DNA from: Prevotella melaninogenica
GTDB taxonomy: Bacteria; Bacteroidota; Bacteroidia; Bacteroidales; Bacteroidaceae
Assembly: GCF_018128065.1 (NCBI RefSeq)
Contig: NZ_CP072359.1
Coordinates: 1,364,001 to 1,428,000 of the forward strand
Length of the DNA: 64,000 bases
Direction: 5' to 3'
The notes below the pieces were generated by a model. That model worked only from the letters and a program-made list of their open reading frames with translations, was not told the origin of the DNA and ran no database searches. Made by a program: the position numbers and the translations under genes. Position 1 is the stretch's first letter. Every line of letters begins with the position of its first letter. Of the stretch, positions 1-64,000 are shown piece after piece.

Positions 1-1332
1 AGCCTCATCCATATAGTGCGTAGTGACAAATACTGTTATTCCACGCTCTGCAGCATCATAGATAAGCTCCCAAAATTGACGACGTGTGACAGGATCAACG
101 CCTCCAGTGGGCTCATCAAGGAAGACAATGCTTGGCTTGTGGAAGATACTTACAGAGAAAGCTAACTTCTGTTTCCATCCTAAAGGAAGACTTGATACCA
201 ATGAATCTCGGTGGTCTGAGAAATTGAGTCGTTGCAACAAGTCGTCGGTCTTACGTTTTATCTCATCATCCTGCATACCATATATTCCTGCAAAAAGGCT
301 GATATTCTCAGCGACAGTGAGGTCTTCATAAAGCGAGAATTTCTGACTCATATAACCAATATGACGTTTTATCTGCTCATACTCGGTCCGAATATCAAAG
401 CCTGCAACTCTACCTGTACCACTCGTGGGCTGGCTCAAACCTATTAACATGTGCATCGCCGTACTCTTTCCAGCTCCATTAGCACCAAGAAAGCCGAAGA
501 TTTCACCTTTCTTCACCGAAAAAGAGATATCGTCAACTGCCTTAAAACTACCAAATGCTTTGACAAGATGATCCACCTCTATAACGTTTTCAACCTCTTT
601 ATCTTCCTTTTCTTCTATATTAGTAATGAGCGTTCGTTCAATACCAGGTGGGTTAAATATATCTCTAAACTCGTTAAGAATCTCATTAGGAGAGCCTGTT
701 CCCTTCACAACTCCTTCAGAAAGAAAAACTACACGTTCACAGTTTCTCACCTCATCGAGGTAAGGTGTGGAAGCAATGATAGTAATATCACGCTCTTTTA
801 AATGACCAAGTATTTCCCAGAACTCCTTGCGACTGACAGGATCAACACCTGTTGTCGGCTCATCAAGAAACAAAACACTTGGCTGATGAACTAACGCACA
901 GCACAGTGCCAACTTCTGCTTCATACCACCAGAGAGTGCTCCTGCTTTCCTATCTTTGAAACGTTCTATCTGAGAATAAATAGCTTTTATGGAGTCATAG
1001 TTTTCTTCTACCGTCGTATTGAAGAGTGTGGCAAAGAAACGAAGATTCTCTTCTACCGTCAAATCTTGATAGAGCGAAAACCTACCTGGCACATAACCAA
1101 CTCGCTTGCGCACCTCTTTCATCTGACTCACTACATCATAGCCATCGACAGTAGCTGTACCATTCTCGGGCTGAAGCAGCGTACATAGGATACGAAACAT
1201 CGTTGTCTTGCCCGCACCGTCTGGTCCGATAAGCCCGAAAACTTCACCTTTCTGCACAGAGAAACTCACATCTTTTAAAGCTTGTATTTTGCCATAGTGC
1301 TTTGACACGTTGTTTACTTCAATTGCGTTCAT
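1..1332 (-). CDS. Dual ABC ATP-binding protein of a drug-efflux system (YbhF-like), C-terminus cut by window edge
   Basis: This protein would energise export of small molecules as a cytoplasmic ATPase. The frame is open from an ATG at 1332 to the window edge, giving 444 codons and no stop. It has two ABC domains in tandem. Domain 1 has Walker A GPDGAGKTT (residues 36-44) and signature LSGGMKQ (133-139). Domain 2 has Walker A GANGAGKST (283-291) and a variant signature, LPLGWKQ (around 382-388), typical of YbhF/RbbA-type fusions, followed by EPTGGVDP. The HlyD-like adaptor gene ends only 15 bases upstream, so the two are one transcript. Permease genes of the ABC-2 type are expected just beyond the window edge. 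The substrate cannot be read from the sequence. Confidence 0.9.
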   Translation of the reverse strand, partial: MNAIEVNNVSKHYGKIQALKDVSFSVQKGEVFGLIGPDGAGKTTMFRILCTLLQPENGTATVDGYDVVSQMKEVRKRVGYVPGRFSLYQDLTVEENLRFFATLFNTTVEENYDSIKAIYSQIERFKDRKAGALSGGMKQKLALCCALVHQPSVLFLDEPTTGVDPVSRKEFWEILGHLKERDITIIASTPYLDEVRNCERVVFLSEGVVKGTGSPNEILNEFRDIFNPPGIERTLITNIEEKEDKEVENVIEVDHLVKAFGSFKAVDDISFSVKKGEIFGFLGANGAGKSTAMHMLIGLSQPTSGTGRVAGFDIRTEYEQIKRHIGYMSQKFSLYEDLTVAENISLFAGIYGMQDDEIKRKTDDLLQRLNFSDHRDSLVSSLPLGWKQKLAFSVSIFHKPSIVFLDEPTGGVDPVTRRQFWELIYDAAERGITVFVTTHYMDEA

Positions 1333-1347
1333 TGTGTATAAGACCTC

Positions 1348-2364
1348 TTAAAACTTTACCTCACCATACATTCCTATCTTTGCATAGCCATCATTGACGA
1401 ACTTAACCTTAATAGCATAGACCAAGTCGGCACGTTCATCATCCGTAACAATAGTCTTTGGTGTGAACTCTGAACGACTTGATATCCATGTCACAACACC
1501 CTCATAATTCTTTTTTGAACCACCACCGTAATCTGCCATCACCTTAACTTTCTGTCCTATACATACACTCTTCAGCTGTTCTGAGGTGATATATGCTCGA
1601 ATGAACATATTCTTAATATCGGCAATTTTGAACAAAGGTTTACCTACGGAGACAAATTCGCCAGGTTCAACATATTTCTCCAAAACCGTCCCTGTTATCG
1701 GACTCTTCACCCAACAGTGGGCTATTTGATCACTTATTTGAGCCTGCTGACTACGCACACCTGCTTGCTGGGCTGTTACTCCAGCCTGTTGTGAGCTTAT
1801 GCCGTCAATCTGTGCGGTAATTCCTTTGTCCTGTTCAGCCAGTGAAGCGTTTTGACTGGCTATCTGTTCTTTCGTTGCGAGGAGTTGCTTCTGCAAGACT
1901 TGTATCTGATAATCAATGTCATCAACCTGCTTTCGTGGTACAGCACCATCACGAAGGAGTTCAGCGAAACGCTCACGTTCACGTTGCTGATTGGCTATTT
2001 GCTGACGAATGGATGCCACCTGCTTTTCAAGGTCAAGTTGCTTGCTTGCTGTTGCCTGCCTGTTTGCAGCCAACTGACGCTTGTTTGCTTCAAGTTGACC
2101 ATGCGTTGCTACTAATTGTTCATTATTTGTTGCCAGCTGCTCGTTCTTTAACGTCAGCTGTCGGGAGTCTATATTACCTACTGACTGTCCGTTGTTAAGC
2201 TGCTGTCCTTCGCTAACTTGGAAGTTCATGAGTTGTCCTGTAGCCTCGGCAGAAACAGTCACTTCTGTAGCTTCGAACGTTCCTGTTGCGTCAAAGTCTT
2301 TATCTTTCTTTCCGCAAGATGCCATTATCATAATCATTGCGGCAAATATCATTGTTTTCTTCAT
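1348..2364 (-). CDS. HlyD-family periplasmic adaptor lipoprotein (YbhG-like)
   Basis: The 338-residue protein is a membrane-fusion adaptor that links an inner-membrane pump to an outer-membrane channel. It begins with a lipoprotein signal ending in MASC (residues 14-17), so it is probably anchored to the membrane by a lipidated Cys17. A biotinyl-lipoyl-like half (ATGQLMNFQVSEGQ) is followed by a long Gln-rich coiled-coil hairpin (about residues 70-215), the second lipoyl half (SPITGTVLEKYVEPGE) and a beta-barrel region. It lies between the TolC-like gene (20 bases upstream) and the dual ATPase gene (15 bases downstream), the usual order of a tripartite exporter. Confidence 0.9.
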   Translation of the reverse strand: MKKTMIFAAMIMIMASCGKKDKDFDATGTFEATEVTVSAEATGQLMNFQVSEGQQLNNGQSVGNIDSRQLTLKNEQLATNNEQLVATHGQLEANKRQLAANRQATASKQLDLEKQVASIRQQIANQQRERERFAELLRDGAVPRKQVDDIDYQIQVLQKQLLATKEQIASQNASLAEQDKGITAQIDGISSQQAGVTAQQAGVRSQQAQISDQIAHCWVKSPITGTVLEKYVEPGEFVSVGKPLFKIADIKNMFIRAYITSEQLKSVCIGQKVKVMADYGGGSKKNYEGVVTWISSRSEFTPKTIVTDDERADLVYAIKVKFVNDGYAKIGMYGEVKF

Positions 2365-2384
2365 ATCTCTTCTAATATTATTTT

Positions 2385-3665
2385 TTATTTATTATAGGTG
2401 TACTTGAGGTTATACATTTCCTTGAGCATATCAATCTCATGAATGGTTTGTTGAGTTTTGGCTGCATTCTCATTGTTGATTTCACGCAACAAGCTGTTGA
2501 CATCTATGATACCATGTGCCAATTTTGATTCAGCAGCCTTTCGTACATTCGTACGCAAAGAAATAATTTCCGCATCGCTATTCATCATGGTTTGGAAGCG
2601 ATTGATATTTTCCAATTGTTGCATCTCGTCGAGTTTATTATTAAAGAGGAACACCTCTCGTGCATTCTCAATCTGATTTCGTTGCATACTCAACAGGTTT
2701 TTATCATTCTTACGGGTATAAAGAGCGCCCACGTTCCACGATAGTTTTATTCCTACGATACCATTCAGACTCCATTTTCGACTCATCATATCCTCAAACA
2801 TATTCAGTCCAGGATAACCATAGTAACCCTGCGCAAATAGTCCTAACTTTGGTCGTAACTGCGCATCAAGCGCTTTCTCCCGAGCTTCTGTAAGTTTAAG
2901 TTGCTGGTCGTACAAACGTAATTCGGGGCGATTGTTCGCTGACGTACTGTTTGTGATGGGTACAGGCTTATGAATATTGCTTATTTCTATCCCACAAAAG
3001 GTACTTAACAAACGCTGCAACATCTGCCTTTGCTGCTTCAAACTCACACCTTGCTGTTCTGCACCTAACCGTTCTGCTTTCACGTTATCATAGTCGCTTG
3101 TGGCAGCTATCCCCCCTTTAACCATTGCTGAAAGTTTCTTTTCGCTCGATTCTAACAATGTCCTTACATCGTCATTCAATCTAATCTGTTCATCAAGTAA
3201 TAAAAGTGAGAAGTACATCTCGTTGACACGACAACGCACCTGATAGAGGTTACTCTCCGTTTGTGCCTTTTGAACTTTTCCTTCCTGCTCTATAATTCTA
3301 CGTTGATTACTGATAGCACCACCATCATAAATCGTCTGTTGGAGTTCAACACTTATCTTATATTGATCCTTGCTCAGACCTTTCATATTTAGTCCCATCT
3401 GCTGATACGCCTGCTGAAGATTCTTTGGCCACGATGCAACAGCACTTTGATAGGTAGCCTGTGCTGATACATTTACCTGTGGTAACCATCCCTTTTGAAT
3501 GTTGTCAACCGTCAATTGAGTCGTCTGATTTATTAGGTCATATTGCTTGATAAGAGGATAATTCTTCTCCGCTGCCTGTTGACACACATCTAACGACTGT
3601 GCATGACATGTGCAAGTTATCATTATCAAGCAAAGGCTTGACATGTTTTTTTTCATGCTGAACAT
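2385..3665 (-). CDS. TolC-family outer-membrane efflux channel
   Basis: The 426-residue protein has a signal peptide ending near CTCHAQ and the long alpha-helical, Gln/Asn-rich pattern of TolC-type channels, with repeated heptad stretches and a conserved central SWNVGALYTRKNDKN segment. It would form the outer-membrane exit duct for the pump encoded downstream. The first ATG (3665) gives MFSMKKN; the ATG at 3656 (MKKN) gives a more usual signal peptide and is an equally good start. A -7 box at 3719-3726 makes this the first gene of the efflux operon. Confidence 0.88.
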   Translation of the reverse strand: MFSMKKNMSSLCLIMITCTCHAQSLDVCQQAAEKNYPLIKQYDLINQTTQLTVDNIQKGWLPQVNVSAQATYQSAVASWPKNLQQAYQQMGLNMKGLSKDQYKISVELQQTIYDGGAISNQRRIIEQEGKVQKAQTESNLYQVRCRVNEMYFSLLLLDEQIRLNDDVRTLLESSEKKLSAMVKGGIAATSDYDNVKAERLGAEQQGVSLKQQRQMLQRLLSTFCGIEISNIHKPVPITNSTSANNRPELRLYDQQLKLTEAREKALDAQLRPKLGLFAQGYYGYPGLNMFEDMMSRKWSLNGIVGIKLSWNVGALYTRKNDKNLLSMQRNQIENAREVFLFNNKLDEMQQLENINRFQTMMNSDAEIISLRTNVRKAAESKLAHGIIDVNSLLREINNENAAKTQQTIHEIDMLKEMYNLKYTYNK

Positions 3666-3718
3666 AACTTTCTTATAATTGTTAACTCTTAAAATTGTTA
3701 TCTGTTATATTATAATGA

Positions 3719-3726
3719 CAAAGTTA
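3719..3726 (-). promoter_or_regulatory. Promoter -7 box for the efflux operon
   Basis: On the minus strand the bases read TAACTTTG, a full match to the Bacteroidota -7 consensus TAnnTTTG. It lies 53 bases before the TolC-like start. No clear TTTG was found at -33. Confidence 0.55.
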
Positions 3727-3824
3727 ATATATTCATTTATTTATCTGATTATCTTTAAGGTGCATTAAATTTTCTAATTGTACGATTATTATTAAAATAA
3801 TTCTTTTTGCCAAAGAAATAATAG

Positions 3825-3832
3825 TAAATTTG
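3825..3832 (+). promoter_or_regulatory. Promoter -7 box for the AraC regulator
   Basis: TAAATTTG matches the TAnnTTTG consensus, 28 bases before the araC-type start. A TTTG at 3806-3809 is somewhat close (15 bases). The divergent efflux promoter is about 100 bases away, so one bound regulator could reach both. Confidence 0.5.
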
Positions 3833-3860
3833 CAATCAAGTCATACAATAAGAAAATCTT

Positions 3861-4733
3861 ATGGATAATTCAAAGGCTGTAAACTATGTCTCGGTTAACA
3901 ATTTAGATATTGAAATTGAAGAGGTGTGTAGAGCACAAGACAATATTTTCGTAAACGACGATTTGATACTCATTTTAAATGGAACGTTACAACAGCTGCC
4001 TATCATTAATGTAAATGAGACATTCCAAATAGCTGAACCTCGCATCATTCTTGTGATGGAAGGAAGCGGTGAGGTATGTATCAATCTGCAGGATTATCAT
4101 ATTAAGAAAGGGCATGTTATTCTTGTCCCTGGCGATTCTATTGTTGAAGTAAATGAGATTTCTGATGATGCTCAAGTTGCTGCTATCGTAGTTAGAGATA
4201 ACATAAATATACCCGAAGAAATTATTCATCAGCCTTCACCGACAGACTATGACAGACTATTAAGGATGTTTTTACTTCTATGGGACATCGTGAAGATTTC
4301 TCCCTATCGAAGGAAAACTGTACATAACATTTTGAAAACCATTGTATCTGACATACAAGAAATTAAAGAATCTGAAGTAGAGAACTTTGCAAGAGAGGGG
4401 TTGTATCGTACGAAAGAATTGTTCCTGCAATTTAAACGACTCGTATATAAAAATTGTAAACAGGAACGCTCAATTCCGTTCTATGCTGCCCAGCTTCATA
4501 TCACACCGCATCATCTATCTGCCATTATAAAGAAAGCAAGCACACGGAGTGTGATGTATTGGATTAATCGTGCCACTGTACAAGAGGCTAAGTTGTTACT
4601 GAAATACAATGGAATGATGGCTTATGAAGTAGCAGACCACATGAACTTTCCCAGTGCATCAACCTTCTCTAAATTCTTTAAACGTGAAACGGGTATGACA
4701 CCGCTTGCTTATCAGAATACAACAAAAAGATAA
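3861..4733 (+). CDS. AraC-family transcriptional regulator
   Basis: The 290-residue protein has a cupin-like N-terminal sensing half (beta-rich, with GSGEVCINLQDYHIKKGHVILVPGDS at about residues 70-95 in two pieces) and a C-terminal double helix-turn-helix of the AraC type: HITPHHLSAIIKKAS and the signature AYEVADHMNFPSASTFSKFFKR, ending GMTPLAYQ. It is transcribed away from the TolC-HlyD-ABC operon across a 195-base gap, so it most likely controls that efflux operon in response to a small ligand. The ligand is unknown. Confidence 0.88.
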   Translation: MDNSKAVNYVSVNNLDIEIEEVCRAQDNIFVNDDLILILNGTLQQLPIINVNETFQIAEPRIILVMEGSGEVCINLQDYHIKKGHVILVPGDSIVEVNEISDDAQVAAIVVRDNINIPEEIIHQPSPTDYDRLLRMFLLLWDIVKISPYRRKTVHNILKTIVSDIQEIKESEVENFAREGLYRTKELFLQFKRLVYKNCKQERSIPFYAAQLHITPHHLSAIIKKASTRSVMYWINRATVQEAKLLLKYNGMMAYEVADHMNFPSASTFSKFFKRETGMTPLAYQNTTKR

Positions 4734-4791
4734 AAGTCCACCTTAATACTACTTCTAATTGTCAAATAAATTCACAAACAGAATTTCAATT

Positions 4792-4890
4792 GATGCTTAA
4801 ATGGGCTTCAATTAACGCCCAATTGACTTGTAAAAGATGCCCTTTAAGCACCTTACTAACGCCCTTTTGAAGTCCAATTAGGCACCTTTT
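4792..4890 (+). repeat. 22-bp periodic GCCC-type intergenic array, copy A
   Basis: Unit starts fall at 4795 (GCTT), 4817, 4839 and 4861 (GCCC), each exactly 22 bases apart, and the copy closes with GGCACCTTTT near 4881. It aligns along its length with the copies at 11510-11602, 23282-23375 (opposite strand) and 59844-59916 (opposite strand). It lies between two gene ends (AraC and RelA/SpoT). Confidence 0.85.
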
Positions 4891-5065
4891 GAAACGCACT
4901 TTCATAACATTCTGATAATATGATAGTTACAACACTATTAAAAAGTGCATTATTTCACCTTAAATTCAGCTTTTACAATAAAACTTTTGTAATAATATTT
5001 CACAACTTTGCACAATAAATACATAGATGCCTGATCTACCAAAATATACAAAAATAGGATTGCAA

Positions 5066-5117
5066 CAAATAAAAAAGCCCCCATTCTCTCCGCAGTAATA
5101 GGGTAGAGGATGGGGGC
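5066..5117 (-). terminator. Rho-independent terminator of the RelA/SpoT gene
   Basis: GCCCCCAT (5077-5084) pairs with ATGGGGGC (5110-5117), extended by CTCT/AGAG. On the minus strand the stem is followed by a T-rich tract (5066-5076), 19 bases past the stop codon. Confidence 0.8.
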
Positions 5118-5135
5118 AAAAATCATTATATTATT

Positions 5136-7352
5136 TTATATTCTCATTACTTCCTTAACGCCCTTGACAGTTCTGAGTTTCTTGATGAGCATATTCAATT
5201 TAGAATTATCATCAAGAAGAACCACGAGGTTACCAGAGAAAAGACCATCATGCGAGTCGATATTGATAGAACGCATTACAATCTTCTCGTCTTTGGAAAT
5301 GATATTTGAAATATTGCTTACTATGCCAATATCGTCATTACCAATGACACGCAATGTGATTGCATACTGAGATGTACCCTTACCACTCCAACGTGCCTTA
5401 ACAACTCGATAGCCAAAACGCTTGCGCATCTCTGGTGCATTTGGACAATCCTCACGATGAATTTTGATACCTCCGCTAACTGTCACAAAGCCAAAGACGG
5501 GATCACCATAGATAGGATGGCAGCACTTTGCAAGGGAGAAGTCCAAGCCTTTGAGATTTTTGTCGATAACGAGGACATCATCATTCTTCTTTAGATACTC
5601 TGTTGTAGGACTTTCAAATTCAAAGTTCTCTGCACTTTCAGCCTCCTTCGGCTGGTTGAGATTATGAACGTGGTTGTAAGCTTTTTGATATTCCTCAATG
5701 ACATAGTTAGGATCAAGTTTCTCATCAGCAATCTGCTTATAGAATTCAGATACCTCCTTAAAACCCAACTTACGAATGAGATAGCCCATGGTAGAGTCTT
5801 CTATCTCAATCTTCTTATTCTTAAACCTACGTTCGAGCAATTCCTTGGCATAAAGACCATCTTTAATCTGAGTTTCTTTCAATGCAAGACGTATCTTTGC
5901 TTTCGCACGTGATGACTTACAGATATTCAGCCAATCACGATTAGGCTTCTGTGTGGTTGAAGTTAAAATCTCGACAGAATCTCCACTATGCAACTCGGTA
6001 CGGAAGGAAACATTCTTACCATTGATTTTTCCTCCAACACATTGATTTCCTATCTTTGAGTGAATGTGATAAGCAAAGTCGAGCACTGTTACCCCCTTAG
6101 GGAACTTTAATAGATCGCCCTTTGGCGTGAAGACATAAATCTCCTTTTCATAAAGGTCAGACTTGAACTGGTCCATCACTTCAAGATTGTTACCAGCCTC
6201 GAGAGCTGAACGGATAGAAGCTAACCAGTTATCCATTCCGCCTTCTGCCTTCACCCCTTTATATCTCCAGTGTGCAGCAAGACCATGTTCAGCAATCTCA
6301 TCCATACGTTCTGTACGAATCTGTACTTCAACCCACTTCTTGTCAGGACCAAGTACGGTGATATGCAGACATTCATAGCCATTGGATTTTGGTACAGAAA
6401 GCCAATCGCGCAAACGTTTTGGATTGGGCTGATACATATCCGTCACAATAGAATATGCCTGCCAACACTGCATCTTCTCTTTATCTTCAGGGGAATCAAG
6501 AATGATACGAATAGCAAACAGATCGTAAATCCCTTCAAAAGGACACTTCTGCTTCTTCATCTTCTGCCAGATAGAATGAATTGACTTCGTTCTACCTTTA
6601 ATGTGAAACTTAAGTCCCACAGCTTTAAGTTGTTCACTAACAGGATTGATGAAACTGCTAATATAAGCATCACGCACCTTCTTTGTAGCGTTCAACTTAT
6701 CTTTAATATGATAGTAGGCATCATGTTCAAGATACTTCAAGGAAAGATCTTCTAACTCACTCTTTAATTGATATAAGCCTAACTTGTGTGCTAATGGTGC
6801 ATAAAGATAACTTGCCTCTTCGGATACCTTTCGCTGTGCTTCCTTATTCTCAACGTCACGAATCTGCCGCATAAGGTTGACGCGGTCGGCTATCATAATC
6901 AATATGACACGCATGTCTTCGGTGAAAGACAACAAAAGGTTTCGGAAGTTTTCACTTTCGATAACTGGAGTTTTTTGATAAAGTGTCTGAACACGTATAA
7001 GCCCATGGATAATTTTTGACACACCATCGCCATACGTCTTACTGATATTCTCAAGTGTGAGGATTCCTTCTTGAACACTCTGATACAGAAGAATGGCAAT
7101 AACGGAGTCACGATTTAAGCCGATATTCTTAACTGCAATTTCTGCTGTCTGCAATGAGCAAAGAATAGGGTTTAACCCGAATACATTACGATGGATGTTA
7201 TTGTCTGATACAGCCTTATTCAGGTGTTCGCGCAACTTAGGAAGATCTGTCTCATAAAACGTTTGCCCAAGTGTATCTTTTAACGCTTCGAGTATCTGTT
7301 CAGATAATTCTCTTTCTTTATCCGTATAAATGAATTTCTCTTCCATAGACAT
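5136..7352 (-). CDS. relA: RelA/SpoT-family (p)ppGpp synthetase with degenerate hydrolase domain
   Basis: This cytoplasmic enzyme makes the alarmone (p)ppGpp from ATP and GDP/GTP. Of 738 residues, the N-terminal part corresponds to the HD hydrolase domain. However, the family's LLHD motif reads LLYQ (about residues 88-91) and the upstream metal-binding His is also absent. The synthetase domain is intact (RIILDSPED, SVPKSNGYECLH, EVQIRTERMDEIAEHGLAAHW), followed by TGS (IYVFTPKGDLLKFPKG) and a C-terminal ACT domain. An upstream ATG at 7376 overlaps the -7 box, so the start is taken at 7352 (or 7346). The likely role is synthesis only; a hydrolase would be encoded elsewhere. Confidence 0.9.
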   Translation of the reverse strand: MSMEEKFIYTDKERELSEQILEALKDTLGQTFYETDLPKLREHLNKAVSDNNIHRNVFGLNPILCSLQTAEIAVKNIGLNRDSVIAILLYQSVQEGILTLENISKTYGDGVSKIIHGLIRVQTLYQKTPVIESENFRNLLLSFTEDMRVILIMIADRVNLMRQIRDVENKEAQRKVSEEASYLYAPLAHKLGLYQLKSELEDLSLKYLEHDAYYHIKDKLNATKKVRDAYISSFINPVSEQLKAVGLKFHIKGRTKSIHSIWQKMKKQKCPFEGIYDLFAIRIILDSPEDKEKMQCWQAYSIVTDMYQPNPKRLRDWLSVPKSNGYECLHITVLGPDKKWVEVQIRTERMDEIAEHGLAAHWRYKGVKAEGGMDNWLASIRSALEAGNNLEVMDQFKSDLYEKEIYVFTPKGDLLKFPKGVTVLDFAYHIHSKIGNQCVGGKINGKNVSFRTELHSGDSVEILTSTTQKPNRDWLNICKSSRAKAKIRLALKETQIKDGLYAKELLERRFKNKKIEIEDSTMGYLIRKLGFKEVSEFYKQIADEKLDPNYVIEEYQKAYNHVHNLNQPKEAESAENFEFESPTTEYLKKNDDVLVIDKNLKGLDFSLAKCCHPIYGDPVFGFVTVSGGIKIHREDCPNAPEMRKRFGYRVVKARWSGKGTSQYAITLRVIGNDDIGIVSNISNIISKDEKIVMRSINIDSHDGLFSGNLVVLLDDNSKLNMLIKKLRTVKGVKEVMRI

Positions 7353-7373
7353 AATACATTCTTTTTTCAGAGG

Positions 7374-7381
7374 CAAAGATA
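7374..7381 (-). promoter_or_regulatory. Promoter -7 box for the RelA/SpoT gene
   Basis: TATCTTTG on the minus strand. It covers the first possible ATG (7376) and therefore argues for a start at 7352 or 7346, with a leader of roughly 20 bases. Confidence 0.65.
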
Positions 7382-7446
7382 CGAAGAAAATTGATATAAT
7401 TAAAAATTAATGTGTCAAATAGTTTCTTTATTTCATTTTAATTCGT

Positions 7447-7454
7447 TATTTTTG
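7447..7454 (+). promoter_or_regulatory. Promoter -7 box for the DUF4301 gene
   Basis: TATTTTTG matches TAnnTTTG and lies 35 bases before the ATG at 7490. It is divergent from the RelA/SpoT promoter. Confidence 0.6.
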
Positions 7455-7489
7455 CAGATATAATACAATCTTTTTAACACCTTACTATT

Positions 7490-9007
7490 ATGTTAAAGAA
7501 AGAAGACCTAAAACAGATTCAAGACAAAGGAATAAGTGAGGAACAGATAAACAGACAATTGGAAGACTTCAAAAGAGGTTTCCCTTATCTGAAACTTGAA
7601 GGCGCTGCAACACCGACGAAGGGGGTTATAGTACTTGATAAGGATGCTTGTGAGGATGCTTGTCGCACGTGGCAGCGTTATCAGACAGAAGGACACAAGG
7701 TTGTTAAGTTTGTCCCAGCATCTGGTGCAGCAAGTCGTATGTTCAAAGATCTCTTTGCTTTCCTTAATGGAAGCAACGAGGTTCCAGTAAGTGATTTTGA
7801 GAAGGAGTTCTTCTCTAATATTCACAAGTTTGCTTTCTTTGAGGAATTATCAGCAAAATGTCAACAGTTAGAAGGCAAGACTGTAGATGAACTGATTGCT
7901 GACGGACAATACAAAGTCGTTGTTGCAACGCTATTAAATAAGGAAGGACTGAATTACGGACAGCTACCTAAGGGTTTGCTACTGTTCCATTCTTATAATG
8001 ATGGGATGCGGACTCCAATGGAAGAACACCTGGTGGAAGCAGCACGATACGCAGAAAGTAACAAGCAAGCTCACGTTCATTTCACTGTTTCACACGAACA
8101 CTTACCTTTATTTAAGCAAAAGGTTGCTGACAAGCAGACTCAATACGAAGCTAAGTATGGGGTGAACTTTAATGTTTCTTTCTCTGAACAGAAGCCAAGT
8201 ACGGATACGATTGCAGTGAATCTTGACAACACTCCTTTCCGTAATGAGGATAACTCATTGTTGTTCCGCCCAGGTGGTCATGGCGCATTGATTGAAAATT
8301 TGAATGATTTAGATGCTGATGTTGTCTTCATCAAGAATATTGATAACGTGGTACCAGACCGTTTGAAGGAAGAGACCATCAGTTGGAAGATGATTATTGC
8401 AGGTAAACTTGTAGCGTTACAAGAGCGTGCTTTCGATTATCTTCGTAAACTGGACAAAGGGAATTGTTCGCATACAGAACTTGAAGAGATGCTTAACTTC
8501 TTGCAGAACGAGCTTTCTTGCGAGAAGCATGATGTAGCTTCTCTTGACGATGCAGCATTGGCAGTTTACCTTTATAATAAGCTAAACCGTCCTATACGTG
8601 TATGTGGTATGGTGAAGAATGTGGGTGAACCAGGTGGAGGTCCTTTCCTTGCTTATAACCACGATGGCACAGTAAGCCTTCAGATTCTTGAGAGTTCGCA
8701 GATTGATAAGAATGATGAAGTATCTATGAAGATGTTTACAGAAGGTACACACTTCAACCCTGTTGATCTTGTTTGTGCCATCAAAGACTACAAAGGCAAT
8801 GCTTTTGACTTAACAAAATATGTAGATAAATCAACAGGTTTCATCAGTTCAAAGTCAAAAAATGGTCGCAATCTCAAAGCTTTGGAACTTCCTGGTTTAT
8901 GGAATGGTGCTATGAGCGATTGGAATACGGTCTTTGTGGAAGTACCTCTCGGCACCTTTAATCCCGTAAAGACTGTTAATGATCTTCTACGTGAGCAGCA
9001 TCAATAA
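7490..9007 (+). CDS. DUF4301 family protein
   Basis: The 505-residue protein matches DUF4301, a Bacteroidota family of about this length without an established function. Visible landmarks are VKFVPASGAASRMFKDLF (about residues 77-94), FRPGGHGALIENLNDL, a Lys-containing SWKMIIAGKL and GEPGGGPFLAYNHDG near residue 390. The PASGAASRMFK motif resembles the Gly-rich nucleotide loop of sugar-phosphate nucleotidyltransferases, so such an activity is a possibility only. There is no signal peptide or membrane segment, so it is cytoplasmic. It is a single-gene unit with its own promoter and terminator, divergent from the alarmone synthetase gene. Confidence 0.85.
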   Translation: MLKKEDLKQIQDKGISEEQINRQLEDFKRGFPYLKLEGAATPTKGVIVLDKDACEDACRTWQRYQTEGHKVVKFVPASGAASRMFKDLFAFLNGSNEVPVSDFEKEFFSNIHKFAFFEELSAKCQQLEGKTVDELIADGQYKVVVATLLNKEGLNYGQLPKGLLLFHSYNDGMRTPMEEHLVEAARYAESNKQAHVHFTVSHEHLPLFKQKVADKQTQYEAKYGVNFNVSFSEQKPSTDTIAVNLDNTPFRNEDNSLLFRPGGHGALIENLNDLDADVVFIKNIDNVVPDRLKEETISWKMIIAGKLVALQERAFDYLRKLDKGNCSHTELEEMLNFLQNELSCEKHDVASLDDAALAVYLYNKLNRPIRVCGMVKNVGEPGGGPFLAYNHDGTVSLQILESSQIDKNDEVSMKMFTEGTHFNPVDLVCAIKDYKGNAFDLTKYVDKSTGFISSKSKNGRNLKALELPGLWNGAMSDWNTVFVEVPLGTFNPVKTVNDLLREQHQ

Positions 9008-9052
9008 TGATTATCTGGACAAGACTTAGTTAAGTTCACAATAAATTCTATT

Positions 9053-9098
9053 ATTCCCAACCCTTGGAAATTCTTTTTCCTATGGTTGGGAATCTAAT
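9053..9098 (+). terminator. Terminator after the DUF4301 gene
   Basis: ATTCCCAACC (9053-9062) pairs perfectly with GGTTGGGAAT (9084-9093), with a second inner GGAAA/TTTCC pairing, followed by ctaattttc. Confidence 0.7.
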
Positions 9099-9227
9099 TT
9101 TCGATGAGTGTTACTATAATAATCATTTGACATATAGGTATCATGTCTTCAGAAACAATATCCTAAACAAGATTCTCATTAATTCCTCTTTGTCAACAGA
9201 ATAATATCAAAAAAGATGAGAGAAAGC

Positions 9228-9258
9228 TTGTAAGGTTCAAATAAAAATTATACCTTTG
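9228..9258 (+). promoter_or_regulatory. Promoter of rho
   Basis: TTG at 9228-9230, then 20 bases, then TACCTTTG (9251-9258). The leader is about 75 bases and holds a GTTTC/GAAAC hairpin (9284-9300). Confidence 0.7.
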
Positions 9259-9338
9259 CGGCACAAAAAGACACATTCAATGATGTTTCACCTTATGAAA
9301 CGTCAACCAATCAAATGTAATTTCCCATACATATTTAT

Positions 9339-11315
9339 ATGTTAAGCAAAGAAGAATTATTAGAAAAAAACGTTTCTGAGCTTGAAGCAATTGCTCAGAG
9401 CACTGGTGCTGCCTATTCACCTGGAGATGATAAGGACAAGCTCATTTATGCTATCCTTGACCGGCAAGCAGAAGAGGCAGGTACAGCACATCCCTTAGAA
9501 TCAAAACGTAAGCGTACCAGAATAGCACGAAAGGATACCGACAGGGTTTATTCGGTGCATGGTGAAGAAGGGGAAAATTTCGATGTACAAAAGAATAAGA
9601 ATACGGCTATAAGCCAGCCCTCACTATTCAAAGAACTACCTGAGGTAAAGAAAGAGTTGCCTGAGGAGAAGAAAGAAAAGACTGAAGAGAAGTCACCAGA
9701 AGAGATATTAGCATCCATTCCTAAGCATCGCGGTCGAAAATCTAAGGCTGAATTAGAGGCTATTGCTGCTGCAGAAGCTGCTCTTAAAGCAAAGGAGGAA
9801 GAAGCACAGCAGGTGAAAAAGACTGCTGAGGAGACACCAGTAGAGAATGTAGAACCATCTGCTCCAGAGGATTTTATCCCAGAAGATCAATTCTCTAACG
9901 TACCAACGCAGGATGAAGGGGAAGGTAAAGAAGAATTATTAGCACGCCTTCAAGAGAAGGTAAACGCCCACAACATGAATATGGAACCTGCTGGTTACCC
10001 GGTTCTACCTGCTGGTATATGGACTGGTGACCCAGGAGATGGCACTGATTTTATTCCTGTTGTTGACCTACCAATAGAGGATCAGGGTATTGTTCCAAAC
10101 TATGATATGTTTGATCAACCTACAACTCCAACGCAAATGCCATCAACTCCTATCTTTGATAATGCTCCAGTTGCTAATAATGCGAACTATGATTTCTCTG
10201 ATATTATCAAAGCGAATGGTGTTCTTGAGGTAATGCCTGATGGGTATGGCTTCCTCCGCTCAAGCGATTATAACTACTTGTCATCACCTGATGATGTATA
10301 TATTGCAAACAATCAGATTAAGCAGTTTGGCTTAAAGACAGGTGATGTTGTGGAATGCCACGTACGTCCACCACATGAGGGTGAGAAATATTTCCCACTG
10401 ACAAGTATTGATAAAATTAACGGTCGTAATCCTTCTGAGGTTCGTGACCGTATTCCTTTTGAACATCTTACTCCGCTTTTCCCTGATGAGAAGTTTACCC
10501 TCTGTGGTGATCCTCGCACAACCAACCTTTCAACACGCATTGTAGATCTCTTCTCACCAATCGGTAAGGGGCAGCGTGCTTTGATTGTTGCACAGCCTAA
10601 AACGGGTAAGACCATTTTAATGAAGGACATTGCGAATGCTATTGCAGTCAACCATCCAGAGGCTTACTTGATGATGCTCTTGATTGATGAACGTCCAGAG
10701 GAGGTTACGGATATGGCACGCACTGTAAATGCTGAAGTCATTGCTTCAACATTTGATGAGCCAGCAGAACGCCACGTCAAGATTGCTGGTATTGTATTAG
10801 AAAAGGCAAAGCGTATGGTTGAGTGTGGTCATGATGTCGTTATTTTCCTTGATTCCATCACCCGTTTGGCACGTGCCTATAACACCGTAGCACCAGCATC
10901 TGGAAAGGTGTTGACTGGTGGTGTTGATGCTAATGCCTTACAGAAACCAAAACGTTTCTTCGGTGCTGCTCGAAATATTGAGGGTGGTGGCTCTCTTACT
11001 ATCATTGCAACAGCCTTGATTGACACTGGCTCTAAGATGGATGAGGTTATCTTCGAGGAATTCAAGGGTACAGGTAACATGGAGTTACAGCTTGATCGCA
11101 GCTTGAGCAATAAGCGTATCTTCCCAGCTGTCAACTTGGTTGCATCAAGTACTCGTCGCGATGACCTCTTACAGGATCGTACAACACTCGACCGTATGTG
11201 GATTCTTCGTAAGTACATTGCTGATATGAATTCTATTGAGGCTATGAACTCTATCCACGATCGTATGAGACGTACAGCAAACAATGAAGAGTTCCTATTG
11301 TCTATGAATGATTAA
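9339..11315 (+). CDS. rho: Transcription termination factor Rho with large inserted linker
   Basis: Rho is a hexameric RNA-dependent ATPase that ends transcription. The 658 residues are much longer than the roughly 420 of E. coli Rho. An N-terminal helical SAP-like module (1-45) is followed by a linker of about 240 residues rich in Lys, Glu, Pro and Gln. After that come the OB-fold RNA-binding domain (about 290-360, with GYGFLRS) and the ATPase: Walker A AQPKTGKT (418-425), Walker B DVVIFLD (499-505) and the R-loop region [21 protein letters not shown]. Such linkers are known in Bacteroidota Rho, where one in Bacteroides has been reported to be disordered and to drive phase separation. It is a monocistronic unit. 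Confidence 0.97.
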
Positions 11316-11383
11316 TGAAATCAAACTATTGAGCTTGCTTACTTTTTGAAAATAGAGCAGATTTATAGTTTCAAGTAAATAAC

Positions 11384-11440
11384 AAAAGTGTATCAAAAGT
11401 ATGAAACAATACTGTTTCCTTTTGATACACTTTTTTGTTT
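11384..11440 (+). terminator. Strong terminator after rho
   Basis: A perfect 16-bp stem (11384-11399 with 11419-11434) encloses a second 6-bp hairpin (GAAACA/TGTTTC, 11403-11418) and runs into TTTTTTGTTT. The A-rich left flank means it may also act on the opposite strand. Confidence 0.9.
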
Positions 11441-11509
11441 ATATGCTGTTTCTAACAAACAGAAATCTCCTCTTTTGTCCTGATTTTTCACACTCTCTTT
11501 TTTCAAGGA

Positions 11510-11602
11510 GTGCTTAATAGCACTTGAATTAACGCCCAAATGACTTGTAAAAGATGCCCTTTTGAACTCTTACTAACGCCCTTTTGAAGTCCAATTAAGC
11601 AC
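11510..11602 (+). repeat. 22-bp periodic GCCC-type intergenic array, copy B
   Basis: The element is bounded by perfect inverted ends, GTGCTTAAT (11510-11518) and ATTAAGCAC (11594-11602). Internal unit starts at 11512, 11534, 11556 and 11578 are exactly 22 bases apart. It lies between the ends of rho and kdsB. This is the most regular of the four copies. Confidence 0.88.
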
Positions 11603-11761
11603 CTTTTATTTCATGAGTCTGTAACAGATTGATGCTTAGTTGGTTATGAAAGTCGAAAAATATACCGTTTTATGATGTTTTTAACGGTAGGTTAATGGTT
11701 TTATTTGTAATAAATTTTCTTATAAAAAACACAGCTTTCTTCTTTCATAATCTGTTTTCTT

Positions 11762-11802
11762 TTGTCCGAGCGCACCTTAAAAAGTAGACTGCGTTCGGAC
11801 AA
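11762..11802. other. Hairpin between rho and kdsB gene ends
   Basis: TTGTCCGAgCGCA (11762-11774) pairs with TGCGtTCGGACAA (11790-11802) with one G-T pair. No T-run follows on either strand, so it is not a standard terminator, though it sits 67 bases past the kdsB stop. A smaller ACCGTT/AACGGT hairpin lies at 11664-11688. Confidence 0.45.
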
Positions 11803-11869
11803 GAGTATCTGATGTAGTCCTAAAGTTGTATTGATCTAAAGGTTGATGCTTGTGCCTCCAATTTTTGAT

Positions 11870-12610
11870 TTATAGGTTGGAAAGTTTTTCTTCAGCACGC
11901 TGGAGGTCTTCTGGGGTGTCAATACCGATTGTTTCTACATCCGTAAGACCTACTTTTATCTTATATCCGTTCTGTAACCAACGAAGTTGTTCAAGGCTTT
12001 CAGCCAATTCAAGTGAAGACTGTGGGAGACGACTTACTTCTCGAAGTACTTCTGCTCGATAAGCATAGAGTCCGATATGCTTGAGAAATGGGAAATGTAA
12101 GAGCCATTCTTTGCTTTCTTTACCACGTACAAAAGGAATAACCGAGCGAGAGAAATAGAGTGCATAACCATCGTTGTCGAGGACAATTTTAGGTGAGTTA
12201 GGATTCTCCACAGCCTCCATTGATTCAAAAGGTTTGCCAAGAGTTGCTATTTGTGTACGTGGGTCGTCAAAGCATTGCATAACTGTTTCAAGCTGACTTT
12301 TCTGTATAAAAGGTTCGTCACCTTGTATGTTGATAACAATATCAAAGTCTCCACCTATCTTCTCAAGGGCTTCACAAATTCTGTCAGTACCACTCTGATG
12401 GTCGGTACGAGTCATCACAGCCTTACCTACAAATGCCTTTACTACGTTGTAGATACGCTGGTCGTCTGTGGCAACAAAGACATCTGCCATCACACTACTT
12501 ACTTGTCTGTAAACATGTTCTATTACAGTTTTTCCTCCAAGTATTGCTAAAGGCTTTCCGGGAAAGCGTGAAGAGTTATAGCGAGCAGGGATGATTCCAA
12601 TAAATTTCAT
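11870..12610 (-). CDS. kdsB: 3-deoxy-manno-octulosonate cytidylyltransferase (CMP-KDO synthetase)
   Basis: KdsB couples CTP to KDO, giving CMP-KDO for the inner core of lipopolysaccharide. The 246 residues are normal for the family. The nucleotidyltransferase loop is at the N-terminus (IIPARYNSSRFPGKPL), with QSGTDRICEAL and VINIQGDEPFI marking the CTP/Mg site and HIGLYAYR further on. A kdsC-type phosphatase gene is close by on the other strand, so two KDO steps are encoded within 2 kb. Confidence 0.95.
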   Translation of the reverse strand: MKFIGIIPARYNSSRFPGKPLAILGGKTVIEHVYRQVSSVMADVFVATDDQRIYNVVKAFVGKAVMTRTDHQSGTDRICEALEKIGGDFDIVINIQGDEPFIQKSQLETVMQCFDDPRTQIATLGKPFESMEAVENPNSPKIVLDNDGYALYFSRSVIPFVRGKESKEWLLHFPFLKHIGLYAYRAEVLREVSRLPQSSLELAESLEQLRWLQNGYKIKVGLTDVETIGIDTPEDLQRAEEKLSNL

Positions 12611-12666
12611 ACGTTTATCTATCTATTTTAAGTTATTATACTGTACAATGAACGTATCAGTTTGCA

Positions 12667-12674
12667 CAAAAGTA
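12667..12674 (-). promoter_or_regulatory. Promoter -7 box of kdsB
   Basis: TACTTTTG on the minus strand, 56 bases before the kdsB ATG. No clear -33 box. Confidence 0.5.
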
Positions 12675-12728
12675 GTAAATCTTTATTAAAAAGGCGATGA
12701 CTTTCTGACATATTTCCTTTAAAATTAT

Positions 12729-12736
12729 TAAATTTG
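12729..12736 (+). promoter_or_regulatory. Promoter -7 box almost on the DUF2520 start codon
   Basis: TAAATTTG ends only five bases before the ATG at 12742. Transcription would begin at or within a few bases of the start codon, giving a leaderless or near-leaderless message. Confidence 0.5.
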
Positions 12737-12741
12737 TTGGC

Positions 12742-13554
12742 ATGATGAAAGTTACATTGATTGGAGCTGGCAATCTCGCCACACAGTTAGGTAAGTCGTT
12801 GAAGAATGCTGGTGTAGTTATCAGTCAGGTATATAGCCGTACTGAAGTATCTGCAAAGGCATTAGCTGAATTACTTGAAACAGAATGGTTAACGGATGTT
12901 TCTAAACTTCACGACGAGGCTGATATTTACATCTTTTCAGTGAAAGATAGTGTTCTCTGCGAGTTGATTTCAGAGGTTTGCAAGGGTAGGGGAGATAAGC
13001 TCTTTCTCCATACAGCAGGCTCTATGCCTATGCATTGTTTTGAGGGAAAGGCAAAACGTTATGGTGTTTTTTACCCTATGCAGACTTTTTCTAAGGCGAA
13101 GGATGTAAGTTTTAAGAATATTCCTGTGTTTATAGAGGGTAATTCGGTAGAAACAGAAGAGGTTATTAGAAGTCTTGCCAATAAACTTTCTAAGCGTGTA
13201 ATAACGCTGTCCTCAGCAGATAGAAAGTATCTACACTTAGCTGCTGTTTGGGCTTGTAACTTCACAAATCACTGTTATTCTGTTGCTTCTGATATACTTG
13301 ATGAGCATGGTATTCTGTTTGATGTTATGTTGCCGTTGATTGATGAAACAACTGATAAGATTCATAGAATAAGTCCAAAGGAGGCACAGACTGGACCTGC
13401 TGTGCGTGGTGATAGGAACGTGATGAACCAACAATTGGAGTTAATGAATGATAGGGTAGATTTGCAGGAACTTTATCGGTTGCTTTCAAAGGGTATCAAT
13501 CCACTCGTAGATAGCCCTATTTTAAACGATAAACGGATTAATAATAAACTCTAA
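12742..13554 (+). CDS. Rossmann-like and DUF2520 domain protein
   Basis: The 270-residue protein starts with a dinucleotide-binding fold (VTLIGAGNLATQLGKSL, residues 4-20) and continues with the mostly helical DUF2520 domain (about 125-260). The overall layout is like pyrroline-5-carboxylate reductase or 6-phosphogluconate dehydrogenase relatives. An NAD(P)-dependent redox role is likely, but the substrate is unknown. A second ATG directly follows the first (12745). It heads a run of co-directional genes (kdsC, maf, rlmH), 60 bases before kdsC. The same neighbour order, DUF2520-HAD-Maf, is common in Bacteroidales. Confidence 0.85.
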   Translation: MMKVTLIGAGNLATQLGKSLKNAGVVISQVYSRTEVSAKALAELLETEWLTDVSKLHDEADIYIFSVKDSVLCELISEVCKGRGDKLFLHTAGSMPMHCFEGKAKRYGVFYPMQTFSKAKDVSFKNIPVFIEGNSVETEEVIRSLANKLSKRVITLSSADRKYLHLAAVWACNFTNHCYSVASDILDEHGILFDVMLPLIDETTDKIHRISPKEAQTGPAVRGDRNVMNQQLELMNDRVDLQELYRLLSKGINPLVDSPILNDKRINNKL

Positions 13555-13614
13555 TAAATACGTGTAATACGTTATAATATAGAGATTTAAACTTTTACTT
13601 GAAAGTATATATTT

Positions 13615-14133
13615 ATGATAAACTACGATTTGCAAAAGATAAAGGCTATAATCTTTGATGTTGATGGTGTGCTGTCAGATTGTACCATTCAGATGGATGA
13701 AAATGGAGATCCGCTTCGTACGATTAATATTAAAGATGGTTATGCTATCCAGTTGGCTGTTAAGCATGGCTTACAGCTTGCTATTATGACTGGTGGACAT
13801 AATGAGAATGTTCGTTCACGCTATGAGTATCTTGGTGTTAAGGATATTTACGTTAGCTGTTCTATGAAGATACGAACCTGGGAAGAGTTTCTTAAGAAGT
13901 ATGATTTGAAAGAGGATGAAATCATATATGTAGGTGATGATATTCCTGATTACGAAGTGATGAAACGTGCTGGCTGTCCTTGTTGTCCGAAAGATGCTTG
14001 TACTGAAATCAAGGAAATCTCAACCTATATCAGTGATTGTAAGGGTGGACATGGTGTTGCACGTGATATTCTTGAGCAGGTGATGAAGGCCCAAGGGAAA
14101 TGGGTGTTGAACGAAAAGGCTTTTGGCTGGTAA
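13615..14133 (+). CDS. kdsC: KDO-8-phosphate phosphatase (HAD superfamily)
   Basis: KdsC removes phosphate from KDO-8-P, the step before CMP-KDO formation. The 172-residue protein has the C0-type HAD layout without a cap: motif I FDVDGVLSD (near residue 14), motif II MTGGHN, a conserved Lys in the middle part and motif III YVGDDIPDYEVM. This length and the DVDGVLSD motif fit KdsC rather than larger HAD phosphatases. It lies in the DUF2520-kdsC-maf-rlmH run and near kdsB on the other strand. Confidence 0.9.
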   Translation: MINYDLQKIKAIIFDVDGVLSDCTIQMDENGDPLRTINIKDGYAIQLAVKHGLQLAIMTGGHNENVRSRYEYLGVKDIYVSCSMKIRTWEEFLKKYDLKEDEIIYVGDDIPDYEVMKRAGCPCCPKDACTEIKEISTYISDCKGGHGVARDILEQVMKAQGKWVLNEKAFGW

Positions 14134-14144
14134 AATGTAATCTA

Positions 14145-14708
14145 ATGAAACATATTATACTTGCAAGTAATTCGTCACGTAGACGTGAACTTTTAGCTGG
14201 ATTAGACTTAGATTTTGAGGTAAAAGTGTTGCCTGATATAGATGAATCTTATCCTGATAACCTACCTGTGGCTGAGGTGGCTGGCTATATCGCTCGTAAA
14301 AAGGCAGTCCCCTATTGTGCGTTGATAGGGGAGATCGACCTTGTTATTACGGCCGATACGGTGGTAATTGTTGGCAATGAAGTACTTGGAAAACCAAAGG
14401 ATGCGAAGGATGCCCATCGTATGCTTCAACTGATTAGCGGTAGAACGCATCAAGTAATCACGGGTGTTTGCTTGTTGACAACTGGTAAGGAACATTCTTT
14501 TTCTGTGACAACTGATGTAACTTTTAAGCAGCTATCAGATGATGAAATCGCCTATTATATAGAGCATTACATGCCTTTCGATAAAGCTGGAGCTTATGGT
14601 ATCCAAGAATGGATTGGATATGTAGGAGTAACATCTATCAATGGAAGCTACTTTAATGTTATGGGATTGCCTGTACAAAGATTGTGGGAAGAACTAAAGA
14701 AGTTTTAA
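14145..14708 (+). CDS. maf: Maf-like nucleotide pyrophosphatase
   Basis: Maf proteins hydrolyse non-canonical or modified nucleoside triphosphates (dTTP/UTP or m7GTP type) and affect septum formation. The ATG at 14145 gives 187 residues beginning MKHIILASNSSRRRELL, the family start. An upstream in-frame ATG at 14100 lies inside kdsC and is not used here. Other landmarks are ITADTVV, GKPKDAKDAHRML, SGRTHQVITG and DKAGAYGIQ. It follows kdsC by 11 bases and precedes rlmH by one base, so the three are co-transcribed. Confidence 0.92.
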   Translation: MKHIILASNSSRRRELLAGLDLDFEVKVLPDIDESYPDNLPVAEVAGYIARKKAVPYCALIGEIDLVITADTVVIVGNEVLGKPKDAKDAHRMLQLISGRTHQVITGVCLLTTGKEHSFSVTTDVTFKQLSDDEIAYYIEHYMPFDKAGAYGIQEWIGYVGVTSINGSYFNVMGLPVQRLWEELKKF

Positions 14709-14709
14709 G

Positions 14710-15180
14710 ATGAAAACCATTCTTATCCTTGTCGGGAAAACGCAAAATAAGATTTTTAAAGTTGGTATAGATGACTATGTCAATCGTATTGAGCATTATA
14801 TGCCGTTTAGTCTTACGACAATTCCAGAATTGAAAAATACGAAAAGCCTTTCAGAAGATCAACAAAAACAGAAAGAAGGTGAACTGATTTTGAAAAAAAT
14901 TCAGCCATCTGATACTGTCGTATTATTAGATGAACATGGTTCGGAATTTCGCTCGATTGAATATGCTAAATGGTTAAAACAAAAACAAAATGCAGCCCGT
15001 CGACTTGTTTTTGTTATTGGCGGACCATATGGTTTCTCCCCAGATGTTTATGCTCGTGCCAATGATAAAATCTCATTATCACGTATGACTTTTTCGCATC
15101 AGATGGTTAGACTCATATTTACAGAACAACTTTATCGAGCTTGTACGATTATTAAAGGTGAACCATATCACCATGAATGA
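14710..15180 (+). CDS. rlmH: 23S rRNA pseudouridine-1915 N3-methyltransferase
   Basis: RlmH methylates pseudouridine 1915 in helix 69 of 23S rRNA, using SAM. The 156 residues match the family's usual length. The SPOUT-fold knot is marked by VIGGPYGFS (about 106-114), ISLSRMTFSHQM and the C-terminal IIKGEPYHHE. It is the last gene of the operon, with one base between it and maf. Confidence 0.95.
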   Translation: MKTILILVGKTQNKIFKVGIDDYVNRIEHYMPFSLTTIPELKNTKSLSEDQQKQKEGELILKKIQPSDTVVLLDEHGSEFRSIEYAKWLKQKQNAARRLVFVIGGPYGFSPDVYARANDKISLSRMTFSHQMVRLIFTEQLYRACTIIKGEPYHHE

Positions 15181-15199
15181 TTTTCATTTTGCTATATTA

Positions 15200-15280
15200 T
15201 GCCATTGTGTTTACGCCCAGCACGAGTTGTGCTGTTGGTAAGCACCATGCGTGTTGAGACCGTACACAGAATGTGTTTAC
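15200..15280 (+). repeat. 22-bp periodic palindrome array, site 1
   Basis: Three short palindromes have centres at 15226, 15248 and 15270, exactly 22 bases apart: CAGCAC-N5-GTGCTG (15218-15234), AGCAC-N5-GTGTT (15241-15255) and ACACA-N3-TGTGT (15264-15276). A half unit lies at 15201-15214. The array sits between the ends of rlmH and gph. Confidence 0.8.
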
Positions 15281-15370
15281 CGCGTTTAATATAATGATAG
15301 TTATGATAAATAAGATTTATAAGACTCTTATTATCTTCCCTTAATAAGTAGAATGAATAAGAGTGATTAT

Positions 15371-15402
15371 CATCTATGAATGACATTATGCATTCATAGA
15401 TG
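15371..15402. other. Perfect 12-bp hairpin between rlmH and gph
   Basis: CATCTATGAATG (15371-15382) and CATTCATAGATG (15391-15402) are exact inverted copies with an 8-base loop. No T-run flanks it. A second ACTCTTATT/AATAAGAGT pairing (15324-15364) encloses the left side. It may end or protect the convergent rlmH and gph transcripts. Confidence 0.55.
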
Positions 15403-15425
15403 ACAAGGAAGAAGAGTGAAACGTA

Positions 15426-16070
15426 TTAATCACTAAGAATTTCTGAAGGTTTGTCAACGAATATCGTACCACCATGTTTAATTAAGTAATCTTTATCACG
15501 GAATCCCCATAGTACACTGATGCATGGCAGATCACAATTTTTAGCCGTCATTATATCCACATCACTGTCACCAATATATACAGCATTATCCTTTGAAGCA
15601 CCTAATTGTTTAAGAGCTTCTAACACAGTGTCAGGTGCTGGCTTCTTTCTAATGCTATCTCGCTCTCCTATTGCTACTTCAATCGTATCGGGGAAGAAAT
15701 GTTTTGCAAGTTCTTGTGTTGCAGCATAGAACTTATTACTTACAATAGCAAGTTTTTTGCCACGACGTTTTAATTCACATAATAATTCAGGAATCCCTTC
15801 GTATGGACAGGTTGTGTCAAGATTATGCTCCATGTAATGTTCACGAAACTTGCCGTAAGTTTCTTCAAACTTAGGATTATTAATACCATTAGGGATAGCA
15901 CGTTCCATGAGTAGTTTTACACCATTTCCCACAAACATACGTACCTCCTCTACTGTTCTTTCAGGCATCCCTGCCCAGCGAAGTGCATAGTTTGTACTTG
16001 CTGCCAAGTCGTCTAAAGTGCTCAGCAGCGTGCCATCTAAATCAAATATATAAGTTTCAAAATCTTTCAT
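15426..16070 (-). CDS. gph: HAD hydrolase, phosphoglycolate phosphatase-like
   Basis: The 214-residue protein has the HAD core with an alpha-helical C1 cap. Motif I is FDLDGTLLST (near residue 7), motif II VSNKF, the Lys is in RKKPAPD, and motif III is YIGDSDVDIM. This fits the Gph subfamily, which removes phosphate from 2-phosphoglycolate, though related enzymes act on other small phosphates. An upstream ATG at 16094 falls inside the -7 box (16092-16099), so the start is taken at 16070. It converges with rlmH. Confidence 0.8.
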   Translation of the reverse strand: MKDFETYIFDLDGTLLSTLDDLAASTNYALRWAGMPERTVEEVRMFVGNGVKLLMERAIPNGINNPKFEETYGKFREHYMEHNLDTTCPYEGIPELLCELKRRGKKLAIVSNKFYAATQELAKHFFPDTIEVAIGERDSIRKKPAPDTVLEALKQLGASKDNAVYIGDSDVDIMTAKNCDLPCISVLWGFRDKDYLIKHGGTIFVDKPSEILSD

Positions 16071-16091
16071 TATTCTTTTGTTTGCTTCTGA

Positions 16092-16099
16092 CAAAAATA
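16092..16099 (-). promoter_or_regulatory. Promoter -7 box of gph
   Basis: TATTTTTG on the minus strand, 21 bases before the ATG at 16070. It decides against the upstream ATG at 16094. Confidence 0.55.
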
Positions 16100-16195
16100 C
16101 ACAATAATACAGACAAAAGGTTATCTTTTCTCTTAAATTTCAAAAAAGAAGTAATCAAATTCGCAAGTCATTGCTCGTTTTGTGCTTTAAAATTG

Positions 16196-16203
16196 TAACT
16201 TTG
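16196..16203 (+). promoter_or_regulatory. Promoter -7 box of mltG
   Basis: TAACTTTG lies 26 bases before the mltG ATG; a TTG at 16171-16173 is 22 bases upstream. It is divergent from the gph promoter. Confidence 0.55.
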
Positions 16204-16229
16204 CACCTCGGATATATAATGTAATAACG

Positions 16230-17264
16230 ATGGTAAAATCTAAAGGAAAGAACAAAGGGACAACATCCCGCTGGATTATTGTTACTATTTTTGCGGTATT
16301 AGCGGGTGTAGCATACTTTCTATTCTTCTCGGGAATGTCTCGCACAGGAAAGGAGAATTATGTTCTCATTGATGAAGATGATAATATAGACTCTGTATAT
16401 ACTAAGCTTCAACCAATCTCAACTCCTCAAGGTTTTTGGGTCTTTAAGCAACTTGCGGGTATTATGGGATATGCTGATAAGATTCGCCCTGGTAGATTTG
16501 TAGTGGGTTCTTCGGGTTCTCTCCAGACCTCACGTCATATTATTAATGGGCTTCAGGCACCTGTGACTGTTACGATTAGATCAGTAAGGACCATAGAAGA
16601 CCTTGCTACAGATGTGAGTAAAAAGTTGATGTTTACACGTGCAGAACTTCTGTCACGTCTTAAGTCAAAGGAAGTTTGCAAGAAATATGGTTTCACAACA
16701 GAAACAATCCCTGCAATGTTTATTCCTAATACGTACGACTTCTATTGGAACACTTCGGTTGACAAGTTCCTCGATAAGATGAGTGAAGAAAATAAGAAGT
16801 TCTGGAACTTTGAACGTAAAGAGAAGGCTAAGCAGGCTGGTTTTACGGAAAGTGAAATTGTGACGCTTGCAAGTATTGTTGACGAAGAAACGGACAATGA
16901 AGCAGAAATGCCAAAGATTGCAGGTATGTATATCAATCGTCTACATATTAAAATGCCGTTGCAAGCGGATCCAACAATTAAATTTGCAACAAAGAATTTT
17001 GCTGCTCATCGTATCTATCAGAAATGGTTAACGATTGATAATCCATATAATACCTATAAGTATCGTGGTCTTCCTCCTGGACCAATTCGTATTCCCTCAG
17101 TGGCAGCGATTGATGCTGTGCTGAATTATGTTCATCATGATTATATCTATATGTGTGCTAAGGAGGATTTTAGCGGCACACATAACTTTGCTAAGACATA
17201 CGAAGAACATCAAGTGAATGCTGCAAAGTATGCTAAAGCATTGAATGAACATGGTATTAACTAA
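16230..17264 (+). CDS. mltG: Endolytic murein transglycosylase MltG (YceG-like)
   Basis: MltG cuts nascent peptidoglycan strands and helps set their length. The 344-residue protein has one N-terminal membrane anchor (about residues 14-34) and an extracytoplasmic YceG domain. The catalytic Glu lies in TLASIVDEET (around residue 217), followed by the conserved MPLQADPTIKFA and YNTYKYRGLPPGPI. The C-terminus has the usual FSGTHNFAKTYEEH. It is a single gene between divergent gph and a convergent pseudouridine synthase gene. Confidence 0.93.
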   Translation: MVKSKGKNKGTTSRWIIVTIFAVLAGVAYFLFFSGMSRTGKENYVLIDEDDNIDSVYTKLQPISTPQGFWVFKQLAGIMGYADKIRPGRFVVGSSGSLQTSRHIINGLQAPVTVTIRSVRTIEDLATDVSKKLMFTRAELLSRLKSKEVCKKYGFTTETIPAMFIPNTYDFYWNTSVDKFLDKMSEENKKFWNFERKEKAKQAGFTESEIVTLASIVDEETDNEAEMPKIAGMYINRLHIKMPLQADPTIKFATKNFAAHRIYQKWLTIDNPYNTYKYRGLPPGPIRIPSVAAIDAVLNYVHHDYIYMCAKEDFSGTHNFAKTYEEHQVNAAKYAKALNEHGIN

Positions 17265-17298
17265 GAAGGGGTTTGTTTACTTATAGCCAAATATGCAT

Positions 17299-17970
17299 TT
17301 AGAATTTACCAATAGCTTGCCAGAGATTATCCTTTGGCAAGGGTGATTCTATGCAAATATTCTCTTTTGAGACAGGGTGAATAAACTCAATGCGATGGCT
17401 CAATAAACAGATACTACCATCTGGGTTAGAACGCGGAGCACCATATTTTAAGTCACCTTTTATAGGGCAGTCCATGTTAGACAGTTGACAACGAATCTGA
17501 TGATGGCGGCCCGTCATCAAGTTAATCTCTAATAATGTGTAACGGTCTGACTGGTTGATTACTTTATAATGTAAAATTGATTTCTTAGAAGTTGGTACCT
17601 GATGGTTATAAGCGTAACTCTTATTTTGTCGCTCATTACGTACAAGCCAGTCGATTAGTGTAGCTTCCGATTCAAGTGGTGGACGTGTTACAATAGTCCA
17701 ATAAGTTTTATGTATCTCCCCATTGCGGAACATATTATTAAGCCTTGTGAGTGCTTTTGACGTTTTTGCAAAGACGACTAAGCCTGCTACAGGACGATCC
17801 AGCCTATGTACAATACCTAAAAACACATTGCCAGGTTTCTGGTATTTCTTCTTTATCCATTGTTTGACAATCTCTGATAAAGGTTCGTCACCTGTTTTAT
17901 CGCCTTGAACTATCTCGCCTGCTTCTTTATAGACGATGATGATATGGTTATCTTCGTAAAGTACTTCCAT
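17299..17970 (-). CDS. RluA-family pseudouridine synthase without S4 domain
   Basis: The 223-residue enzyme would turn a specific uridine in rRNA or tRNA into pseudouridine. The catalytic Asp is in VHRLDRPVAGLVVFAKTS (about residues 55-72), and the later landmarks TGRHHQIRCQL and LLSHRIEF are typical of the family. The N-terminal S4 RNA-binding domain of RluC/RluD is missing, as in RluA and TruC-like members, so the exact target base cannot be assigned. The gene ends 34 bases from mltG on the opposite strand. No promoter match was found. Confidence 0.88.
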   Translation of the reverse strand: MEVLYEDNHIIIVYKEAGEIVQGDKTGDEPLSEIVKQWIKKKYQKPGNVFLGIVHRLDRPVAGLVVFAKTSKALTRLNNMFRNGEIHKTYWTIVTRPPLESEATLIDWLVRNERQNKSYAYNHQVPTSKKSILHYKVINQSDRYTLLEINLMTGRHHQIRCQLSNMDCPIKGDLKYGAPRSNPDGSICLLSHRIEFIHPVSKENICIESPLPKDNLWQAIGKF

Positions 17971-18131
17971 AGTAAGAAATGCCTTATAGAGTTCTAAAAT
18001 AAAAGATTATCGGTATTAACAATTATAGAGAAACAGCTTAATAAAGTCTTTTGTCTGAAGTGTATGTGTTAGTAGAAATGTCTAACCTACTTATTTTAAT
18101 GAGTCAAAGAGATTTATATAAGCAAAATAAT

Positions 18132-18180
18132 TTCTTCCCTCCCTACCCTTTCGGCGTTACGATATGGAGGGAGGGAAGAA
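18132..18180 (-). terminator. Terminator of fabG
   Basis: A perfect 13-bp stem pairs TTCTTCCCTCCCT (18132-18144) with AGGGAGGGAAGAA (18168-18180). On the minus strand it starts three bases past the fabG stop and is followed by ATTATTTTG. Confidence 0.8.
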
Positions 18181-18183
18181 GCT

Positions 18184-18930
18184 TTACATATTCATGCCAC
18201 CATCAACCTGAAGGACCTGACCTGAAACATAGCTTGACAGTTCAGAACCAAGGTAAACAGCTGTGTTAGCTATATCTTCAACGGTACCACCACGGCGGAG
18301 AGGAATCTTTGAAATCCATTCTTTACGGATATCATCATTCAATGCCTGTGTCATAGCTGTATCAATAAAGCCAGGAGCAATAGCATTTGCACGGATACCC
18401 TTTGGCCCCATCTCTTGAGCAACACTCTTAGCCAAAGCAATCATACCAGCCTTTGAAGCTGCATAGTTAGCCTGACCAGCATTACCATGAACACCAACTA
18501 CACTTGCCATGTTGATAATGCTACCACCACGCTGACGCATCATTACTGGTACACAAGCGTGAATGAAGTTGAAGGCACTCTTAAGGTTTACTGCAATAAC
18601 AGCATCCCACTGCTGCTCAGTCATACGAAGCATAAGACCATCTTTTGTAATACCAGCATTGTTTACAAGGATATCAATAGAACCAAATTCTTCCTTAACC
18701 TGCTTTACAACCTCTTCAGACTGTGCGAAGTCTGCGGCATTACTTGCATACCCCTTAGCTTTTACACCAAATGCGGCAATTTCAGCCTCTGTAGCTTTAC
18801 CATTCTCGTCGATAACGAGGTCGGTGAATGCAATGTTTGCACCCTCCTCTGCAAATTTTAATGCGATAGCCTTACCAATACCACGTGCAGCACCTGTAAT
18901 TAGGGCTGTCTTACCTTCCAATAATTTCAT
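18184..18930 (-). CDS. fabG: 3-oxoacyl-[ACP] reductase (short-chain dehydrogenase)
   Basis: FabG reduces 3-oxoacyl-ACP with NADPH during fatty-acid elongation. The 248 residues carry the SDR features in order: cofactor loop TGAARGIG (residues 12-19), NNAG near 91, catalytic Ser in INMASVVG and the YxxxK pair in YAASKAG, ending in SGQVLQVDGGMNM. The C-terminal VDGGM is typical of true FabG. It is directly behind a TetR-family gene (78 bases apart, same strand), so the two are probably one transcript under that regulator. Confidence 0.92.
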   Translation of the reverse strand: MKLLEGKTALITGAARGIGKAIALKFAEEGANIAFTDLVIDENGKATEAEIAAFGVKAKGYASNAADFAQSEEVVKQVKEEFGSIDILVNNAGITKDGLMLRMTEQQWDAVIAVNLKSAFNFIHACVPVMMRQRGGSIINMASVVGVHGNAGQANYAASKAGMIALAKSVAQEMGPKGIRANAIAPGFIDTAMTQALNDDIRKEWISKIPLRRGGTVEDIANTAVYLGSELSSYVSGQVLQVDGGMNM

Positions 18931-19008
18931 GTTGTTTTGATTTATATTGTTAGTTTAAAAGTTTATGAATATACAAGCTAACTGAAATAAAATAATAGAA
19001 TAAATGAT

Positions 19009-19602
19009 TTACTTCAGTCCACTTTTTCCTAATGCACCATACACAACCTTGGCCACAAGTGGACGTGAAGACTCCTCGGTAAGTCCATGACCTAAGCGAC
19101 CATAGATAAATGGAACCTCAAGTCCTTTGATACAATAGTGTGTGATGTCAGCTACAAGTTCAACATTTTCAATATCAAAATCGCCATCTTCTTTGGCATC
19201 TGAATAAACCTTGCGGAAGAGTTCTATTTCGTCTTCATCAAAGTTTTTACGTGCTTTCTCTACCATCCAAATATTCCTAAAGAACTCTGCACGCAAATTA
19301 CCATTACGCATTACAGTTTCTTTAATCATACTAAGATGAGTGTAAATTAGCTCAATGATTTTATCCTGAGGACTGATATTCTTTGCAGCTACTTCATCCA
19401 ACTTATCCGATAGACGCTCCAGTTCAGCCTCAATAACAGCATAATACACATCATCCTTACTCTTAAAGTAAGTATAGAGTGTACGTCTACCTTTACCGGA
19501 TGCCTTAGCGATGTCATTCATCGTTGTGTTTGCAATGCCATTTTTTGCAAAAAGTTGGCGTGCCACGTCAACAAGTTTTTGTCTGGTTTTTGATATTGAC
19601 AT
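19009..19602 (-). CDS. TetR-family transcriptional regulator upstream of fabG
   Basis: The 197-residue protein has the TetR N-terminal helix-turn-helix (TTMNDIAKASGKGRRTLYTYF, in two overlapping helices, residues about 25-46) and a helical ligand-binding C-terminal part. It is transcribed with fabG. A perfect inverted repeat overlapping its own promoter (19628-19655) suggests that it represses itself and fabG, perhaps in response to acyl-CoA or acyl-ACP. The ligand is an inference from the neighbour only. Confidence 0.85.
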   Translation of the reverse strand: MSISKTRQKLVDVARQLFAKNGIANTTMNDIAKASGKGRRTLYTYFKSKDDVYYAVIEAELERLSDKLDEVAAKNISPQDKIIELIYTHLSMIKETVMRNGNLRAEFFRNIWMVEKARKNFDEDEIELFRKVYSDAKEDGDFDIENVELVADITHYCIKGLEVPFIYGRLGHGLTEESSRPLVAKVVYGALGKSGLK

Positions 19603-19627
19603 AACCTTGTAATTAACTATTTAGTAA

Positions 19628-19655
19628 TTTGCACATCGCAAATCTAATGTGCAAA
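19628..19655. promoter_or_regulatory. Operator-like inverted repeat at the tetR-fabG promoter
   Basis: TTTGCACAT (19628-19636) and ATGTGCAAA (19647-19655) are exact inverted copies with a 10-base spacer. The right arm overlaps the -7 box at 19652-19659. This is the layout expected for an autorepressing TetR protein. Confidence 0.65.
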
Positions 19656-19683
19656 AGTATAGATTATATCCCACATTCGCAAA
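19652..19683 (-). promoter_or_regulatory. Promoter of the tetR-fabG operon
   Basis: On the minus strand TTTG (19680-19683) is followed by 20 bases and TACTTTTG (19652-19659), a full match to the Bacteroidota promoter. Confidence 0.75.
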
Positions 19684-19849
19684 TTTATACGAACAAAAGT
19701 TCTTATATTTTAATCTTTTTATCCTAAAGGTTGTTCTGTTTTACCTTAAAATAGCTTTTGAAAAGCATAATAAGTCTCATCTGAATAGTAGATAACAGCT
19801 TCTTTTTTCTTATTAAATTATTGTATAGGTTATCTCTTTTCTATCAACA

Positions 19850-19930
19850 TATAGCAATGTGTTTAACCCTCAACACCAATCGTGTTGAGCATGAGCACCA
19901 CTTGTGTTGGGCAACAACACATTGCTTGAA
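19850..19930 (+). repeat. 22-bp periodic palindrome array, site 2
   Basis: CAACAC-N5-GTGTTG (19871-19887, centre 19879) and AGCAC-N5-GTGTT (19894-19908, centre 19901) are 22 bases apart. Weaker units sit at the same spacing on both sides (near 19857 and 19923). It is the same class as the site at 15200. It lies between tetR (upstream) and the end of galE; the rest of 19684-20047 shows nothing recognisable. Confidence 0.75.
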
Positions 19931-20047
19931 AATGAATAGAGAGGTACTTTATAGTGATTCTATATAAAGCAGAATACTATAAAGACTGACTTATAGAGTA
20001 ATGTTTACCGTACAGCACTGATTAATAGTAGGGGTGATTTGGGGGCG

Positions 20048-20081
20048 TAAAAATTATCCCCCGATTCACATCGAGGGATAA
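20048..20081 (-). terminator. Terminator of galE
   Basis: TTATCCC-CCGAT pairs with TCGA-GGGATAA (20054-20081). On the minus strand the stem runs into TTTTTACG. It lies about 90 bases past the galE stop. Confidence 0.6.
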
Positions 20082-20172
20082 CAACAACACAAACACAAAA
20101 TAAAGCAGGATACACCTGCAATATTGTTTTGCTTACTAATCTTAGACTTTTATTAATCGTAAAAAATGAATT

Positions 20173-21210
20173 CTACATAATTCCGTCTTCTCTGAGCTTC
20201 TCCTGCCATTTCCAAGCAGTTGCAAGAACATCAGCCAATGGTGTATCAGCTTTCCAACCCAATACGGTATTGGCTTTGGTGCAATCACCCCAAATCTTTT
20301 CGATATCGCCTTCACGACGTGGACCATACTTCCAATTCAGTTTCACACCAGTAGCCTTTTCAAAGGTTTCTACAATCTCCTTTGTAGAGTTTCCACTACC
20401 AGTACCAATGTTGAAGTATTCAATCTTATCTGTATCCTGGTCAAGTACGCGTGCCATTGCTGCCACGTGTGCCTTTGCCAAGTCAACAACATAGATATAA
20501 TCACGGATACAAGTACCGTCTGGTGTATCGTAATCTTGACCGAAGATGGTCAATTCCTTTCTGATACCCATAGCAGTCTGTGTGACGAAAGGAATCAGGT
20601 TATTAGGCACACCGTTTGGTAATTCACCAATCAATGCAGATGGGTGTGCACCGATAGGATTAAAATATCTCAATACGATACTCTTAATATCAGCACCGCT
20701 ATGAATATAATCTAAGATAATTTGTTCGTTGATTTCTTTTGTGTTACCGTATGGAGAGGTTGCTTTCTGATGTGGAGCATCCTCTGTAACAGGAAGATTT
20801 TCAGGCTTTGGCTGACCATATACTGTACAAGAACTTGAGAAGATAATTCCCTTTACGTTGTACTTAGGCATCAGTTCTAATAGGTTTAATAATGAAACAA
20901 TATTGTTTCTGTAATACATCAAAGGCTTTTGTACACTCTCACCTACTGCCTTAGAGGCTGCAAAATGAATAATACCTTCAATCTTTGGATATTTACGGAA
21001 GACTTTTTCCGCAGCTTCATAATTACGGAGATCAACCTGTTCGAAAGCTGGTTTTACTCCTGTTATCTTCTCTATACCATCTAACACTTCAATCTTAGAG
21101 TTAGACAAGTCATCAACAATAACGACTTCATATCCAGCCTCTATCAGCTCAACACTTGTGTGCGAACCAATAAATCCAGTTCCACCAGTAACAAGAATTG
21201 TTTGTTTCAT
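20173..21210 (-). CDS. galE: UDP-glucose 4-epimerase
   Basis: GalE interconverts UDP-glucose and UDP-galactose for galactose use and surface-sugar synthesis. The 345 residues have the extended SDR fold: NAD loop TGGTGFIGSH (residues 7-16), the catalytic Ser in FSSSCTVYG, YxxxK in YGNTK, and the GalE landmarks PIGAHPSALIGE and DGTCIRDYIYVVDLA. The length is normal. It is a single-gene unit with a strong promoter and its own terminator. Confidence 0.95.
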   Translation of the reverse strand: MKQTILVTGGTGFIGSHTSVELIEAGYEVVIVDDLSNSKIEVLDGIEKITGVKPAFEQVDLRNYEAAEKVFRKYPKIEGIIHFAASKAVGESVQKPLMYYRNNIVSLLNLLELMPKYNVKGIIFSSSCTVYGQPKPENLPVTEDAPHQKATSPYGNTKEINEQIILDYIHSGADIKSIVLRYFNPIGAHPSALIGELPNGVPNNLIPFVTQTAMGIRKELTIFGQDYDTPDGTCIRDYIYVVDLAKAHVAAMARVLDQDTDKIEYFNIGTGSGNSTKEIVETFEKATGVKLNWKYGPRREGDIEKIWGDCTKANTVLGWKADTPLADVLATAWKWQEKLREDGIM

Positions 21211-21261
21211 TTTATTTTGATTTTCCTATTTTAGGCAATTTTATTTTAATGAGTTATGATG

Positions 21262-21292
21262 CAAAGATAATGTTTTTTTTATAACCATCAAA
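21262..21292 (-). promoter_or_regulatory. Promoter of galE
   Basis: On the minus strand TTTG (21289-21292), a 19-base spacer and TATCTTTG (21262-21269) fit the Bacteroidota consensus exactly. Confidence 0.8.
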
Positions 21293-21342
21293 AAAAGAAC
21301 GTAAAAAAAAGTGTTCATATATACAAAATCGAAAACTTTTTG

Positions 21343-21350
21343 TATATTTG
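21343..21350 (+). promoter_or_regulatory. Promoter -7 box for the acidic protein / T9SS plug operon
   Basis: TATATTTG lies 32 bases before the ATG at 21383. It rules out an in-frame upstream start at 21311. Confidence 0.6.
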
Positions 21351-21382
21351 CCGTTGTTATAAATAAACATATACCAAAGGAC

Positions 21383-21829
21383 ATGACGGAAACTGAACAG
21401 ACCCAGCAACAGATTGAGCGTTTTTTGAGAAAAGTTGCACAGAAATTTACTGCTAATGATTGTGATAAGCCAATGACAGATATTCATTTGCGTGTATCAC
21501 AAGACAGTGGTGACCTTATGGCTTTTGATGATAGCGATAATGAGATTACTCGCTGTGTTATCAGTCAATGGATTGATAACAAAAGTGATAACTTTTATCA
21601 GGAAGTAGCCACTATCTTACGTTCAGAACTTAATCGTATTAAGTGCGTTATAGAGAATATGTCAATCATGAAGCCTTATAGCTTTATCCTTGAAGATGAT
21701 GATAGGAATAATATCTCAGAGCTTTATCTTGTTGATGACGACTTTGTTATTATCGGTGGCGACCTCATGCATGATTTGGATAATGACCTCGATAACTTCC
21801 TCAAAGATTTACTAAGCGACGAAGAATGA
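21383..21829 (+). CDS. Small acidic protein coupled to a T9SS plug gene (function unknown)
   Basis: The 148-residue protein is not recognised. It is strongly acidic, especially at the C-terminus (runs of Asp/Glu such as DLDNDLDNFLKD), has no signal peptide or membrane segment, and should be cytoplasmic. Its last four bases (ATGA) contain the start codon of the plug gene, so translation of the two is coupled and a shared job in secretion or envelope assembly is possible. The start at 21383 is chosen because the -7 box covers the region just upstream. Confidence 0.75.
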   Translation: MTETEQTQQQIERFLRKVAQKFTANDCDKPMTDIHLRVSQDSGDLMAFDDSDNEITRCVISQWIDNKSDNFYQEVATILRSELNRIKCVIENMSIMKPYSFILEDDDRNNISELYLVDDDFVIIGGDLMHDLDNDLDNFLKDLLSDEE

Positions 21830-23094
21830 AAAGATTAGTCTTTATATTTATCTATTGTTTAGCTTGTTTATTCCCCCTTTCTATCTCTGCACAGCGACAT
21901 GAGATTAATGATGATAATATTCGCTCATTGCAGGTTGTCGCTAACCATAAGTGGATGGAGCTACCAATTATGGTTCTCAATGATGGAAAGATGTGTATAG
22001 ACTTTGATGACCTTACGCATACTTATCGCCGTTTGACCTATCGGTTAGTGCATTGTGAGGCTGATTGGAAACCTTCTGTCGGACTCTTTGAAAGCGATGT
22101 CGTTGACGGTTTTATTGCAGGAAACACAATAGATGATGTAAAGGAATCAATACTTACAAACACTCTTTATACGCATTATCATTTGGATATTCCCAATGAT
22201 AAATGTCGTCCTAAGCTGTCTGGTAATTATCGTCTCTCTGTATATGATGAAGATGATAATAGTGTTGACCGCCCTTTACTTACAGCTTGTTTTATGCTTA
22301 CAGAGCCAGCAGAGAGCTCTATGGGGGTCAGATTGAATATAACAACACAAACCGATCAGTCGATTAATCGAGAACATCAACAGGCTGAAATGCAGGTTGA
22401 TTATGGTAATTACATGGTGAGTAATCCGCAACAGCAAATCAAGACAGTTGTATTACAAAATCGTAACTGGCTCGATGCCCGTTGGAATAGTAAACCGCAA
22501 TATGTCATGTCAAATAGTTTACGATGGGCACACAACCAAAATTATATCTTCTGGGCAGGTAATGAATATAGGAAGTTTGAGATTCTTTCAACCGATGTCA
22601 CTACTATGGGAGTAGATAAAATCAGTTGGGATGGTAAGAATTTTCATGCTAACCTCTTCCCTACTACCCCTTTTTTGAACTATCTTTATGATGAGGATGC
22701 AGATGGAGCGTTCTTGATACGTAACTCGGATAATGTAGATATCAATACAACGAGCGATTATATACTGACTCACTTTCAGTTAAATACACCTTTCCCCTAC
22801 CCTTACAGGATATTCTTGAATGGTGATTGGACATACGATCGGTTGCTTCCTGCTTATGAGATGACCTATAATACTGCAGGGGGATATTATGAGGCTGTTG
22901 TTCCTTTGAAGTTGGGATATTATAATTATCAGTTCCTTGCAACAGATGAGCAAGGCAGACTCTCGTCTTTCAGAGTTGATAATAGTCACTATCAAACAGA
23001 AAATAGCTATCAAGCACTCGTTTATTTTCGTCTGCAAGGAGGACGTACTGATAAACTTGTTGGCTATGCCAATGTGAGGTTTATCAAAAAATAA
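21826..23094 (+). CDS. DUF5103 / type IX secretion system plug protein
   Basis: The 422-residue protein matches DUF5103. This family was renamed after the plug protein seen in the SprA translocon of the type IX secretion system in Flavobacterium. A signal peptide (residues 1-22, ending SISAQ) sends it to the periplasm. Family landmarks include an early WMELPIMVLNDG, a central YRKFEILS and a C-terminal beta-rich domain with a DYDRL-like NGDWTYDRLLP segment. The plug would close the outer-membrane channel from the periplasmic side when no substrate is present. No other T9SS gene is in the window. It overlaps the preceding gene by four bases. Confidence 0.82.
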   Translation: MKRLVFIFIYCLACLFPLSISAQRHEINDDNIRSLQVVANHKWMELPIMVLNDGKMCIDFDDLTHTYRRLTYRLVHCEADWKPSVGLFESDVVDGFIAGNTIDDVKESILTNTLYTHYHLDIPNDKCRPKLSGNYRLSVYDEDDNSVDRPLLTACFMLTEPAESSMGVRLNITTQTDQSINREHQQAEMQVDYGNYMVSNPQQQIKTVVLQNRNWLDARWNSKPQYVMSNSLRWAHNQNYIFWAGNEYRKFEILSTDVTTMGVDKISWDGKNFHANLFPTTPFLNYLYDEDADGAFLIRNSDNVDINTTSDYILTHFQLNTPFPYPYRIFLNGDWTYDRLLPAYEMTYNTAGGYYEAVVPLKLGYYNYQFLATDEQGRLSSFRVDNSHYQTENSYQALVYFRLQGGRTDKLVGYANVRFIKK

Positions 23095-23229
23095 AGGATT
23101 AGTTTACTGTACAAAGAAGAGGTTTCTGTGTTTTGAAAACAACTGATATTTAATGTTTTTCTTTTGAAAAATTATGACACAATTTTTAATATTTTCTGTC
23201 TTAAAACATTAAAAATATTTCATTTTATT

Positions 23230-23237
23230 TATCTTTG
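23230..23237 (+). promoter_or_regulatory. Orphan -7 box upstream of repeat copy C
   Basis: TATCTTTG is a full -7 match but no gene follows for 440 bases; repeat copy C starts 45 bases downstream. It could drive a non-coding RNA or be a chance match in AT-rich DNA. There is no good -33 box. Confidence 0.25.
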
Positions 23238-23281
23238 TAACTATCAGCAATTCAGCTGATTACAGAGCCGTATTTTAAAAG

Positions 23282-23375
23282 GTGCTTAATAAGAGTTCAA
23301 AAGAGCCTTAGTTAGCGTCCAAAAGGGCATCTTTTACAAGCCAATTGGGCGTTAATTCAAATGCTATTAGGCATC
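23282..23375 (-). repeat. 22-bp periodic GCCC-type intergenic array, copy C
   Basis: This is the reverse complement of copies A and B, with the same order of internal units (GCCC blocks about every 22 bases) and the same ends (GATGCC...AAGCACC in the element's own direction). It lies between the plug gene end and purM. The rest of 23095-23645 holds no gene that can be supported. Confidence 0.82.
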
Positions 23376-23645
23376 TATTGACATGCTGTATGTGAATTTA
23401 TTTTACAAACAAACATGCGTTAAATATTTTATGTATGGTTATTTGTCATCAAAATCATGTAACCTATTTGCTAAAGATTACCAAAAAGAATCATCAACTT
23501 ATCAAAGAAGATAGCAGCTAAAAATCTTTTTTCGATAGAAAGTCAAAACTACAATGAAATTCGGCAACTCTTTTTTCAAATAATAAAAGCCCTCTTTTGA
23601 CTGAAATTTATGCTTTAATTCAGCTGATAATCAACAAATATTAGC

Positions 23646-23653
23646 TACCTTTG
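23646..23653 (+). promoter_or_regulatory. Promoter -7 box of the purM operon
   Basis: TACCTTTG lies 23 bases before the purM ATG. It drives purM and probably the three following genes. Confidence 0.6.
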
Positions 23654-23676
23654 CAGAAGAAAACTCCTTTTAAGAT

Positions 23677-24840
23677 ATGAACAACAGATACATGATGCGC
23701 GGCGTAAGTGCTGCCAAGGAAGATGTGCATAACGCCATCAAGAACATTGATAAAGGTCTTTACCCACAGGCTTTTTGTAAAATTATTCCTGACATTCTTG
23801 GCGGAGATCCAGCGTATTGCAACATTATGCATGCCGATGGTGCTGGTACAAAGTCTGCACTGGCTTACATGTATTGGAAGGAGACGGGCGATTTAAGCGT
23901 ATGGCGTGGCATTGCACAGGATGCTATCGTAATGAATACAGACGACTTGCTCTGTGTGGGTGCAGTAGACAATATTCTTGTAAGCTCAACTATCGGTCGT
24001 AACAAGATGCTTGTACCGGGCGAGGTTATCTCTGCCATCATCAATGGTACCGATGAACTCTTGGCAGATATGCGTAAGATGGGCATCGGAATCTACCCTA
24101 CTGGTGGTGAGACGGCTGATGTTGGCGACCTTGTTCGCACAATCATCGTAGACTCAACTGTTACTTGCCGTATGCGTCGTGAGGATGTGATTGACAATGC
24201 AAATATCCGTCCAGGTGATGTGATCGTAGGTCTTTCTTCTACGGGTCAGGCTACGTATGAAACACGTTATAATGGTGGTATGGGTAGCAATGGTCTTACG
24301 TCTGCGCGCCATGATGTGTTTGCTAAATATCTTGCAAAGAACTATCCGGAGAGCTATGACCACGCTGTTCCAGAAGAGTTGGTTTACAGTGGTAAATATA
24401 AGTTGACCGATACGGTTGAAGGAAGTCCTATCAATGCTGGTGAATTAGTGCTCTCTCCTACACGCACATACGCTCCAGTTATCAAACGATTATTAGATGA
24501 ATTGCGCCCAGAAGTTCATGGTATGGTTCATTGTACAGGTGGCGCACAAACAAAGGTGCTGCACTTCGTAAACGAAAACTGCCGCGTTATCAAAGATAAT
24601 ATGTTCCCAGTCCCTCCTCTCTTCCGTGCCATTAAGGATTGTAGCGGTACAGACTGGAAAGAGATGTATCAGGTCTTCAATATGGGACATCGTATGGAAA
24701 TCTATGTACGTCCAGAAGTTGCTGACCAGGTTATCGCTATCAGTAAGGAGTTCAACATTGATGCACAGGTTGTCGGACACATCGAAGAAGGCAAGCGAAG
24801 CTTGACGATTAAGAGTGAGTTTGGCACATTTGAATATTAA
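23677..24840 (+). CDS. purM: Phosphoribosylformylglycinamidine cyclo-ligase (AIR synthetase)
   Basis: PurM closes the imidazole ring of purines, using ATP to turn FGAM into AIR. The 387 residues are the longer Bacteroidota form (about 345 in E. coli). Landmarks are the glycine-rich HADGAGTKSALAY (about 49-61), MNTDDLLCVG, PTGGETADVGD and the C-terminal FNMGHRME. It is the first gene of a unit continuing with a HARE-HTH protein (6 bases apart), prfA and pyrF. Confidence 0.93.
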   Translation: MNNRYMMRGVSAAKEDVHNAIKNIDKGLYPQAFCKIIPDILGGDPAYCNIMHADGAGTKSALAYMYWKETGDLSVWRGIAQDAIVMNTDDLLCVGAVDNILVSSTIGRNKMLVPGEVISAIINGTDELLADMRKMGIGIYPTGGETADVGDLVRTIIVDSTVTCRMRREDVIDNANIRPGDVIVGLSSTGQATYETRYNGGMGSNGLTSARHDVFAKYLAKNYPESYDHAVPEELVYSGKYKLTDTVEGSPINAGELVLSPTRTYAPVIKRLLDELRPEVHGMVHCTGGAQTKVLHFVNENCRVIKDNMFPVPPLFRAIKDCSGTDWKEMYQVFNMGHRMEIYVRPEVADQVIAISKEFNIDAQVVGHIEEGKRSLTIKSEFGTFEY

Positions 24841-24846
24841 GAGATT

Positions 24847-25818
24847 ATGACTATAAAAGAAGCCATATTAGTTAGTTTGAAAGATTTCCCCCAAGGAGCA
24901 ATAGCAAGGGAAGTCTATCAAAATATAATAGATAAAGGTATCTTTAAGTTTAATATAAATGCAAAGACTCCTGATGCAACTGTATCTGCTAACTTGGTTA
25001 CAATGGCAAAGAAAGGAGATACTCGTATTGGGCGTTTTAAAAATGAGAAAAATGTATATTGTTACTATCTTAGTGACTACGCTAAGAATATAGGAAATAT
25101 AACAGCCTCGCAAACTCAAAAGAGTGATATATCTAATGTAACATTTCATGAGCGAGACCTTCACCCTCTTCTTTGCTGTTTTTTACATCATCAAGGAATT
25201 ATGGCAAAGACCATTTTTCACGAAAAGTCAAAGAAAGATGATGAGCATCAAAAATGGATACATCCAGACATAATCGGAGCAAAGTTTGTCGAACAAATAA
25301 ATACTGTTAGTAATTCGTTATTTAAGGCAATAAGTAAGAAAGATTCTTTACGACTATATTCATATGAATTAAAACGTAAGATCGATAATGATTATGAACT
25401 AAAGAAATGTTTCTTTCAAGCTGTTTCTAATTCGAGTTGGGCTAATAACGGATATCTCGTTGCTTTCGAAATCAATGAAGACCTTAAAGATGAGCTTGCA
25501 CGTCTTAATCATTCTTTTGGTATTGGTTTCATTCTACTAAAAGCTAATCCATACGAGAGTCAAATTTGGTTAGAAGCTAAAGACCGACAGATAGACTTTA
25601 AAACAGTTAGTAAGCTTTGCGAGATTAATCCAAACTTTAAAGATTTTATTAAATCTGTTGAGGCAGCATTAACGGCTGACGAAAAGCATTTTACAGCATC
25701 GAAAGCCGCATTAGAAAACATTTGTGACAAATTCCCCAAGTCAGATGGAGAGATACAGAAACACTGTATAGATAAACATATCCCAACTAACGAAGAAGAG
25801 TTTACAGAAGAAATATAA
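24847..25818 (+). CDS. HARE-HTH domain protein of the COG2958/HrgA type
   Basis: The N-terminus (residues 1-75; IKEAILVSLKDFPQGAIARE and a later TPDATVSANL) fits the HARE-HTH winged-helix domain found in chromatin and restriction-linked proteins. The C-terminal half has the COG2958 core, with WIHPDIIGAKFV, YSYELKRKI and FFQAVSNSSWANNGYLVAFE. The ELK followed by a Gln in FFQAVS resembles the active-site spacing of PD-(D/E)XK nucleases; that is an inference. The 323-residue gene is visibly more AT-rich in codon choice than purM and prfA on either side, as if inserted into a housekeeping operon. A role in DNA modification defence or DNA processing is possible. Confidence 0.7.
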   Translation: MTIKEAILVSLKDFPQGAIAREVYQNIIDKGIFKFNINAKTPDATVSANLVTMAKKGDTRIGRFKNEKNVYCYYLSDYAKNIGNITASQTQKSDISNVTFHERDLHPLLCCFLHHQGIMAKTIFHEKSKKDDEHQKWIHPDIIGAKFVEQINTVSNSLFKAISKKDSLRLYSYELKRKIDNDYELKKCFFQAVSNSSWANNGYLVAFEINEDLKDELARLNHSFGIGFILLKANPYESQIWLEAKDRQIDFKTVSKLCEINPNFKDFIKSVEAALTADEKHFTASKAALENICDKFPKSDGEIQKHCIDKHIPTNEEEFTEEI

Positions 25819-25836
25819 GAAACTTTTTAAAAGATT

Positions 25837-26949
25837 ATGATAGATAACAACAATATATTACAGAAACTCGACGGACTTGAAGCCCGTTACGAAGAAGTAT
25901 CAACGCTTATCACCGATCCTAATGTCATTGCTGATCAGTCACGTTATGTGAAGCTGACAAAGGAATATAAAGACCTTGGCGACATTATGGATGCTCGCCA
26001 CCGTTATATCACTTGCCTTACCACTATCAAGGAAGCAAAAGATATTATTGCTAACGAGAGTGATGCAGAGATGAAAGAGATGGCACGTGAAGAGTTAGCA
26101 GAGAATGAGGAACTTCAGCCAAAGCTCGAGGAGGAAATCAAGTTACTGCTTGTTCCTAAGGATCCTGAGGATGCTAAGAATGTTCAGATGGAGATTCGTG
26201 GTGGTGCAGGAGGTGATGAGGCTGCCCTCTTTGCTGGTGACCTCTTCAATATGTACAAACGTTATTGCGACAAGAAAGGCTGGAAGCTCTCTATCACTTC
26301 TGTTTCTGAGGGTACTGCAGGTGGTTTTAAGGAGATTGACTTTGCCGTTGAGGGTGACAATGTATATGGTACATTGAAATATGAATCAGGTGTTCATCGC
26401 GTGCAGCGCGTACCTGCGACCGAGACACAGGGACGTATGCACACATCTGCAGCGACGGTAGCTGTATTGCCAGAGGCTGATAAGTTCGAGGTAAACATCA
26501 ACGAAGGTGATATCAAATGGGATACTTTCCGTTCCAGTGGTGCTGGTGGTCAGAATGTAAATAAGGTTGAGTCTGGTGTCCGTCTACGCTATCCTTGGAA
26601 GAATCCTAACACAGGAGAGGTTGAAGAAATCCTTATTGAGTGTACTGAGACACGTGACCAACCAAAGAATAAAGAGCGTGCGTTGAGTCGTCTTTATACT
26701 TACATCTATGACCACGAACACCAGAAGTACGTTGATGACATTGCAAGTCGTCGTAAGACATTGGTATCAACAGGTGACCGAAGTGCAAAGATTCGTACAT
26801 ACAACTACCCACAGGGGCGTGTTACTGACCATCGTATCGGTTTCACAACTCATGACTTACAAGGTTTCATGAATGGTGAAATTCAGGACATGATTGATGC
26901 TTTGACAGTTGCAGAAAATGCAGAAAAGTTGAAAGAAACAGAGTTATAA
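25837..26949 (+). CDS. prfA: Peptide chain release factor 1
   Basis: RF1 reads UAA and UAG stop codons and frees the peptide at the ribosome. The 370 residues carry the RF1-type codon-reading motif PAT (in VQRVPATETQG), rather than the SPF of RF2, and the catalytic GGQ in SSGAGGQNVNK (about residues 235-245). The family end region ARIRTYN-like SAKIRTYNYPQGRVTDHR is present in pieces. It follows the HARE-HTH gene by 18 bases. Confidence 0.96.
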   Translation: MIDNNNILQKLDGLEARYEEVSTLITDPNVIADQSRYVKLTKEYKDLGDIMDARHRYITCLTTIKEAKDIIANESDAEMKEMAREELAENEELQPKLEEEIKLLLVPKDPEDAKNVQMEIRGGAGGDEAALFAGDLFNMYKRYCDKKGWKLSITSVSEGTAGGFKEIDFAVEGDNVYGTLKYESGVHRVQRVPATETQGRMHTSAATVAVLPEADKFEVNINEGDIKWDTFRSSGAGGQNVNKVESGVRLRYPWKNPNTGEVEEILIECTETRDQPKNKERALSRLYTYIYDHEHQKYVDDIASRRKTLVSTGDRSAKIRTYNYPQGRVTDHRIGFTTHDLQGFMNGEIQDMIDALTVAENAEKLKETEL

Positions 26950-27060
26950 TTCATTTTTAGGAGGCAAATGGTTCGTGTATCTGTTATGCACATTACTTAC
27001 GGACATAAATCATACGCTTCTTAAAATACTCTTTTGATCAAATCTAAAAAGATAACCTTT

Positions 27061-27888
27061 ATGAATAGACAACAGTTAATCAACGAAATTTTCACCAAGA
27101 AGACGTTCCTATGTGTAGGACTTGACACAGATATCAATAAGATACCAGCACATTTGAAAAATGAAGATAACCCAATCTTTACTTTTAACAAGGCAATTAT
27201 TGATGCTACAGCACCTTATTGTGTTGCCTATAAACCTAACCTTGCATTCTATGAGTGCTATGGTTTGAAAGGTATGTTGGCATTTGAGAAGACCATTCAA
27301 TACATAAAGGAAAACCACCCAAACCACTTTATCATCGCTGATGCAAAACGTGGCGATATCGGCAACACATCTAAGATGTATGCTCAGACTTTCTTTGAAG
27401 AGTATAACCTTGATTCAGTTACCGTTGCTCCTTATATGGGTGAAGACAGCGTAAAACCTTTCCTTGAATATGAAGGAAAGTGGGTGATTTTGCTTGCATT
27501 GACAAGTAATAAAGGTAGTCATGACTTCCAGTTGACAGAAGATAAGCAGGGGGAACGCCTCTTTGAGAAGGTTTTGAAGAAGTCACAGGAATGGGGAACA
27601 ACCGAAAAACTAATGTATGTTGTTGGTGCAACACAAGGCAAGATGTTTGAGGACATTCGTCGAATAGCTCCAGAACATTTCCTTTTGGTTCCTGGCGTTG
27701 GTGCACAGGGAGGCAGCTTGCAGGAGGTTTGTAAGTACGGAATGACAAAAGACTGTGGACTGCTTGTAAATTCATCACGTGGTATTATCTATGCAAGTAC
27801 AGACACTGACTTTGCAGAAGTAGCAGCTGTTAAGGCAAAAGAGTTGCAGGAAGAGATGGCTGTTGAACTTGAGCATATCACGAAATAA
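27061..27888 (+). CDS. pyrF: Orotidine 5'-phosphate decarboxylase (type 2)
   Basis: PyrF makes UMP from OMP, the last step of pyrimidine synthesis. The ATG at 27061 gives 275 residues, the length usual in Bacteroidales; an in-frame ATG 27 bases upstream adds only a basic tail and is not preferred. Landmarks are [12 protein letters not shown] (about 19-30), the catalytic Lys in [12 protein letters not shown] and the phosphate-binding VPGVGAQGG and NSSRGIIYA. It lies 111 bases after prfA and ends the operon. Confidence 0.94.
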
Positions 27889-27911
27889 CGATATACCTAT
27901 ATAATAAAGAA

Positions 27912-27957
27912 TAAGGCTCAGTAGACAAAACTAAGATATTGTCGACTGAGCCTTTTT
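27912..27957 (+). terminator. Terminator after pyrF
   Basis: GGCTCAGTaGAC (27914-27925) pairs with GTCgACTGAGCC (27941-27952), one mismatch, followed by TTTTT. It also lies just past the end of the convergent barrel gene and may serve both. Confidence 0.8.
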
Positions 27958-27978
27958 ATGTATCTCTAATTCTGAGAA

Positions 27979-28758
27979 CTAAAAACGATATCCAAATCCT
28001 ATATTAAGATAAATCGGATAAAGCCCAAAGCTAATCGTCTTAAACTCGCTTTCAAAGATGTCATTGAAAGCCCATGTAAGATCAGCATTGACTGTAAAGT
28101 GATTAAAAGCACGCCATGTTGCCCCCATCTGACCACCCCACTGGAAGTGACGGAGATTAGAAGAGAAATCATACGAAGCTGTATTACCGTTTGCAAAAGT
28201 CAGTTTCTCACCAACAGGAGTACCTTCACGCAGATAGCCATCGCTCACATGACCCGTGAACTGACCATCTAACTTGATAGCAGAGTAAAGACCTGCACGC
28301 ACTTTCCAACGTTCACTGATACGATAGTTTGCCATAACAGGAACAGTGAGGAGTGTCGTATTATAGTTTGTCTTTACATAACCTGTCCAATAACCAGCTA
28401 CACGACTACCATCATTGAGGATCTCCATGCTGTAGTTCTTCACATTTGCACCAGTTATCATACCCTTCTCTTCAAACTTCAAGCCAGCAGAAACACCCCA
28501 TTTTTGGTCCTTACCGAGCCACTTTGTGACAGTTCCTTCCAAAGTTCCATTAAATTTTGGACTGTAACTACTAATCTCTCTGATTTCTACAGGTAAAGGA
28601 AGAGGAGATGCACCACCAATGTTCACACCAGCTTTCACCTCATATTCCCATCCATTATGGTCCGCAACATCCAGTGAAGAAGTGCGATCTGTCTGTGCAA
28701 AAGCTGTCATCGTGCAGCTCATTGCAGCAATTGCAACTGTTATAATATGCTTTTTCAT
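27979..28758 (-). CDS. Outer-membrane beta-barrel protein, porin-family type
   Basis: The 259-residue protein has a signal peptide (residues 1-21, ending TAFAQ) and alternating polar/aromatic strands that end in GFGYRF, the terminal Phe expected for outer-membrane barrel assembly. The pattern (VKAGVNIGGA, WGVSAGLKFEEKGM, RISERWKVRAGLY) fits the small outer-membrane beta-barrel family common in Bacteroidales. Its function is not known. It may share a transcript with the lipoprotein gene upstream, but a tandem nonamer repeat separates them and no promoter was seen. Confidence 0.82.
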   Translation of the reverse strand: MKKHIITVAIAAMSCTMTAFAQTDRTSSLDVADHNGWEYEVKAGVNIGGASPLPLPVEIREISSYSPKFNGTLEGTVTKWLGKDQKWGVSAGLKFEEKGMITGANVKNYSMEILNDGSRVAGYWTGYVKTNYNTTLLTVPVMANYRISERWKVRAGLYSAIKLDGQFTGHVSDGYLREGTPVGEKLTFANGNTASYDFSSNLRHFQWGGQMGATWRAFNHFTVNADLTWAFNDIFESEFKTISFGLYPIYLNIGFGYRF

Positions 28759-28787
28759 TTGTCTTTTTTATCTTTATATTTTATATG

Positions 28788-28872
28788 TCAACTCGTGAAC
28801 TTATATAACTTGTCTAACTTGTTTAACTTGTAAACCTGTCAACTTATCGACTTGTCCAACTTGTCAACTTCA
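28788..28872 (+). repeat. Tandem 8-9-bp repeat (AACTTGTC type)
   Basis: About ten units of the form aacttgtc(t) follow each other with 8- or 9-base spacing (AAC at 28790, 28798, 28807, 28816, 28825, 28833 and so on to 28866). It fills most of the 122-base gap between the PCMD lipoprotein stop and the barrel gene start. Confidence 0.85.
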
Positions 28873-28880
28873 AACGTCTA

Positions 28881-29963
28881 TTACTCTGAGTACAACTTTA
28901 GTTCATCAACATAAAGCGTACTACCGACTGCACCATTGAAGACTGCACCATCCTTACTTGATGACATGATGATAGCAAGGCTATACTTACCATTCTTCAA
29001 CTTCTCACTGTCTATAGTACGACCTGCTACAGGCTCGAATGAGATAGAGAAACGTGTCCATTCTTCTGTTTCCTTGGCATTCTTGAGCTGTGCAAGAAGG
29101 ACAATACGATCACTGGTCAGCGAATTAGTACCATCAAGATATTCTACCCCATCGCCAGTTTCAAAGAACACAGCATATATAGCAAGACTATCCTTACGAT
29201 CCTTAATCTCCTTTTTATTCTTATCTTGGAACTTCTCGCCAGCTTTGTACTTATAATAACCAATCAATTCCTTTGGCATCTTGTAGAATGGACGACCAAA
29301 GTGAGTTGATTTTGCAGGATTACCCATATCAATCTGGAAATCACCTGTAAAGAGGTTACCTGCAGCTATCGGCGCACCGAACATAGCTCCAAGAAAACCC
29401 GTACTAACAGTTGTCAACTTTAGACACTTACCAACATAGCCATCTTCTGCCTGACTTGTAGGATATTCAGTAGCCTTACTATTACCCATAAGGAATGAAA
29501 CACCAGAGTTACCACTTCCCCACTCTGCAAGATTACCATCAGCGGTCTTATCAACAAAAGTATGATACTTACTGGTTGAATCTTCTTTGAGAGTTTCAAA
29601 ATGGAAATCTGTTGCAACATCGTTACTTACAAACGAAACTTTATAAGTTTTTTTCCACTGTCCGTCTTGTGAGGTCACTGTATAACTCTGAGGCTGTGTA
29701 AAGTCTAATGCCGTACCATTCTCAGGCTCAATCTTTGCGCCTTCGGTGAGATTAAACTTCGGTGCCAGATTGGTTAAATCTTCCCAACCATTAACATAGA
29801 AAAGAACTTCATTATTCGTTATAACAGGCTTACGGACAAGTTTTGTTCCGTCAACCGTAACATCTGTAATATCAGCTTCTGCATTTAAAGCTTCTTCCCT
29901 AATGCAAGAAGAAAGCATAAGTCCTGCCATCATTGCAAGAACCAAAGGTCTAATTAACTTCAT
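28881..29963 (-). CDS. PCMD domain lipoprotein (putative surface glycan-binding)
   Basis: The 360-residue protein begins with a lipoprotein signal whose lipobox is LSSC (Cys20). It continues with a short Ig-like module (residues about 30-110, ending YTVTSQDGQWKKTYKVSF) and a jelly-roll-like domain from about 115 matching the PCMD family (putative carbohydrate metabolism domain, PF13201), with FHFETL, KCLKLTT and a closing LYVDELKLYSE. It is probably on the cell surface, binding glycan. It lies upstream of an outer-membrane barrel gene on the same strand. Confidence 0.85.
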   Translation of the reverse strand: MKLIRPLVLAMMAGLMLSSCIREEALNAEADITDVTVDGTKLVRKPVITNNEVLFYVNGWEDLTNLAPKFNLTEGAKIEPENGTALDFTQPQSYTVTSQDGQWKKTYKVSFVSNDVATDFHFETLKEDSTSKYHTFVDKTADGNLAEWGSGNSGVSFLMGNSKATEYPTSQAEDGYVGKCLKLTTVSTGFLGAMFGAPIAAGNLFTGDFQIDMGNPAKSTHFGRPFYKMPKELIGYYKYKAGEKFQDKNKKEIKDRKDSLAIYAVFFETGDGVEYLDGTNSLTSDRIVLLAQLKNAKETEEWTRFSISFEPVAGRTIDSEKLKNGKYSLAIIMSSSKDGAVFNGAVGSTLYVDELKLYSE

Positions 29964-30007
29964 TAGATTGTACTATTAATTATTGAAATATAGACGAATT
30001 ATCTGTG

Positions 30008-30015
30008 CAAAGGTA
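30008..30015 (-). promoter_or_regulatory. Promoter -7 box of the PCMD lipoprotein gene
   Basis: TACCTTTG on the minus strand, 44 bases before the ATG. The rest of 29964-30189 shows nothing recognisable. Confidence 0.55.
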
Positions 30016-30189
30016 CATAAAAAAATATTTATAAGAAAGTATTAGAGCTTTTGATAACCAAAGCAAAGAGAAAATTGCTGCAGTCATCAAGGATGGCAAA
30101 AGACATCAAGGAGAGTTCGTTTAGCTATACCCTATAGTAGACGAAAGACGATATTTTTAAAGGAATACATATCCTTAACAATTATATTT

Positions 30190-31311
30190 TTAATTATGGC
30201 GTAATTGTCGACGCAAATACGCTTTGTATAACATGTGCCACCATCGTGAAATTGGACGTCCCCAAATGGTTTCAGATGGAAAGTCAATTGCAAAATGAAG
30301 GTTTCTATATATTTCTAAGAAATACTGTGAGTAAACCGATTTACCTGCAAATGAATAACGATGATCATGAAATCCGAAGTTTCCTGCCATTAATATTTCA
30401 GAAACAAGAATTTTACCGATTCTATGATTAGGCTTCATCAATAAGTATTTGTCTGGTAGACCAAGTATCTCTTTCATCACATACATCACAGCTGCAGTAA
30501 ACTTATACATCCCCACATCTTTAAGTATACGAAGTGTTTCTAAACGTTCATCTTCGGTGATACCACGTAATAACAAATAATAATAGTCAATCATCTGCCT
30601 TAAACCGATACCCTCAAAAAAGAAATGGTGCATCAAGTGAGACAATTGAAAAATACGATTAAAATCATCTGTTACTGTGTAAATTTCACCCAAGCCATCA
30701 GGTAACTCAGTTAGATGTTTAAACTGATTCTTCTTGCATTGTTCAAAATATCGGCGCAATTTGTATTCATGCCATAAGTTACCCATAAATGAAGGGAAAA
30801 AATGTACTTCTACTGGAGTTTTAAAATAACTAAGTTCAATGTGATGATATCCAATCTCTCCATTTTTATCTAACTCACGAGAAATGCGTATAATGTCTAA
30901 TGTTTTTGCATTAGTCCAAAGGTCAATATCGCCTGACGTACGCATATATGGATCTGGATACATCAACGCATTAGTTTGACCTTTTAAGACACAGCTATGA
31001 ACACCATATTTCTCTTGTAATAATATTGTAAGTGCGTTTGCATCTTTATAGGTTTGTCTATTAGCTTGCTCTATAAATGAGCAAGCACTATACCATTTAA
31101 ATATCTGTTCTTTGTTAGGACGATGTGGCGAGTTTGATAGTCTCTTTATACCATAAAATAAAACACCAAGAATTGCCTGTTTTTTGCCAAATTTATAGAG
31201 TGCATCCCAATCCATTTCTGCCAAATAAGCAGGTTCCTTAGCATCTTCCTTTAAGCAAAAGCGCAAGAAATCGAAGAAAAGGGCAAAAGAATCTTTTTTC
31301 TTATATTCCAT
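30190..31311 (-). CDS. Nucleotidyltransferase-fold protein (NTP_transf_5 family)
   Basis: The 373-residue protein matches PF14907, a nucleotidyltransferase-fold family often found in polysaccharide loci. The nucleotidyltransferase signature is seen as CVLKGQTNALMYPDPYMRTSGDIDLW (about residues 107-132, in two pieces), where GDIDLW supplies the metal-binding Asp pair. There is no membrane segment. It lies 35 bases behind the large dehydratase gene on the same strand and is probably co-transcribed. A role in surface polysaccharide assembly is inferred from that neighbour; its acceptor is unknown. Confidence 0.8.
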   Translation of the reverse strand: MEYKKKDSFALFFDFLRFCLKEDAKEPAYLAEMDWDALYKFGKKQAILGVLFYGIKRLSNSPHRPNKEQIFKWYSACSFIEQANRQTYKDANALTILLQEKYGVHSCVLKGQTNALMYPDPYMRTSGDIDLWTNAKTLDIIRISRELDKNGEIGYHHIELSYFKTPVEVHFFPSFMGNLWHEYKLRRYFEQCKKNQFKHLTELPDGLGEIYTVTDDFNRIFQLSHLMHHFFFEGIGLRQMIDYYYLLLRGITEDERLETLRILKDVGMYKFTAAVMYVMKEILGLPDKYLLMKPNHRIGKILVSEILMAGNFGFHDHRYSFAGKSVYSQYFLEIYRNLHFAIDFPSETIWGRPISRWWHMLYKAYLRRQLRHN

Positions 31312-31346
31312 TGAGTTAATTTAAATTATACAACCTCACAAATAAA

Positions 31347-33269
31347 TTATTTGTCGAGAACAGAGTATTTACTATTGTTACTTACATACTCTGGTACAAT
31401 TTCTTTCATTTTCTCAACGATTGCCATATCGTTGTAAGTGTGACTCAAAGCTATAAGTGAATCAATTTGTTTGTTTACTTCATTAAAATCATACTCACGT
31501 ACCTCAGCAATACGAATCTTCTCATGAAAACTTGGAAGTGTATTCTCGGTCGTACTCAAAACCTCTTCATATAGCTTCTCACCTGCACGTAAACCAGTAT
31601 ATTTAATCTCAATATTCTCTGCACCAGAAAGCTTTATCATTCGTTTAGCAAGATCTGCAATTCTGACAGGTTTACCCATATCGAATACGAAGATTTCTCC
31701 TCCACCTCCATGGGTACCTGCTTCAAGCACTAACTTACATGCTTCTGGTATCAACATGAAGAATCGAATAATATTAGGGTCAGTAACTGTTACTGGACCA
31801 CCAGCCTTAATCTGTTTCTCAAACAATGGAATAACAGAACCATTAGAACCCAATACATTACCAAAACGAGTGGTAACAAATTGTGTTGTGGACTTTCCAT
31901 TTGCTTGTTCATTAATCATTTTGTTAAGACTCTGACAATAAATTTCACAGATACGCTTTGAACACCCCATAACATTGGTTGGGTTGACAGCTTTATCAGT
32001 CGAGATCATAACAAACTTCTTAACGTCATATTTTACGCTTAGGTCTGCAATAACTTTTGTTCCCCAAACATTATTTTGTATACTTTCTGATGGGTTGTTT
32101 TCCATCATTGGTACATGTTTATACGCTGCAGCATGGAATACATAATCAGGCTTATAAGTTTGGAAAATCTTCTCCATTCTGTCTTGATTAGATATACTTG
32201 CAACAATTGTATGTGCTTTAATATCAGGCCATTCAAATTGCATCATCAAACGAATATTATGCTGCGGTGTTTCAGCCTGATCAATAAGAATAAGTTCTGC
32301 TGGCTTATAAATAGCAATCTGACGTACCATCTCTGAACCAATACTACCAGCAGAACCTGTAATCATAATTTTCTTATCATGCAACAGATTTCCTATAGAA
32401 TCCATATCAACATTAATCTGGTCACGTGGAAGCAAGTCTTCAATACTAATTTCCTTAAGCTGTACCTTAGTATAATCATCATTCTGACTCCATCCTTTCT
32501 CTGTAGAGCTCATGAAGATTTGGATACCAAGAGATAAGAGTATATCTTGCAATTTCGTGTCATTACGAAAACGTTCATTCTGCAATGGAGAAACCAAAAC
32601 AGCCTTTATCTTTAACGATTTAATACGTTCTGCAAGATTATCATCAACAAGATAGATTTTCTCACCCATTAGCATTTTGCCTTTTATTGAAGGGTCATGA
32701 GCGATAAAACCTTTCAAAAGAAATTTACGAGGCTTGTCACTTCTAATATTTTTAGCCAAACCAACACCACCGTCTTTTACACCATAGATGAGTGTACGAA
32801 TACCTTTATCTGTATTAAATAAAACATCATAAAGTGATTTTGTTAATATACGGAAAGTCATCATACCAATAGTTGCGACAAGATACATTGCTGCAATCTG
32901 TCTTCCTTGAAGTCGAACAAACACAAGGTCCCAATGATAGATAACATAATGCATTACTTCTGCAACAACAAGTGAAAGGAGCATTGCTAATACGACTCGC
33001 TGTAAATCGACAAAGGAAGAATAGCGAATAATACCTGAGTATGTACGAAAAATTCTAAAACCAATAAGGTTAAAAATCATGTACATAAATATCGTTTTGC
33101 TCAATAATAGAATATGCTGAGGGGATACTGCACCATGATAGTAAAACCAGAAAACAAGGATACCTGAAAAATAACAGATAGCAATGTCTATGGCCAAAAT
33201 AACCCAATATGGTAGTGCATTCTTCGAAAGATACCAATTCAATAACTTGTCAAATACTTTCATAATCAC
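31347..33269 (-). CDS. Membrane-bound nucleoside-diphosphate sugar 4,6-dehydratase (CapD/WbpM type)
   Basis: This enzyme probably converts UDP-GlcNAc to its 4-keto-6-deoxy form for capsule or O-antigen sugars. The 640 residues begin with four or so membrane helices (about 20-130), then a Rossmann-like CoA-binding domain, then the SDR catalytic domain with the NAD loop TGSAGSIGSEM (around 303-313). The usual YxxxK is replaced by STDKAVNPTNVMGCSK, as in WbpM/PglF-type dehydratases. The start may be the first ATG (33269) or the one two codons later. It heads an operon with the nucleotidyltransferase-fold gene. Confidence 0.9.
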   Translation of the reverse strand: MIMKVFDKLLNWYLSKNALPYWVILAIDIAICYFSGILVFWFYYHGAVSPQHILLLSKTIFMYMIFNLIGFRIFRTYSGIIRYSSFVDLQRVVLAMLLSLVVAEVMHYVIYHWDLVFVRLQGRQIAAMYLVATIGMMTFRILTKSLYDVLFNTDKGIRTLIYGVKDGGVGLAKNIRSDKPRKFLLKGFIAHDPSIKGKMLMGEKIYLVDDNLAERIKSLKIKAVLVSPLQNERFRNDTKLQDILLSLGIQIFMSSTEKGWSQNDDYTKVQLKEISIEDLLPRDQINVDMDSIGNLLHDKKIMITGSAGSIGSEMVRQIAIYKPAELILIDQAETPQHNIRLMMQFEWPDIKAHTIVASISNQDRMEKIFQTYKPDYVFHAAAYKHVPMMENNPSESIQNNVWGTKVIADLSVKYDVKKFVMISTDKAVNPTNVMGCSKRICEIYCQSLNKMINEQANGKSTTQFVTTRFGNVLGSNGSVIPLFEKQIKAGGPVTVTDPNIIRFFMLIPEACKLVLEAGTHGGGGEIFVFDMGKPVRIADLAKRMIKLSGAENIEIKYTGLRAGEKLYEEVLSTTENTLPSFHEKIRIAEVREYDFNEVNKQIDSLIALSHTYNDMAIVEKMKEIVPEYVSNNSKYSVLDK

Positions 33270-33352
33270 TTTAAATAGTTTAAAAGTAATTACTCATTTA
33301 TAAATAATGAGCATTTGTTGTTCTCTCTTAGTAGAAAATTCATTTTATGATG

Positions 33353-33360
33353 CAAATATA
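33353..33360 (-). promoter_or_regulatory. Promoter -7 box of the dehydratase operon
   Basis: TATATTTG on the minus strand, 83 bases before the start codon. Confidence 0.5.
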
Positions 33361-33430
33361 CTCAAAAAATATTAAATGATATACATCAAACTCTTAATAT
33401 TTGATTTAATTTATCTAAAAAGTTGGCTCT

Positions 33431-33742
33431 ATAACCATCATTTGCTGTTGTGCTGATACTCTGCACATGTGGTGCAGGTGCTTAGCACATATGGTGCGGA
33501 GGGTTAACACCACATGTGCGGAAGGTTAAATTCACTATGATATATGGATGACAGGGGATGAATTGTGAGCAAAATGTTGTAATACTAAGAATAAACAGGA
33601 GATGTGTAGAAGCTTGTTTAGCGAAAACTCCTTTATACTTGTAGGTTAATCCGTCTTCATCTGTTCAGTCATAAAACCTTTAAACATAGGAACGCTGGCA
33701 AGGAAAAAACTATTTACCCACACGATTCGTTATAGAGCCAAA
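33431..33742 (+). repeat. Long dispersed repeat, copy 1 (inverted partner at 52664-52950)
   Basis: By eye, about 290 bases align with the reverse complement of 52664-52950 over their full length with scattered changes and small gaps. Shared stretches include GATGACAGGGGATGAATTG, GAGATGTGTAGAAGCTTG and CCCACACGATTCGTTATAGA. The first part is the palindrome array. No coding frame is kept in both copies. It fills most of the gap between the MORN-like gene end and the dehydratase start. Confidence 0.88.
33461..33520 (+). repeat. 22-bp periodic palindrome array, site 3
   Basis: Centres at 33469, 33491 and 33513 are exactly 22 bases apart: CTGCAC-N5-GTGCAG (33461-33477), GCAC-N5-GTGC (33485-33497) and CAC-N5-GTG (33508-33518). 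It is embedded in the left end of long repeat copy 1. Confidence 0.85.
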
Positions 33743-33755
33743 AAGTTCTATTACT

Positions 33756-35147
33756 TCATCTTATATCCATTTGGATATGGTAAAGTCCTGCATAAAGATT
33801 AGGCTGGTGAGTAAAAGTGACAATAATCTCATGCTCATCATAATTCATTGATTTTGTGTTTGGTTCAAGAATAAAATTTCCATTCTCTGACTTATAGTCA
33901 ACATCTCCAAGCGTTTTATATCCAGCTTTGATTGCTTCTTGTGCAATAAGATACATTTCCTCTTCTGACCAAGTGAAGATATTAATTCGTTCTATGAGGA
34001 GTTTGTTTTCTATAATTGTACCAAAATATCCTATTTGCCTTGGCTTAGTTCCTGTAACTTTGTCCTTACCATTCTGCACATCATAAATCATGTTATGATG
34101 GAAGATTACTTCCTTCTGTGTACCGAAGCCGTTAATAATCTGTGAAGAATTTAATAGAAAATTATGACTAATGGCTGTTAACACGTCTACACCCTTTAAG
34201 CGCTCATTCTCTCTACTTAACAGACTATGAAGATATGCAAAATTAAATCTTCCTTTTTGTGACATAGTCATTTCTAAAGACTTCTCTTTCTTAATCAGTA
34301 CTACTTTTTCTTCAGAACTATCTGGGTATTTTATATTAGCAACATATTTATCTACTGTTGACACATGACTTGAAGCATTTTTTTTAATATTGTCATCAGC
34401 AGGTTTTGTACTCTCTTGTTTTACCAAGTTATCTTGTGCAGGTTGGAACGTTTTAGAATCTTTTGTAAGTGGTGTATTTGTTTTTGTAACATCCTTTATC
34501 CCATTCTTATCTTTTGTTGTTACATTTTCCCTTGCTTTAGATATACTTTTTGATTGTGCCATAATCAAAGTTTCGTCGTGACGATACCGCTCACAGAATT
34601 CATCTTCATTAGTATTCTTATCAATGTAATGGTCTTTACCACCTTTTATCTCATTGACTTTAGTACCATTACGCCAAATAGTAGTGTATTCTAAGCGCCC
34701 ATTCTCTGTATAAGTATAACACGGACCATCAAGTAGTCCATTACGATAAGATAATTTCATTCCAATATTTCCACTTGGGAAAAATGACAAAGCACGACCA
34801 TTAGCCTTACCATTCTTATATTGTAATACAGACTCTACCCTACCCGATTTATGAAATGTTCTACACACCCCATTCAATACTGTGTTGCGATCATTCTGTT
34901 TATTTATACTTATATAATGTTTCTCAGCCTGTAGTTGTCCTGTGATATAATAATCATAAAACATCTTCTGCCCCTTGTCATCAACAGCTAAAACTCTATA
35001 ATAAGAAGCTTTGTCTGCACTACTGACACCTTGCCACTGACTATTATAGAAAAAAGCTCCATGAGGAATATAAGTCCGTGCTACACGTTGTGCTGTAGCC
35101 ACAGAGAACAAGCTACTTACAAGTATAATAAAGTACAAACGTTTCAT
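33756..35147 (-). CDS. Secreted protein with MORN/YwqK-type repeats
   Basis: The 463-residue protein has a signal peptide (ending SVATAQ) and a block of MORN-like repeats at about residues 65-165 (YYITGQLQAEKHY, GVCRTFHKSGRVES, KNGKANGRALSFFPSG, RNGLLDGPCYTYTENG), the pattern of the YwqK antitoxin-like family. A Lys/Thr/Asn-rich linker (about 170-265) leads to a C-terminal part of unknown fold. The function is unknown; an envelope location is likely. It is a single-gene unit. Confidence 0.72.
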   Translation of the reverse strand: MKRLYFIILVSSLFSVATAQRVARTYIPHGAFFYNSQWQGVSSADKASYYRVLAVDDKGQKMFYDYYITGQLQAEKHYISINKQNDRNTVLNGVCRTFHKSGRVESVLQYKNGKANGRALSFFPSGNIGMKLSYRNGLLDGPCYTYTENGRLEYTTIWRNGTKVNEIKGGKDHYIDKNTNEDEFCERYRHDETLIMAQSKSISKARENVTTKDKNGIKDVTKTNTPLTKDSKTFQPAQDNLVKQESTKPADDNIKKNASSHVSTVDKYVANIKYPDSSEEKVVLIKKEKSLEMTMSQKGRFNFAYLHSLLSRENERLKGVDVLTAISHNFLLNSSQIINGFGTQKEVIFHHNMIYDVQNGKDKVTGTKPRQIGYFGTIIENKLLIERINIFTWSEEEMYLIAQEAIKAGYKTLGDVDYKSENGNFILEPNTKSMNYDEHEIIVTFTHQPNLYAGLYHIQMDIR

Positions 35148-35169
35148 ATCAAAGTCTCTAAATTACTTG

Positions 35170-35177
35170 CAAATATA
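35170..35177 (-). promoter_or_regulatory. Promoter -7 box of the MORN-repeat gene
   Basis: TATATTTG on the minus strand, 22 bases before the ATG at 35147. Confidence 0.55.
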
Positions 35178-35252
35178 CACCATCGAACACAAAAAAAAGA
35201 ATTTTCTTCTGTTTTTTTCTTTAAATATTAGGCATATTTCAAAACAAAGTAT

Positions 35253-35260
35253 TATCTTTG
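35253..35260 (+). promoter_or_regulatory. Promoter -7 box of the ptb-buk-sucCD operon
   Basis: TATCTTTG lies 36 bases before the ATG at 35297. A possible in-frame TTG start at 35258 falls inside this box and is rejected. Confidence 0.6.
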
Positions 35261-35296
35261 TCACATTATAAAATTGTAACTGAAAATCGATTAACT

Positions 35297-36202
35297 ATGC
35301 CTAAAGAAAGAAAGACTATCACTGACTTTAAGAAGCTTATTCTTCTTCTCAAAGAGAGGAAGATTTGTAAGCGAACTGTAGTTGTATGGCCAGAAGACAG
35401 CCATACACAAGAAGCGCTTTTTAAAGCTGTGCAAGAAGGTTTTATCCAGCCTATATTAGTATGTTCAAAACAAACGAGGGAAGACTTTGCTAAGAAAAAT
35501 GCCTTTCAATCAATTGATGCAGAATCACCTGAAGAAGCAGCGCGGAAAGCTGTTGAATTGGTAAAAAAAGGTGAAGCAGACATTCTTATGAAAGGATTCC
35601 TTAACACGGATGTTCTTTTACGTGCAATACTTGATAAAGAAGTAGGAATCCTACCAAAAGATACTGTGTTAACTCATATTACTGCAGCAAAATTACCCGA
35701 ATATAATAAATTACTCTTCTTTACTGATGCTGCTGTTATCCCAAATCCAAATGACAAACAACGTAGAGCACAAGTACAATATATCGTAGACTTTTGTCAT
35801 GCCTTTGAAATAGAATGTCCTAAAGTTGCTCTCATTCATTGTTCAGAAAAAGTAGACGAACGTCATTTCCCATATACGGTATCATATAGATCACTTAAAG
35901 AAGAAGCTGGAGCTTTTGGCAATTGTATAATAGACGGTCCGTTAGATTTGATTACATCTTGCTCAACAGAAGCAATGAAAGTAAAACACATTGTCTCTTC
36001 TGTGAACGGAGAAGCTGATGCCTTAGTTTTCCCTGATATTGAAGCTGGTAATTTGTTTTATAAAACTATTACCCTTTTCTGTCACGCAGAAACCGCAGCT
36101 ATTCTACAAGGAACCATTGCCCCAGTAGTACTCCCCAGTCGTGGCGATACGATTGAATCCAAGTTCTATAGCCTTGCACTGGCGAGTCTAATCTCAAGAT
36201 AG
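35297..36202 (+). CDS. ptb: Phosphate butyryltransferase (phosphotransbutyrylase-like)
   Basis: The enzyme exchanges CoA of butyryl- or branched acyl-CoA for phosphate. The ATG at 35297 gives 301 residues, the family's length. It shows the phosphate acetyl/butyryltransferase fold: AVQEGFIQPILVC, KGEADILMKGFLNTD (about 86-100), LTHITAAKLPEY and the C-terminal DALVFPDIEAGNLFYKT. It is followed by buk after 27 bases. Ptb and Buk together turn acyl-CoA into the free acid and ATP. The real acyl chain (butyrate, isobutyrate or isovalerate) cannot be read from the sequence. Confidence 0.88.
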   Translation: MPKERKTITDFKKLILLLKERKICKRTVVVWPEDSHTQEALFKAVQEGFIQPILVCSKQTREDFAKKNAFQSIDAESPEEAARKAVELVKKGEADILMKGFLNTDVLLRAILDKEVGILPKDTVLTHITAAKLPEYNKLLFFTDAAVIPNPNDKQRRAQVQYIVDFCHAFEIECPKVALIHCSEKVDERHFPYTVSYRSLKEEAGAFGNCIIDGPLDLITSCSTEAMKVKHIVSSVNGEADALVFPDIEAGNLFYKTITLFCHAETAAILQGTIAPVVLPSRGDTIESKFYSLALASLISR

Positions 36203-36229
36203 TCTATATATAAGGTAGATTAAAACATT

Positions 36230-37294
36230 ATGGAATACAAAATTTTAGCTATCAACCCGGGATCGACATCAACCAAGATATCACTTGCGAATGATGATCA
36301 GCCCGTATTTGTTGCTGATATTGCACATACCAGAGAAGAACTGAGTAAATTTAAGCGTATCTCTGACCAATATCATTTTCGCAAACAGGTTGTTATTGAG
36401 GAGTTGAAGAATAGAAATATTCCTTTGGACTTTGATGCTGTTATCGGACGTGGTGGACTTGCCAAACCTGTTTCAAGTGGTGTTTTTACCATCACTGATC
36501 ATATGATAATTGATCAGCAACGAGCTATTCACCAACATGCCTGTGATCTTGGCTGTATGATTGCTGATGAGATTGCACGAGAAATCCCGGGCTGTAAAAG
36601 TTTTATTGCTGACCCTGGTGTAGTAGACGAAATGGAACCAGAAGCACGTTTGTCGGGTTCTCCTCTCATGCCACGTATGTGTATCTGGCATGCTCTAAAC
36701 CAAAAAGCAATTGGTAGACGATTTGCTAAAGATATGGGTACAACTTATGAAAAACTGAACCTCATTATATGTCATTTGGGAGGTGGAATATCTATTGCAG
36801 CACATTCTCAAGGGAGGGCTATTGATGCTAATAATGCATTAGATGGTGAAGGTCCTTTCTCTCCAGAACGAGCAGGTTCACTACCTGCTGCCGACCTGAT
36901 TCGTCTTTGTTTTAGTGGGAAATATACAGAAGATCAGTTATTGAAGAAGGTGAGTGGTCATGCAGGTCTTATTGCTCACCTTGGAACAAACGACCTTAGG
37001 GAGATAACTAATTGGATTAAGGCTGGTGATAAGCATGCCGAACTTGTTGTATCTGCTATGATATGGCACATTGCTAAGAATATTGCAGCAGAAGGTGCTG
37101 TATTATGTGGAAATATTGATGCGATTCTGCTTACAGGTGGTATGGCAAAATCTGACTATATCATTGAGCATCTCAAAAAACGCCTTTCCTATCTCGCACC
37201 AATCCATGTTTATCCCGGTCAAGATGAAATGCAAGCATTGACTGAAAATGCCTTAGCAGTCCTTCGAGGTGAACGCAAAGCACAGGAGTATTAA
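36230..37294 (+). CDS. buk: Butyrate kinase
   Basis: Buk moves the phosphate of butyryl-phosphate (or a branched acyl-phosphate) to ADP. The 354-residue protein has the acetate/butyrate kinase actin-like fold: phosphate loop ILAINPGSTSTKISL (residues 4-18), IGRGGLAKPV, IADPGVVDEM, ICHLGGGISIAAH (about 181-193) and LTGGMAKSDYI. The length and the PGSTSTK loop fit butyrate kinase rather than acetate kinase. It lies between ptb and sucC. Confidence 0.92.
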   Translation: MEYKILAINPGSTSTKISLANDDQPVFVADIAHTREELSKFKRISDQYHFRKQVVIEELKNRNIPLDFDAVIGRGGLAKPVSSGVFTITDHMIIDQQRAIHQHACDLGCMIADEIAREIPGCKSFIADPGVVDEMEPEARLSGSPLMPRMCIWHALNQKAIGRRFAKDMGTTYEKLNLIICHLGGGISIAAHSQGRAIDANNALDGEGPFSPERAGSLPAADLIRLCFSGKYTEDQLLKKVSGHAGLIAHLGTNDLREITNWIKAGDKHAELVVSAMIWHIAKNIAAEGAVLCGNIDAILLTGGMAKSDYIIEHLKKRLSYLAPIHVYPGQDEMQALTENALAVLRGERKAQEY

Positions 37295-37365
37295 GAACTT
37301 CTACAAAAAAACTATCAAGAATCCTAAACAATTAAAACATAGTTTATAAATTAAAACCAGATCGT

Positions 37366-38505
37366 ATGAAGGTACATGAATACCAAGCAAAGAAATTCTT
37401 TGCAAGTTATGGGCTTCCAGTAGACCGCAACATTATTTGCCGTACTCCTGACGAAGCTGTTGAAGCCTACAAGCAATTAGGTGTTGAGAAAGCCGTAGTA
37501 AAGGCTCAGGTTCACACAGGCGGCCGTGGTAAGGCTGGTGGTGTAAAACTTGGTAGTAATGAGGCTGAGATTCGTCAGCATGCTGAAGCTATCTTGGGTA
37601 TGGATATCAAGGGTTTCATCGTTGACAGAGTACTTGTCAGCGAAGCCGTTGATATTGCTTCTGAATACTATATGAGTATTCTTGTTGATCGAAAGTCAAA
37701 ATGTCCTATGTTGATGCTAAGCCGTGCTGGAGGTATGGATATTGAGCAGGTGGCAAAGGAAACACCTGAGAGAATTGAGAAAATTGTCATTGACCCTGTT
37801 ATTGGCATGAGCGACTTTCTCGCACGTGAGGCAGCCTTTAAGCTCTTTGATGACATGGCACAGGTTAAACAGGCTGTACCAATCTTCAAGAATATCTATA
37901 AACTTTTTACAGAAAAGGATGCTTCCTTGGCTGAAATCAATCCTTTGGTGATGTTGAAAGATGGGACACTAAAGGCTATTGATGCTAAGATGACCTTTGA
38001 CGACAATGCCCTTTTCCGTCATCCAGATGTCGCTGAACTCTTCGAGCCAACCGAGGAAGAGCGTAAAGAACGCGATGCTAAAGACAAGGGATTTAGCTAT
38101 GTGAATCTTGGTGGAAGCATTGGCTGTATGGTAAATGGTGCTGGTCTTGCCATGGCTACCATGGATATGATTAAGCTCTATGGCGGTGAACCTGCTAACT
38201 TCCTTGATATTGGTGGTAGTTCCAACCCAGAGAAGATTGTTGAGGCTATGAAGCTTCTTCTGAGTGACAAGCATGTAAAAGTAGTGTTAATCAACATCTT
38301 TGGCGGTATTACACGTTGTGATGATGTTGCAAACGGACTCTTAGAAGCATTCAAGGTTATCGAAACAGATATCCCTATTGTCATCCGTCTGACAGGAACT
38401 AATGAAGCTGAAGGAAGAGCTATCCTCGAAGGCACTCACTTCACTGTCGGCACAAGTATGGCAGATGCTGGACATAAAGCTGTAGAACTGAGCAAAAAAC
38501 TTTAA
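37366..38505 (+). CDS. sucC: Succinyl-CoA ligase (ADP-forming) beta subunit
   Basis: SucC is the nucleotide-binding subunit of the enzyme that interconverts succinyl-CoA with succinate and ATP. The 379 residues have the ATP-grasp start MKVHEYQAKKFFASYG and QVHTGGRGKAGGVKL, the Mg-binding EINPLV (about 191-196) and the C-terminal CoA-ligase domain with LDIGGSS and INIFGGITRCD. It follows buk by 71 bases and precedes sucD by 12 bases. Confidence 0.95.
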   Translation: MKVHEYQAKKFFASYGLPVDRNIICRTPDEAVEAYKQLGVEKAVVKAQVHTGGRGKAGGVKLGSNEAEIRQHAEAILGMDIKGFIVDRVLVSEAVDIASEYYMSILVDRKSKCPMLMLSRAGGMDIEQVAKETPERIEKIVIDPVIGMSDFLAREAAFKLFDDMAQVKQAVPIFKNIYKLFTEKDASLAEINPLVMLKDGTLKAIDAKMTFDDNALFRHPDVAELFEPTEEERKERDAKDKGFSYVNLGGSIGCMVNGAGLAMATMDMIKLYGGEPANFLDIGGSSNPEKIVEAMKLLLSDKHVKVVLINIFGGITRCDDVANGLLEAFKVIETDIPIVIRLTGTNEAEGRAILEGTHFTVGTSMADAGHKAVELSKKL

Positions 38506-38517
38506 AAAACAAGCGTT

Positions 38518-39390
38518 ATGAGTATTCTAATTAATAAAGATACAAAGTTAATCGTACAGGGTATTACAGGTCGTGATGGTAGTTTCCACGCTTCAAAGAT
38601 GAAGGAGTATGGCACTAATGTTGTTGGTGGTACTTCACCTGGTAAAGCTGGGCAGGAAGTATGTGGTATCCCTGTATTCAACACAGTTAAGGATGCTGTT
38701 GCAGCAACAGGTGCCAACACATCTATCATTTTCGTACCAGCACCTTTTGCTAAAGACGCAATGCTTGAGGCTATTGACGGTGGTGTGAAACTCGTCATCT
38801 GTATTACAGAAGGTGTGCCTACGCTTGATGCTGTCGCAGCACAACGTTATGCAAGGATTAAAGGTGTAAAGGTAATTGGTCCAAACTGTCCAGGACTTAT
38901 TTCTCCAGAGGAGAGTATGGCTGGTATTATGCCTACTAATATCTTCAAGAAAGGACATACTGGTGTTATCAGCCGCAGTGGTACGCTTACTTATGAAGTA
39001 GTTTATAATCTTACACAAGCTGGTTTGGGGCAATCTACAGCAGTTGGTGTAGGTGGTGACCCTGTCGTAGGACTTTATTTCGAGGAGCTTCTTCGCATGT
39101 TCCAAGATGATCCAGAGACAGATAGTATTGCACTCATTGGAGAGATTGGTGGTGATGCCGAGGAACGTGCAGCTACGTTTATCAAAGAGAATGTAACAAA
39201 GCCTGTGGCTGTATTTATCTCAGGTCAGCAAGCTCCTCCGGGCAAGCAGATGGGACATGCGGGTGCCATCATTTCAAGTGGTTCTGGCTCTGCAAGCGAA
39301 AAGATTGCTGCTTTTGAAGCTGTTGGCGTACCTGTTGCACGTGAGACCAGCGAAATTCCTGAGCTCCTTAAGAAGCAATTAAATAAATAG
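38518..39390 (+). CDS. sucD: Succinyl-CoA ligase (ADP-forming) alpha subunit
   Basis: SucD carries the phospho-histidine and binds CoA. The 290 residues show the CoA-binding start VQGITGRDGSFHASKM, IGPNCPGLISPEE, and the active-site His in QMGHAGAIISSGSGSA (about residues 244-259; the His is the H of GHAG). The family ends with E-x-PELLKK, as here. It is the partner of sucC and the last gene of the ptb-buk-sucCD run. Confidence 0.96.
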   Translation: MSILINKDTKLIVQGITGRDGSFHASKMKEYGTNVVGGTSPGKAGQEVCGIPVFNTVKDAVAATGANTSIIFVPAPFAKDAMLEAIDGGVKLVICITEGVPTLDAVAAQRYARIKGVKVIGPNCPGLISPEESMAGIMPTNIFKKGHTGVISRSGTLTYEVVYNLTQAGLGQSTAVGVGGDPVVGLYFEELLRMFQDDPETDSIALIGEIGGDAEERAATFIKENVTKPVAVFISGQQAPPGKQMGHAGAIISSGSGSASEKIAAFEAVGVPVARETSEIPELLKKQLNK

Positions 39391-39451
39391 AGAAACTACG
39401 TTTATAGTTAAATAAACTACAAACTATATATAGAACTTATATCTAAATCGA

Positions 39452-39493
39452 GTAGGAGATAAATACTAATCATAGGTGTTTACCTCCTACTTT
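39452..39493 (+). terminator. Terminator after sucD
   Basis: GTAGGAGaTAAA (39452-39463) pairs with TTTAcCTCCTAC (39479-39490) with one mismatch, then TTTC. It is about 60 bases past the stop. Confidence 0.6.
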
Positions 39494-39603
39494 CATGTTT
39501 ACCAATCTCTCATATCACCGTACGTGCTCTTCCTTATTAGTCAAGAGTCAAGAAATAAGTTTGGAGACTTGTATCCGTTGGACAATGCTTATTCCGAACA
39601 TAA

Positions 39604-39646
39604 AAAAAACGATAAAAGAGAAATACCCCTTTTACCGTTTTTTAAT
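39604..39646. terminator. Bidirectional terminator between sucD and the FadL-type gene
   Basis: A 15-base stem with one mismatch (39604-39618 with 39629-39643) has A-runs on the left and T-runs on the right, so it can act in both directions. It is 15 bases from the FadL-type stop. Confidence 0.75.
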
Positions 39647-39660
39647 TCACATGTAATTTC

Positions 39661-41274
39661 TTAAAAAGTATAGCCTAATGTGAGGAGTAACTGATTTTTG
39701 TTGTTCTTGACATCAGCGGTTGTTGCAATGTTAGACTCCTTCACAGTTGTAGCACCAGAAGGTATAGAAACATCTCTAATATTAGAGAAAGGAGCAAATG
39801 ACCCATTCTGTGCACTATACTGATAAGCCAAATCAATATTGAACTTCTTTACTTTATAACCAATGCCTAATGTAAAACGGTTGATGGAGCTCCAGTTAGT
39901 ATAGTCTGTTGTAGAAGAATAAGCTGTACCTAAAGAAGCAAGACCGGGATCTTTCTGCGCATCACTTACATATTTTGGACTTACATAGTTGTAACCCATA
40001 CGCAAAGCAACATTACTTACTGGCTTGTACTCAATACCTAACTTCAAAGTGCTAACACCCTTCAGAACTTCCTTCGTGTGAGCATTCATAATCCTATCAG
40101 GACTTGATGACTCATAGTACTCACCATAAAAATAATCATAGTAACCACCATCATTGACCCTGCTATTGATGTCAGCATAGTTCTCATATTCGTATGTTGC
40201 ACCCAAGGCAAGGTAGTTGCCAACAGTGTGACCAAGAGAGAAACCAAACTTCCAAGGTGTCCACATCTTGAAATCATATGAGTTAACACCTTTTTCCGGA
40301 CTTGATGTGCCTGCATAAACAAGACGAGTAACATTTGAAGTCGTCAAGTCATACCATGTTGGAGACTTCACGTATGCACCAATTCTAAATGGAGACTCAG
40401 CTACTGGACGAACAATTACACCAGCAGTGATATCAAAACCTGAACCCGTTACCTTTCTCTCATCACGAACAAGTACACCACCAGCATTGTTTAAGTTTTC
40501 ACGATACTCACTGTATCCCCTATAATTAACATCCTTCATACCGAATGTCAAACCGAGATAAACCCTATCATTGAAGTTTCCGCTCACAGCAAAGTCATAA
40601 TTACCAATATAACCAGTGTTTGCACGAGCAAGATTATAGCCCGTAGCCGACTCATAGTTAAACCTTCCTGTGTTTTTATCAGGGATAAGATTATTCCAAT
40701 AAAGGTAATCAATCTGACTCCAAGTATATGCTACATTTGATGATGACGAAGCGTCTACATAACCAACATTCTCACCATTCTTATCCTTACGAACAAAGAA
40801 TCCACCAGAATTCTCATTACCAAGCATACCCTTAATATATGACTGCTTGTTCTGTGAACTATTGCTCAAAGAACCTGTTGCATTAAGAATATAATCAAAG
40901 TTCTTGCTCTTATGATAGTTGAAACCAAAGTTAAGGAAAGACTTCTGTCCAGTACGAGTAGAATAAACGCCACCTATCTGGTCAAAGCTCAAGTTAGTCT
41001 TCTTACCATTAGCAAACTCCTTACCATCTGACTGCATAAGAAGACCACCACTGACACTAATATTATTATGACGGAATAAACCGATACCAGCTGGGTTAGA
41101 ACCGATAGTAGAAATATCAGCACCCAAGGCCTCCATAGCTCCACCCATACCAACGTAGCGTGCGGTACCATTCAAGTCCTCTCCTGCTAACTTAGCATTC
41201 TCGTATGTCTCCTGTGCATTTGCAGACAAAGCAGCAAACAACGAAACAGCAAAGAAAATATATTTACTCTTCAT
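39661..41274 (-). CDS. Outer-membrane transport protein of the OmpP1/FadL family
   Basis: The 537-residue protein has a signal peptide ending ALSANAQ and the FadL-type N-terminus GTARYVGMGGAMEALGADISTIGSNPAG (about 36-63, in pieces), whose NPAG motif is a family hallmark. It has many barrel strands and a terminal LLLTLGYTF. FadL proteins let hydrophobic molecules across the outer membrane; in Bacteroidota such genes are often labelled hemin receptor without proof. It lies 42 bases behind the Tyr-rich secreted protein gene on the same strand. Confidence 0.87.
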   Translation of the reverse strand: MKSKYIFFAVSLFAALSANAQETYENAKLAGEDLNGTARYVGMGGAMEALGADISTIGSNPAGIGLFRHNNISVSGGLLMQSDGKEFANGKKTNLSFDQIGGVYSTRTGQKSFLNFGFNYHKSKNFDYILNATGSLSNSSQNKQSYIKGMLGNENSGGFFVRKDKNGENVGYVDASSSSNVAYTWSQIDYLYWNNLIPDKNTGRFNYESATGYNLARANTGYIGNYDFAVSGNFNDRVYLGLTFGMKDVNYRGYSEYRENLNNAGGVLVRDERKVTGSGFDITAGVIVRPVAESPFRIGAYVKSPTWYDLTTSNVTRLVYAGTSSPEKGVNSYDFKMWTPWKFGFSLGHTVGNYLALGATYEYENYADINSRVNDGGYYDYFYGEYYESSSPDRIMNAHTKEVLKGVSTLKLGIEYKPVSNVALRMGYNYVSPKYVSDAQKDPGLASLGTAYSSTTDYTNWSSINRFTLGIGYKVKKFNIDLAYQYSAQNGSFAPFSNIRDVSIPSGATTVKESNIATTADVKNNKNQLLLTLGYTF

Positions 41275-41316
41275 TTCTGATATTCTTTATTAATTAAACA
41301 TTCATTATCCTAAATA

Positions 41317-42363
41317 CTATCTATGACTACCGAAGGTACTGCGTGAGCCACCAGAGCTGCTGCCTCCACCGCCAGAATATGAGCCACCGAAGCTACCACC
41401 ACCTCTTGCACCACCAAATGAGCTTGGTGAAGGCTGTGAGAATGTAGAGCGTTCTGGCTGAGAATAAGAGCGTGTCTGATTCTCAAAACCATTCTGACGT
41501 GCGCCAGCGAAGCGGTCATAGTAACTTCTCATATCATTACTCTGAGATGCATTGTTTCCATACTGGTTTACATTGCCACGACGATTTGAGAAAGAAGATC
41601 GTCCGTTGTCATAGGAACCACTCCTTGCTTGAGAACCAAAGTCTCTTGAAGAGTTACCCCAGTGATTAGCTGTACCTGTATGACCATTGTAAGCATAGTA
41701 GCCACCTCTTCTATAACCATAATAAGGATAGCCACCATAATAGCCATAATATCTGCTCCATGGGTTGTACCAACCATAGTCAGCATAACCATAATAGTAT
41801 GGATAACCGCCATAGTAGCCATAATATGAATAACGACCATAATAGCTATAGTAAGGATAACCACCATAGTAGCCATAATACCATGGATCATCCCATCTGT
41901 CATACCAGCCACCATAATAAGGTGAACGCCATCCCCAACCTACATAGATTGAAGAGCGACCAGCAAACCAAGGGTCATAATAGCCACCCCAGAAGCCATC
42001 AAAGCGACTCATTCTTCTGCTATATGCGAAGTCGTCCTCGCCACTCTCATACTTACGAGTGAAGCCTCCATAGATAGTGTCAAGTACTACAGAGTCTCCA
42101 TGCAGTGTAGAGATACGTGACATGAAGATATCATTTCCAAGAGAATCAACTCCAATTTTCTTATAATTGTACTTGCCACGACGATTGTATTCGTCATTAG
42201 ACTTACCGATACCGCTATAATAGACAGGGCGTTCTTCCTCCATTATACTCTGTTGATAAGCAGACTGCTCTGCCTTTGATGGGGTAAAATAAAGGTCATC
42301 TTGTGCCATTGATAACAATGGCATAGCTCCAAACAAAACTGAAAGCAAAAGAAATCGTTTCAT
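41317..42363 (-). CDS. Secreted tyrosine/glycine-rich protein (function unknown)
   Basis: The 348-residue protein has a signal peptide (ending LLSMAQ). After about residue 125 comes an extreme low-complexity region built of Y, G and P (repeats of YYGGYPYY and YGYYGG to about residue 225). The tail is rich in Ser, Arg, Gln and Gly and ends GGGSSSGGSRSTFGSHR. No known domain was recognised. The composition suggests a surface or matrix protein, or one that sticks through aromatic residues. It has its own promoter region and is followed by the FadL-type gene. Confidence 0.75.
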   Translation of the reverse strand: MKRFLLLSVLFGAMPLLSMAQDDLYFTPSKAEQSAYQQSIMEEERPVYYSGIGKSNDEYNRRGKYNYKKIGVDSLGNDIFMSRISTLHGDSVVLDTIYGGFTRKYESGEDDFAYSRRMSRFDGFWGGYYDPWFAGRSSIYVGWGWRSPYYGGWYDRWDDPWYYGYYGGYPYYSYYGRYSYYGYYGGYPYYYGYADYGWYNPWSRYYGYYGGYPYYGYRRGGYYAYNGHTGTANHWGNSSRDFGSQARSGSYDNGRSSFSNRRGNVNQYGNNASQSNDMRSYYDRFAGARQNGFENQTRSYSQPERSTFSQPSPSSFGGARGGGSFGGSYSGGGGSSSGGSRSTFGSHR

Positions 42364-42430
42364 ATACCTTATATTTTAAATTATATTTATTTTTAACACC
42401 AAGATTAGTATGTATACAATCTTTATAATG

Positions 42431-42461
42431 CAAAAATAAGACAACTTTCTTTGCAAATATA
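42431..42461 (-). promoter_or_regulatory. Promoter region of the Tyr-rich / FadL-type operon
   Basis: Two -7 boxes lie on the minus strand: TATTTTTG (42431-42438) and TATATTTG (42454-42461), 67 and 90 bases before the ATG. Confidence 0.45.
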
Positions 42462-42503
42462 CGGATTTTCCCTAATCTATAGTAGGTTTTTCCCTATTTT
42501 TTA

Positions 42504-42511
42504 TAATTTTG
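42504..42511 (+). promoter_or_regulatory. Promoter -7 box of prmA
   Basis: TAATTTTG lies 21 bases before the ATG at 42533. A possible TTG start at 42509 overlaps it and is rejected. Confidence 0.55.
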
Positions 42512-42532
42512 CAGTATAAATTTAACACCAAG

Positions 42533-43402
42533 ATGAAATATATACAAGTAAGATTTACGGCAGAACCTGATTCTCAGGACGTAAGAGACATTATTGCTTC
42601 TCTTGCAGGTGAAGTTGGATTCGATTCCTTCACAGACGAGACAGATGGTCTCGTTGGCTACTGCCAAGAAGACCTTTTCAATGAAGAAACACTCACTGAG
42701 ACCATGCAAAACTTGCCTATTCCGGACGTAAAAGTATCTTTTACAGCTAATCAAGTCGAGGATAAAAACTGGAATGAGGAATGGGAGAAAGCTGGCTTTG
42801 ACCCAATAATAATTGATAATCGCTGTGCTATCATTTGCAAGAATATGGAAGAAGAGGCTATTGCTAACTATCCTCAACTTGCATCAATACCAATGAAGAT
42901 TGTTATTGATGCACAACAGGCTTTTGGTACAGGTACACATGAAACAACACAAATGATTGTTTCATTATTACTGAACCAAAACCTGAAGGACAAGAGAGTC
43001 CTCGACTGCGGCTGTGGAACAGGTATCTTAGGCATTGTTGCCGCAAAATGCGGTGCAAAAGAAGCCGTATGCTATGACATTGATGAATGGAGTGTACGAA
43101 ATGCCGAACACAATGCCAAACTAAATGGTGTAGAATTAGAGGTGCTTGAAGGCGATAAGCGAGTCTTATCACACGTAAGCGGTGTCTTTGATATCATCTT
43201 GGCAAATATCAATCGTAATATTATCCTTGAAGATATAGAAGAATTTGTCAGTGTCATGACGACTGATTCAAAGATTATTTTGAGTGGATTCTATGAACAG
43301 GATGCAGAAGCTATCCTTCAGAAAGCTAATGAACTCGGTCTGAAAGAGGTTCAACGTTTGTTGAATCATGACTGGTGCTGCCTACTGCTTGAACGGGCGT
43401 AA
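42533..43402 (+). CDS. prmA: Ribosomal protein L11 methyltransferase
   Basis: PrmA methylates ribosomal protein L11 with SAM. The 289-residue protein has a short N-terminal substrate-binding part with the typical KNWNEEWEKAGFDPI, then FGTGTHETTQMI (about 134-145) and the SAM-binding motif LDCGCGTGILGIVAAKCGA (about 160-178), with NINRN as the catalytic-site Asn motif. The last 77 bases overlap the end of the GH25 gene on the other strand. Confidence 0.93.
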   Translation: MKYIQVRFTAEPDSQDVRDIIASLAGEVGFDSFTDETDGLVGYCQEDLFNEETLTETMQNLPIPDVKVSFTANQVEDKNWNEEWEKAGFDPIIIDNRCAIICKNMEEEAIANYPQLASIPMKIVIDAQQAFGTGTHETTQMIVSLLLNQNLKDKRVLDCGCGTGILGIVAAKCGAKEAVCYDIDEWSVRNAEHNAKLNGVELEVLEGDKRVLSHVSGVFDIILANINRNIILEDIEEFVSVMTTDSKIILSGFYEQDAEAILQKANELGLKEVQRLLNHDWCCLLLERA

Positions 43403-44204
43403 CCTCTTCGGGAATAAGTAGTTGCTGCAAGTCGTAGAAGCTACCATTGTAGATATCTAAATCTACATATCCCTTAATACCTGGCAGCCTTCCGGCATCG
43501 GTATGCTGCCAGAATTTCCAAGCACCTTGATATTCCATCTGATTAACATAGTAGTGTGCTATCCAATAAGGATAGTCATCAAAGCGAGAATCAGAAAGAT
43601 ATTGGTCTTTAAACTTATAATAGGTATAGATGATAGGTTTCACATGATACCTATCTTCTACTATATGTAGCCATGTCAGAATATTCTGCTGGAACTCTTC
43701 CGTACTGATATTCTTTGGTTTATGCTCAACATCAAGAACAGGTGGTAAATCTCCCGGCTGCAAATGAACCATAGCAAGGAAGAAATAAGCCTGACGACGT
43801 GCCGACGAGTTATTGCTCCAGAAATGATAAACACCTCGTATAAAACCTGACTCTTTAGCATTATAGAAGTTATCTCTGAACTTTACATCAACATGACTAT
43901 CACCCTCTGTTGACTTTATGATAATAAAACGAATAGGCGAACGGTCTATCATCGCATTTCTAAGTCGGTTCCAATTAATCGTACCCTGATAACGACTTAC
44001 ATCAATACCATAAATCGTATAGCCCTCTGGATAATCAGGATCACCATAAATAGCACGCCATCTAAATCCTGTAGGTGATACAAAGAAATAATAGAACAAG
44101 AAACTATATCCAGCAGCAAGACACAATCCACCTGCCCATCTCATCCAACTTGGCATCTGAACCCAAGTTTTTAGTATTGAATGAAGTGCTTTGGAGATAA
44201 ACAT
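43326..44204 (-). CDS. Membrane-anchored GH25 lysozyme-like glycoside hydrolase
   Basis: GH25 enzymes cut the beta-1,4 bond between MurNAc and GlcNAc in peptidoglycan. The 292-residue protein has one N-terminal membrane segment (about 24-44) and then the GH25 barrel, with GIDVSRYQGTINW (about 68-80), IKSTEG, GVYHFW and the catalytic pair in PPVLDVEHK. The barrel seems complete by DIYNGSFYDLQQLL. The final 26 or so residues are an extra tail encoded opposite the prmA end. A 22-bp repeat array overlaps its putative promoter. Confidence 0.88.
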   Translation of the reverse strand: MFISKALHSILKTWVQMPSWMRWAGGLCLAAGYSFLFYYFFVSPTGFRWRAIYGDPDYPEGYTIYGIDVSRYQGTINWNRLRNAMIDRSPIRFIIIKSTEGDSHVDVKFRDNFYNAKESGFIRGVYHFWSNNSSARRQAYFFLAMVHLQPGDLPPVLDVEHKPKNISTEEFQQNILTWLHIVEDRYHVKPIIYTYYKFKDQYLSDSRFDDYPYWIAHYYVNQMEYQGAWKFWQHTDAGRLPGIKGYVDLDIYNGSFYDLQQLLIPEEVTPVQAVGSTSHDSTNVEPLSDRVH

Positions 44205-44260
44205 TTTCTTACTTTTGGATAATTTAAAGTTCTACTTTACTTCTACATTAAATTGACTTT

Positions 44261-44346
44261 CGAGATTTCTTTTCATGAACAAAAATATTTATTTTCATGA
44301 AGAAAAATATTTATTTACGTGAAAAAAAGAATTTATTTTCATGAAA
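44261..44346 (-). repeat. 22-bp tandem repeat with TTTCATGAAA palindromes upstream of the GH25 gene
   Basis: Four units have CATG (or CGTG) centres at 44275.5, 44297.5, 44319.5 and 44341.5, exactly 22 bases apart. Each holds a TTTCATGAAA-like palindrome in an AT-rich unit. The array lies 60-140 bases upstream of the GH25 start and overlaps a -7 box, so it may bind a regulator. Confidence 0.85.
44280..44287 (-). promoter_or_regulatory. Putative promoter -7 box of the GH25 gene
   Basis: TATTTTTG on the minus strand lies inside the 22-bp repeat array. Other units have a G instead of the last base of the box's complement, so only this unit gives a match. Confidence 0.4.
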
Positions 44347-44572
44347 ATAAATTAGCATACCATCTAAATAAGTTGAAAATATGATGTTTCTTTAGATACT
44401 ATTGACTACAAAAAAGAAGACTATTAAACACTACTTACAACCATAGTCAAGCACCTTTATTCTTGTATAAATTTTATAATAATAGATTGAAAATCAAAGG
44501 AGTAATTTAACTTTGTTTACTAACTACTTAAAACATAAGAGGTCAGCACCAAACAGGATATTGTATAAAACA

Positions 44573-44614
44573 AAAGAAGAAACAGAGGATATAACTATCC
44601 CCTATTTCTTCTTT
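44573..44614 (-). terminator. Terminator of pfp
   Basis: AAAGAAGAAA (44573-44582) pairs with TTTCTTCTTT (44605-44614), extended inward by AG/CT pairs. On the minus strand it is followed by TGTTTTATAC, 12 bases past the stop. The remaining 44347-44572 shows nothing else. Confidence 0.6.
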
Positions 44615-44626
44615 ATAAATATACTA

Positions 44627-46270
44627 TTACTTAGCCTGCTCTAACTCGAGAGTCTTAGTAGTCTGATCGCATACTGAAGAAGGACCCCAGTACTGGATAG
44701 GACCCGGATAGATGTAGCATGTTTCCTTCGCCCACTTCTCACGCTGAGCAGCGAAAGTCTTGAATGGAGCACCATCGAGCTCAACAAGTGCCTTGCGAAT
44801 AACTGGCTTCATCTCACCGTTACGTCTCTCCATGTTCATCATCATTGTGATTGGCACACCTCCTGCCTTCCACTGATCTGTACCAGCAGTTGTATTCTTA
44901 ACGATAGCCATGTAACCAGTCTTACCGTTAGCAATCAGCTGAGCTGCTGATGAACCGAGTGCATAGCAGTAGTCTGCATCGAAGTTAGAAGGAGCTGCGC
45001 AACGACCCTCGTAACCGAAGAAGTGGTGCAGAGGAGAGAACTTACCTGTGTATTTGCCCTCCTTCTTCCACTGATCAAGCTTAGCAGCAACCATTTCAGA
45101 GATGAGTTTCTCAGTCTCAATGAGAGATACCTGCACGTTTCCGTGTGGGTCGCGGTCAAGAGAAAGCTGACGTGCAACGCCCTCTGGAAGTGTCTCGAAA
45201 GTAGCCTTGTTTTCTGCTGAGAGGTGCTCAAGGATATACTTACGCTGTGCATCCTTGTCAAGATTCAGATAGTCTGCACCGTGAGCAGCGAGCAAGTCGT
45301 TCAACTCCTGAATCAAACGACCAATAGCAGGAATAAACTCGATAAGACCCTCTGGAATCAAAACAACACCGAAGTCGTTACCCTGCTCTGCGCGATAAGC
45401 AACAACACCAGCAATATACTCAACGATATCGTTCAATGTCTGATCCTTAGCCTCAATCTCCTCAGATACTAAGCAGATGTTTGGCTGTGTCTGCAAAGCA
45501 CACTCAAGAGCAATGTGAGAAGCAGAACGACCCATCAACTTGATAAAATGCCAGTACTTACGAGCAGAGTTACAGTCACGCTCAATATTACCGATAAGCT
45601 CTGAATAAGTCTTAGTTGCTGTATCAAAACCGAAAGAAGTCTCAATCTGATCGTTCTTCAAGTCACCATCGATAGTCTTAGGACAACCGATAACCTGAAC
45701 GCCATACTGCTTAGCAGCATAGTACTCAGCCAATACACAAGCATTGGTGTTTGAGTCGTCACCACCGATGATTACAACAGCCTTGATATCCAACTGACGA
45801 ATAATCTCAAGACCCTTCTCAAACTGCTCTTCCTTTTCAAGCTTTGTTCTACCTGAACCAATCATATCGAAACCACCAGTGTTGCGATAAGCCTGAAGAT
45901 TCTCAGCTGTAATCTCAATGTAGTTGTGATCAACAAGACCACCAGGACCCATAAGGAAACCATAAAGGCGATTCTCTGGGTTCAACTTCTTAACCTCATC
46001 AAAGAGACCAGAAATAACGTTGTGACCACCAGGAGCCTGACCACCTGAGAGGATAATACCAACATTAATCTTAGCATTGTTAGCTGAATCAGCTGGAACA
46101 AACTCAACGAGAGGCATTCCGTAAGTATTAGGGAATAACTTCTTGATGTCCTCCTGATTGTCAACACTCTGTGTAGGAGCACCTTCCTGCACCTTTACTG
46201 CACCCTGAAGAGCCTTAGGCAACTTTGGCTGATAGCCTGCTCTTTCCTTCTGCAATGCGCTAATTTCCAT
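44627..46270 (-). CDS. pfp: Pyrophosphate-dependent 6-phosphofructokinase
   Basis: Pfp phosphorylates fructose 6-phosphate with pyrophosphate in a reversible step of glycolysis. The 547-residue protein is of the long PPi type. The substrate loop is [13 protein letters not shown] (about 74-86), and GGDDSNTNA marks the PPi-type site, where ATP enzymes have [18 protein letters not shown], a [10 protein letters not shown] motif and [15 protein letters not shown] follow. It is a single-gene unit with a leader of roughly 110 bases if the box at 46390 is used. Confidence 0.95.
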
Positions 46271-46389
46271 CTGTTTAATTTAAATGATTTAAATATAATA
46301 ATCTGTTTAATATCTTTTGTCTACTAAAACAATGCAAACGAGAACAAAGGAAGTTTACTTCAACTTTGTCGAATGTAGCTTATTTTCTG

Positions 46390-46397
46390 CAAAATTA
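46390..46397 (-). promoter_or_regulatory. Putative promoter -7 box of pfp
   Basis: TAATTTTG on the minus strand, 119 bases before the pfp ATG. It is the only full match in the upstream region. Confidence 0.4.
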
Positions 46398-46490
46398 CCT
46401 TTTTTCTCCGATAAAAGAAAAGAAAAGAAGCTAAATTAAAATTTTAACTCTATTTTTATGTAAGAAAGCTTTGCTTTTCTATTTTTTATT

Positions 46491-46498
46491 TATCTTTG
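46491..46498 (+). promoter_or_regulatory. Promoter -7 box of the 46536-49956 operon
   Basis: TATCTTTG, with TTTG 17 bases upstream (46470-46473), lies 37 bases before the ATG. Confidence 0.6.
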
Positions 46499-46535
46499 AA
46501 CGTTAATATGTAGAATATAGCTATTTAGGATTAAT

Positions 46536-46808
46536 ATGAGTAACAAAAGAGATTTGAAACGCACCATTAATTACATTTGTGGTGATTTGTTCACAGAGGG
46601 CATCGCAGCATCTCTCTATGGTGAAAATCGTGATAATGACAATACTGAGGCTATCCTCACGGCTATCTTGGTAATGCACAGCAACTACATCAGACGCGTG
46701 TCTCATGTTCAACCAGGTATGCCGGCCAAAGTCTATTTTAAAGACTTAAAGGATAAGTTCAGCAAAGAAGTCAATGAGATTATTGACCAACTCAATAACC
46801 TTGCATAA
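46536..46808 (+). CDS. Small conserved-looking protein upstream of an acyltransferase (function unknown)
   Basis: The 90-residue protein is not recognised. It is a soluble, helical-looking protein starting MSNKRDLKRTINYICGDL and ending EIIDQLNNL, with no signal peptide. It has a good promoter, and its stop codon overlaps the acyltransferase start by one base (TAATG), so it is translated together with that gene. This supports it as a real gene. Confidence 0.75.
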   Translation: MSNKRDLKRTINYICGDLFTEGIAASLYGENRDNDNTEAILTAILVMHSNYIRRVSHVQPGMPAKVYFKDLKDKFSKEVNEIIDQLNNLA

Positions 46809-47368
46809 TGTTACAGGCTATATCTAAGTGGCTTCTTTATAAATTTATGGGGTGGAAGAAAGATGTTAGGTTTACCTTACCTGACAAAGCTATCATTTGT
46901 CTTGCACCTCATACAAGTAATTATGATTTCATAATAGGACAACTTTATGTTAGGGCTGAACAACAGAAAAGTAACTTCTTGATGAAAAAGGAATGGTTTT
47001 TCTGGCCGCTTGGTGCTATCTTTCGTAAACTTGGTGGTATCCCTGTATGGCGTGATAAGAAGACGAGTATGACTGACAGATTAGCCGAATATGCAATGAA
47101 GGCTGACAAGTTTCAACTCTGTATTACTCCTGAAGGAACCCGGAGTTTAAACCCTGACTGGAAGAAAGGTTTTTACTATATAGCGTTAAAAGCACAACTG
47201 CCTATCTTTCTCTTTGGTTTAGATTATGAAAGGAAGCTCATTGAGTGCTCAAAAGTGATAACACCATCAGGTGACGTAGAAAAGGATATGAAGGAAATCA
47301 AATTGTATTACAAAGACTTTAAGGGTAAACATCCTGAATTGTTTACGATTGGAAAATTAAACGAATAA
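46808..47368 (+). CDS. PlsC-like acyltransferase
   Basis: The 186-residue protein has the PlsC acyltransferase motifs: HTSNYD (HX4D, about residues 38-43), a GGIPVWR block and PEGTRS (about 109-114). It would move an acyl chain to lysophosphatidate or another lipid at the membrane. Strong hydrophobic segments are few, so a peripheral or monotopic location is likely. It overlaps the genes on both sides by a single base, a tightly coupled three-gene unit. Confidence 0.87.
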   Translation: MLQAISKWLLYKFMGWKKDVRFTLPDKAIICLAPHTSNYDFIIGQLYVRAEQQKSNFLMKKEWFFWPLGAIFRKLGGIPVWRDKKTSMTDRLAEYAMKADKFQLCITPEGTRSLNPDWKKGFYYIALKAQLPIFLFGLDYERKLIECSKVITPSGDVEKDMKEIKLYYKDFKGKHPELFTIGKLNE

Positions 47369-49956
47369 TGAAGATAAAATTGCTGTGTACCACACTTCTT
47401 GCATTGTTGTTTACAAACACTTTTGCACAAGTAGGTAAGTCAACATGGGGAAAAACTAATTATGAAGATGCGCCATGGGTGAAGAATATTTCTCGCCCTA
47501 ATGAAATCACAGAGGGATTACAGAACAGACATCTTTCAGTTTGGTCATCTCATGGAAAATATTACGATGCTAAGAAAGGAGAATGGAGATGGCAAAGACC
47601 TATTTTGTTCTGTACTACTGAGGATCTTTACACACAAACGATAGTTCTTCCTTACCTCATTCCAATGCTTGAGAATGCAGGAGCAATTGTCTTTACACCA
47701 CGTGAAAGAGACTGGCAAAAGAATGAGATTATAGTTGATAACGACAGTCGTATCGACTATAAAGAAGAAAGTATGAAGAAGAAGTGGACAACTACTTCCA
47801 CTAAAGGCTTTGCTCTACATTATGGAAGCTATAACGATGGTGAGAATCCATTTACAGCAGGTACGGCTCGACAGGTTAAAGCAAGAAAACGTAACAGTAA
47901 AATAAATTCTGTTGTTTATCAACCAACATTCCCTGAGGCTGGTCGTTATGCCGTTTATGTAAGTTATCAGACACAAAAGAAGAGCGTCGAAGCAGCAGAA
48001 TATATTGTTTTCCATAAAGGGCAAGAAACACATTTTTGTGTGAACCAACGTATGGGTGGTGGCACATGGGTTTATCTTGGTACATTTGACTTTGACAAGG
48101 GTAATAGCATTAATAACTCTGTTGTATTGACTAATCATAGTACTCACAGAGGAATTGTTACCACTGATGCTGTTCGTTTTGGTAGCGGTATGGGTAATAT
48201 TGTTCGTGGTGGAATGGTGAGTGGTATGCCACGTTTCCTTGAAGGAGCAAGATACTCGGCACAATGGTTTGGCGCACCGTGGAGTGTTGTCAGCAAGAGC
48301 AATGGCTCTAATGACTATAACGATGATATCAACTGTCGCTCATTGATGACAAATTGGCTTGCAGGAGGATCGTGTTATTTGCCTGAAAAAAAAGATGGTA
48401 AGAAGGTGCCTATCGAGCTTACCTTGGCTATCCACAGCGATGCTGGAGTAAAAGCTGATGATAGTTTTGTAGGTACTTTAGGAATCTGTACAACACAAAA
48501 TGGTAACAACACATTAGGAGATGGGCTTTCACGAACTGTTTCAAAGACCTTTGCAGAACAGTTGGTAGCCAATGTTAAGAAGGATTTAGACAGAACTTTC
48601 CACATGAATTGGACTACACGGTCTGTGTGGGATCGTAACTACAGTGAGACGCGACTCCCCGAAGTTCCATCTGCGATCCTTGAAACTCTCTCCCATCAGA
48701 ACTTCCCTGATATTAAGTTAGGGCAAGACCCTAATTTCAAGTTTACGCTGGCTCGTTCTGTCTATAAAACTATCTTGAAGTATGAAGCAAATATGCATGG
48801 TAAGAATTATACTGTACAACCCCTTGCCCCACAAAACTTTAAGATAGAATATGTAACTTCGAAGAAGGTAAGATTACAATGGAGACCAACCACTGATGCG
48901 GGTGAGCCTACAGCAACGCCAACCTCCTACAATGTATATGTTGCAATGGGAACAAGAGGCTTTGATAATGGTATGAATGTTCGCAATCCTTACTTTGAAA
49001 TAGAGTTGCTTCCTGGCGTTGTCTATAATTTTAAGGTAACGGCTTGTAATCGTGGCGGTGAAAGCTTCCCAACAGAGACTCTTTCCGCCTTACACAATGA
49101 AGGTGCAAGTCAGAGCATCCTCATTGTCAATGCGTTCCATCGTCTTTCTTCTCCTGCTGTTGTCAACACAAGCACCGAACAAGGCTTCGACCTTGAAGCT
49201 GACCCAGGACTAAGCTATGGTCCAGTGGCTGGATGGACAGGAAGACAAGCCAACTTCAACAAAGCTATGATGGGTAAGGAAGGACCTAATGCCTTAGGTT
49301 ATGGCGGTGAGGAACTTGTAGGTAAGATTATCGCAGGTAACGACTTCAACTACGTAAAAGAACACGCTGAGGCTTTACGTCATGCAGGTAAATACAATAT
49401 TGTCAGTTGCAACAGTAAGGCTGTTGAGTATGGCGAAGTCAATCTTTCTAAATATGCAATGGTTGACCTACTCCTTGGCAATGAGAAAGATGATGGCCAT
49501 AGCTTGTATTATTACAAGACCTTTAAGCCAGCACTTCGTCAACAGTTGACTAAGTATCTGAATAATCGTGGCAAACTCTTTGTCAGTGGCTCTTATCTTG
49601 CATCTGATATGCAAGCAGTCGATGAGCAGGATTGGTTGAGAAACAACCTCAAAATATCCTTTGATGGTGCAAACGGTGACAACTACAACTCTATTGTTAG
49701 TGGAATGGGAATGTCATTCGATGTTTATCGCACTATCAACGAACAGCATTATGGTGCTTACACCCCAGACAACATCTTACCTGTTGACAACGCCTTCAGC
49801 ACATTGACTTATGCTGATGGTCGAACAGCAGCTGTAGCATATAAAGGAACTGATAACAGTGTCTTCACATTATCCTTCCCTTTCGAGTGTATCAAGGATG
49901 CAACAACGCGCAGCAGCATCATAAAGGGCATTGTCAACTTTTTGATGAAAAAATAA
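47368..49956 (+). CDS. Large secreted amidase-like protein with golvesin-type and fibronectin III domains
   Basis: The 862-residue protein has a signal peptide (ending TNTFAQ). The parts of an N-acetylmuramoyl-L-alanine amidase (Amidase_3) fold are seen, but apart: SVWSSHGKYYD (about 52-62) and LENAGAIVFTPRERDW early, then IHSDAG (about 351-356) and PSAILETLSHQNFPD much later. Between them is a golvesin C-terminal-like beta domain (FPEAGRYAVYVSY ... TDAVRFGSG, about 185-275). A fibronectin III domain (about 485-570) and a C-terminal alpha/beta domain (about 580-862) follow. Related proteins are often labelled xanthan lyase; peptidoglycan amide cleavage seems more likely. Confidence 0.78.
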   Translation: MKIKLLCTTLLALLFTNTFAQVGKSTWGKTNYEDAPWVKNISRPNEITEGLQNRHLSVWSSHGKYYDAKKGEWRWQRPILFCTTEDLYTQTIVLPYLIPMLENAGAIVFTPRERDWQKNEIIVDNDSRIDYKEESMKKKWTTTSTKGFALHYGSYNDGENPFTAGTARQVKARKRNSKINSVVYQPTFPEAGRYAVYVSYQTQKKSVEAAEYIVFHKGQETHFCVNQRMGGGTWVYLGTFDFDKGNSINNSVVLTNHSTHRGIVTTDAVRFGSGMGNIVRGGMVSGMPRFLEGARYSAQWFGAPWSVVSKSNGSNDYNDDINCRSLMTNWLAGGSCYLPEKKDGKKVPIELTLAIHSDAGVKADDSFVGTLGICTTQNGNNTLGDGLSRTVSKTFAEQLVANVKKDLDRTFHMNWTTRSVWDRNYSETRLPEVPSAILETLSHQNFPDIKLGQDPNFKFTLARSVYKTILKYEANMHGKNYTVQPLAPQNFKIEYVTSKKVRLQWRPTTDAGEPTATPTSYNVYVAMGTRGFDNGMNVRNPYFEIELLPGVVYNFKVTACNRGGESFPTETLSALHNEGASQSILIVNAFHRLSSPAVVNTSTEQGFDLEADPGLSYGPVAGWTGRQANFNKAMMGKEGPNALGYGGEELVGKIIAGNDFNYVKEHAEALRHAGKYNIVSCNSKAVEYGEVNLSKYAMVDLLLGNEKDDGHSLYYYKTFKPALRQQLTKYLNNRGKLFVSGSYLASDMQAVDEQDWLRNNLKISFDGANGDNYNSIVSGMGMSFDVYRTINEQHYGAYTPDNILPVDNAFSTLTYADGRTAAVAYKGTDNSVFTLSFPFECIKDATTRSSIIKGIVNFLMKK

Positions 49957-49995
49957 CAACAAAGAATTTGGAATAATCTAAAAGCGTAAAGACTT

Positions 49996-50325
49996 ATGTA
50001 TAAAATTCAAGCAAACGCTTCGGGAACACGAAGCATTGAGATTACCGACAATCATCTTGAGACTATTCAGAAGTATTCACTTCTCTCTGGATTGATTGAT
50101 TCCAATGGTATTATTGACGAGAACATCCTCGACAAACTGAGATTCAATGTTCGTGGTCTTCTTGAGTCAGAACCAGGTAAAGATAAAGACTTGTTGGATT
50201 TGTGTCTTGATGTCATCTACAATCAGAATATGAAAGCCATCGGACTCAAAAACCTTGTTGTACTCTTCAAAAAATGGATCGTAACACACCAAGACGTTGA
50301 AGATGAGAATAAAGAAACACTGTAA
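49996..50325 (+). CDS. Small soluble protein (function unknown)
   Basis: The 109-residue protein is not recognised. It has no signal peptide or membrane segment and is charged, with an acidic end (VEDENKETL). It begins 40 bases after the amidase gene on the same strand and ends 86 bases before the ygiQ-type gene. The regular codon use and the placement inside a co-directional run suggest a real gene. Confidence 0.65.
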   Translation: MYKIQANASGTRSIEITDNHLETIQKYSLLSGLIDSNGIIDENILDKLRFNVRGLLESEPGKDKDLLDLCLDVIYNQNMKAIGLKNLVVLFKKWIVTHQDVEDENKETL

Positions 50326-50410
50326 TAATACTCATTGAATAAAAGTAAGTATCAATTTATTGAAAGTCAACAATATACTCACATATAAATTCAATTAAAA
50401 ACAAAAACAT

Positions 50411-52540
50411 TTGAGTTTACAAAAAGAAAATAGAAGAACTGCAAAGCAGCATAAAAAAACATCAGTTAACCAGCGACAAGAAAGAGACAACGCTGCTAAG
50501 AATGAGACAAAAACGTCAAGACCTTCAAGATATCAACTGACTGACTTCCTCCCTACCACAAAGAAGGAGGTTGAACTTCGTGGTTGGGATCAGTTAGACG
50601 TTATCCTATTTTCGGGTGATGCCTATATTGACCATCCAGCCTTTGGAGTTGCTGTCATTGGTAGAACTCTCGAAGCAGCAGGTTATAAGGTGGCTATTGT
50701 TCCACAACCTGATTGGCATGGAGACTTCCGAGATTTCAAGAAGTTAGGGCGTCCACGTCTCTATTTTGGTATCTCACCAGGTGCCATGGACTCGATGGTA
50801 AACAAATACACTGCCAATCGTCGTCTACGTTCTGAAGATGCCTACTCACCTGATGGCAGACACGACCTACGCCCAGAATACCCAAGCATTGTCTACTCTA
50901 ATATTCTCAGGCAGCTATATCCAGATGTTCCTATTGTCTTAGGTGGTATTGAAGCATCCTTACGCCGTCTCACCCATTACGACTATTGGAAAGACTGCCT
51001 CCGTAAGTGTATTCTTTGTGATGCACATGCCGATATGATTATCTATGGTATGGGTGAAAAACAAGTGGTAACTATTGCACAAGAATTAGAGAAAGGTGCT
51101 AACATCAAAGACCTGAAGCATATTCCACAGACCGTCTATCTCTGTAAAGAAGCAGATATTCCAGATGGTATAAAAGATGATGACATCGTTCTTCATTCGC
51201 ATGAATCTTGCTTGCACAACAAGAAGTATCAGGCTGAGAACTTTAAGCACATAGAAGAGGAGTCTAACAAGAAACACGCACAGCGTATTCTGCAGGCTGT
51301 TGACAACGTTTATGCCGTTGTTAATCCACCCTACCCTACAATGACAACAGAGGAGGTAGATGCGGCTTATGACCTGCCTTACACACGTGAACCACACCCT
51401 AAATATCGTGGAAAAACAATCCCTGCCTACGAGATGATTAAACACAGTGTGAATATTCATCGCGGATGCTTTGGTGGTTGTTCGTTCTGTACGATTTCAG
51501 CACATCAGGGTAAGTTTATTAGTTGTCGTTCAAAAGAGAGTATATTAAAGGAGGTAAAACAGGTAATGCAGATGCCCGACTTCAAAGGTTATCTCTCTGA
51601 CCTCGGTGGTCCATCTGCTAATATGTATGGCATGGCGGGTAAAAACCAAAAGGCTTGTGAGCATTGCAAACGTCCAAGTTGTGTAAACCCAGAGATATGT
51701 CCTAATCTTGAAACAGATCATACGAAGCTACTTGAAATCTATCACGCAGTTGACGAACTGCCAGGTATTAAGAAGAGTTTTATTGGTTCTGGTGTTCGCT
51801 ATGACCTATTGTTGCACAAAAGTAAGGATGAGAAGAGCAATGAAGCTGCTAAACAATATACTCGTGAACTGATAACACGCCACGTCAGTGGTCGATTGAA
51901 AGTGGCTCCGGAGCACACTTCTGACCGAGTATTGAAACTTATGCGTAAGCCATCGTTCCAACAGTTCTATGCCTTTAAGAAGATTTTTGACCGCATTAAT
52001 CGTGAAGAGAATATGCGACAACAGATTATACCTTACTTCATTTCTTCTCACCCAGGTTGCCAAGAAGAGGATATGGCGGAGTTGGCGGTGCTCACAAAAG
52101 ACCTTGACTTCCATTTGGAGCAAGTACAAGACTTCACTCCTACCCCTATGACTGTTTCCACAGAAGCATGGTACACGGGTTATGACCCATATACGCTTGA
52201 ACCAATCTTCTCTGCAAAGACGCCAAAAGAAAAGCTTGCTCAGCGACAATTCTTCTTCTGGTATAAACCAGAGGCTCGTCGTGATATTGAACGAGAGCTT
52301 CACCGCATCGGACGTAGTGATCTGATAGCTAAGCTATATGACAACGTTCCTAAGCATCACCCACGTGCTGTTTACGACCCAAAGGCTGTTGGTAGTACGC
52401 CCGATGTTCCTAACAAGAAACGTAAAGGGCGGGAAGAAAAGCCAATGGATAATCGTAAAAAATCTGCAAAACAAAATAGTAAACAACCAAAGAGTTTTAA
52501 CCCAAACTTCTATAGTAATCATCGTCGAAGACAAAAATAA
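50411..52540 (+). CDS. YgiQ-family radical SAM protein
   Basis: The 709-residue protein has the YgiQ N-terminal domain (FLPTTKKEVELRGWDQLDVI split at about 46-66; SGDAYIDHPAFG) and the radical SAM cluster motif CFGGCSFC (CX3CX2C, about residues 353-360). A second Cys group, CEHCKRPSCVNPEIC, may bind another cluster. The reaction is not known. No ATG lies near the expected start and a stop codon is in frame at 50396-50398, so translation very likely begins at the TTG at 50411. The C-terminus is Lys/Asn-rich. Confidence 0.9.
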   Translation: MSLQKENRRTAKQHKKTSVNQRQERDNAAKNETKTSRPSRYQLTDFLPTTKKEVELRGWDQLDVILFSGDAYIDHPAFGVAVIGRTLEAAGYKVAIVPQPDWHGDFRDFKKLGRPRLYFGISPGAMDSMVNKYTANRRLRSEDAYSPDGRHDLRPEYPSIVYSNILRQLYPDVPIVLGGIEASLRRLTHYDYWKDCLRKCILCDAHADMIIYGMGEKQVVTIAQELEKGANIKDLKHIPQTVYLCKEADIPDGIKDDDIVLHSHESCLHNKKYQAENFKHIEEESNKKHAQRILQAVDNVYAVVNPPYPTMTTEEVDAAYDLPYTREPHPKYRGKTIPAYEMIKHSVNIHRGCFGGCSFCTISAHQGKFISCRSKESILKEVKQVMQMPDFKGYLSDLGGPSANMYGMAGKNQKACEHCKRPSCVNPEICPNLETDHTKLLEIYHAVDELPGIKKSFIGSGVRYDLLLHKSKDEKSNEAAKQYTRELITRHVSGRLKVAPEHTSDRVLKLMRKPSFQQFYAFKKIFDRINREENMRQQIIPYFISSHPGCQEEDMAELAVLTKDLDFHLEQVQDFTPTPMTVSTEAWYTGYDPYTLEPIFSAKTPKEKLAQRQFFFWYKPEARRDIERELHRIGRSDLIAKLYDNVPKHHPRAVYDPKAVGSTPDVPNKKRKGREEKPMDNRKKSAKQNSKQPKSFNPNFYSNHRRRQK

Positions 52541-52544
52541 AAAG

Positions 52545-52584
52545 AAAGAAGGAGTTATGACGCAAAAATCATAATTCCTTTTTT
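52545..52584 (+). terminator. Terminator after the YgiQ-type gene
   Basis: AAGGAgTTATGA (52549-52560) pairs with TCATAAtTCCTT (52569-52580), a G-T pair in the middle, followed by TTTTCG. Confidence 0.75.
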
Positions 52585-52663
52585 CGTCTTATTTCTCAAT
52601 TCCACAACCCTGTTAAATATATTGAGGCATTGCAGGTAGACCTCATCAGATGTGTGATTTTTC

Positions 52664-52950
52664 TGGTTCTATAACGAATCGTGTGGGTAAATAGTTTTTC
52701 CCTTGCCAGCGTTCCTGTGTTTAATGGCTTTATGGCTGAACAGAAGAATACGGAGTAATCTACGAATATAAAGGGGGTTAAACTAAACAAGCTTCTACAC
52801 ATCTCCTGTTTAATCTTAGTATTACAACGTTTTGCTCACAATTCATCCCCTGTCATCCTTATATCATAGTGAAGTTAACCATCCGCACATGTGGTGTTAA
52901 CCATCCGCACCACATGTGCTAAGCATCCGCACCACAGAAAATGATGGTAA
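52664..52950 (-). repeat. Long dispersed repeat, copy 2 (inverted partner of 33431-33742)
   Basis: Its reverse complement aligns with 33431-33742 from end to end. The order is kept: the CCCACACGATTCG block (here near 52673-52688), the GTGTAGAAGCTTG block (52789-52802), the GATGAATTG block (about 52840) and the palindrome array at the far end. Confidence 0.88.
52884..52940 (+). repeat. 22-bp periodic palindrome array, site 4
   Basis: Centres at 52891 and 52913 (GCAC-N5-GTGT at 52885-52897; GCAC-N5-GTGC at 52907-52919) and a half unit centred near 52935 are 22 bases apart. It is the end part of long repeat copy 2. Confidence 0.8.
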
Positions 52951-52975
52951 ACATTCACAAACATTGTATGAAATA

Positions 52976-53108
52976 AGACTTTAAAACATCCTTTTCCGCT
53001 GGCTAAAGTGTAAAACGCTAAAACTAAACTAAACAAATAACTTCTTTCTATGAATACAGCAGATATTATTCTAATTGGGGCAAACAACCCACACGGTTCA
53101 TTATAGAG
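52976..53108 (+). repeat. Degenerate partial third copy of the long repeat
   Basis: CGCTGGC near 53000 and CCCACACGGTTCATTATAGAG (53088-53108, written here with two changes against the other copies) resemble the right end of copy 1, in the same direction. It faces copy 2 as an inverted neighbour. The stretch 53109-53364 shows nothing recognisable. Confidence 0.5.
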
Positions 53109-53364
53109 ATGCTTTTTTAGATAGGTGAACTGTTTTTTCAGATTCAACACCTATATTTAAATTATCAATATAAAAGTTGAGATTAAACTCAAAACAGAAT
53201 AAAGAGAACTACTTAAAACAAAAATTAAAAACAGAATTGAAGATAGAGAAAATAACGTTTTAGATATAAATAAATCTGAATTCAGTAGAAAACTACCTCA
53301 AAAGATGAGTTTAGTAGTCATTATAGTTAATTAAATGTTAAAGCAATATCAATCTAAACAAAAA

Positions 53365-53396
53365 TTTGCTTGTTAAGATGTTCTTTTATATCTTTG
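53365..53396 (+). promoter_or_regulatory. Strong promoter of the candidate RNA
   Basis: TTTG (53365-53368), 20 bases, TATCTTTG (53389-53396): a full match to the Bacteroidota promoter with no protein gene directly downstream. Expected start of RNA near 53403. Confidence 0.7.
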
Positions 53397-53402
53397 CATA
53401 TA

Positions 53403-53747
53403 GAAAATAAAGAATGTTGCAACAATACAACATAGATTATTTAAGACATAAAGAAATTATCATCTATATATTATTCACAAGCCAAGATAAGGTTTAAAAT
53501 TGAGACTTGTTAATGATGAAAGAGATGATAAGAACTATTTTACTAAGGACATCAAAAGAAACATATATCTGCTTAGTTGCGTTAACCACACAAGAATAAT
53601 TCACGCAAATAACAGTCCGAAATACATAGGTTAGTTTTTTAAGGGAAGGATAACAGTATTGTCACGAGTCCAACATAGGATAATGTTGAGATTTCGAAGA
53701 CACACAGCCAGTCCTGATTTCACGTGAGTGGAATCAGGATTTTTATT
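53403..53747 (+). ncRNA. Candidate non-coding RNA, about 340 bases
   Basis: A full promoter precedes it and a strong terminator (53712-53747) closes it, with no convincing coding frame between. The 5' end has a hairpin ATGTTG/CAACAT (53413-53432), and a perfect CAACAT/ATGTTG hairpin lies near the 3' end (53671-53688). Those two repeats could also pair with each other. It does not show the marks of tmRNA, RNase P RNA or SRP RNA. A 28-codon frame at 53513-53599 exists, but its start lacks a clear ribosome site. The alternative is an unusually long, terminated leader for the gene at 53796, though that gene has its own promoter. Confidence 0.5.
53712..53747 (+). terminator. Terminator of the candidate RNA
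   Basis: TCCTGATTtCAC (53712-53723) pairs with GTGgAATCAGGA (53728-53739) around a GTGA loop, then TTTTTATT. Confidence 0.85.
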
Positions 53748-53755
53748 AGAGAAGT

Positions 53756-53786
53756 TTTGTTTTGTCCATGAAAGTATCTATATTTG
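53756..53786 (+). promoter_or_regulatory. Consensus promoter directly before the ATG at 53796
   Basis: TTTG (53756-53759), 19 bases, TATATTTG (53779-53786). The box ends nine bases before the ATG, so the message would have almost no leader. Confidence 0.7.
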
Positions 53787-53795
53787 TATCCATAT

Positions 53796-54365
53796 ATGTT
53801 TAAGAACAGATACAAACATCTCATCTGTCTGACTCTCCTTATTCTCACCACTGCGAAAACAATGGCACAACAGGAATTAACCTTTGAGTTGGAGAATGTC
53901 AATGATTCGCTTTCATGGCTTTGCCTATGCCCTAAAACGGAAGTGAATACAGCACTGACAGGACAGAGAAAAAAGAGAAAAAAGAGGACAGCAATTGCTA
54001 AATGGAAACTCCCCTACCCTGTTTACCAATTAGCGATGGGTGATGTTAATAATGATGGAAAGGACGAAGCAATCGTCGGAGTTATCAAACCGACTCGCTT
54101 TTATCCACAGCCAGCACGCCGACTCTTCATCTTCAAACAGGTAAATGGTAAAATACGTCCTATGTGGATGGGTTCTCGTATGGGTGGAATACTATGCGAT
54201 TTCCGTTTTATCAAACCCTACATCCGAACATTACAAGCAACCACTGATGGTAAATATGTTGTCGCAGACTATGTCTGGGATGATTTCGGACTCTCTTTCG
54301 TAAGATTTTTAACCAAAGCTGTTAGCCACGAAGAAGCCATAAAACATTTTACATCGGACAAATAA
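53796..54365 (+). CDS. Secreted protein with an FG-GAP-like calcium motif (function unknown)
   Basis: The 189-residue protein starts at the ATG at 53796, which gives a proper signal peptide (KNRYKH, hydrophobic core, cut after KTMAQ). The mature part has MGDVNNDGKDEAIVG (about residues 85-99), the Asp-rich loop of FG-GAP/VCBS-type repeats, which may bind calcium. An in-frame TTG at 53784 lies in the -7 box and is rejected. It is 31 bases before the DUF3160 gene and probably in one operon with it and the capA-like gene. Confidence 0.72.
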   Translation: MFKNRYKHLICLTLLILTTAKTMAQQELTFELENVNDSLSWLCLCPKTEVNTALTGQRKKRKKRTAIAKWKLPYPVYQLAMGDVNNDGKDEAIVGVIKPTRFYPQPARRLFIFKQVNGKIRPMWMGSRMGGILCDFRFIKPYIRTLQATTDGKYVVADYVWDDFGLSFVRFLTKAVSHEEAIKHFTSDK

Positions 54366-54396
54366 AGAAAAAGTATAACTATTAAAACCAAACAAA

Positions 54397-55545
54397 ATGA
54401 AGTACAATTCCTATTACAATCTATTGCGAGAAGGCATATTTAGAACTGTAGCTATTGTCTTACTATGCTTATTCTTCTCACTTCCCACATGGGCACAAAG
54501 CAAAAAGACGGATAATAGCACAAGTGATGCATATATTGAACGTACGCAAGAAAAGAAAACACCTCTCATTCTTCCTGGTGCAGGAAAAATCAATGTGGAG
54601 AAACTGAAAGGTAAGATTGACACACGGATGGATATTTCCAAATTCAATCTTGCTGAACTGCGTGCACTGCGAAACGCTTTTGCTGCACAGCAAGGATATG
54701 CTTTCAAGGATGCCACATTGCGTGCTATGTATAATACGACAACGTGGTATAACAATGCTCTTTGGGATAAATACGAATCGGAAGAGACGAAAGGTAAAAG
54801 CTACCCAATACGTTATACAAAAGAACAACTTGCTTTTGCTGAACGTATCCGTACAAGAGAAAATGAGTTACGAAAGCTAAATTTCAAGCCAAAAGACAGC
54901 AAGGATGTGGTAAATATGAACAATCTTATCAATCCTTTCCAGCTGAACGAATTTGATCCAAAGCTATATAATATGTTAGGGCGGACTGGTTTTGCGATTG
55001 TTCCAGCAGAACATAATCAGCTTTTCCACGTATATGAGAAGAATGATTACAATGATTTCCCAAGCTTTGTAACCACCGACCTCTACCTACAACTATTCCA
55101 TCTCTATTTTGATTGCGTACTGCGTGATGTGGAGGAAAAGCATTTAGACTCCCTAATGATTGTCTTCTCTTCCAAAATGGAAGCAGAGATGAAACTACTT
55201 ACAAGTAGTAAGGATGTAGAAGTGAAGGCTGCAGCAGAATTTGGTCAAGCATGGTTTGCTGTGGCATCGTGGCTATTCAGTCATGATAAAGCACCTAAAT
55301 CAATGACTGCATTGAATGTCCCAGAAGCATATAAGAAAATGGTGATGGAAGAAATCACCAAATCTTTCGAAGCTGAGAATGCATACTCTGAGATGCTTGA
55401 GTATTCTTTTCCAGCAGAGAGGTTCGCCTATTCGCTCTTCCGTCCACGTGGTCATTACACCCGTTCTAAGGTTTGTAGTCGTTACTTCCGTGGCATGATG
55501 TGGTTGCAAACAGCCCATTTCGGCACGAATAAACCTGCAAAATGA
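54397..55545 (+). CDS. DUF3160 protein, N-terminal part (gene split by a frame change)
   Basis: The 382-residue product has a signal region (hydrophobic 16-33, ending LPTWAQ) and the N-terminal half of a DUF3160 protein: NLAELRALRNAFAAQ, MLGRTGFAIVP, FVTTDLYLQLFHLYFD and RPRGHYTRSKVCSRYFRGMMWLQ split near 350-372. It stops after NKPAK. The matching second half starts at 55542 in the -1 frame, overlapping by four bases (ATGA). Together they are about 837 residues, close to an intact DUF3160 protein. A lost A in the short A-run at the junction, coupled re-initiation or a frameshift would all explain this. Confidence 0.8.
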   Translation: MKYNSYYNLLREGIFRTVAIVLLCLFFSLPTWAQSKKTDNSTSDAYIERTQEKKTPLILPGAGKINVEKLKGKIDTRMDISKFNLAELRALRNAFAAQQGYAFKDATLRAMYNTTTWYNNALWDKYESEETKGKSYPIRYTKEQLAFAERIRTRENELRKLNFKPKDSKDVVNMNNLINPFQLNEFDPKLYNMLGRTGFAIVPAEHNQLFHVYEKNDYNDFPSFVTTDLYLQLFHLYFDCVLRDVEEKHLDSLMIVFSSKMEAEMKLLTSSKDVEVKAAAEFGQAWFAVASWLFSHDKAPKSMTALNVPEAYKKMVMEEITKSFEAENAYSEMLEYSFPAERFAYSLFRPRGHYTRSKVCSRYFRGMMWLQTAHFGTNKPAK

Positions 55546-56909
55546 AGCAGATTGCTCTCATTACAAATGTTTTCAACCAGCAACCAATGTTGAAGATTAT
55601 ATATAATAAGGTGAGCAAACCAATCACTTACCTCATGGGAACACCTGACAACGTGACCCTCTTACAGGTTGCAGACCTTATTAAAGAGATGGGCTTACCT
55701 ATAGAGAAGCTATTATCTTCAAATAAAGACATGGGTAAACTGACAGCAAACATTGAAGAAATAGCAAAGAAACAGACACGTATTGAGCTGAAGAAAACAC
55801 ATGGAACCAAATATGCCGTAGACATTATGCCTCAACGTTATCAGCCTGATGCAGAGGCATTGATAGCAACTACTGATCAAGATAGCCCTATCTCTCTCCG
55901 CCCATGTCCAAAGGGACTCGACTGGATGGCTGTGATGGGATTGCCCGGTGCCGAACGTATTCTCATGGATGAACTGAAAGAAGCACAGAAGTGGAAGGAT
56001 TTTCCAAAGGCGTTAATCAATGCTCGCAAGAAAGTTGCTAATACTCCGTGGGAGGCTTGTATGGCAAATCAGTGGATGTATTCGCTCCAGACATTGAGTG
56101 ATACTGCACAACAATTACCTTATTTCATGCAGACTCCACAGTGGCAGAAGAAGAATTTGAACACTGCACTTGCTTCTTGGGTTGAATTAAAGCACGATGC
56201 TATCCTCTATGCTAAGCAGCCTATGTTGGCAGAATGTGGCGATGGTGGCCCAGAACCACCTGTAGTGAAAGGTTATGTTGAGCCTAACGTAAAGTTCTGG
56301 GAGAAAGCTATTGCTCTTGTAACAAGAATGAATAAAGTCCTCGCAACTTACAATTTACAGACAGAAAAGGCAAAGGCTGTATATGAACGCATAAAGGAAA
56401 TGGCTGAATTCTGCCGTAATATCAGTAAGAAAGAGTTGAATGGTGAGAAGATTACCGATGAGGAATACAACCAGATTGAAATCATTGGTTCAACCGTAGA
56501 GAACATCTCTTTGGAACTTGTCAGCGAAGACAACCAAATGTTGCAGGGCTGGTCAGACGTTGTTAGCACCGACAAGAAGGTTGCAGTTGTTGCTGATGTC
56601 TTCACTGCTACAGGTGAAAACGTGGCTATGAAAGACATGTGTGTACTTTACGAAGGTGTTGGTCCTGCTTACGAAATATACGTAGTTGTTGAGATAGACG
56701 GCTCCCTTTATCTCACTCGTGGCTCTGTTTTCTCTTACCGTGAGTTCACTCGATTGACTTCAGACCCACGCATGACGGACGAAGAATGGCAAGAGGAATT
56801 AAAGAAGTCACCAACAGGTGGAACGCCATCATGGATAAATGAAATTATAGCTCCTATAAAGGGAATGAGTGCTGATGATGAAGAGACATTCTATAGTTCT
56901 GGTTGTTAA
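55542..56909 (+). CDS. DUF3160 protein, C-terminal part (continuation of 54397-55545)
   Basis: The 455-residue product begins MKQIALITNVFNQQP with no signal peptide, although the first half is secreted, so it makes sense only as the rest of that protein. DUF3160 features are YLMGTPDNVTLLQVADLIKE (about 31-50), GLDWMAVMGLPGAE, a NQWMYSLQTL segment, ASWVELKHDAILYAKQ and a C-terminal GTPSWINEI. If made alone it would stay in the cytoplasm. The ATGA overlap would allow translation to restart. Confidence 0.78.
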   Translation: MKQIALITNVFNQQPMLKIIYNKVSKPITYLMGTPDNVTLLQVADLIKEMGLPIEKLLSSNKDMGKLTANIEEIAKKQTRIELKKTHGTKYAVDIMPQRYQPDAEALIATTDQDSPISLRPCPKGLDWMAVMGLPGAERILMDELKEAQKWKDFPKALINARKKVANTPWEACMANQWMYSLQTLSDTAQQLPYFMQTPQWQKKNLNTALASWVELKHDAILYAKQPMLAECGDGGPEPPVVKGYVEPNVKFWEKAIALVTRMNKVLATYNLQTEKAKAVYERIKEMAEFCRNISKKELNGEKITDEEYNQIEIIGSTVENISLELVSEDNQMLQGWSDVVSTDKKVAVVADVFTATGENVAMKDMCVLYEGVGPAYEIYVVVEIDGSLYLTRGSVFSYREFTRLTSDPRMTDEEWQEELKKSPTGGTPSWINEIIAPIKGMSADDEETFYSSGC

Positions 56910-57855
56910 AGTTATTATATGCTTATTAACTCCTATCCTGCTATCTTTCAGTTGGATAGGAGCTAATGACATTGATAACAAGAAGACTACTTTTAAAGAA
57001 ACAAACGACACCTTACACATTGTTATCACAGGCGATTTGCTATTGGATAGAGGGGTAAGAGAGAAGATTAATATGGTGGGAGTTGATGCCCTATTCTCAC
57101 CAGCTATCGACTCATTATTCCACTCTTCTGATTATGTAATAGCCAACTTAGAATGCCCAGTGACCAAAATTAGGGAACGTGTGTTCAAACGTTTCATCTT
57201 TAGAGGGGAACCAGAGTGGTTGCCTGCATTACGTCGACATGGGATAACTCACCTCAACTTAGCTAACAACCATAGTATTGACCAAGGCAGAAGTGGGCTT
57301 TTAGACACACAAGAGCAAATTATAAAGGCAGGAATGATACCTATTGGAGCTGGTAAAAATATGGAGGAAGCGGCTAAACCTATCCTCATCTCCACAACTC
57401 CACGACATGTCTGGGTAATTTCATCACTACGTTTACCATTAGAGAACTTCCCCTATCTACCTCAAAAGCCATGTGTTAGTCAAGAGAGTATAGATAGTCT
57501 TATCTTACGTGTTGCACATTTGAGGACAACTGATAAGAATAGTTACATCCTACTTATATTACATTGGGGATGGGAACATCATTTTAAAGCCACACCACAA
57601 CAGCGTGAAAATGCGCATAAACTAATTGATGCAGGGGCTGATGCAATTGTTGGACACCATAGTCATACACTCCAAACGATTGAGACATATAGGGGGAAAC
57701 CTATTTACTACGGTATTGGAAACTTTATATTCGACCAACGAAAACCGATGAATTCTCGGGCATGTATAGTAGAGTTTTCCATCACTACAGACAACTGTAA
57801 AGTTAAGGCTTTACCTATAGAAATCAAGAACTGCGTACCCTACCTTAGTGAATAG
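56875..57855 (+). CDS. CapA-family protein (poly-gamma-glutamate synthesis type)
   Basis: The 326-residue protein has an N-terminal hydrophobic segment (signal or anchor) and the CapA metallophosphatase-like fold: ITGDLLLDRGV (about 44-54), VIANLECPVT, LNLANNHSIDQG (about 118-129), LHWGWEH and DAIVGHHSHTLQ with GIGNFIFDQ. In capsule loci CapA works in poly-gamma-glutamate export; here no CapB or CapC gene is present, so the role may differ. ATGs at 56875 and 56878 both fit. It overlaps the DUF3160 end by 35 bases and is co-transcribed with it. Confidence 0.85.
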   Translation: MMKRHSIVLVVKVIICLLTPILLSFSWIGANDIDNKKTTFKETNDTLHIVITGDLLLDRGVREKINMVGVDALFSPAIDSLFHSSDYVIANLECPVTKIRERVFKRFIFRGEPEWLPALRRHGITHLNLANNHSIDQGRSGLLDTQEQIIKAGMIPIGAGKNMEEAAKPILISTTPRHVWVISSLRLPLENFPYLPQKPCVSQESIDSLILRVAHLRTTDKNSYILLILHWGWEHHFKATPQQRENAHKLIDAGADAIVGHHSHTLQTIETYRGKPIYYGIGNFIFDQRKPMNSRACIVEFSITTDNCKVKALPIEIKNCVPYLSE

Positions 57856-57908
57856 CATTTTTAAATTGTGCTTATTTCTCACTTTTGGATAACTTTTCAG
57901 CGAAAAAG

Positions 57909-57940
57909 TTTGGAAGTTTACGTTTAAGTATATACTTTTG
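57909..57940 (+). promoter_or_regulatory. Promoter of the gene at 58009
   Basis: TTTG (57909-57912), 20 bases, TACTTTTG (57933-57940). An ACTTTT/AAAAGT hairpin-like sequence lies just upstream (57892-57908). Confidence 0.7.
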
Positions 57941-58008
57941 CAGCAGGTCTGAAGGTATAGCCTTACACAAAGTTATACCAAAAAGAAAAATGAAAAAGTA
58001 AACACAAT

Positions 58009-58821
58009 ATGAAACGACAAGGACAAACACTATCGTTAAAAAATCTAACAAAAAGTAATGTGTGGGACATTCAGGAAAACGATGTCTTCCGCCTTTGGGC
58101 ACAAGCAGAACGTGACGCTGATTTAAGGGATAATGAGCGTCACTACATTGATGTAATCAAAAGTGCCTTTATCATAGAAGAAGTAAAAGTTGATAAGCCT
58201 GAGGTTATTAAGAAATACGAAGAACGTGGCTGTCAAGTTGGTCAAGTTAGACTTGATGAAGGTATCACGGTAAAGTGGGCTTTGAAGAAAAAATCTATAC
58301 AGCGTGTTACTGATTTAACATGGGAAAACATCCATCACATTTCTGCTCAGAAGCTGATTGAGGTTTTGGAACGTAACTTTGGAGGTGGCTGGGAAAGTCT
58401 TCCACAAAGTGTACAGGACATTATCTTGAGTGCTTTTGATATAAGCACAACTACCCTACCAACAGCTCGTCTGAAAAAAGCTGGTGGTCTTTATGATAAA
58501 AAGGTTGCTGACGGCTTTGAAGTTCTTGAGATTTCTAAGGGTTCATGGACAGAAGCAATTTTCGCTAAAGAAAAACCTACCTCAACAGTTACCAGCACTA
58601 AACTTTCATCATTTGATGAGATGGAAGACGACAGTCTCTTGAAGAATTTGGATGATGAAGATGACATAATGCCAGAAGAAGAGAGGAATACTGACGATGA
58701 GGATGACGAGGACTTCGACGAGGATAAGCTCACAGAAGAAAGCTATCGTACCACATTCGATACCAATCCAGAAGAATTAGAGATGCAAGCCGATGAGGTT
58801 GGAGAAGATGTAGACTTCTAA
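58009..58821 (+). CDS. Protein with highly acidic C-terminal tail (function unknown)
   Basis: The 270-residue protein is not recognised. The first 190 residues look like a folded, soluble, mixed-charge domain (NVWDIQENDVFRLWAQAERD, GCQVGQVRLDEGITVKWALKKK). The last 70 are dominated by Asp and Glu (DDEDDIMPEEE, DDEDDEDFDEDK) and are likely disordered. Acidic tails of this kind occur in proteins that bind basic partners such as ribosomal proteins or compete with nucleic acid; that is an inference. It is a single-gene unit with its own promoter and terminator. Confidence 0.75.
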   Translation: MKRQGQTLSLKNLTKSNVWDIQENDVFRLWAQAERDADLRDNERHYIDVIKSAFIIEEVKVDKPEVIKKYEERGCQVGQVRLDEGITVKWALKKKSIQRVTDLTWENIHHISAQKLIEVLERNFGGGWESLPQSVQDIILSAFDISTTTLPTARLKKAGGLYDKKVADGFEVLEISKGSWTEAIFAKEKPTSTVTSTKLSSFDEMEDDSLLKNLDDEDDIMPEEERNTDDEDDEDFDEDKLTEESYRTTFDTNPEELEMQADEVGEDVDF

Positions 58822-58863
58822 TAAAGCATCGTGACAAATCAATATAATTAAAATATCGCAAAA

Positions 58864-58904
58864 AGAAAAGACCCAATCAACATCAAGTGATTGGGTCTTT
58901 TCTA
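58864..58904. terminator. Strong terminator, possibly bidirectional
   Basis: A perfect 16-base stem (AGAAAAGACCCAATCA at 58864-58879 with its complement at 58888-58903) has T-rich flanks on the right and A-rich on the left. It ends the gene at 58009 and could also end the small gene at 58988. Confidence 0.88.
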
Positions 58905-58987
58905 TTTCTATAAAATTAATCTTGCTCTTTTTTCTTTCCAAAATCGCTTATAAAACCATTAAAAGCTATGGAAGCGAATTGTTTGTT

Positions 58988-59101
58988 TTAGTGCTTTTTA
59001 GCCTTCTGTGCCAAAGCTTGACGACGTGCATTTTGAATCTCGAGGAAACGAACATCAACACTACTGTCAAACTCCTGATTTTTAATAATTAATCTTTCCA
59101 T
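58988..59101 (-). CDS. Very small protein, 37 residues (unknown)
   Basis: An ATG at 59101 on the minus strand opens a frame of 37 codons ending in TAA at 58988-58990. The product starts MERLIIKNQEF and ends with a basic, Ala/Gln-rich helix (NARRQALAQKAKKH). A consensus -7 box lies 34 bases upstream. Codon use is like that of the neighbouring genes. It is too short to judge by length alone, but the promoter, the well-formed frame and the terminator beyond support it. Confidence 0.55.
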   Translation of the reverse strand: MERLIIKNQEFDSSVDVRFLEIQNARRQALAQKAKKH

Positions 59102-59135
59102 AAATGTATAGTTATCTTAAATACTTAATCGGCTA

Positions 59136-59143
59136 CAAAGATA
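59136..59143 (-). promoter_or_regulatory. Promoter -7 box of the 37-residue gene
   Basis: TATCTTTG on the minus strand, 34 bases before the ATG at 59101. Confidence 0.55.
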
Positions 59144-59274
59144 CGTTTTCCAAGTAACTATAACAAATTTATATGTCTTTTTTGAACTCATTTTAGCCAC
59201 TTTTTGACCATAATCAATAGCATTGACTTATATCAAATACTCCCTCATATTACAGAAAACACAACGTAAAAGGT

Positions 59275-59304
59275 TGGCTATACCAAATAACTTTCATACC
59301 TTTG
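59275..59304 (+). promoter_or_regulatory. Promoter of the 27-residue gene
   Basis: TTG (59275-59277), 19 bases, TACCTTTG (59297-59304). The leader is about 70 bases. Confidence 0.6.
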
Positions 59305-59381
59305 CATTGAAATCACAAAGAAAAATAAGTAATAACCGCAGAGCCAAAGGGGTTCCGCACAAAAGAAGAAAGGATAACATT

Positions 59382-59465
59382 ATGTTAACATTCGGTATTG
59401 TTACTATCATTGCAGCCGTAATTGCAGAAGCATTGATTGTATCAAAGAAGATTAATCTTGATTAG
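59382..59465 (+). CDS. Very small membrane protein, 27 residues (unknown)
   Basis: The ATG at 59382 has an AGGA ribosome site eight bases upstream (59371-59374), rare in this AT-rich genome. The product starts MLTFGIVTIIAAVIAEALIV, a single membrane helix, and ends with a short charged tail (SKKINLD). A consensus promoter precedes it and a terminator follows, so it is a complete unit. A longer in-frame reading from 59223 starts before the promoter and is rejected. It could be a stress or regulatory membrane microprotein. Confidence 0.6.
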   Translation: MLTFGIVTIIAAVIAEALIVSKKINLD

Positions 59466-59544
59466 TAATTATCAAGTAGACAAAAGACCAGAAATTAAAT
59501 CGAACACTGTTGAGAACGATTAACAGTTGACAGATAAAAAGAAA

Positions 59545-59580
59545 AAGCCGGTATATCAAATGATGTATCGGCTTCTATTT
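59545..59580 (+). terminator. Terminator of the 27-residue gene
   Basis: AAGCCG (59545-59550) pairs with CGGCTT (59569-59574), with inner TATATC/GATGTA pairing, followed by CTATTTTG. Confidence 0.65.
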
Positions 59581-60169
59581 TGTAACTAACTTAGACTAAT
59601 GTTTGACAACTATCATACTAAACATGGCAATAAAATGATTCTTCTGTTAAATGTGTAGACGACTTGTTGTGTAGAGAAGAGTTGAAAAAACTTTTCCTTT
59701 CTAATATTAGAAAAGATGATATGGGTTTGAAAAAACATTACATAACTTGCAGGTAAATTCCTTTTAAAACAGTCCAAAACAAGCATAAAAAGTAGGTTTG
59801 TAACTAAAACAATATCAAACGGTTACAAGAGTCTCTTGCAAAAGATGCTTAATTGGGCCTCAAAAGGGCGTTAGTAAGACTTCAAAAGGGCATCTTTTGC
59901 AAGTCGATTGGGCATCTTTTAGGAGCCAAATGACCATATATAGATTTTAAGATAGGCGAAAATAATTTACACATCTAAACATACAAAGTGGCAAATTATT
60001 CTTTAGAAAGCAAGAAACATTATTATGAATAATATGGCACTATCTGCATGTTTAATTCAGTCATTTAATTGTTTATCCTTCCTTTATGACTATCTGAAAA
60101 ACATACTCATACTATATCAATATATAAGCGTATATAAGTTTTGTCTATGCACTTCATAAAAACAGATAG
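59581..60169. other. Gene-free stretch with one perfect palindrome and repeat copy D
   Basis: Apart from repeat copy D, this stretch holds only the 16-base perfect palindrome TTTCTAATATTAGAAA at 59698-59713. No coding frame with a promoter or ribosome site was seen. Confidence 0.5.
59844..59916 (-). repeat. 22-bp periodic GCCC-type intergenic array, copy D
   Basis: Reading the plus strand, GGGC blocks end at 59869, 59891 and 59913, 22 bases apart. The outer end AAAAGATGCTTAATT matches the AAGCACC end of the other copies in reverse. The first unit of copies A-C is missing. Confidence 0.8.
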
Positions 60170-60319
60170 AATGGTTCTCTGTTGCGTAGCATCGGAATGG
60201 TCCGAGCCAAAGTTTCCACTGCCACAGACTTGCTTCGTTTAAACATCTTCAGATGCGAAGAGTTCTTCCTCTACCAACCTGCCATCGCCAAACTGGGCTT
60301 GAAAAGCCTACAGAAATAA
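60170..60319 (+). pseudogene. Transposase remnant (C-terminal end, IS5/IS1182-like)
   Basis: A frame open from 60170 to a TAA at 60317-60319 reads NGSLLRSIGMVRAKVSTAT, then DLLRLNIFRCEEFF. The pattern resembles the C-terminal end of DDE transposases of the IS5/IS1182 type (LRxIGxxxAKV...LxxN). A stop codon lies just before it and no upstream part remains. Its GC content is clearly higher than that of the flanks. No terminal repeats were found. Confidence 0.45.
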
Positions 60320-60578
60320 CCGTGTCCATACATATCAAATCGTCTAAATCAATAATCCAATAAGCAGAAAAACGAACACTATCAAAAGCCATAGTCCTCT
60401 TCTTTGGGAGAGATTTAGAAAGAAACATTTTATACAGAACAGCTTCCGCTCGAATTATGTATTAATAATTGTTACCTTAAAAAGCTCACACCAATAAATT
60501 AGACTTACTATGAAGAAGAGCAAGAAGTCTTTAAGATTGCATTCTTTTATTATATTATTTGGGAGAAAAAAATACGTC

Positions 60579-60779
60579 TTACTCCCATATCCTTGCAGCA
60601 AGTTTAACAAATTCAACCTTGCCATCTATATAATCAGCAAAATACTCTGTGGCAGGTACACCGTCAGGAAGGTTGCATGAACCACATCCGCCACATGCAG
60701 GTGATTTACAATGGAAACGTTCTTGTATAAATTCAATGCGCTCCTCTCGGTCTGAAAATTCAATTTGTGGTGCTAACAT
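60579..60779 (-). CDS. Small Cys-rich protein with CX4CX2CX2C motif (unknown)
   Basis: The 66-residue protein is not recognised. It has four Cys within CKSPACGGCGSC (residues 24-35), which could hold a metal ion or iron-sulfur cluster, flanked by an acidic N-terminus and a helical C-terminus (VEFVKLAARIWE). There is no signal peptide. It lies 80 bases downstream of a HAD hydrolase gene on the same strand and may share its transcript. The next gene, nrdD on the other strand, is for anaerobic growth. Confidence 0.7.
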   Translation of the reverse strand: MLAPQIEFSDREERIEFIQERFHCKSPACGGCGSCNLPDGVPATEYFADYIDGKVEFVKLAARIWE

Positions 60780-60859
60780 ATACTCAATCTTTAGTTCAAA
60801 TATGCTTCATCCCTGATGAAAACATCATAAAAGATTCTGAAGGGAAAAGCAAAAGCAAT

Positions 60860-61549
60860 TTACAAAACGTACTTTAACTGTCTGAAAAATTCCAATTTTA
60901 ACAAGTGAGGGTGTTCGTACTCCTCTACAATTTCATGCTGCCATATAGTATGAAATGGGACGTATGCAGCCCATCCACCCAATTTCAAAACTGGCTCAAT
61001 ATCCGAACGAAAAGAATTACCCACCATCAAGAGCTGTCCTACATCAATAGAAAATTGCTCACATAACTGGTGATATGACTTTTCTGTTTTATCTGAAACG
61101 ACTATGATATCATCAAAATAGGAACTTAAGCCAGAACGATGAAACTTATTCTCTTGATCAAGCAATTCTCCCTTTGTAAAGACAACTAAATGATATTTTC
61201 CTGAATCACGTAAGACTCTCAATGTTTCTTCAACACCATCCATAGGCTTTCCTGGCAACTTAAGAAGTTCTTTTCCCAACTCTATAATCTTCTTAACCTC
61301 GTCAGCTTTAAGTTTTCCATCACTTACGTTTATTGCATTTTCCAAGAGGGATAGTAAGAAAGCCTTACTACCATAACCCAAGAGCGGCATATTTGCTGTT
61401 TCAACTGCAAACAGCGCTTTTGACACGTCCTCTGCAGGAGCATAACCGCTTAGTAACTTACAATATCCTTTTTCAACTGCTTCAAAATAGGTTTGACATT
61501 CCCATAAAGTATCATCAGCATCAAAGGCTATTAACGATATATCTTTCAT
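60860..61549 (-). CDS. HAD-superfamily hydrolase
   Basis: The 229-residue protein has the HAD motifs FDADDTLWECQ (motif I, around residues 9-19), VVFTKG (motif II), a Lys in VVSDKTEKSY and MVGNSFRSDIEP (motif III), with a helical cap between I and II. The DADDTLW form and the cap type resemble YjjG/haloacid-dehalogenase-like phosphatases acting on small phosphates or nucleotides; the substrate is not known. It heads a possible two-gene unit with the Cys-rich protein. Confidence 0.82.
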   Translation of the reverse strand: MKDISLIAFDADDTLWECQTYFEAVEKGYCKLLSGYAPAEDVSKALFAVETANMPLLGYGSKAFLLSLLENAINVSDGKLKADEVKKIIELGKELLKLPGKPMDGVEETLRVLRDSGKYHLVVFTKGELLDQENKFHRSGLSSYFDDIIVVSDKTEKSYHQLCEQFSIDVGQLLMVGNSFRSDIEPVLKLGGWAAYVPFHTIWQHEIVEEYEHPHLLKLEFFRQLKYVL

Positions 61550-61569
61550 AAACTTATTCTTTTTGCTTG

Positions 61570-61577
61570 CAAAATTA
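61570..61577 (-). promoter_or_regulatory. Promoter -7 box of the HAD hydrolase gene
   Basis: TAATTTTG on the minus strand, 20 bases before the ATG at 61549. From 61578 to 61861 nothing recognisable was seen. Confidence 0.5.
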
Positions 61578-61861
61578 CATTATTTATATGTGTGAAACAA
61601 ATAACACTCATAAAATAATCTGCTTATTTAATCAGCTACGTCAAATACAAAAGTATTCTTCTTGAAATATCACGGAAGATATAAGGAGAAAATATTTCAT
61701 TATAGAAAGCAAAATACTTCCTTTTTTAGATTTAATGAAATATCAAACAAAAAAATAAATCAGCAAGCAAAATAAACAGCAATCCCTTACTCCATCAACA
61801 TTACACGCCAAAAGATGCAGAAAAATAGTAATTTATCCAATATTATTTAGTTCAAAATTTC

Positions 61862-61892
61862 TTTGTTTTATGAATAGTTTTATATAAATTTG
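61862..61892 (+). promoter_or_regulatory. Promoter of nrdD
   Basis: TTTG (61862-61865), 19 bases, TAAATTTG (61885-61892). Expected RNA start near 61899. Confidence 0.75.
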
Positions 61893-61898
61893 CAGCAC

Positions 61899-62046
61899 AA
61901 AGTTTGCCGAAAGGGAAAACTTTTACAATAACAAATTGAAAAAAGTTATCCAAAACTGGCAACTTTTGAGTCAAAGAAGAATATTAAAAATCATTCTCCA
62001 AGAATAGCAACAAGAGATTTTCAAACACCTAAAAAATAAAACAACA
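61899..62046 (+). promoter_or_regulatory. Long structured leader of nrdD
   Basis: About 148 bases separate the expected RNA start from the nrdD ATG, much more than for most genes here. Two hairpins are seen: AAAGTTT with AAACTTT (61900-61922) and AAAAGTT with AACTTTT (61941-61967). No known riboswitch was recognised. Confidence 0.4.
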
Positions 62047-64000
62047 ATGGAAATGAAGAACTTTACAATCACAAAGCGTGATGGTTCAAAGGATCGATTC
62101 TCCCTCGACAAAATTATGAATGCCATCCTCAAGGCATTCGAAAGTGTCAATGAGCCTACTGATTTAGGTACTTTATCAAAAATCATCGCTAACCTGGATA
62201 TCAAAAACGACATCAAGGTAGAAGATATCCAAAATCAAGTAGAACTTGCACTCATGAAAGAAGGCTATTACCATGTAGCAAAGAGTTTCATTGTCTATCG
62301 TCAGCAACACACTGAAGACCGTGAGACACTTGAAAAGATGAAGTTCCTCTCAGACTATTGCGTAGCCTCCAATGCAGCGACTGGTTCAAAATTTGATGCC
62401 AACGCTAATGTAGAACATAAAAACATTGCAACACTTATTGGTGAACTTCCTAAACAAGGCTTCATTCGTCTCAACCGTAGATTACTTGTTGATCGTATCA
62501 AGAAGATGTATGGTAAGGATTTAGCCGATGAATATATTGACCTCCTCAACCACCATTTTATATATAAGAATGATGAGACAAATCTCGCAAACTATTGTGC
62601 ATCTATAACAATGTACCCATGGTTGATTGGTGGTACAACTTCTATTGGAGGCAACTCTACTGCACCAACTAATCTGAAAAGTTTCTGTGGTGGCTTTATT
62701 AATATGGTGTTCATGGTTTCATCTATGCTTGCTGGTGCTTGTGCAACACCAGAATTCCTTATGTACATGAACTACTTTATTCAAAAAGAATATGGTAAAG
62801 ACTATTGGAAACGTGCTGATGAGGTAGTTGATCTCAGCCTTAGAAAGCGTACGATAGACAAGGTTCTTACTGATTACTTTGAACAGATTGTCTATTCATT
62901 GAACCAGCCAACAGGTGCCCGCAATTATCAAGCTGTTTTCTGGAACATATCATACTACGACCGTCCATACTTCGAGTCGCTCTTTGGAGACTTCTACTTC
63001 CCAGATGGTTCACAACCTGACTGGGAGAGTCTTTCATGGTTGCAGAAATGCTTTATGACTTGGTTCAACCAAGAGCGTCTAAAAACAGTACTCACTTTCC
63101 CTGTTGAGACAATGGCTTTATTAGCTGAGAATGGTGAATGCAAGGATAAGGAATGGGGTGATTTTGCTGCTAAAATGTATTCTGAGGGACATAGTTTCTT
63201 CACTTATATGAGCGATAATGCTGACTCACTCAGTTCATGTTGTCGTCTGCGCAATGAAATCCAAGACAATGGTTTCTCCTATACTCTCGGTGCTGGTGGT
63301 GTATCAACTGGTTCTAAGAGCGTACTGACCATTAACCTCAACCGTTGTATTCAGTATGCTGTTAACAATAACCTTGATTATAAGGAGTACCTGACCCATA
63401 TTATCAAATTATGCCATAAGGTTCAGTTAGCATACAATGAGAATCTTAAAGAATTACTGCGCAACCACATGTTACCACTCTTTGATGCAGGATATATTAA
63501 TATTGACCGACAATATCTTACAATAGGAATCAATGGTCTTGTTGAAGCTGCAGAGTTCATGGGACTTGATATCACTCCAAATGAAGATTACAAGAAGTTT
63601 GTACAGACTGTACTTGGCTTGATTGAAACACAGAACAAGGCTTTCCGTACCAAGGAAGCAATGTTCAACTGTGAGATGATCCCTGCAGAAAATGTAGGAG
63701 TAAAGCATGCAAAATGGGATTCTGAAGATGGTTATTTCGTTCCACGTAACTGTTATAACAGCTACTTCTATCGTGTAGAAGATAATTCATTGACTATTCT
63801 TGACAAGTTTAAATTGCACGGAGCACCTTATATAGAACATCTTACAGGTGGTTCTGCACTTCACATGAATCTTGAAGAGCATCTTTCTGAACCACAGTAT
63901 CGCCAACTATTACGTGTTGCAGCACAGGAGGGTTGTAATTACTTTACATTCAACATTCCTAATACTATCTGTAATGACTGTGGGCATATTGATAAACGCT
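62047..64000 (+). CDS. nrdD: Anaerobic ribonucleoside-triphosphate reductase (class III), C-terminus beyond window
   Basis: NrdD makes deoxyribonucleotides without oxygen, using a glycyl radical set by its activase NrdG. The frame is open from the ATG at 62047 to the window edge (651 codons). The N-terminal ATP cone (about 4-95, with KRDGSKDRFSLDKI) is the allosteric domain. The catalytic barrel follows (TNLKSFCGGFINM, QPTGARNYQAVFWN, SCCRLRNE with active-site Cys residues, LTGGSALH). The last visible part, NTICNDCGHID, is the first half of the C-terminal zinc site. The glycyl-radical Gly lies beyond the edge. NrdG is expected downstream. Confidence 0.96.
   Translation, partial: MEMKNFTITKRDGSKDRFSLDKIMNAILKAFESVNEPTDLGTLSKIIANLDIKNDIKVEDIQNQVELALMKEGYYHVAKSFIVYRQQHTEDRETLEKMKFLSDYCVASNAATGSKFDANANVEHKNIATLIGELPKQGFIRLNRRLLVDRIKKMYGKDLADEYIDLLNHHFIYKNDETNLANYCASITMYPWLIGGTTSIGGNSTAPTNLKSFCGGFINMVFMVSSMLAGACATPEFLMYMNYFIQKEYGKDYWKRADEVVDLSLRKRTIDKVLTDYFEQIVYSLNQPTGARNYQAVFWNISYYDRPYFESLFGDFYFPDGSQPDWESLSWLQKCFMTWFNQERLKTVLTFPVETMALLAENGECKDKEWGDFAAKMYSEGHSFFTYMSDNADSLSSCCRLRNEIQDNGFSYTLGAGGVSTGSKSVLTINLNRCIQYAVNNNLDYKEYLTHIIKLCHKVQLAYNENLKELLRNHMLPLFDAGYINIDRQYLTIGINGLVEAAEFMGLDITPNEDYKKFVQTVLGLIETQNKAFRTKEAMFNCEMIPAENVGVKHAKWDSEDGYFVPRNCYNSYFYRVEDNSLTILDKFKLHGAPYIEHLTGGSALHMNLEEHLSEPQYRQLLRVAAQEGCNYFTFNIPNTICNDCGHIDKR

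Follow-up and report, generated by a model that had tools for sequence, protein, structure and literature searches.

Four intergenic arrays of short palindromes, A to D, lie in the window, by which we mean the whole 64-kb stretch of DNA analysed. Array A is flanked by convergent genes for a SPOUT methyltransferase and an HAD hydrolase, and in all four arrays units of the form RCAC-N5-GTGY follow each other at 22 bp (Table 1). The arrays were found where a preliminary description of this DNA, made from its letters, had placed them, and the three unit centres of array C agree with it to the base. The exact two-unit pattern RCAC-N5-GTGY-N9-RCAC-N5-GTGY gave six matches in the window, as against a maximum of 0 across 100 shuffles. 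When up to two core mismatches were allowed, a spacing of 22 was detected at seven places with at most one mismatch, and the spacings 20, 21, 23 and 24 gave no place in the window with at most one core mismatch.

Table 1. Positions of the 22-nt arrays, the TIR elements and the GCCC-type repeats in the window
Feature	Positions	Strand	Description
GCCC-type interspersed repeat	4759-4894, 11501-11624, 23260-23408, 59793-59913		four copies; 22-nt sub-period
Array A	15207..15276	.	stand-alone, 22-bp phased; three RCAC-N5-GTGY units and a left half-site
Array A units	15220-15232, 15242-15254, 15264-15276		centres 15226, 15248, 15270
Array B	19853..19926	.	stand-alone; two full units, then one that has a single core mismatch
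Array B full units	19873-19885, 19895-19907		
TIR element (MITE) copy with array C	33425..33739	+	right TIR at 33716-33739; of the left end, GGCTCTATAAC remains
Target duplication of array C copy	33417-33424, 33740-33747		perfect, 8 bp, AAAAAGTT
Array C	33463..33519	.	three units, centres 33469, 33491, 33513; within TIR element
Fifth array	44265..44352	.	22-nt period, different sequence; four units, consensus ATTTATTTTCATGAAAAAAAAT
TIR element copy with array D	52665..53110	-	intact TIR 52665-52688; degenerate TIR near 53089-53110
Array D	52885..52919	.	three units, of which the third is broken; within second copy of the TIR element of array C

P. falsenii has a second family of arrays, TTTACACGTAAATAAATATTTC, which the fifth array of the window resembles; both have a period of 22. 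The GCCC-type interspersed repeat resembles the CAAAAGGTGCCCTTTTG array of P. histicola. It had been suggested to form one family with the palindrome arrays; the 22-nt period is indeed common to both, but the GCCC copies are only weakly palindromic and their core differs from GTG/CAC. CRISPR arrays consist of identical repeats with unique spacers of about 30 nt between them. A CRISPR array was rejected as an identification of the palindrome arrays, of which the 22-nt units are without long spacers and mutually unlike.

Number and anatomy of the arrays in the genome

For the whole genome (3.34 Mb in two contigs), the paired-unit pattern gave 218 matches when the gap was left free (0-30), and likewise 218 pairs when it was fixed at the 22-nt spacing. 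Because the two counts are equal, all genome pairs were taken as 22-spaced. A control pattern read backwards gave 0 matches in the genome with free and fixed gap alike, and the genome-wide excess of 22-base spacing foreseen from the window was thus confirmed. Among the matches listed, those for contig C1 form 60 arrays: 49 are classed as non-MITE, the class being set by MITE sequence, and the other 11 belong to a repeated TIR element. By extrapolation, the genome total is estimated at roughly 160 arrays, that is, well over a hundred intergenic loci. The genome arrays are high-copy, intergenic and without TIRs as judged from MITE-sequence classing and a genome TIR search, one of them (L091) being doubtful in this respect.

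In register, the arrays are composed of 17-bp inverted sites GTGY-N9-RCAC with 5 bp between them, usually three or four per stand-alone array. Equivalently, dyads recur every 11 bp and the full unit is 22 bp, which corresponds to two helical turns. The surroundings of the 49 non-MITE arrays of C1 are weakly conserved, part of the left consensus being taTTATaAt.a..ATaA.ga.tcttTcTT.ccaT (capitals, at least 65%). In 47 of these 49 the array is not spanned by any ORF of at least 80 aa; L083 and L100 have one. Even spacing of arrays along C1 was not found (gap CV 1.24 versus 0.97 for random places), and a regular chromosome lattice is disfavoured by this unevenness.

Distribution and core conservation among relatives

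At least one match to the fixed pattern was detected in 40 of 398 genomes of the genus, and none in 358. The highest counts were 267, 262 and 235 for the genomes G208, G222 and G424, followed by 218 for the genome studied here, 112 for G386, 82 for G339, 76 for G456 and 50 for G290. Free-gap counts for named relatives were 32 in P. jejuni, 25 in P. multiformis, 19 in P. histicola and 2 each in P. veroralis and P. vespertina. Of 59 genomes that belong to other families in the order, none gave a count above 3, the highest reached.

Arrays A and B were both found at matching places in three sister genomes (G424, G222 and G208). The systematic comparison was made with 470 kb of G222, in which 17 of the 49 non-MITE arrays of C1 had an orthologous neighbourhood, and an array was present at the orthologous place in 14 of these 17 neighbourhoods. 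At L098 and L111, the G222 sequence next to the aligned flank showed no array; at L097, an array adjoins one aligned flank of a rearranged G222 site and was left unscored. Core conservation was scored solely where the array could be aligned, initially for 12 arrays and then also for L031 and L100, making 14. In the 12 arrays, the GTG/CAC core positions were identical between the two genomes at 162 of 162, as against 92 of 135 positions for the N5 spacers, 99 of 139 for the N9 spacers (together 191/274) and 1369 of 1973 for the flanks. Spacers and flanks diverge about equally, at about 70% identity, and since the spacers drift at the flank rate, the cores are not explained by general conservation or gene conversion. 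The R/Y positions were identical at 41 of 54, all 13 changes being transitions and none a transversion. Core triplets were intact at 54 of 54 in the 12 alignments, versus 30 of 58 for CAC/GTG triplets in the flanks. With L100 (core 18/18) and L031 (15/18 when anchored on the right flank; in G222 one unit of it is without the left half and the core is partly gone), the total for the 14 arrays was 195 of 198.

The number of units differs by a whole 22-mer between the two genomes at L102, L106 and, less cleanly, L110, and array B has one additional 22-nt unit in G424. The cores are not immutable, as judged from one further site, X, where the genome studied here is without an array and one core in G424 is broken from GTG to TTG. 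Selection on structure had been proposed for the arrays from the window. This holds for the spaced and symmetric cores, and was not found for pairing between the arms, as described below.

On balance we consider it probable that the arrays represent rows of inverted half-sites, bound cooperatively along one face of the DNA by a putative dimeric or oligomeric protein, with the cores under purifying selection. Protein binding on one face, already raised in the preliminary description, is the best fit to the core identity seen in the scored arrays beside spacers and flanks that drift. The putative sequence-specific protein would recognise GTGY half-sites (mirror RCAC) as inverted pairs and would contact several 22-bp units cooperatively. 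Units would be gained and lost singly via tandem duplication and deletion, and purifying selection would keep the 3-bp cores while the spacers drift. Instead of controlling one regulon, such arrays may have an architectural or insulating role in intergenic DNA.

A rather unlikely alternative, which nevertheless accounts for several of the observations, is a selfish or neutral interspersed repeat in the style of REP, BOX or PINSR, non-autonomous, formerly spread by some enzyme recognising the half-sites, and of no use to the host. The sharp difference in copy number among species, from 267 in G208 to 0 in 358 of the 398 genomes, agrees with such a repeat, as do the presence/absence difference at site X, the carriage of arrays by MITE copies, and the weakly conserved flanks of the 49 arrays, which suggest a common ancestral unit. 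Decaying transposon relics, however, should lose their cores, whereas here the arrays are orthologous in most of the comparable neighbourhoods and the cores are almost completely kept. A Y1 transposase (PF01797) is moreover absent from 10 of the 12 other genomes with at least nine pairs, being present only in G393 and G011. A mobiliser of RAYT type was initially suggested by the detection of PF01797 in three of 17 genomes, the one studied here and G011 among them; RAYT/IS200 was then rejected, PF01797 being present in 19 of 40 comparison genomes that have no fixed-pattern pair and, in this larger set, in only one (G393) of the 11 with at least nine pairs. The sole PF01797 place in the genome studied here is a broken Y1 (IS200/RAYT-type) transposase at G000:C1:838488-838854 (L196, L199).

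Pairing, folding and the TIR element

Pairing between palindrome arms was analysed for a set of 112 distinct GTGY-N9-RCAC and 76 distinct RCAC-N5-GTGY palindromes. The observed and expected Watson-Crick frequencies at the N9 mirror positions were 0.54/0.52 (pair 4-14), 0.47/0.52, 0.25/0.32, 0.55/0.57 and 0.27/0.29, and those at the N5 mirror positions were 0.55/0.51, 0.22/0.33 and 0.41/0.43, indicating no complementary covariation in either class. The compensatory arm changes looked for on the basis of the preliminary description were thus absent from both classes. Mutual information was above that of shuffles at three mirror pairs (p=0.0005, 0.0135 and 0.017), but Watson-Crick agreement was below expectation there, indicating that this dependence is not base pairing. 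Adjacent units were directly alike (0.49 vs 0.40, p=0.0002) and not inversely alike (0.388 vs 0.387), which points to tandem duplication of units. No covariation was detected either among 15 distinct 17-mers, a small set, of the array family of P. falsenii and P. aurantiaca.

Compared with dinucleotide shuffles, six strands from the four sites folded better (z -2.6 to -5.1). For the 49 arrays, the mean folding z was -2.87 against plain shuffles and -2.10 when the full-unit core positions were kept. Against chimeras carrying the array's own cores and spacers from other arrays, no folding excess was observed for the 49 arrays (mean z +0.10, p=0.56). Since the excess vanishes against core-matched chimeras, the folding is a by-product of the inverted cores, and an RNA or cruciform structure is not supported for the arrays.

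As the other reading of the arrays, a row of small hairpins in RNA had been offered beforehand, and tandem hairpins of this kind in 3' UTRs might affect termination or mRNA stability. The folding above shuffles is in line with such an RNA element, and so is the gene context of the 48 non-MITE arrays of C1 that have two neighbours, where convergent junctions outnumber divergent ones, 14 to 5, a small excess. The same arrays show no orientation bias to genes (15 ++, 14 --), and Rfam gave no match in the window at gathering scores. Together with the lack of compensatory change and the equality with core-matched chimeras, these results largely refute the RNA element, which we regard as very improbable.

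Arrays C and D lie in copies, 90% identical, of one repeated element and are therefore not independent of each other. The array-bearing element is about 468 bp long and has about 26 copies in the genome, and its 24-nt TIRs, GGYTCTATAACGAATCGTGTGGGT, gave 41 genome matches within 3 mismatches. Both TIR ends were present in 15 of the 26 element loci scanned; the copies with C and D have each one intact end and one reduced or degenerate end. Among the 15 two-ended copies, the 8-bp target duplication was perfect in five, matched at 7 of 8 bases in four more and was not seen in six; no perfect duplication was seen for the copy with array D. P. jejuni, P. histicola and G222 have a shorter, array-free form (about 224 bp) with the TIRs of the MITE, which suggests that the MITE acquired its array from outside and did not give rise to it. 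Arrays C and D are passengers of the MITE. A possible parent element was noted in P. multiformis (L294 2483-4142), where a TIR of the MITE family adjoins an ORF of 451 aa with transposase similarity below the cutoff; no second TIR was found within 6 kb, which were partly masked.

That all arrays are MITE remnants, with a minisatellite inside the MITE as in BrickBuilt, would suit the placement of C and D and the array L091, classed as stand-alone, which may be a decayed copy (MITE-like flank letters; a 3-mismatch TIR about 365 bp off, at C1:930357), but 49 of the 60 listed C1 arrays, A and B included, are classed outside the element (L091 doubtful) and the array-free form has matching TIRs, which leaves this the least probable of the explanations considered.

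Other 22-nt families, proposed docking sites and known systems

Arrays of 22-nt period with other cores were detected in related species. The abundant repeat of about 200 bp in P. falsenii is a 22-nt phased palindrome array with flanks, its core being of AAAA/TTTT type, and similar arrays are found in P. aurantiaca. In a palindrome scan of 173 kb of P. falsenii, lag 22 was the commonest with 10 arrays, lag 33 followed with 9, and no other lag from 16 to 32 exceeded 4; a signal at lag 33 is expected if dyads recur every 11 bp. A pair of AAAAG-N7-YTTTT sites with a free gap of 0-30 gave 97 matches on both strands in 13 of 18 genomes, and none in the genome studied here. By lengths counted by eye, 92 of the 97 were 38-40 nt, which, allowing for the register of the A/T tracts, amounts to a spacing of 22 nt, four were 60-61 nt (spacing 44), and one was off. 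Among 20 loci of this or related type, 18 were without an ORF of at least 90 aa across the array. In an agnostic palindrome scan of 14 named Prevotella loci, seven arrays were at lag 22, as against at most two at other lags of 16-33, and the same scan, applied to 289 kb in 20 loci of the order's other families, gave no lag-22 signal (2 vs 0-3). The scan is insensitive to GCAC arrays, and 400 kb of G222 yielded a single array at lag 22; it misses most of them because their linkers are not palindromic.

An AT-type 22-nt array is nearly identical in P. jejuni, Hoylesella loescheii, P. veroralis and P. pallens (L318-L321), where it lies roughly 190-260 bp upstream of a hu-hig gene; the gene on the far side of the array is not the same throughout. 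HU-HIG as a partner protein was not supported: 40 further hu-hig loci gave no lag-22 excess in the palindrome scan (3 vs 1-7 at other lags of 18-30), and two of the three lag-22 matches look by eye like tRNA genes. Among 20 hu-hig loci of the genome studied here and G424, GCAC pairs were detected only in L387, about 2 kb from the gene. The array of the four species is one ancestral site, and its proximity to hu-hig may be due to chance. HU-HIG (PF18291) genes number 65 in G424, versus 6-10 in the genome studied here, G222, G208 and G386. Of 14 hu-hig loci of G424 (L374-L387), the three used as queries align with the rest along stretches of several hundred bases up to about 2.9 kb, which suggests an amplified cassette.

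The several families might tentatively be united as one docking-array system of Prevotella (GTG/CAC, AAAA/TTTT, ACGTG and others), each with its own diverged protein and all with one 22-bp, two-dyad geometry because the proteins would oligomerise alike; PINSR would then be one of these families. If the arrays are indeed rows of cooperatively bound half-sites, an estimated well over a hundred intergenic loci in an oral-type bacterium would be conserved docking sites for a DNA-binding protein, and a published but unexplained repeat, PINSR, would gain a shared architecture. The half-site rule would then make a long-standing repeat directly usable as bait.

With respect to geometry, the operators of lambda type are comparable: in these triple operators, several 17-bp inverted sites lie about two turns apart and are bound cooperatively. 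The present arrays differ in being distributed over an estimated well over a hundred intergenic places per genome, instead of one promoter region, and in their strict spacing of 22. REP/BIME elements with a RAYT transposase likewise form species-specific families of many short intergenic palindromes. In contrast to these, the arrays show exact tandem 22-bp phasing, no covariation of arms and no associated Y1 transposase.

Within the literature searched, two earlier reports were relevant, those on PINSR and BrickBuilt. PINSR is described, in the available part of the report, as an intergenic repeat of 188 bp that lacks TIRs and occurs 177 and 184 times in two strains of P. intermedia, with about three quarters of its sites common to both strains, and with its function unexplained (Naito et al. 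2015; PMC4755523). The arrays described here resemble this repeat in being intergenic, high-copy and, by classing, without TIRs, and they share sites between species (14/17) as PINSR does between strains. PINSR was also found in P. nigrescens, P. falsenii and P. disiens, P. falsenii being positive by PCR, and P. aurantiaca was PCR-tested and is not among the positives of that part of the report (PMC4755523). As judged from species, copy number, length and place, the P. falsenii repeat is probably PINSR; its core is AAAA/TTTT, as against GTG/CAC here. The presence of arrays in P. aurantiaca, in spite of its absence from those PCR positives, would fit drift of sequence under a kept geometry. Palindromes and a 22-nt period are not mentioned in the same part of the PINSR description (PMC4755523).

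Sites C and D have their closest counterpart in the BrickBuilt MITE of Porphyromonas gingivalis, given in the accessible portion of its report as having a 23-nt unit, IS5-type TIRs and 1-22.8 units (PMC4596501). Both are intergenic MITEs with an internal tandem repeat, a leader and a tail, and unit number varies by copy; the element described here differs in its 22-nt units, its other TIRs and its 8-bp target duplications, and most arrays are classed outside the MITE. The class of array has thus been described in part already, and the shared geometry and the selection on half-sites appear to be new within the literature searched.
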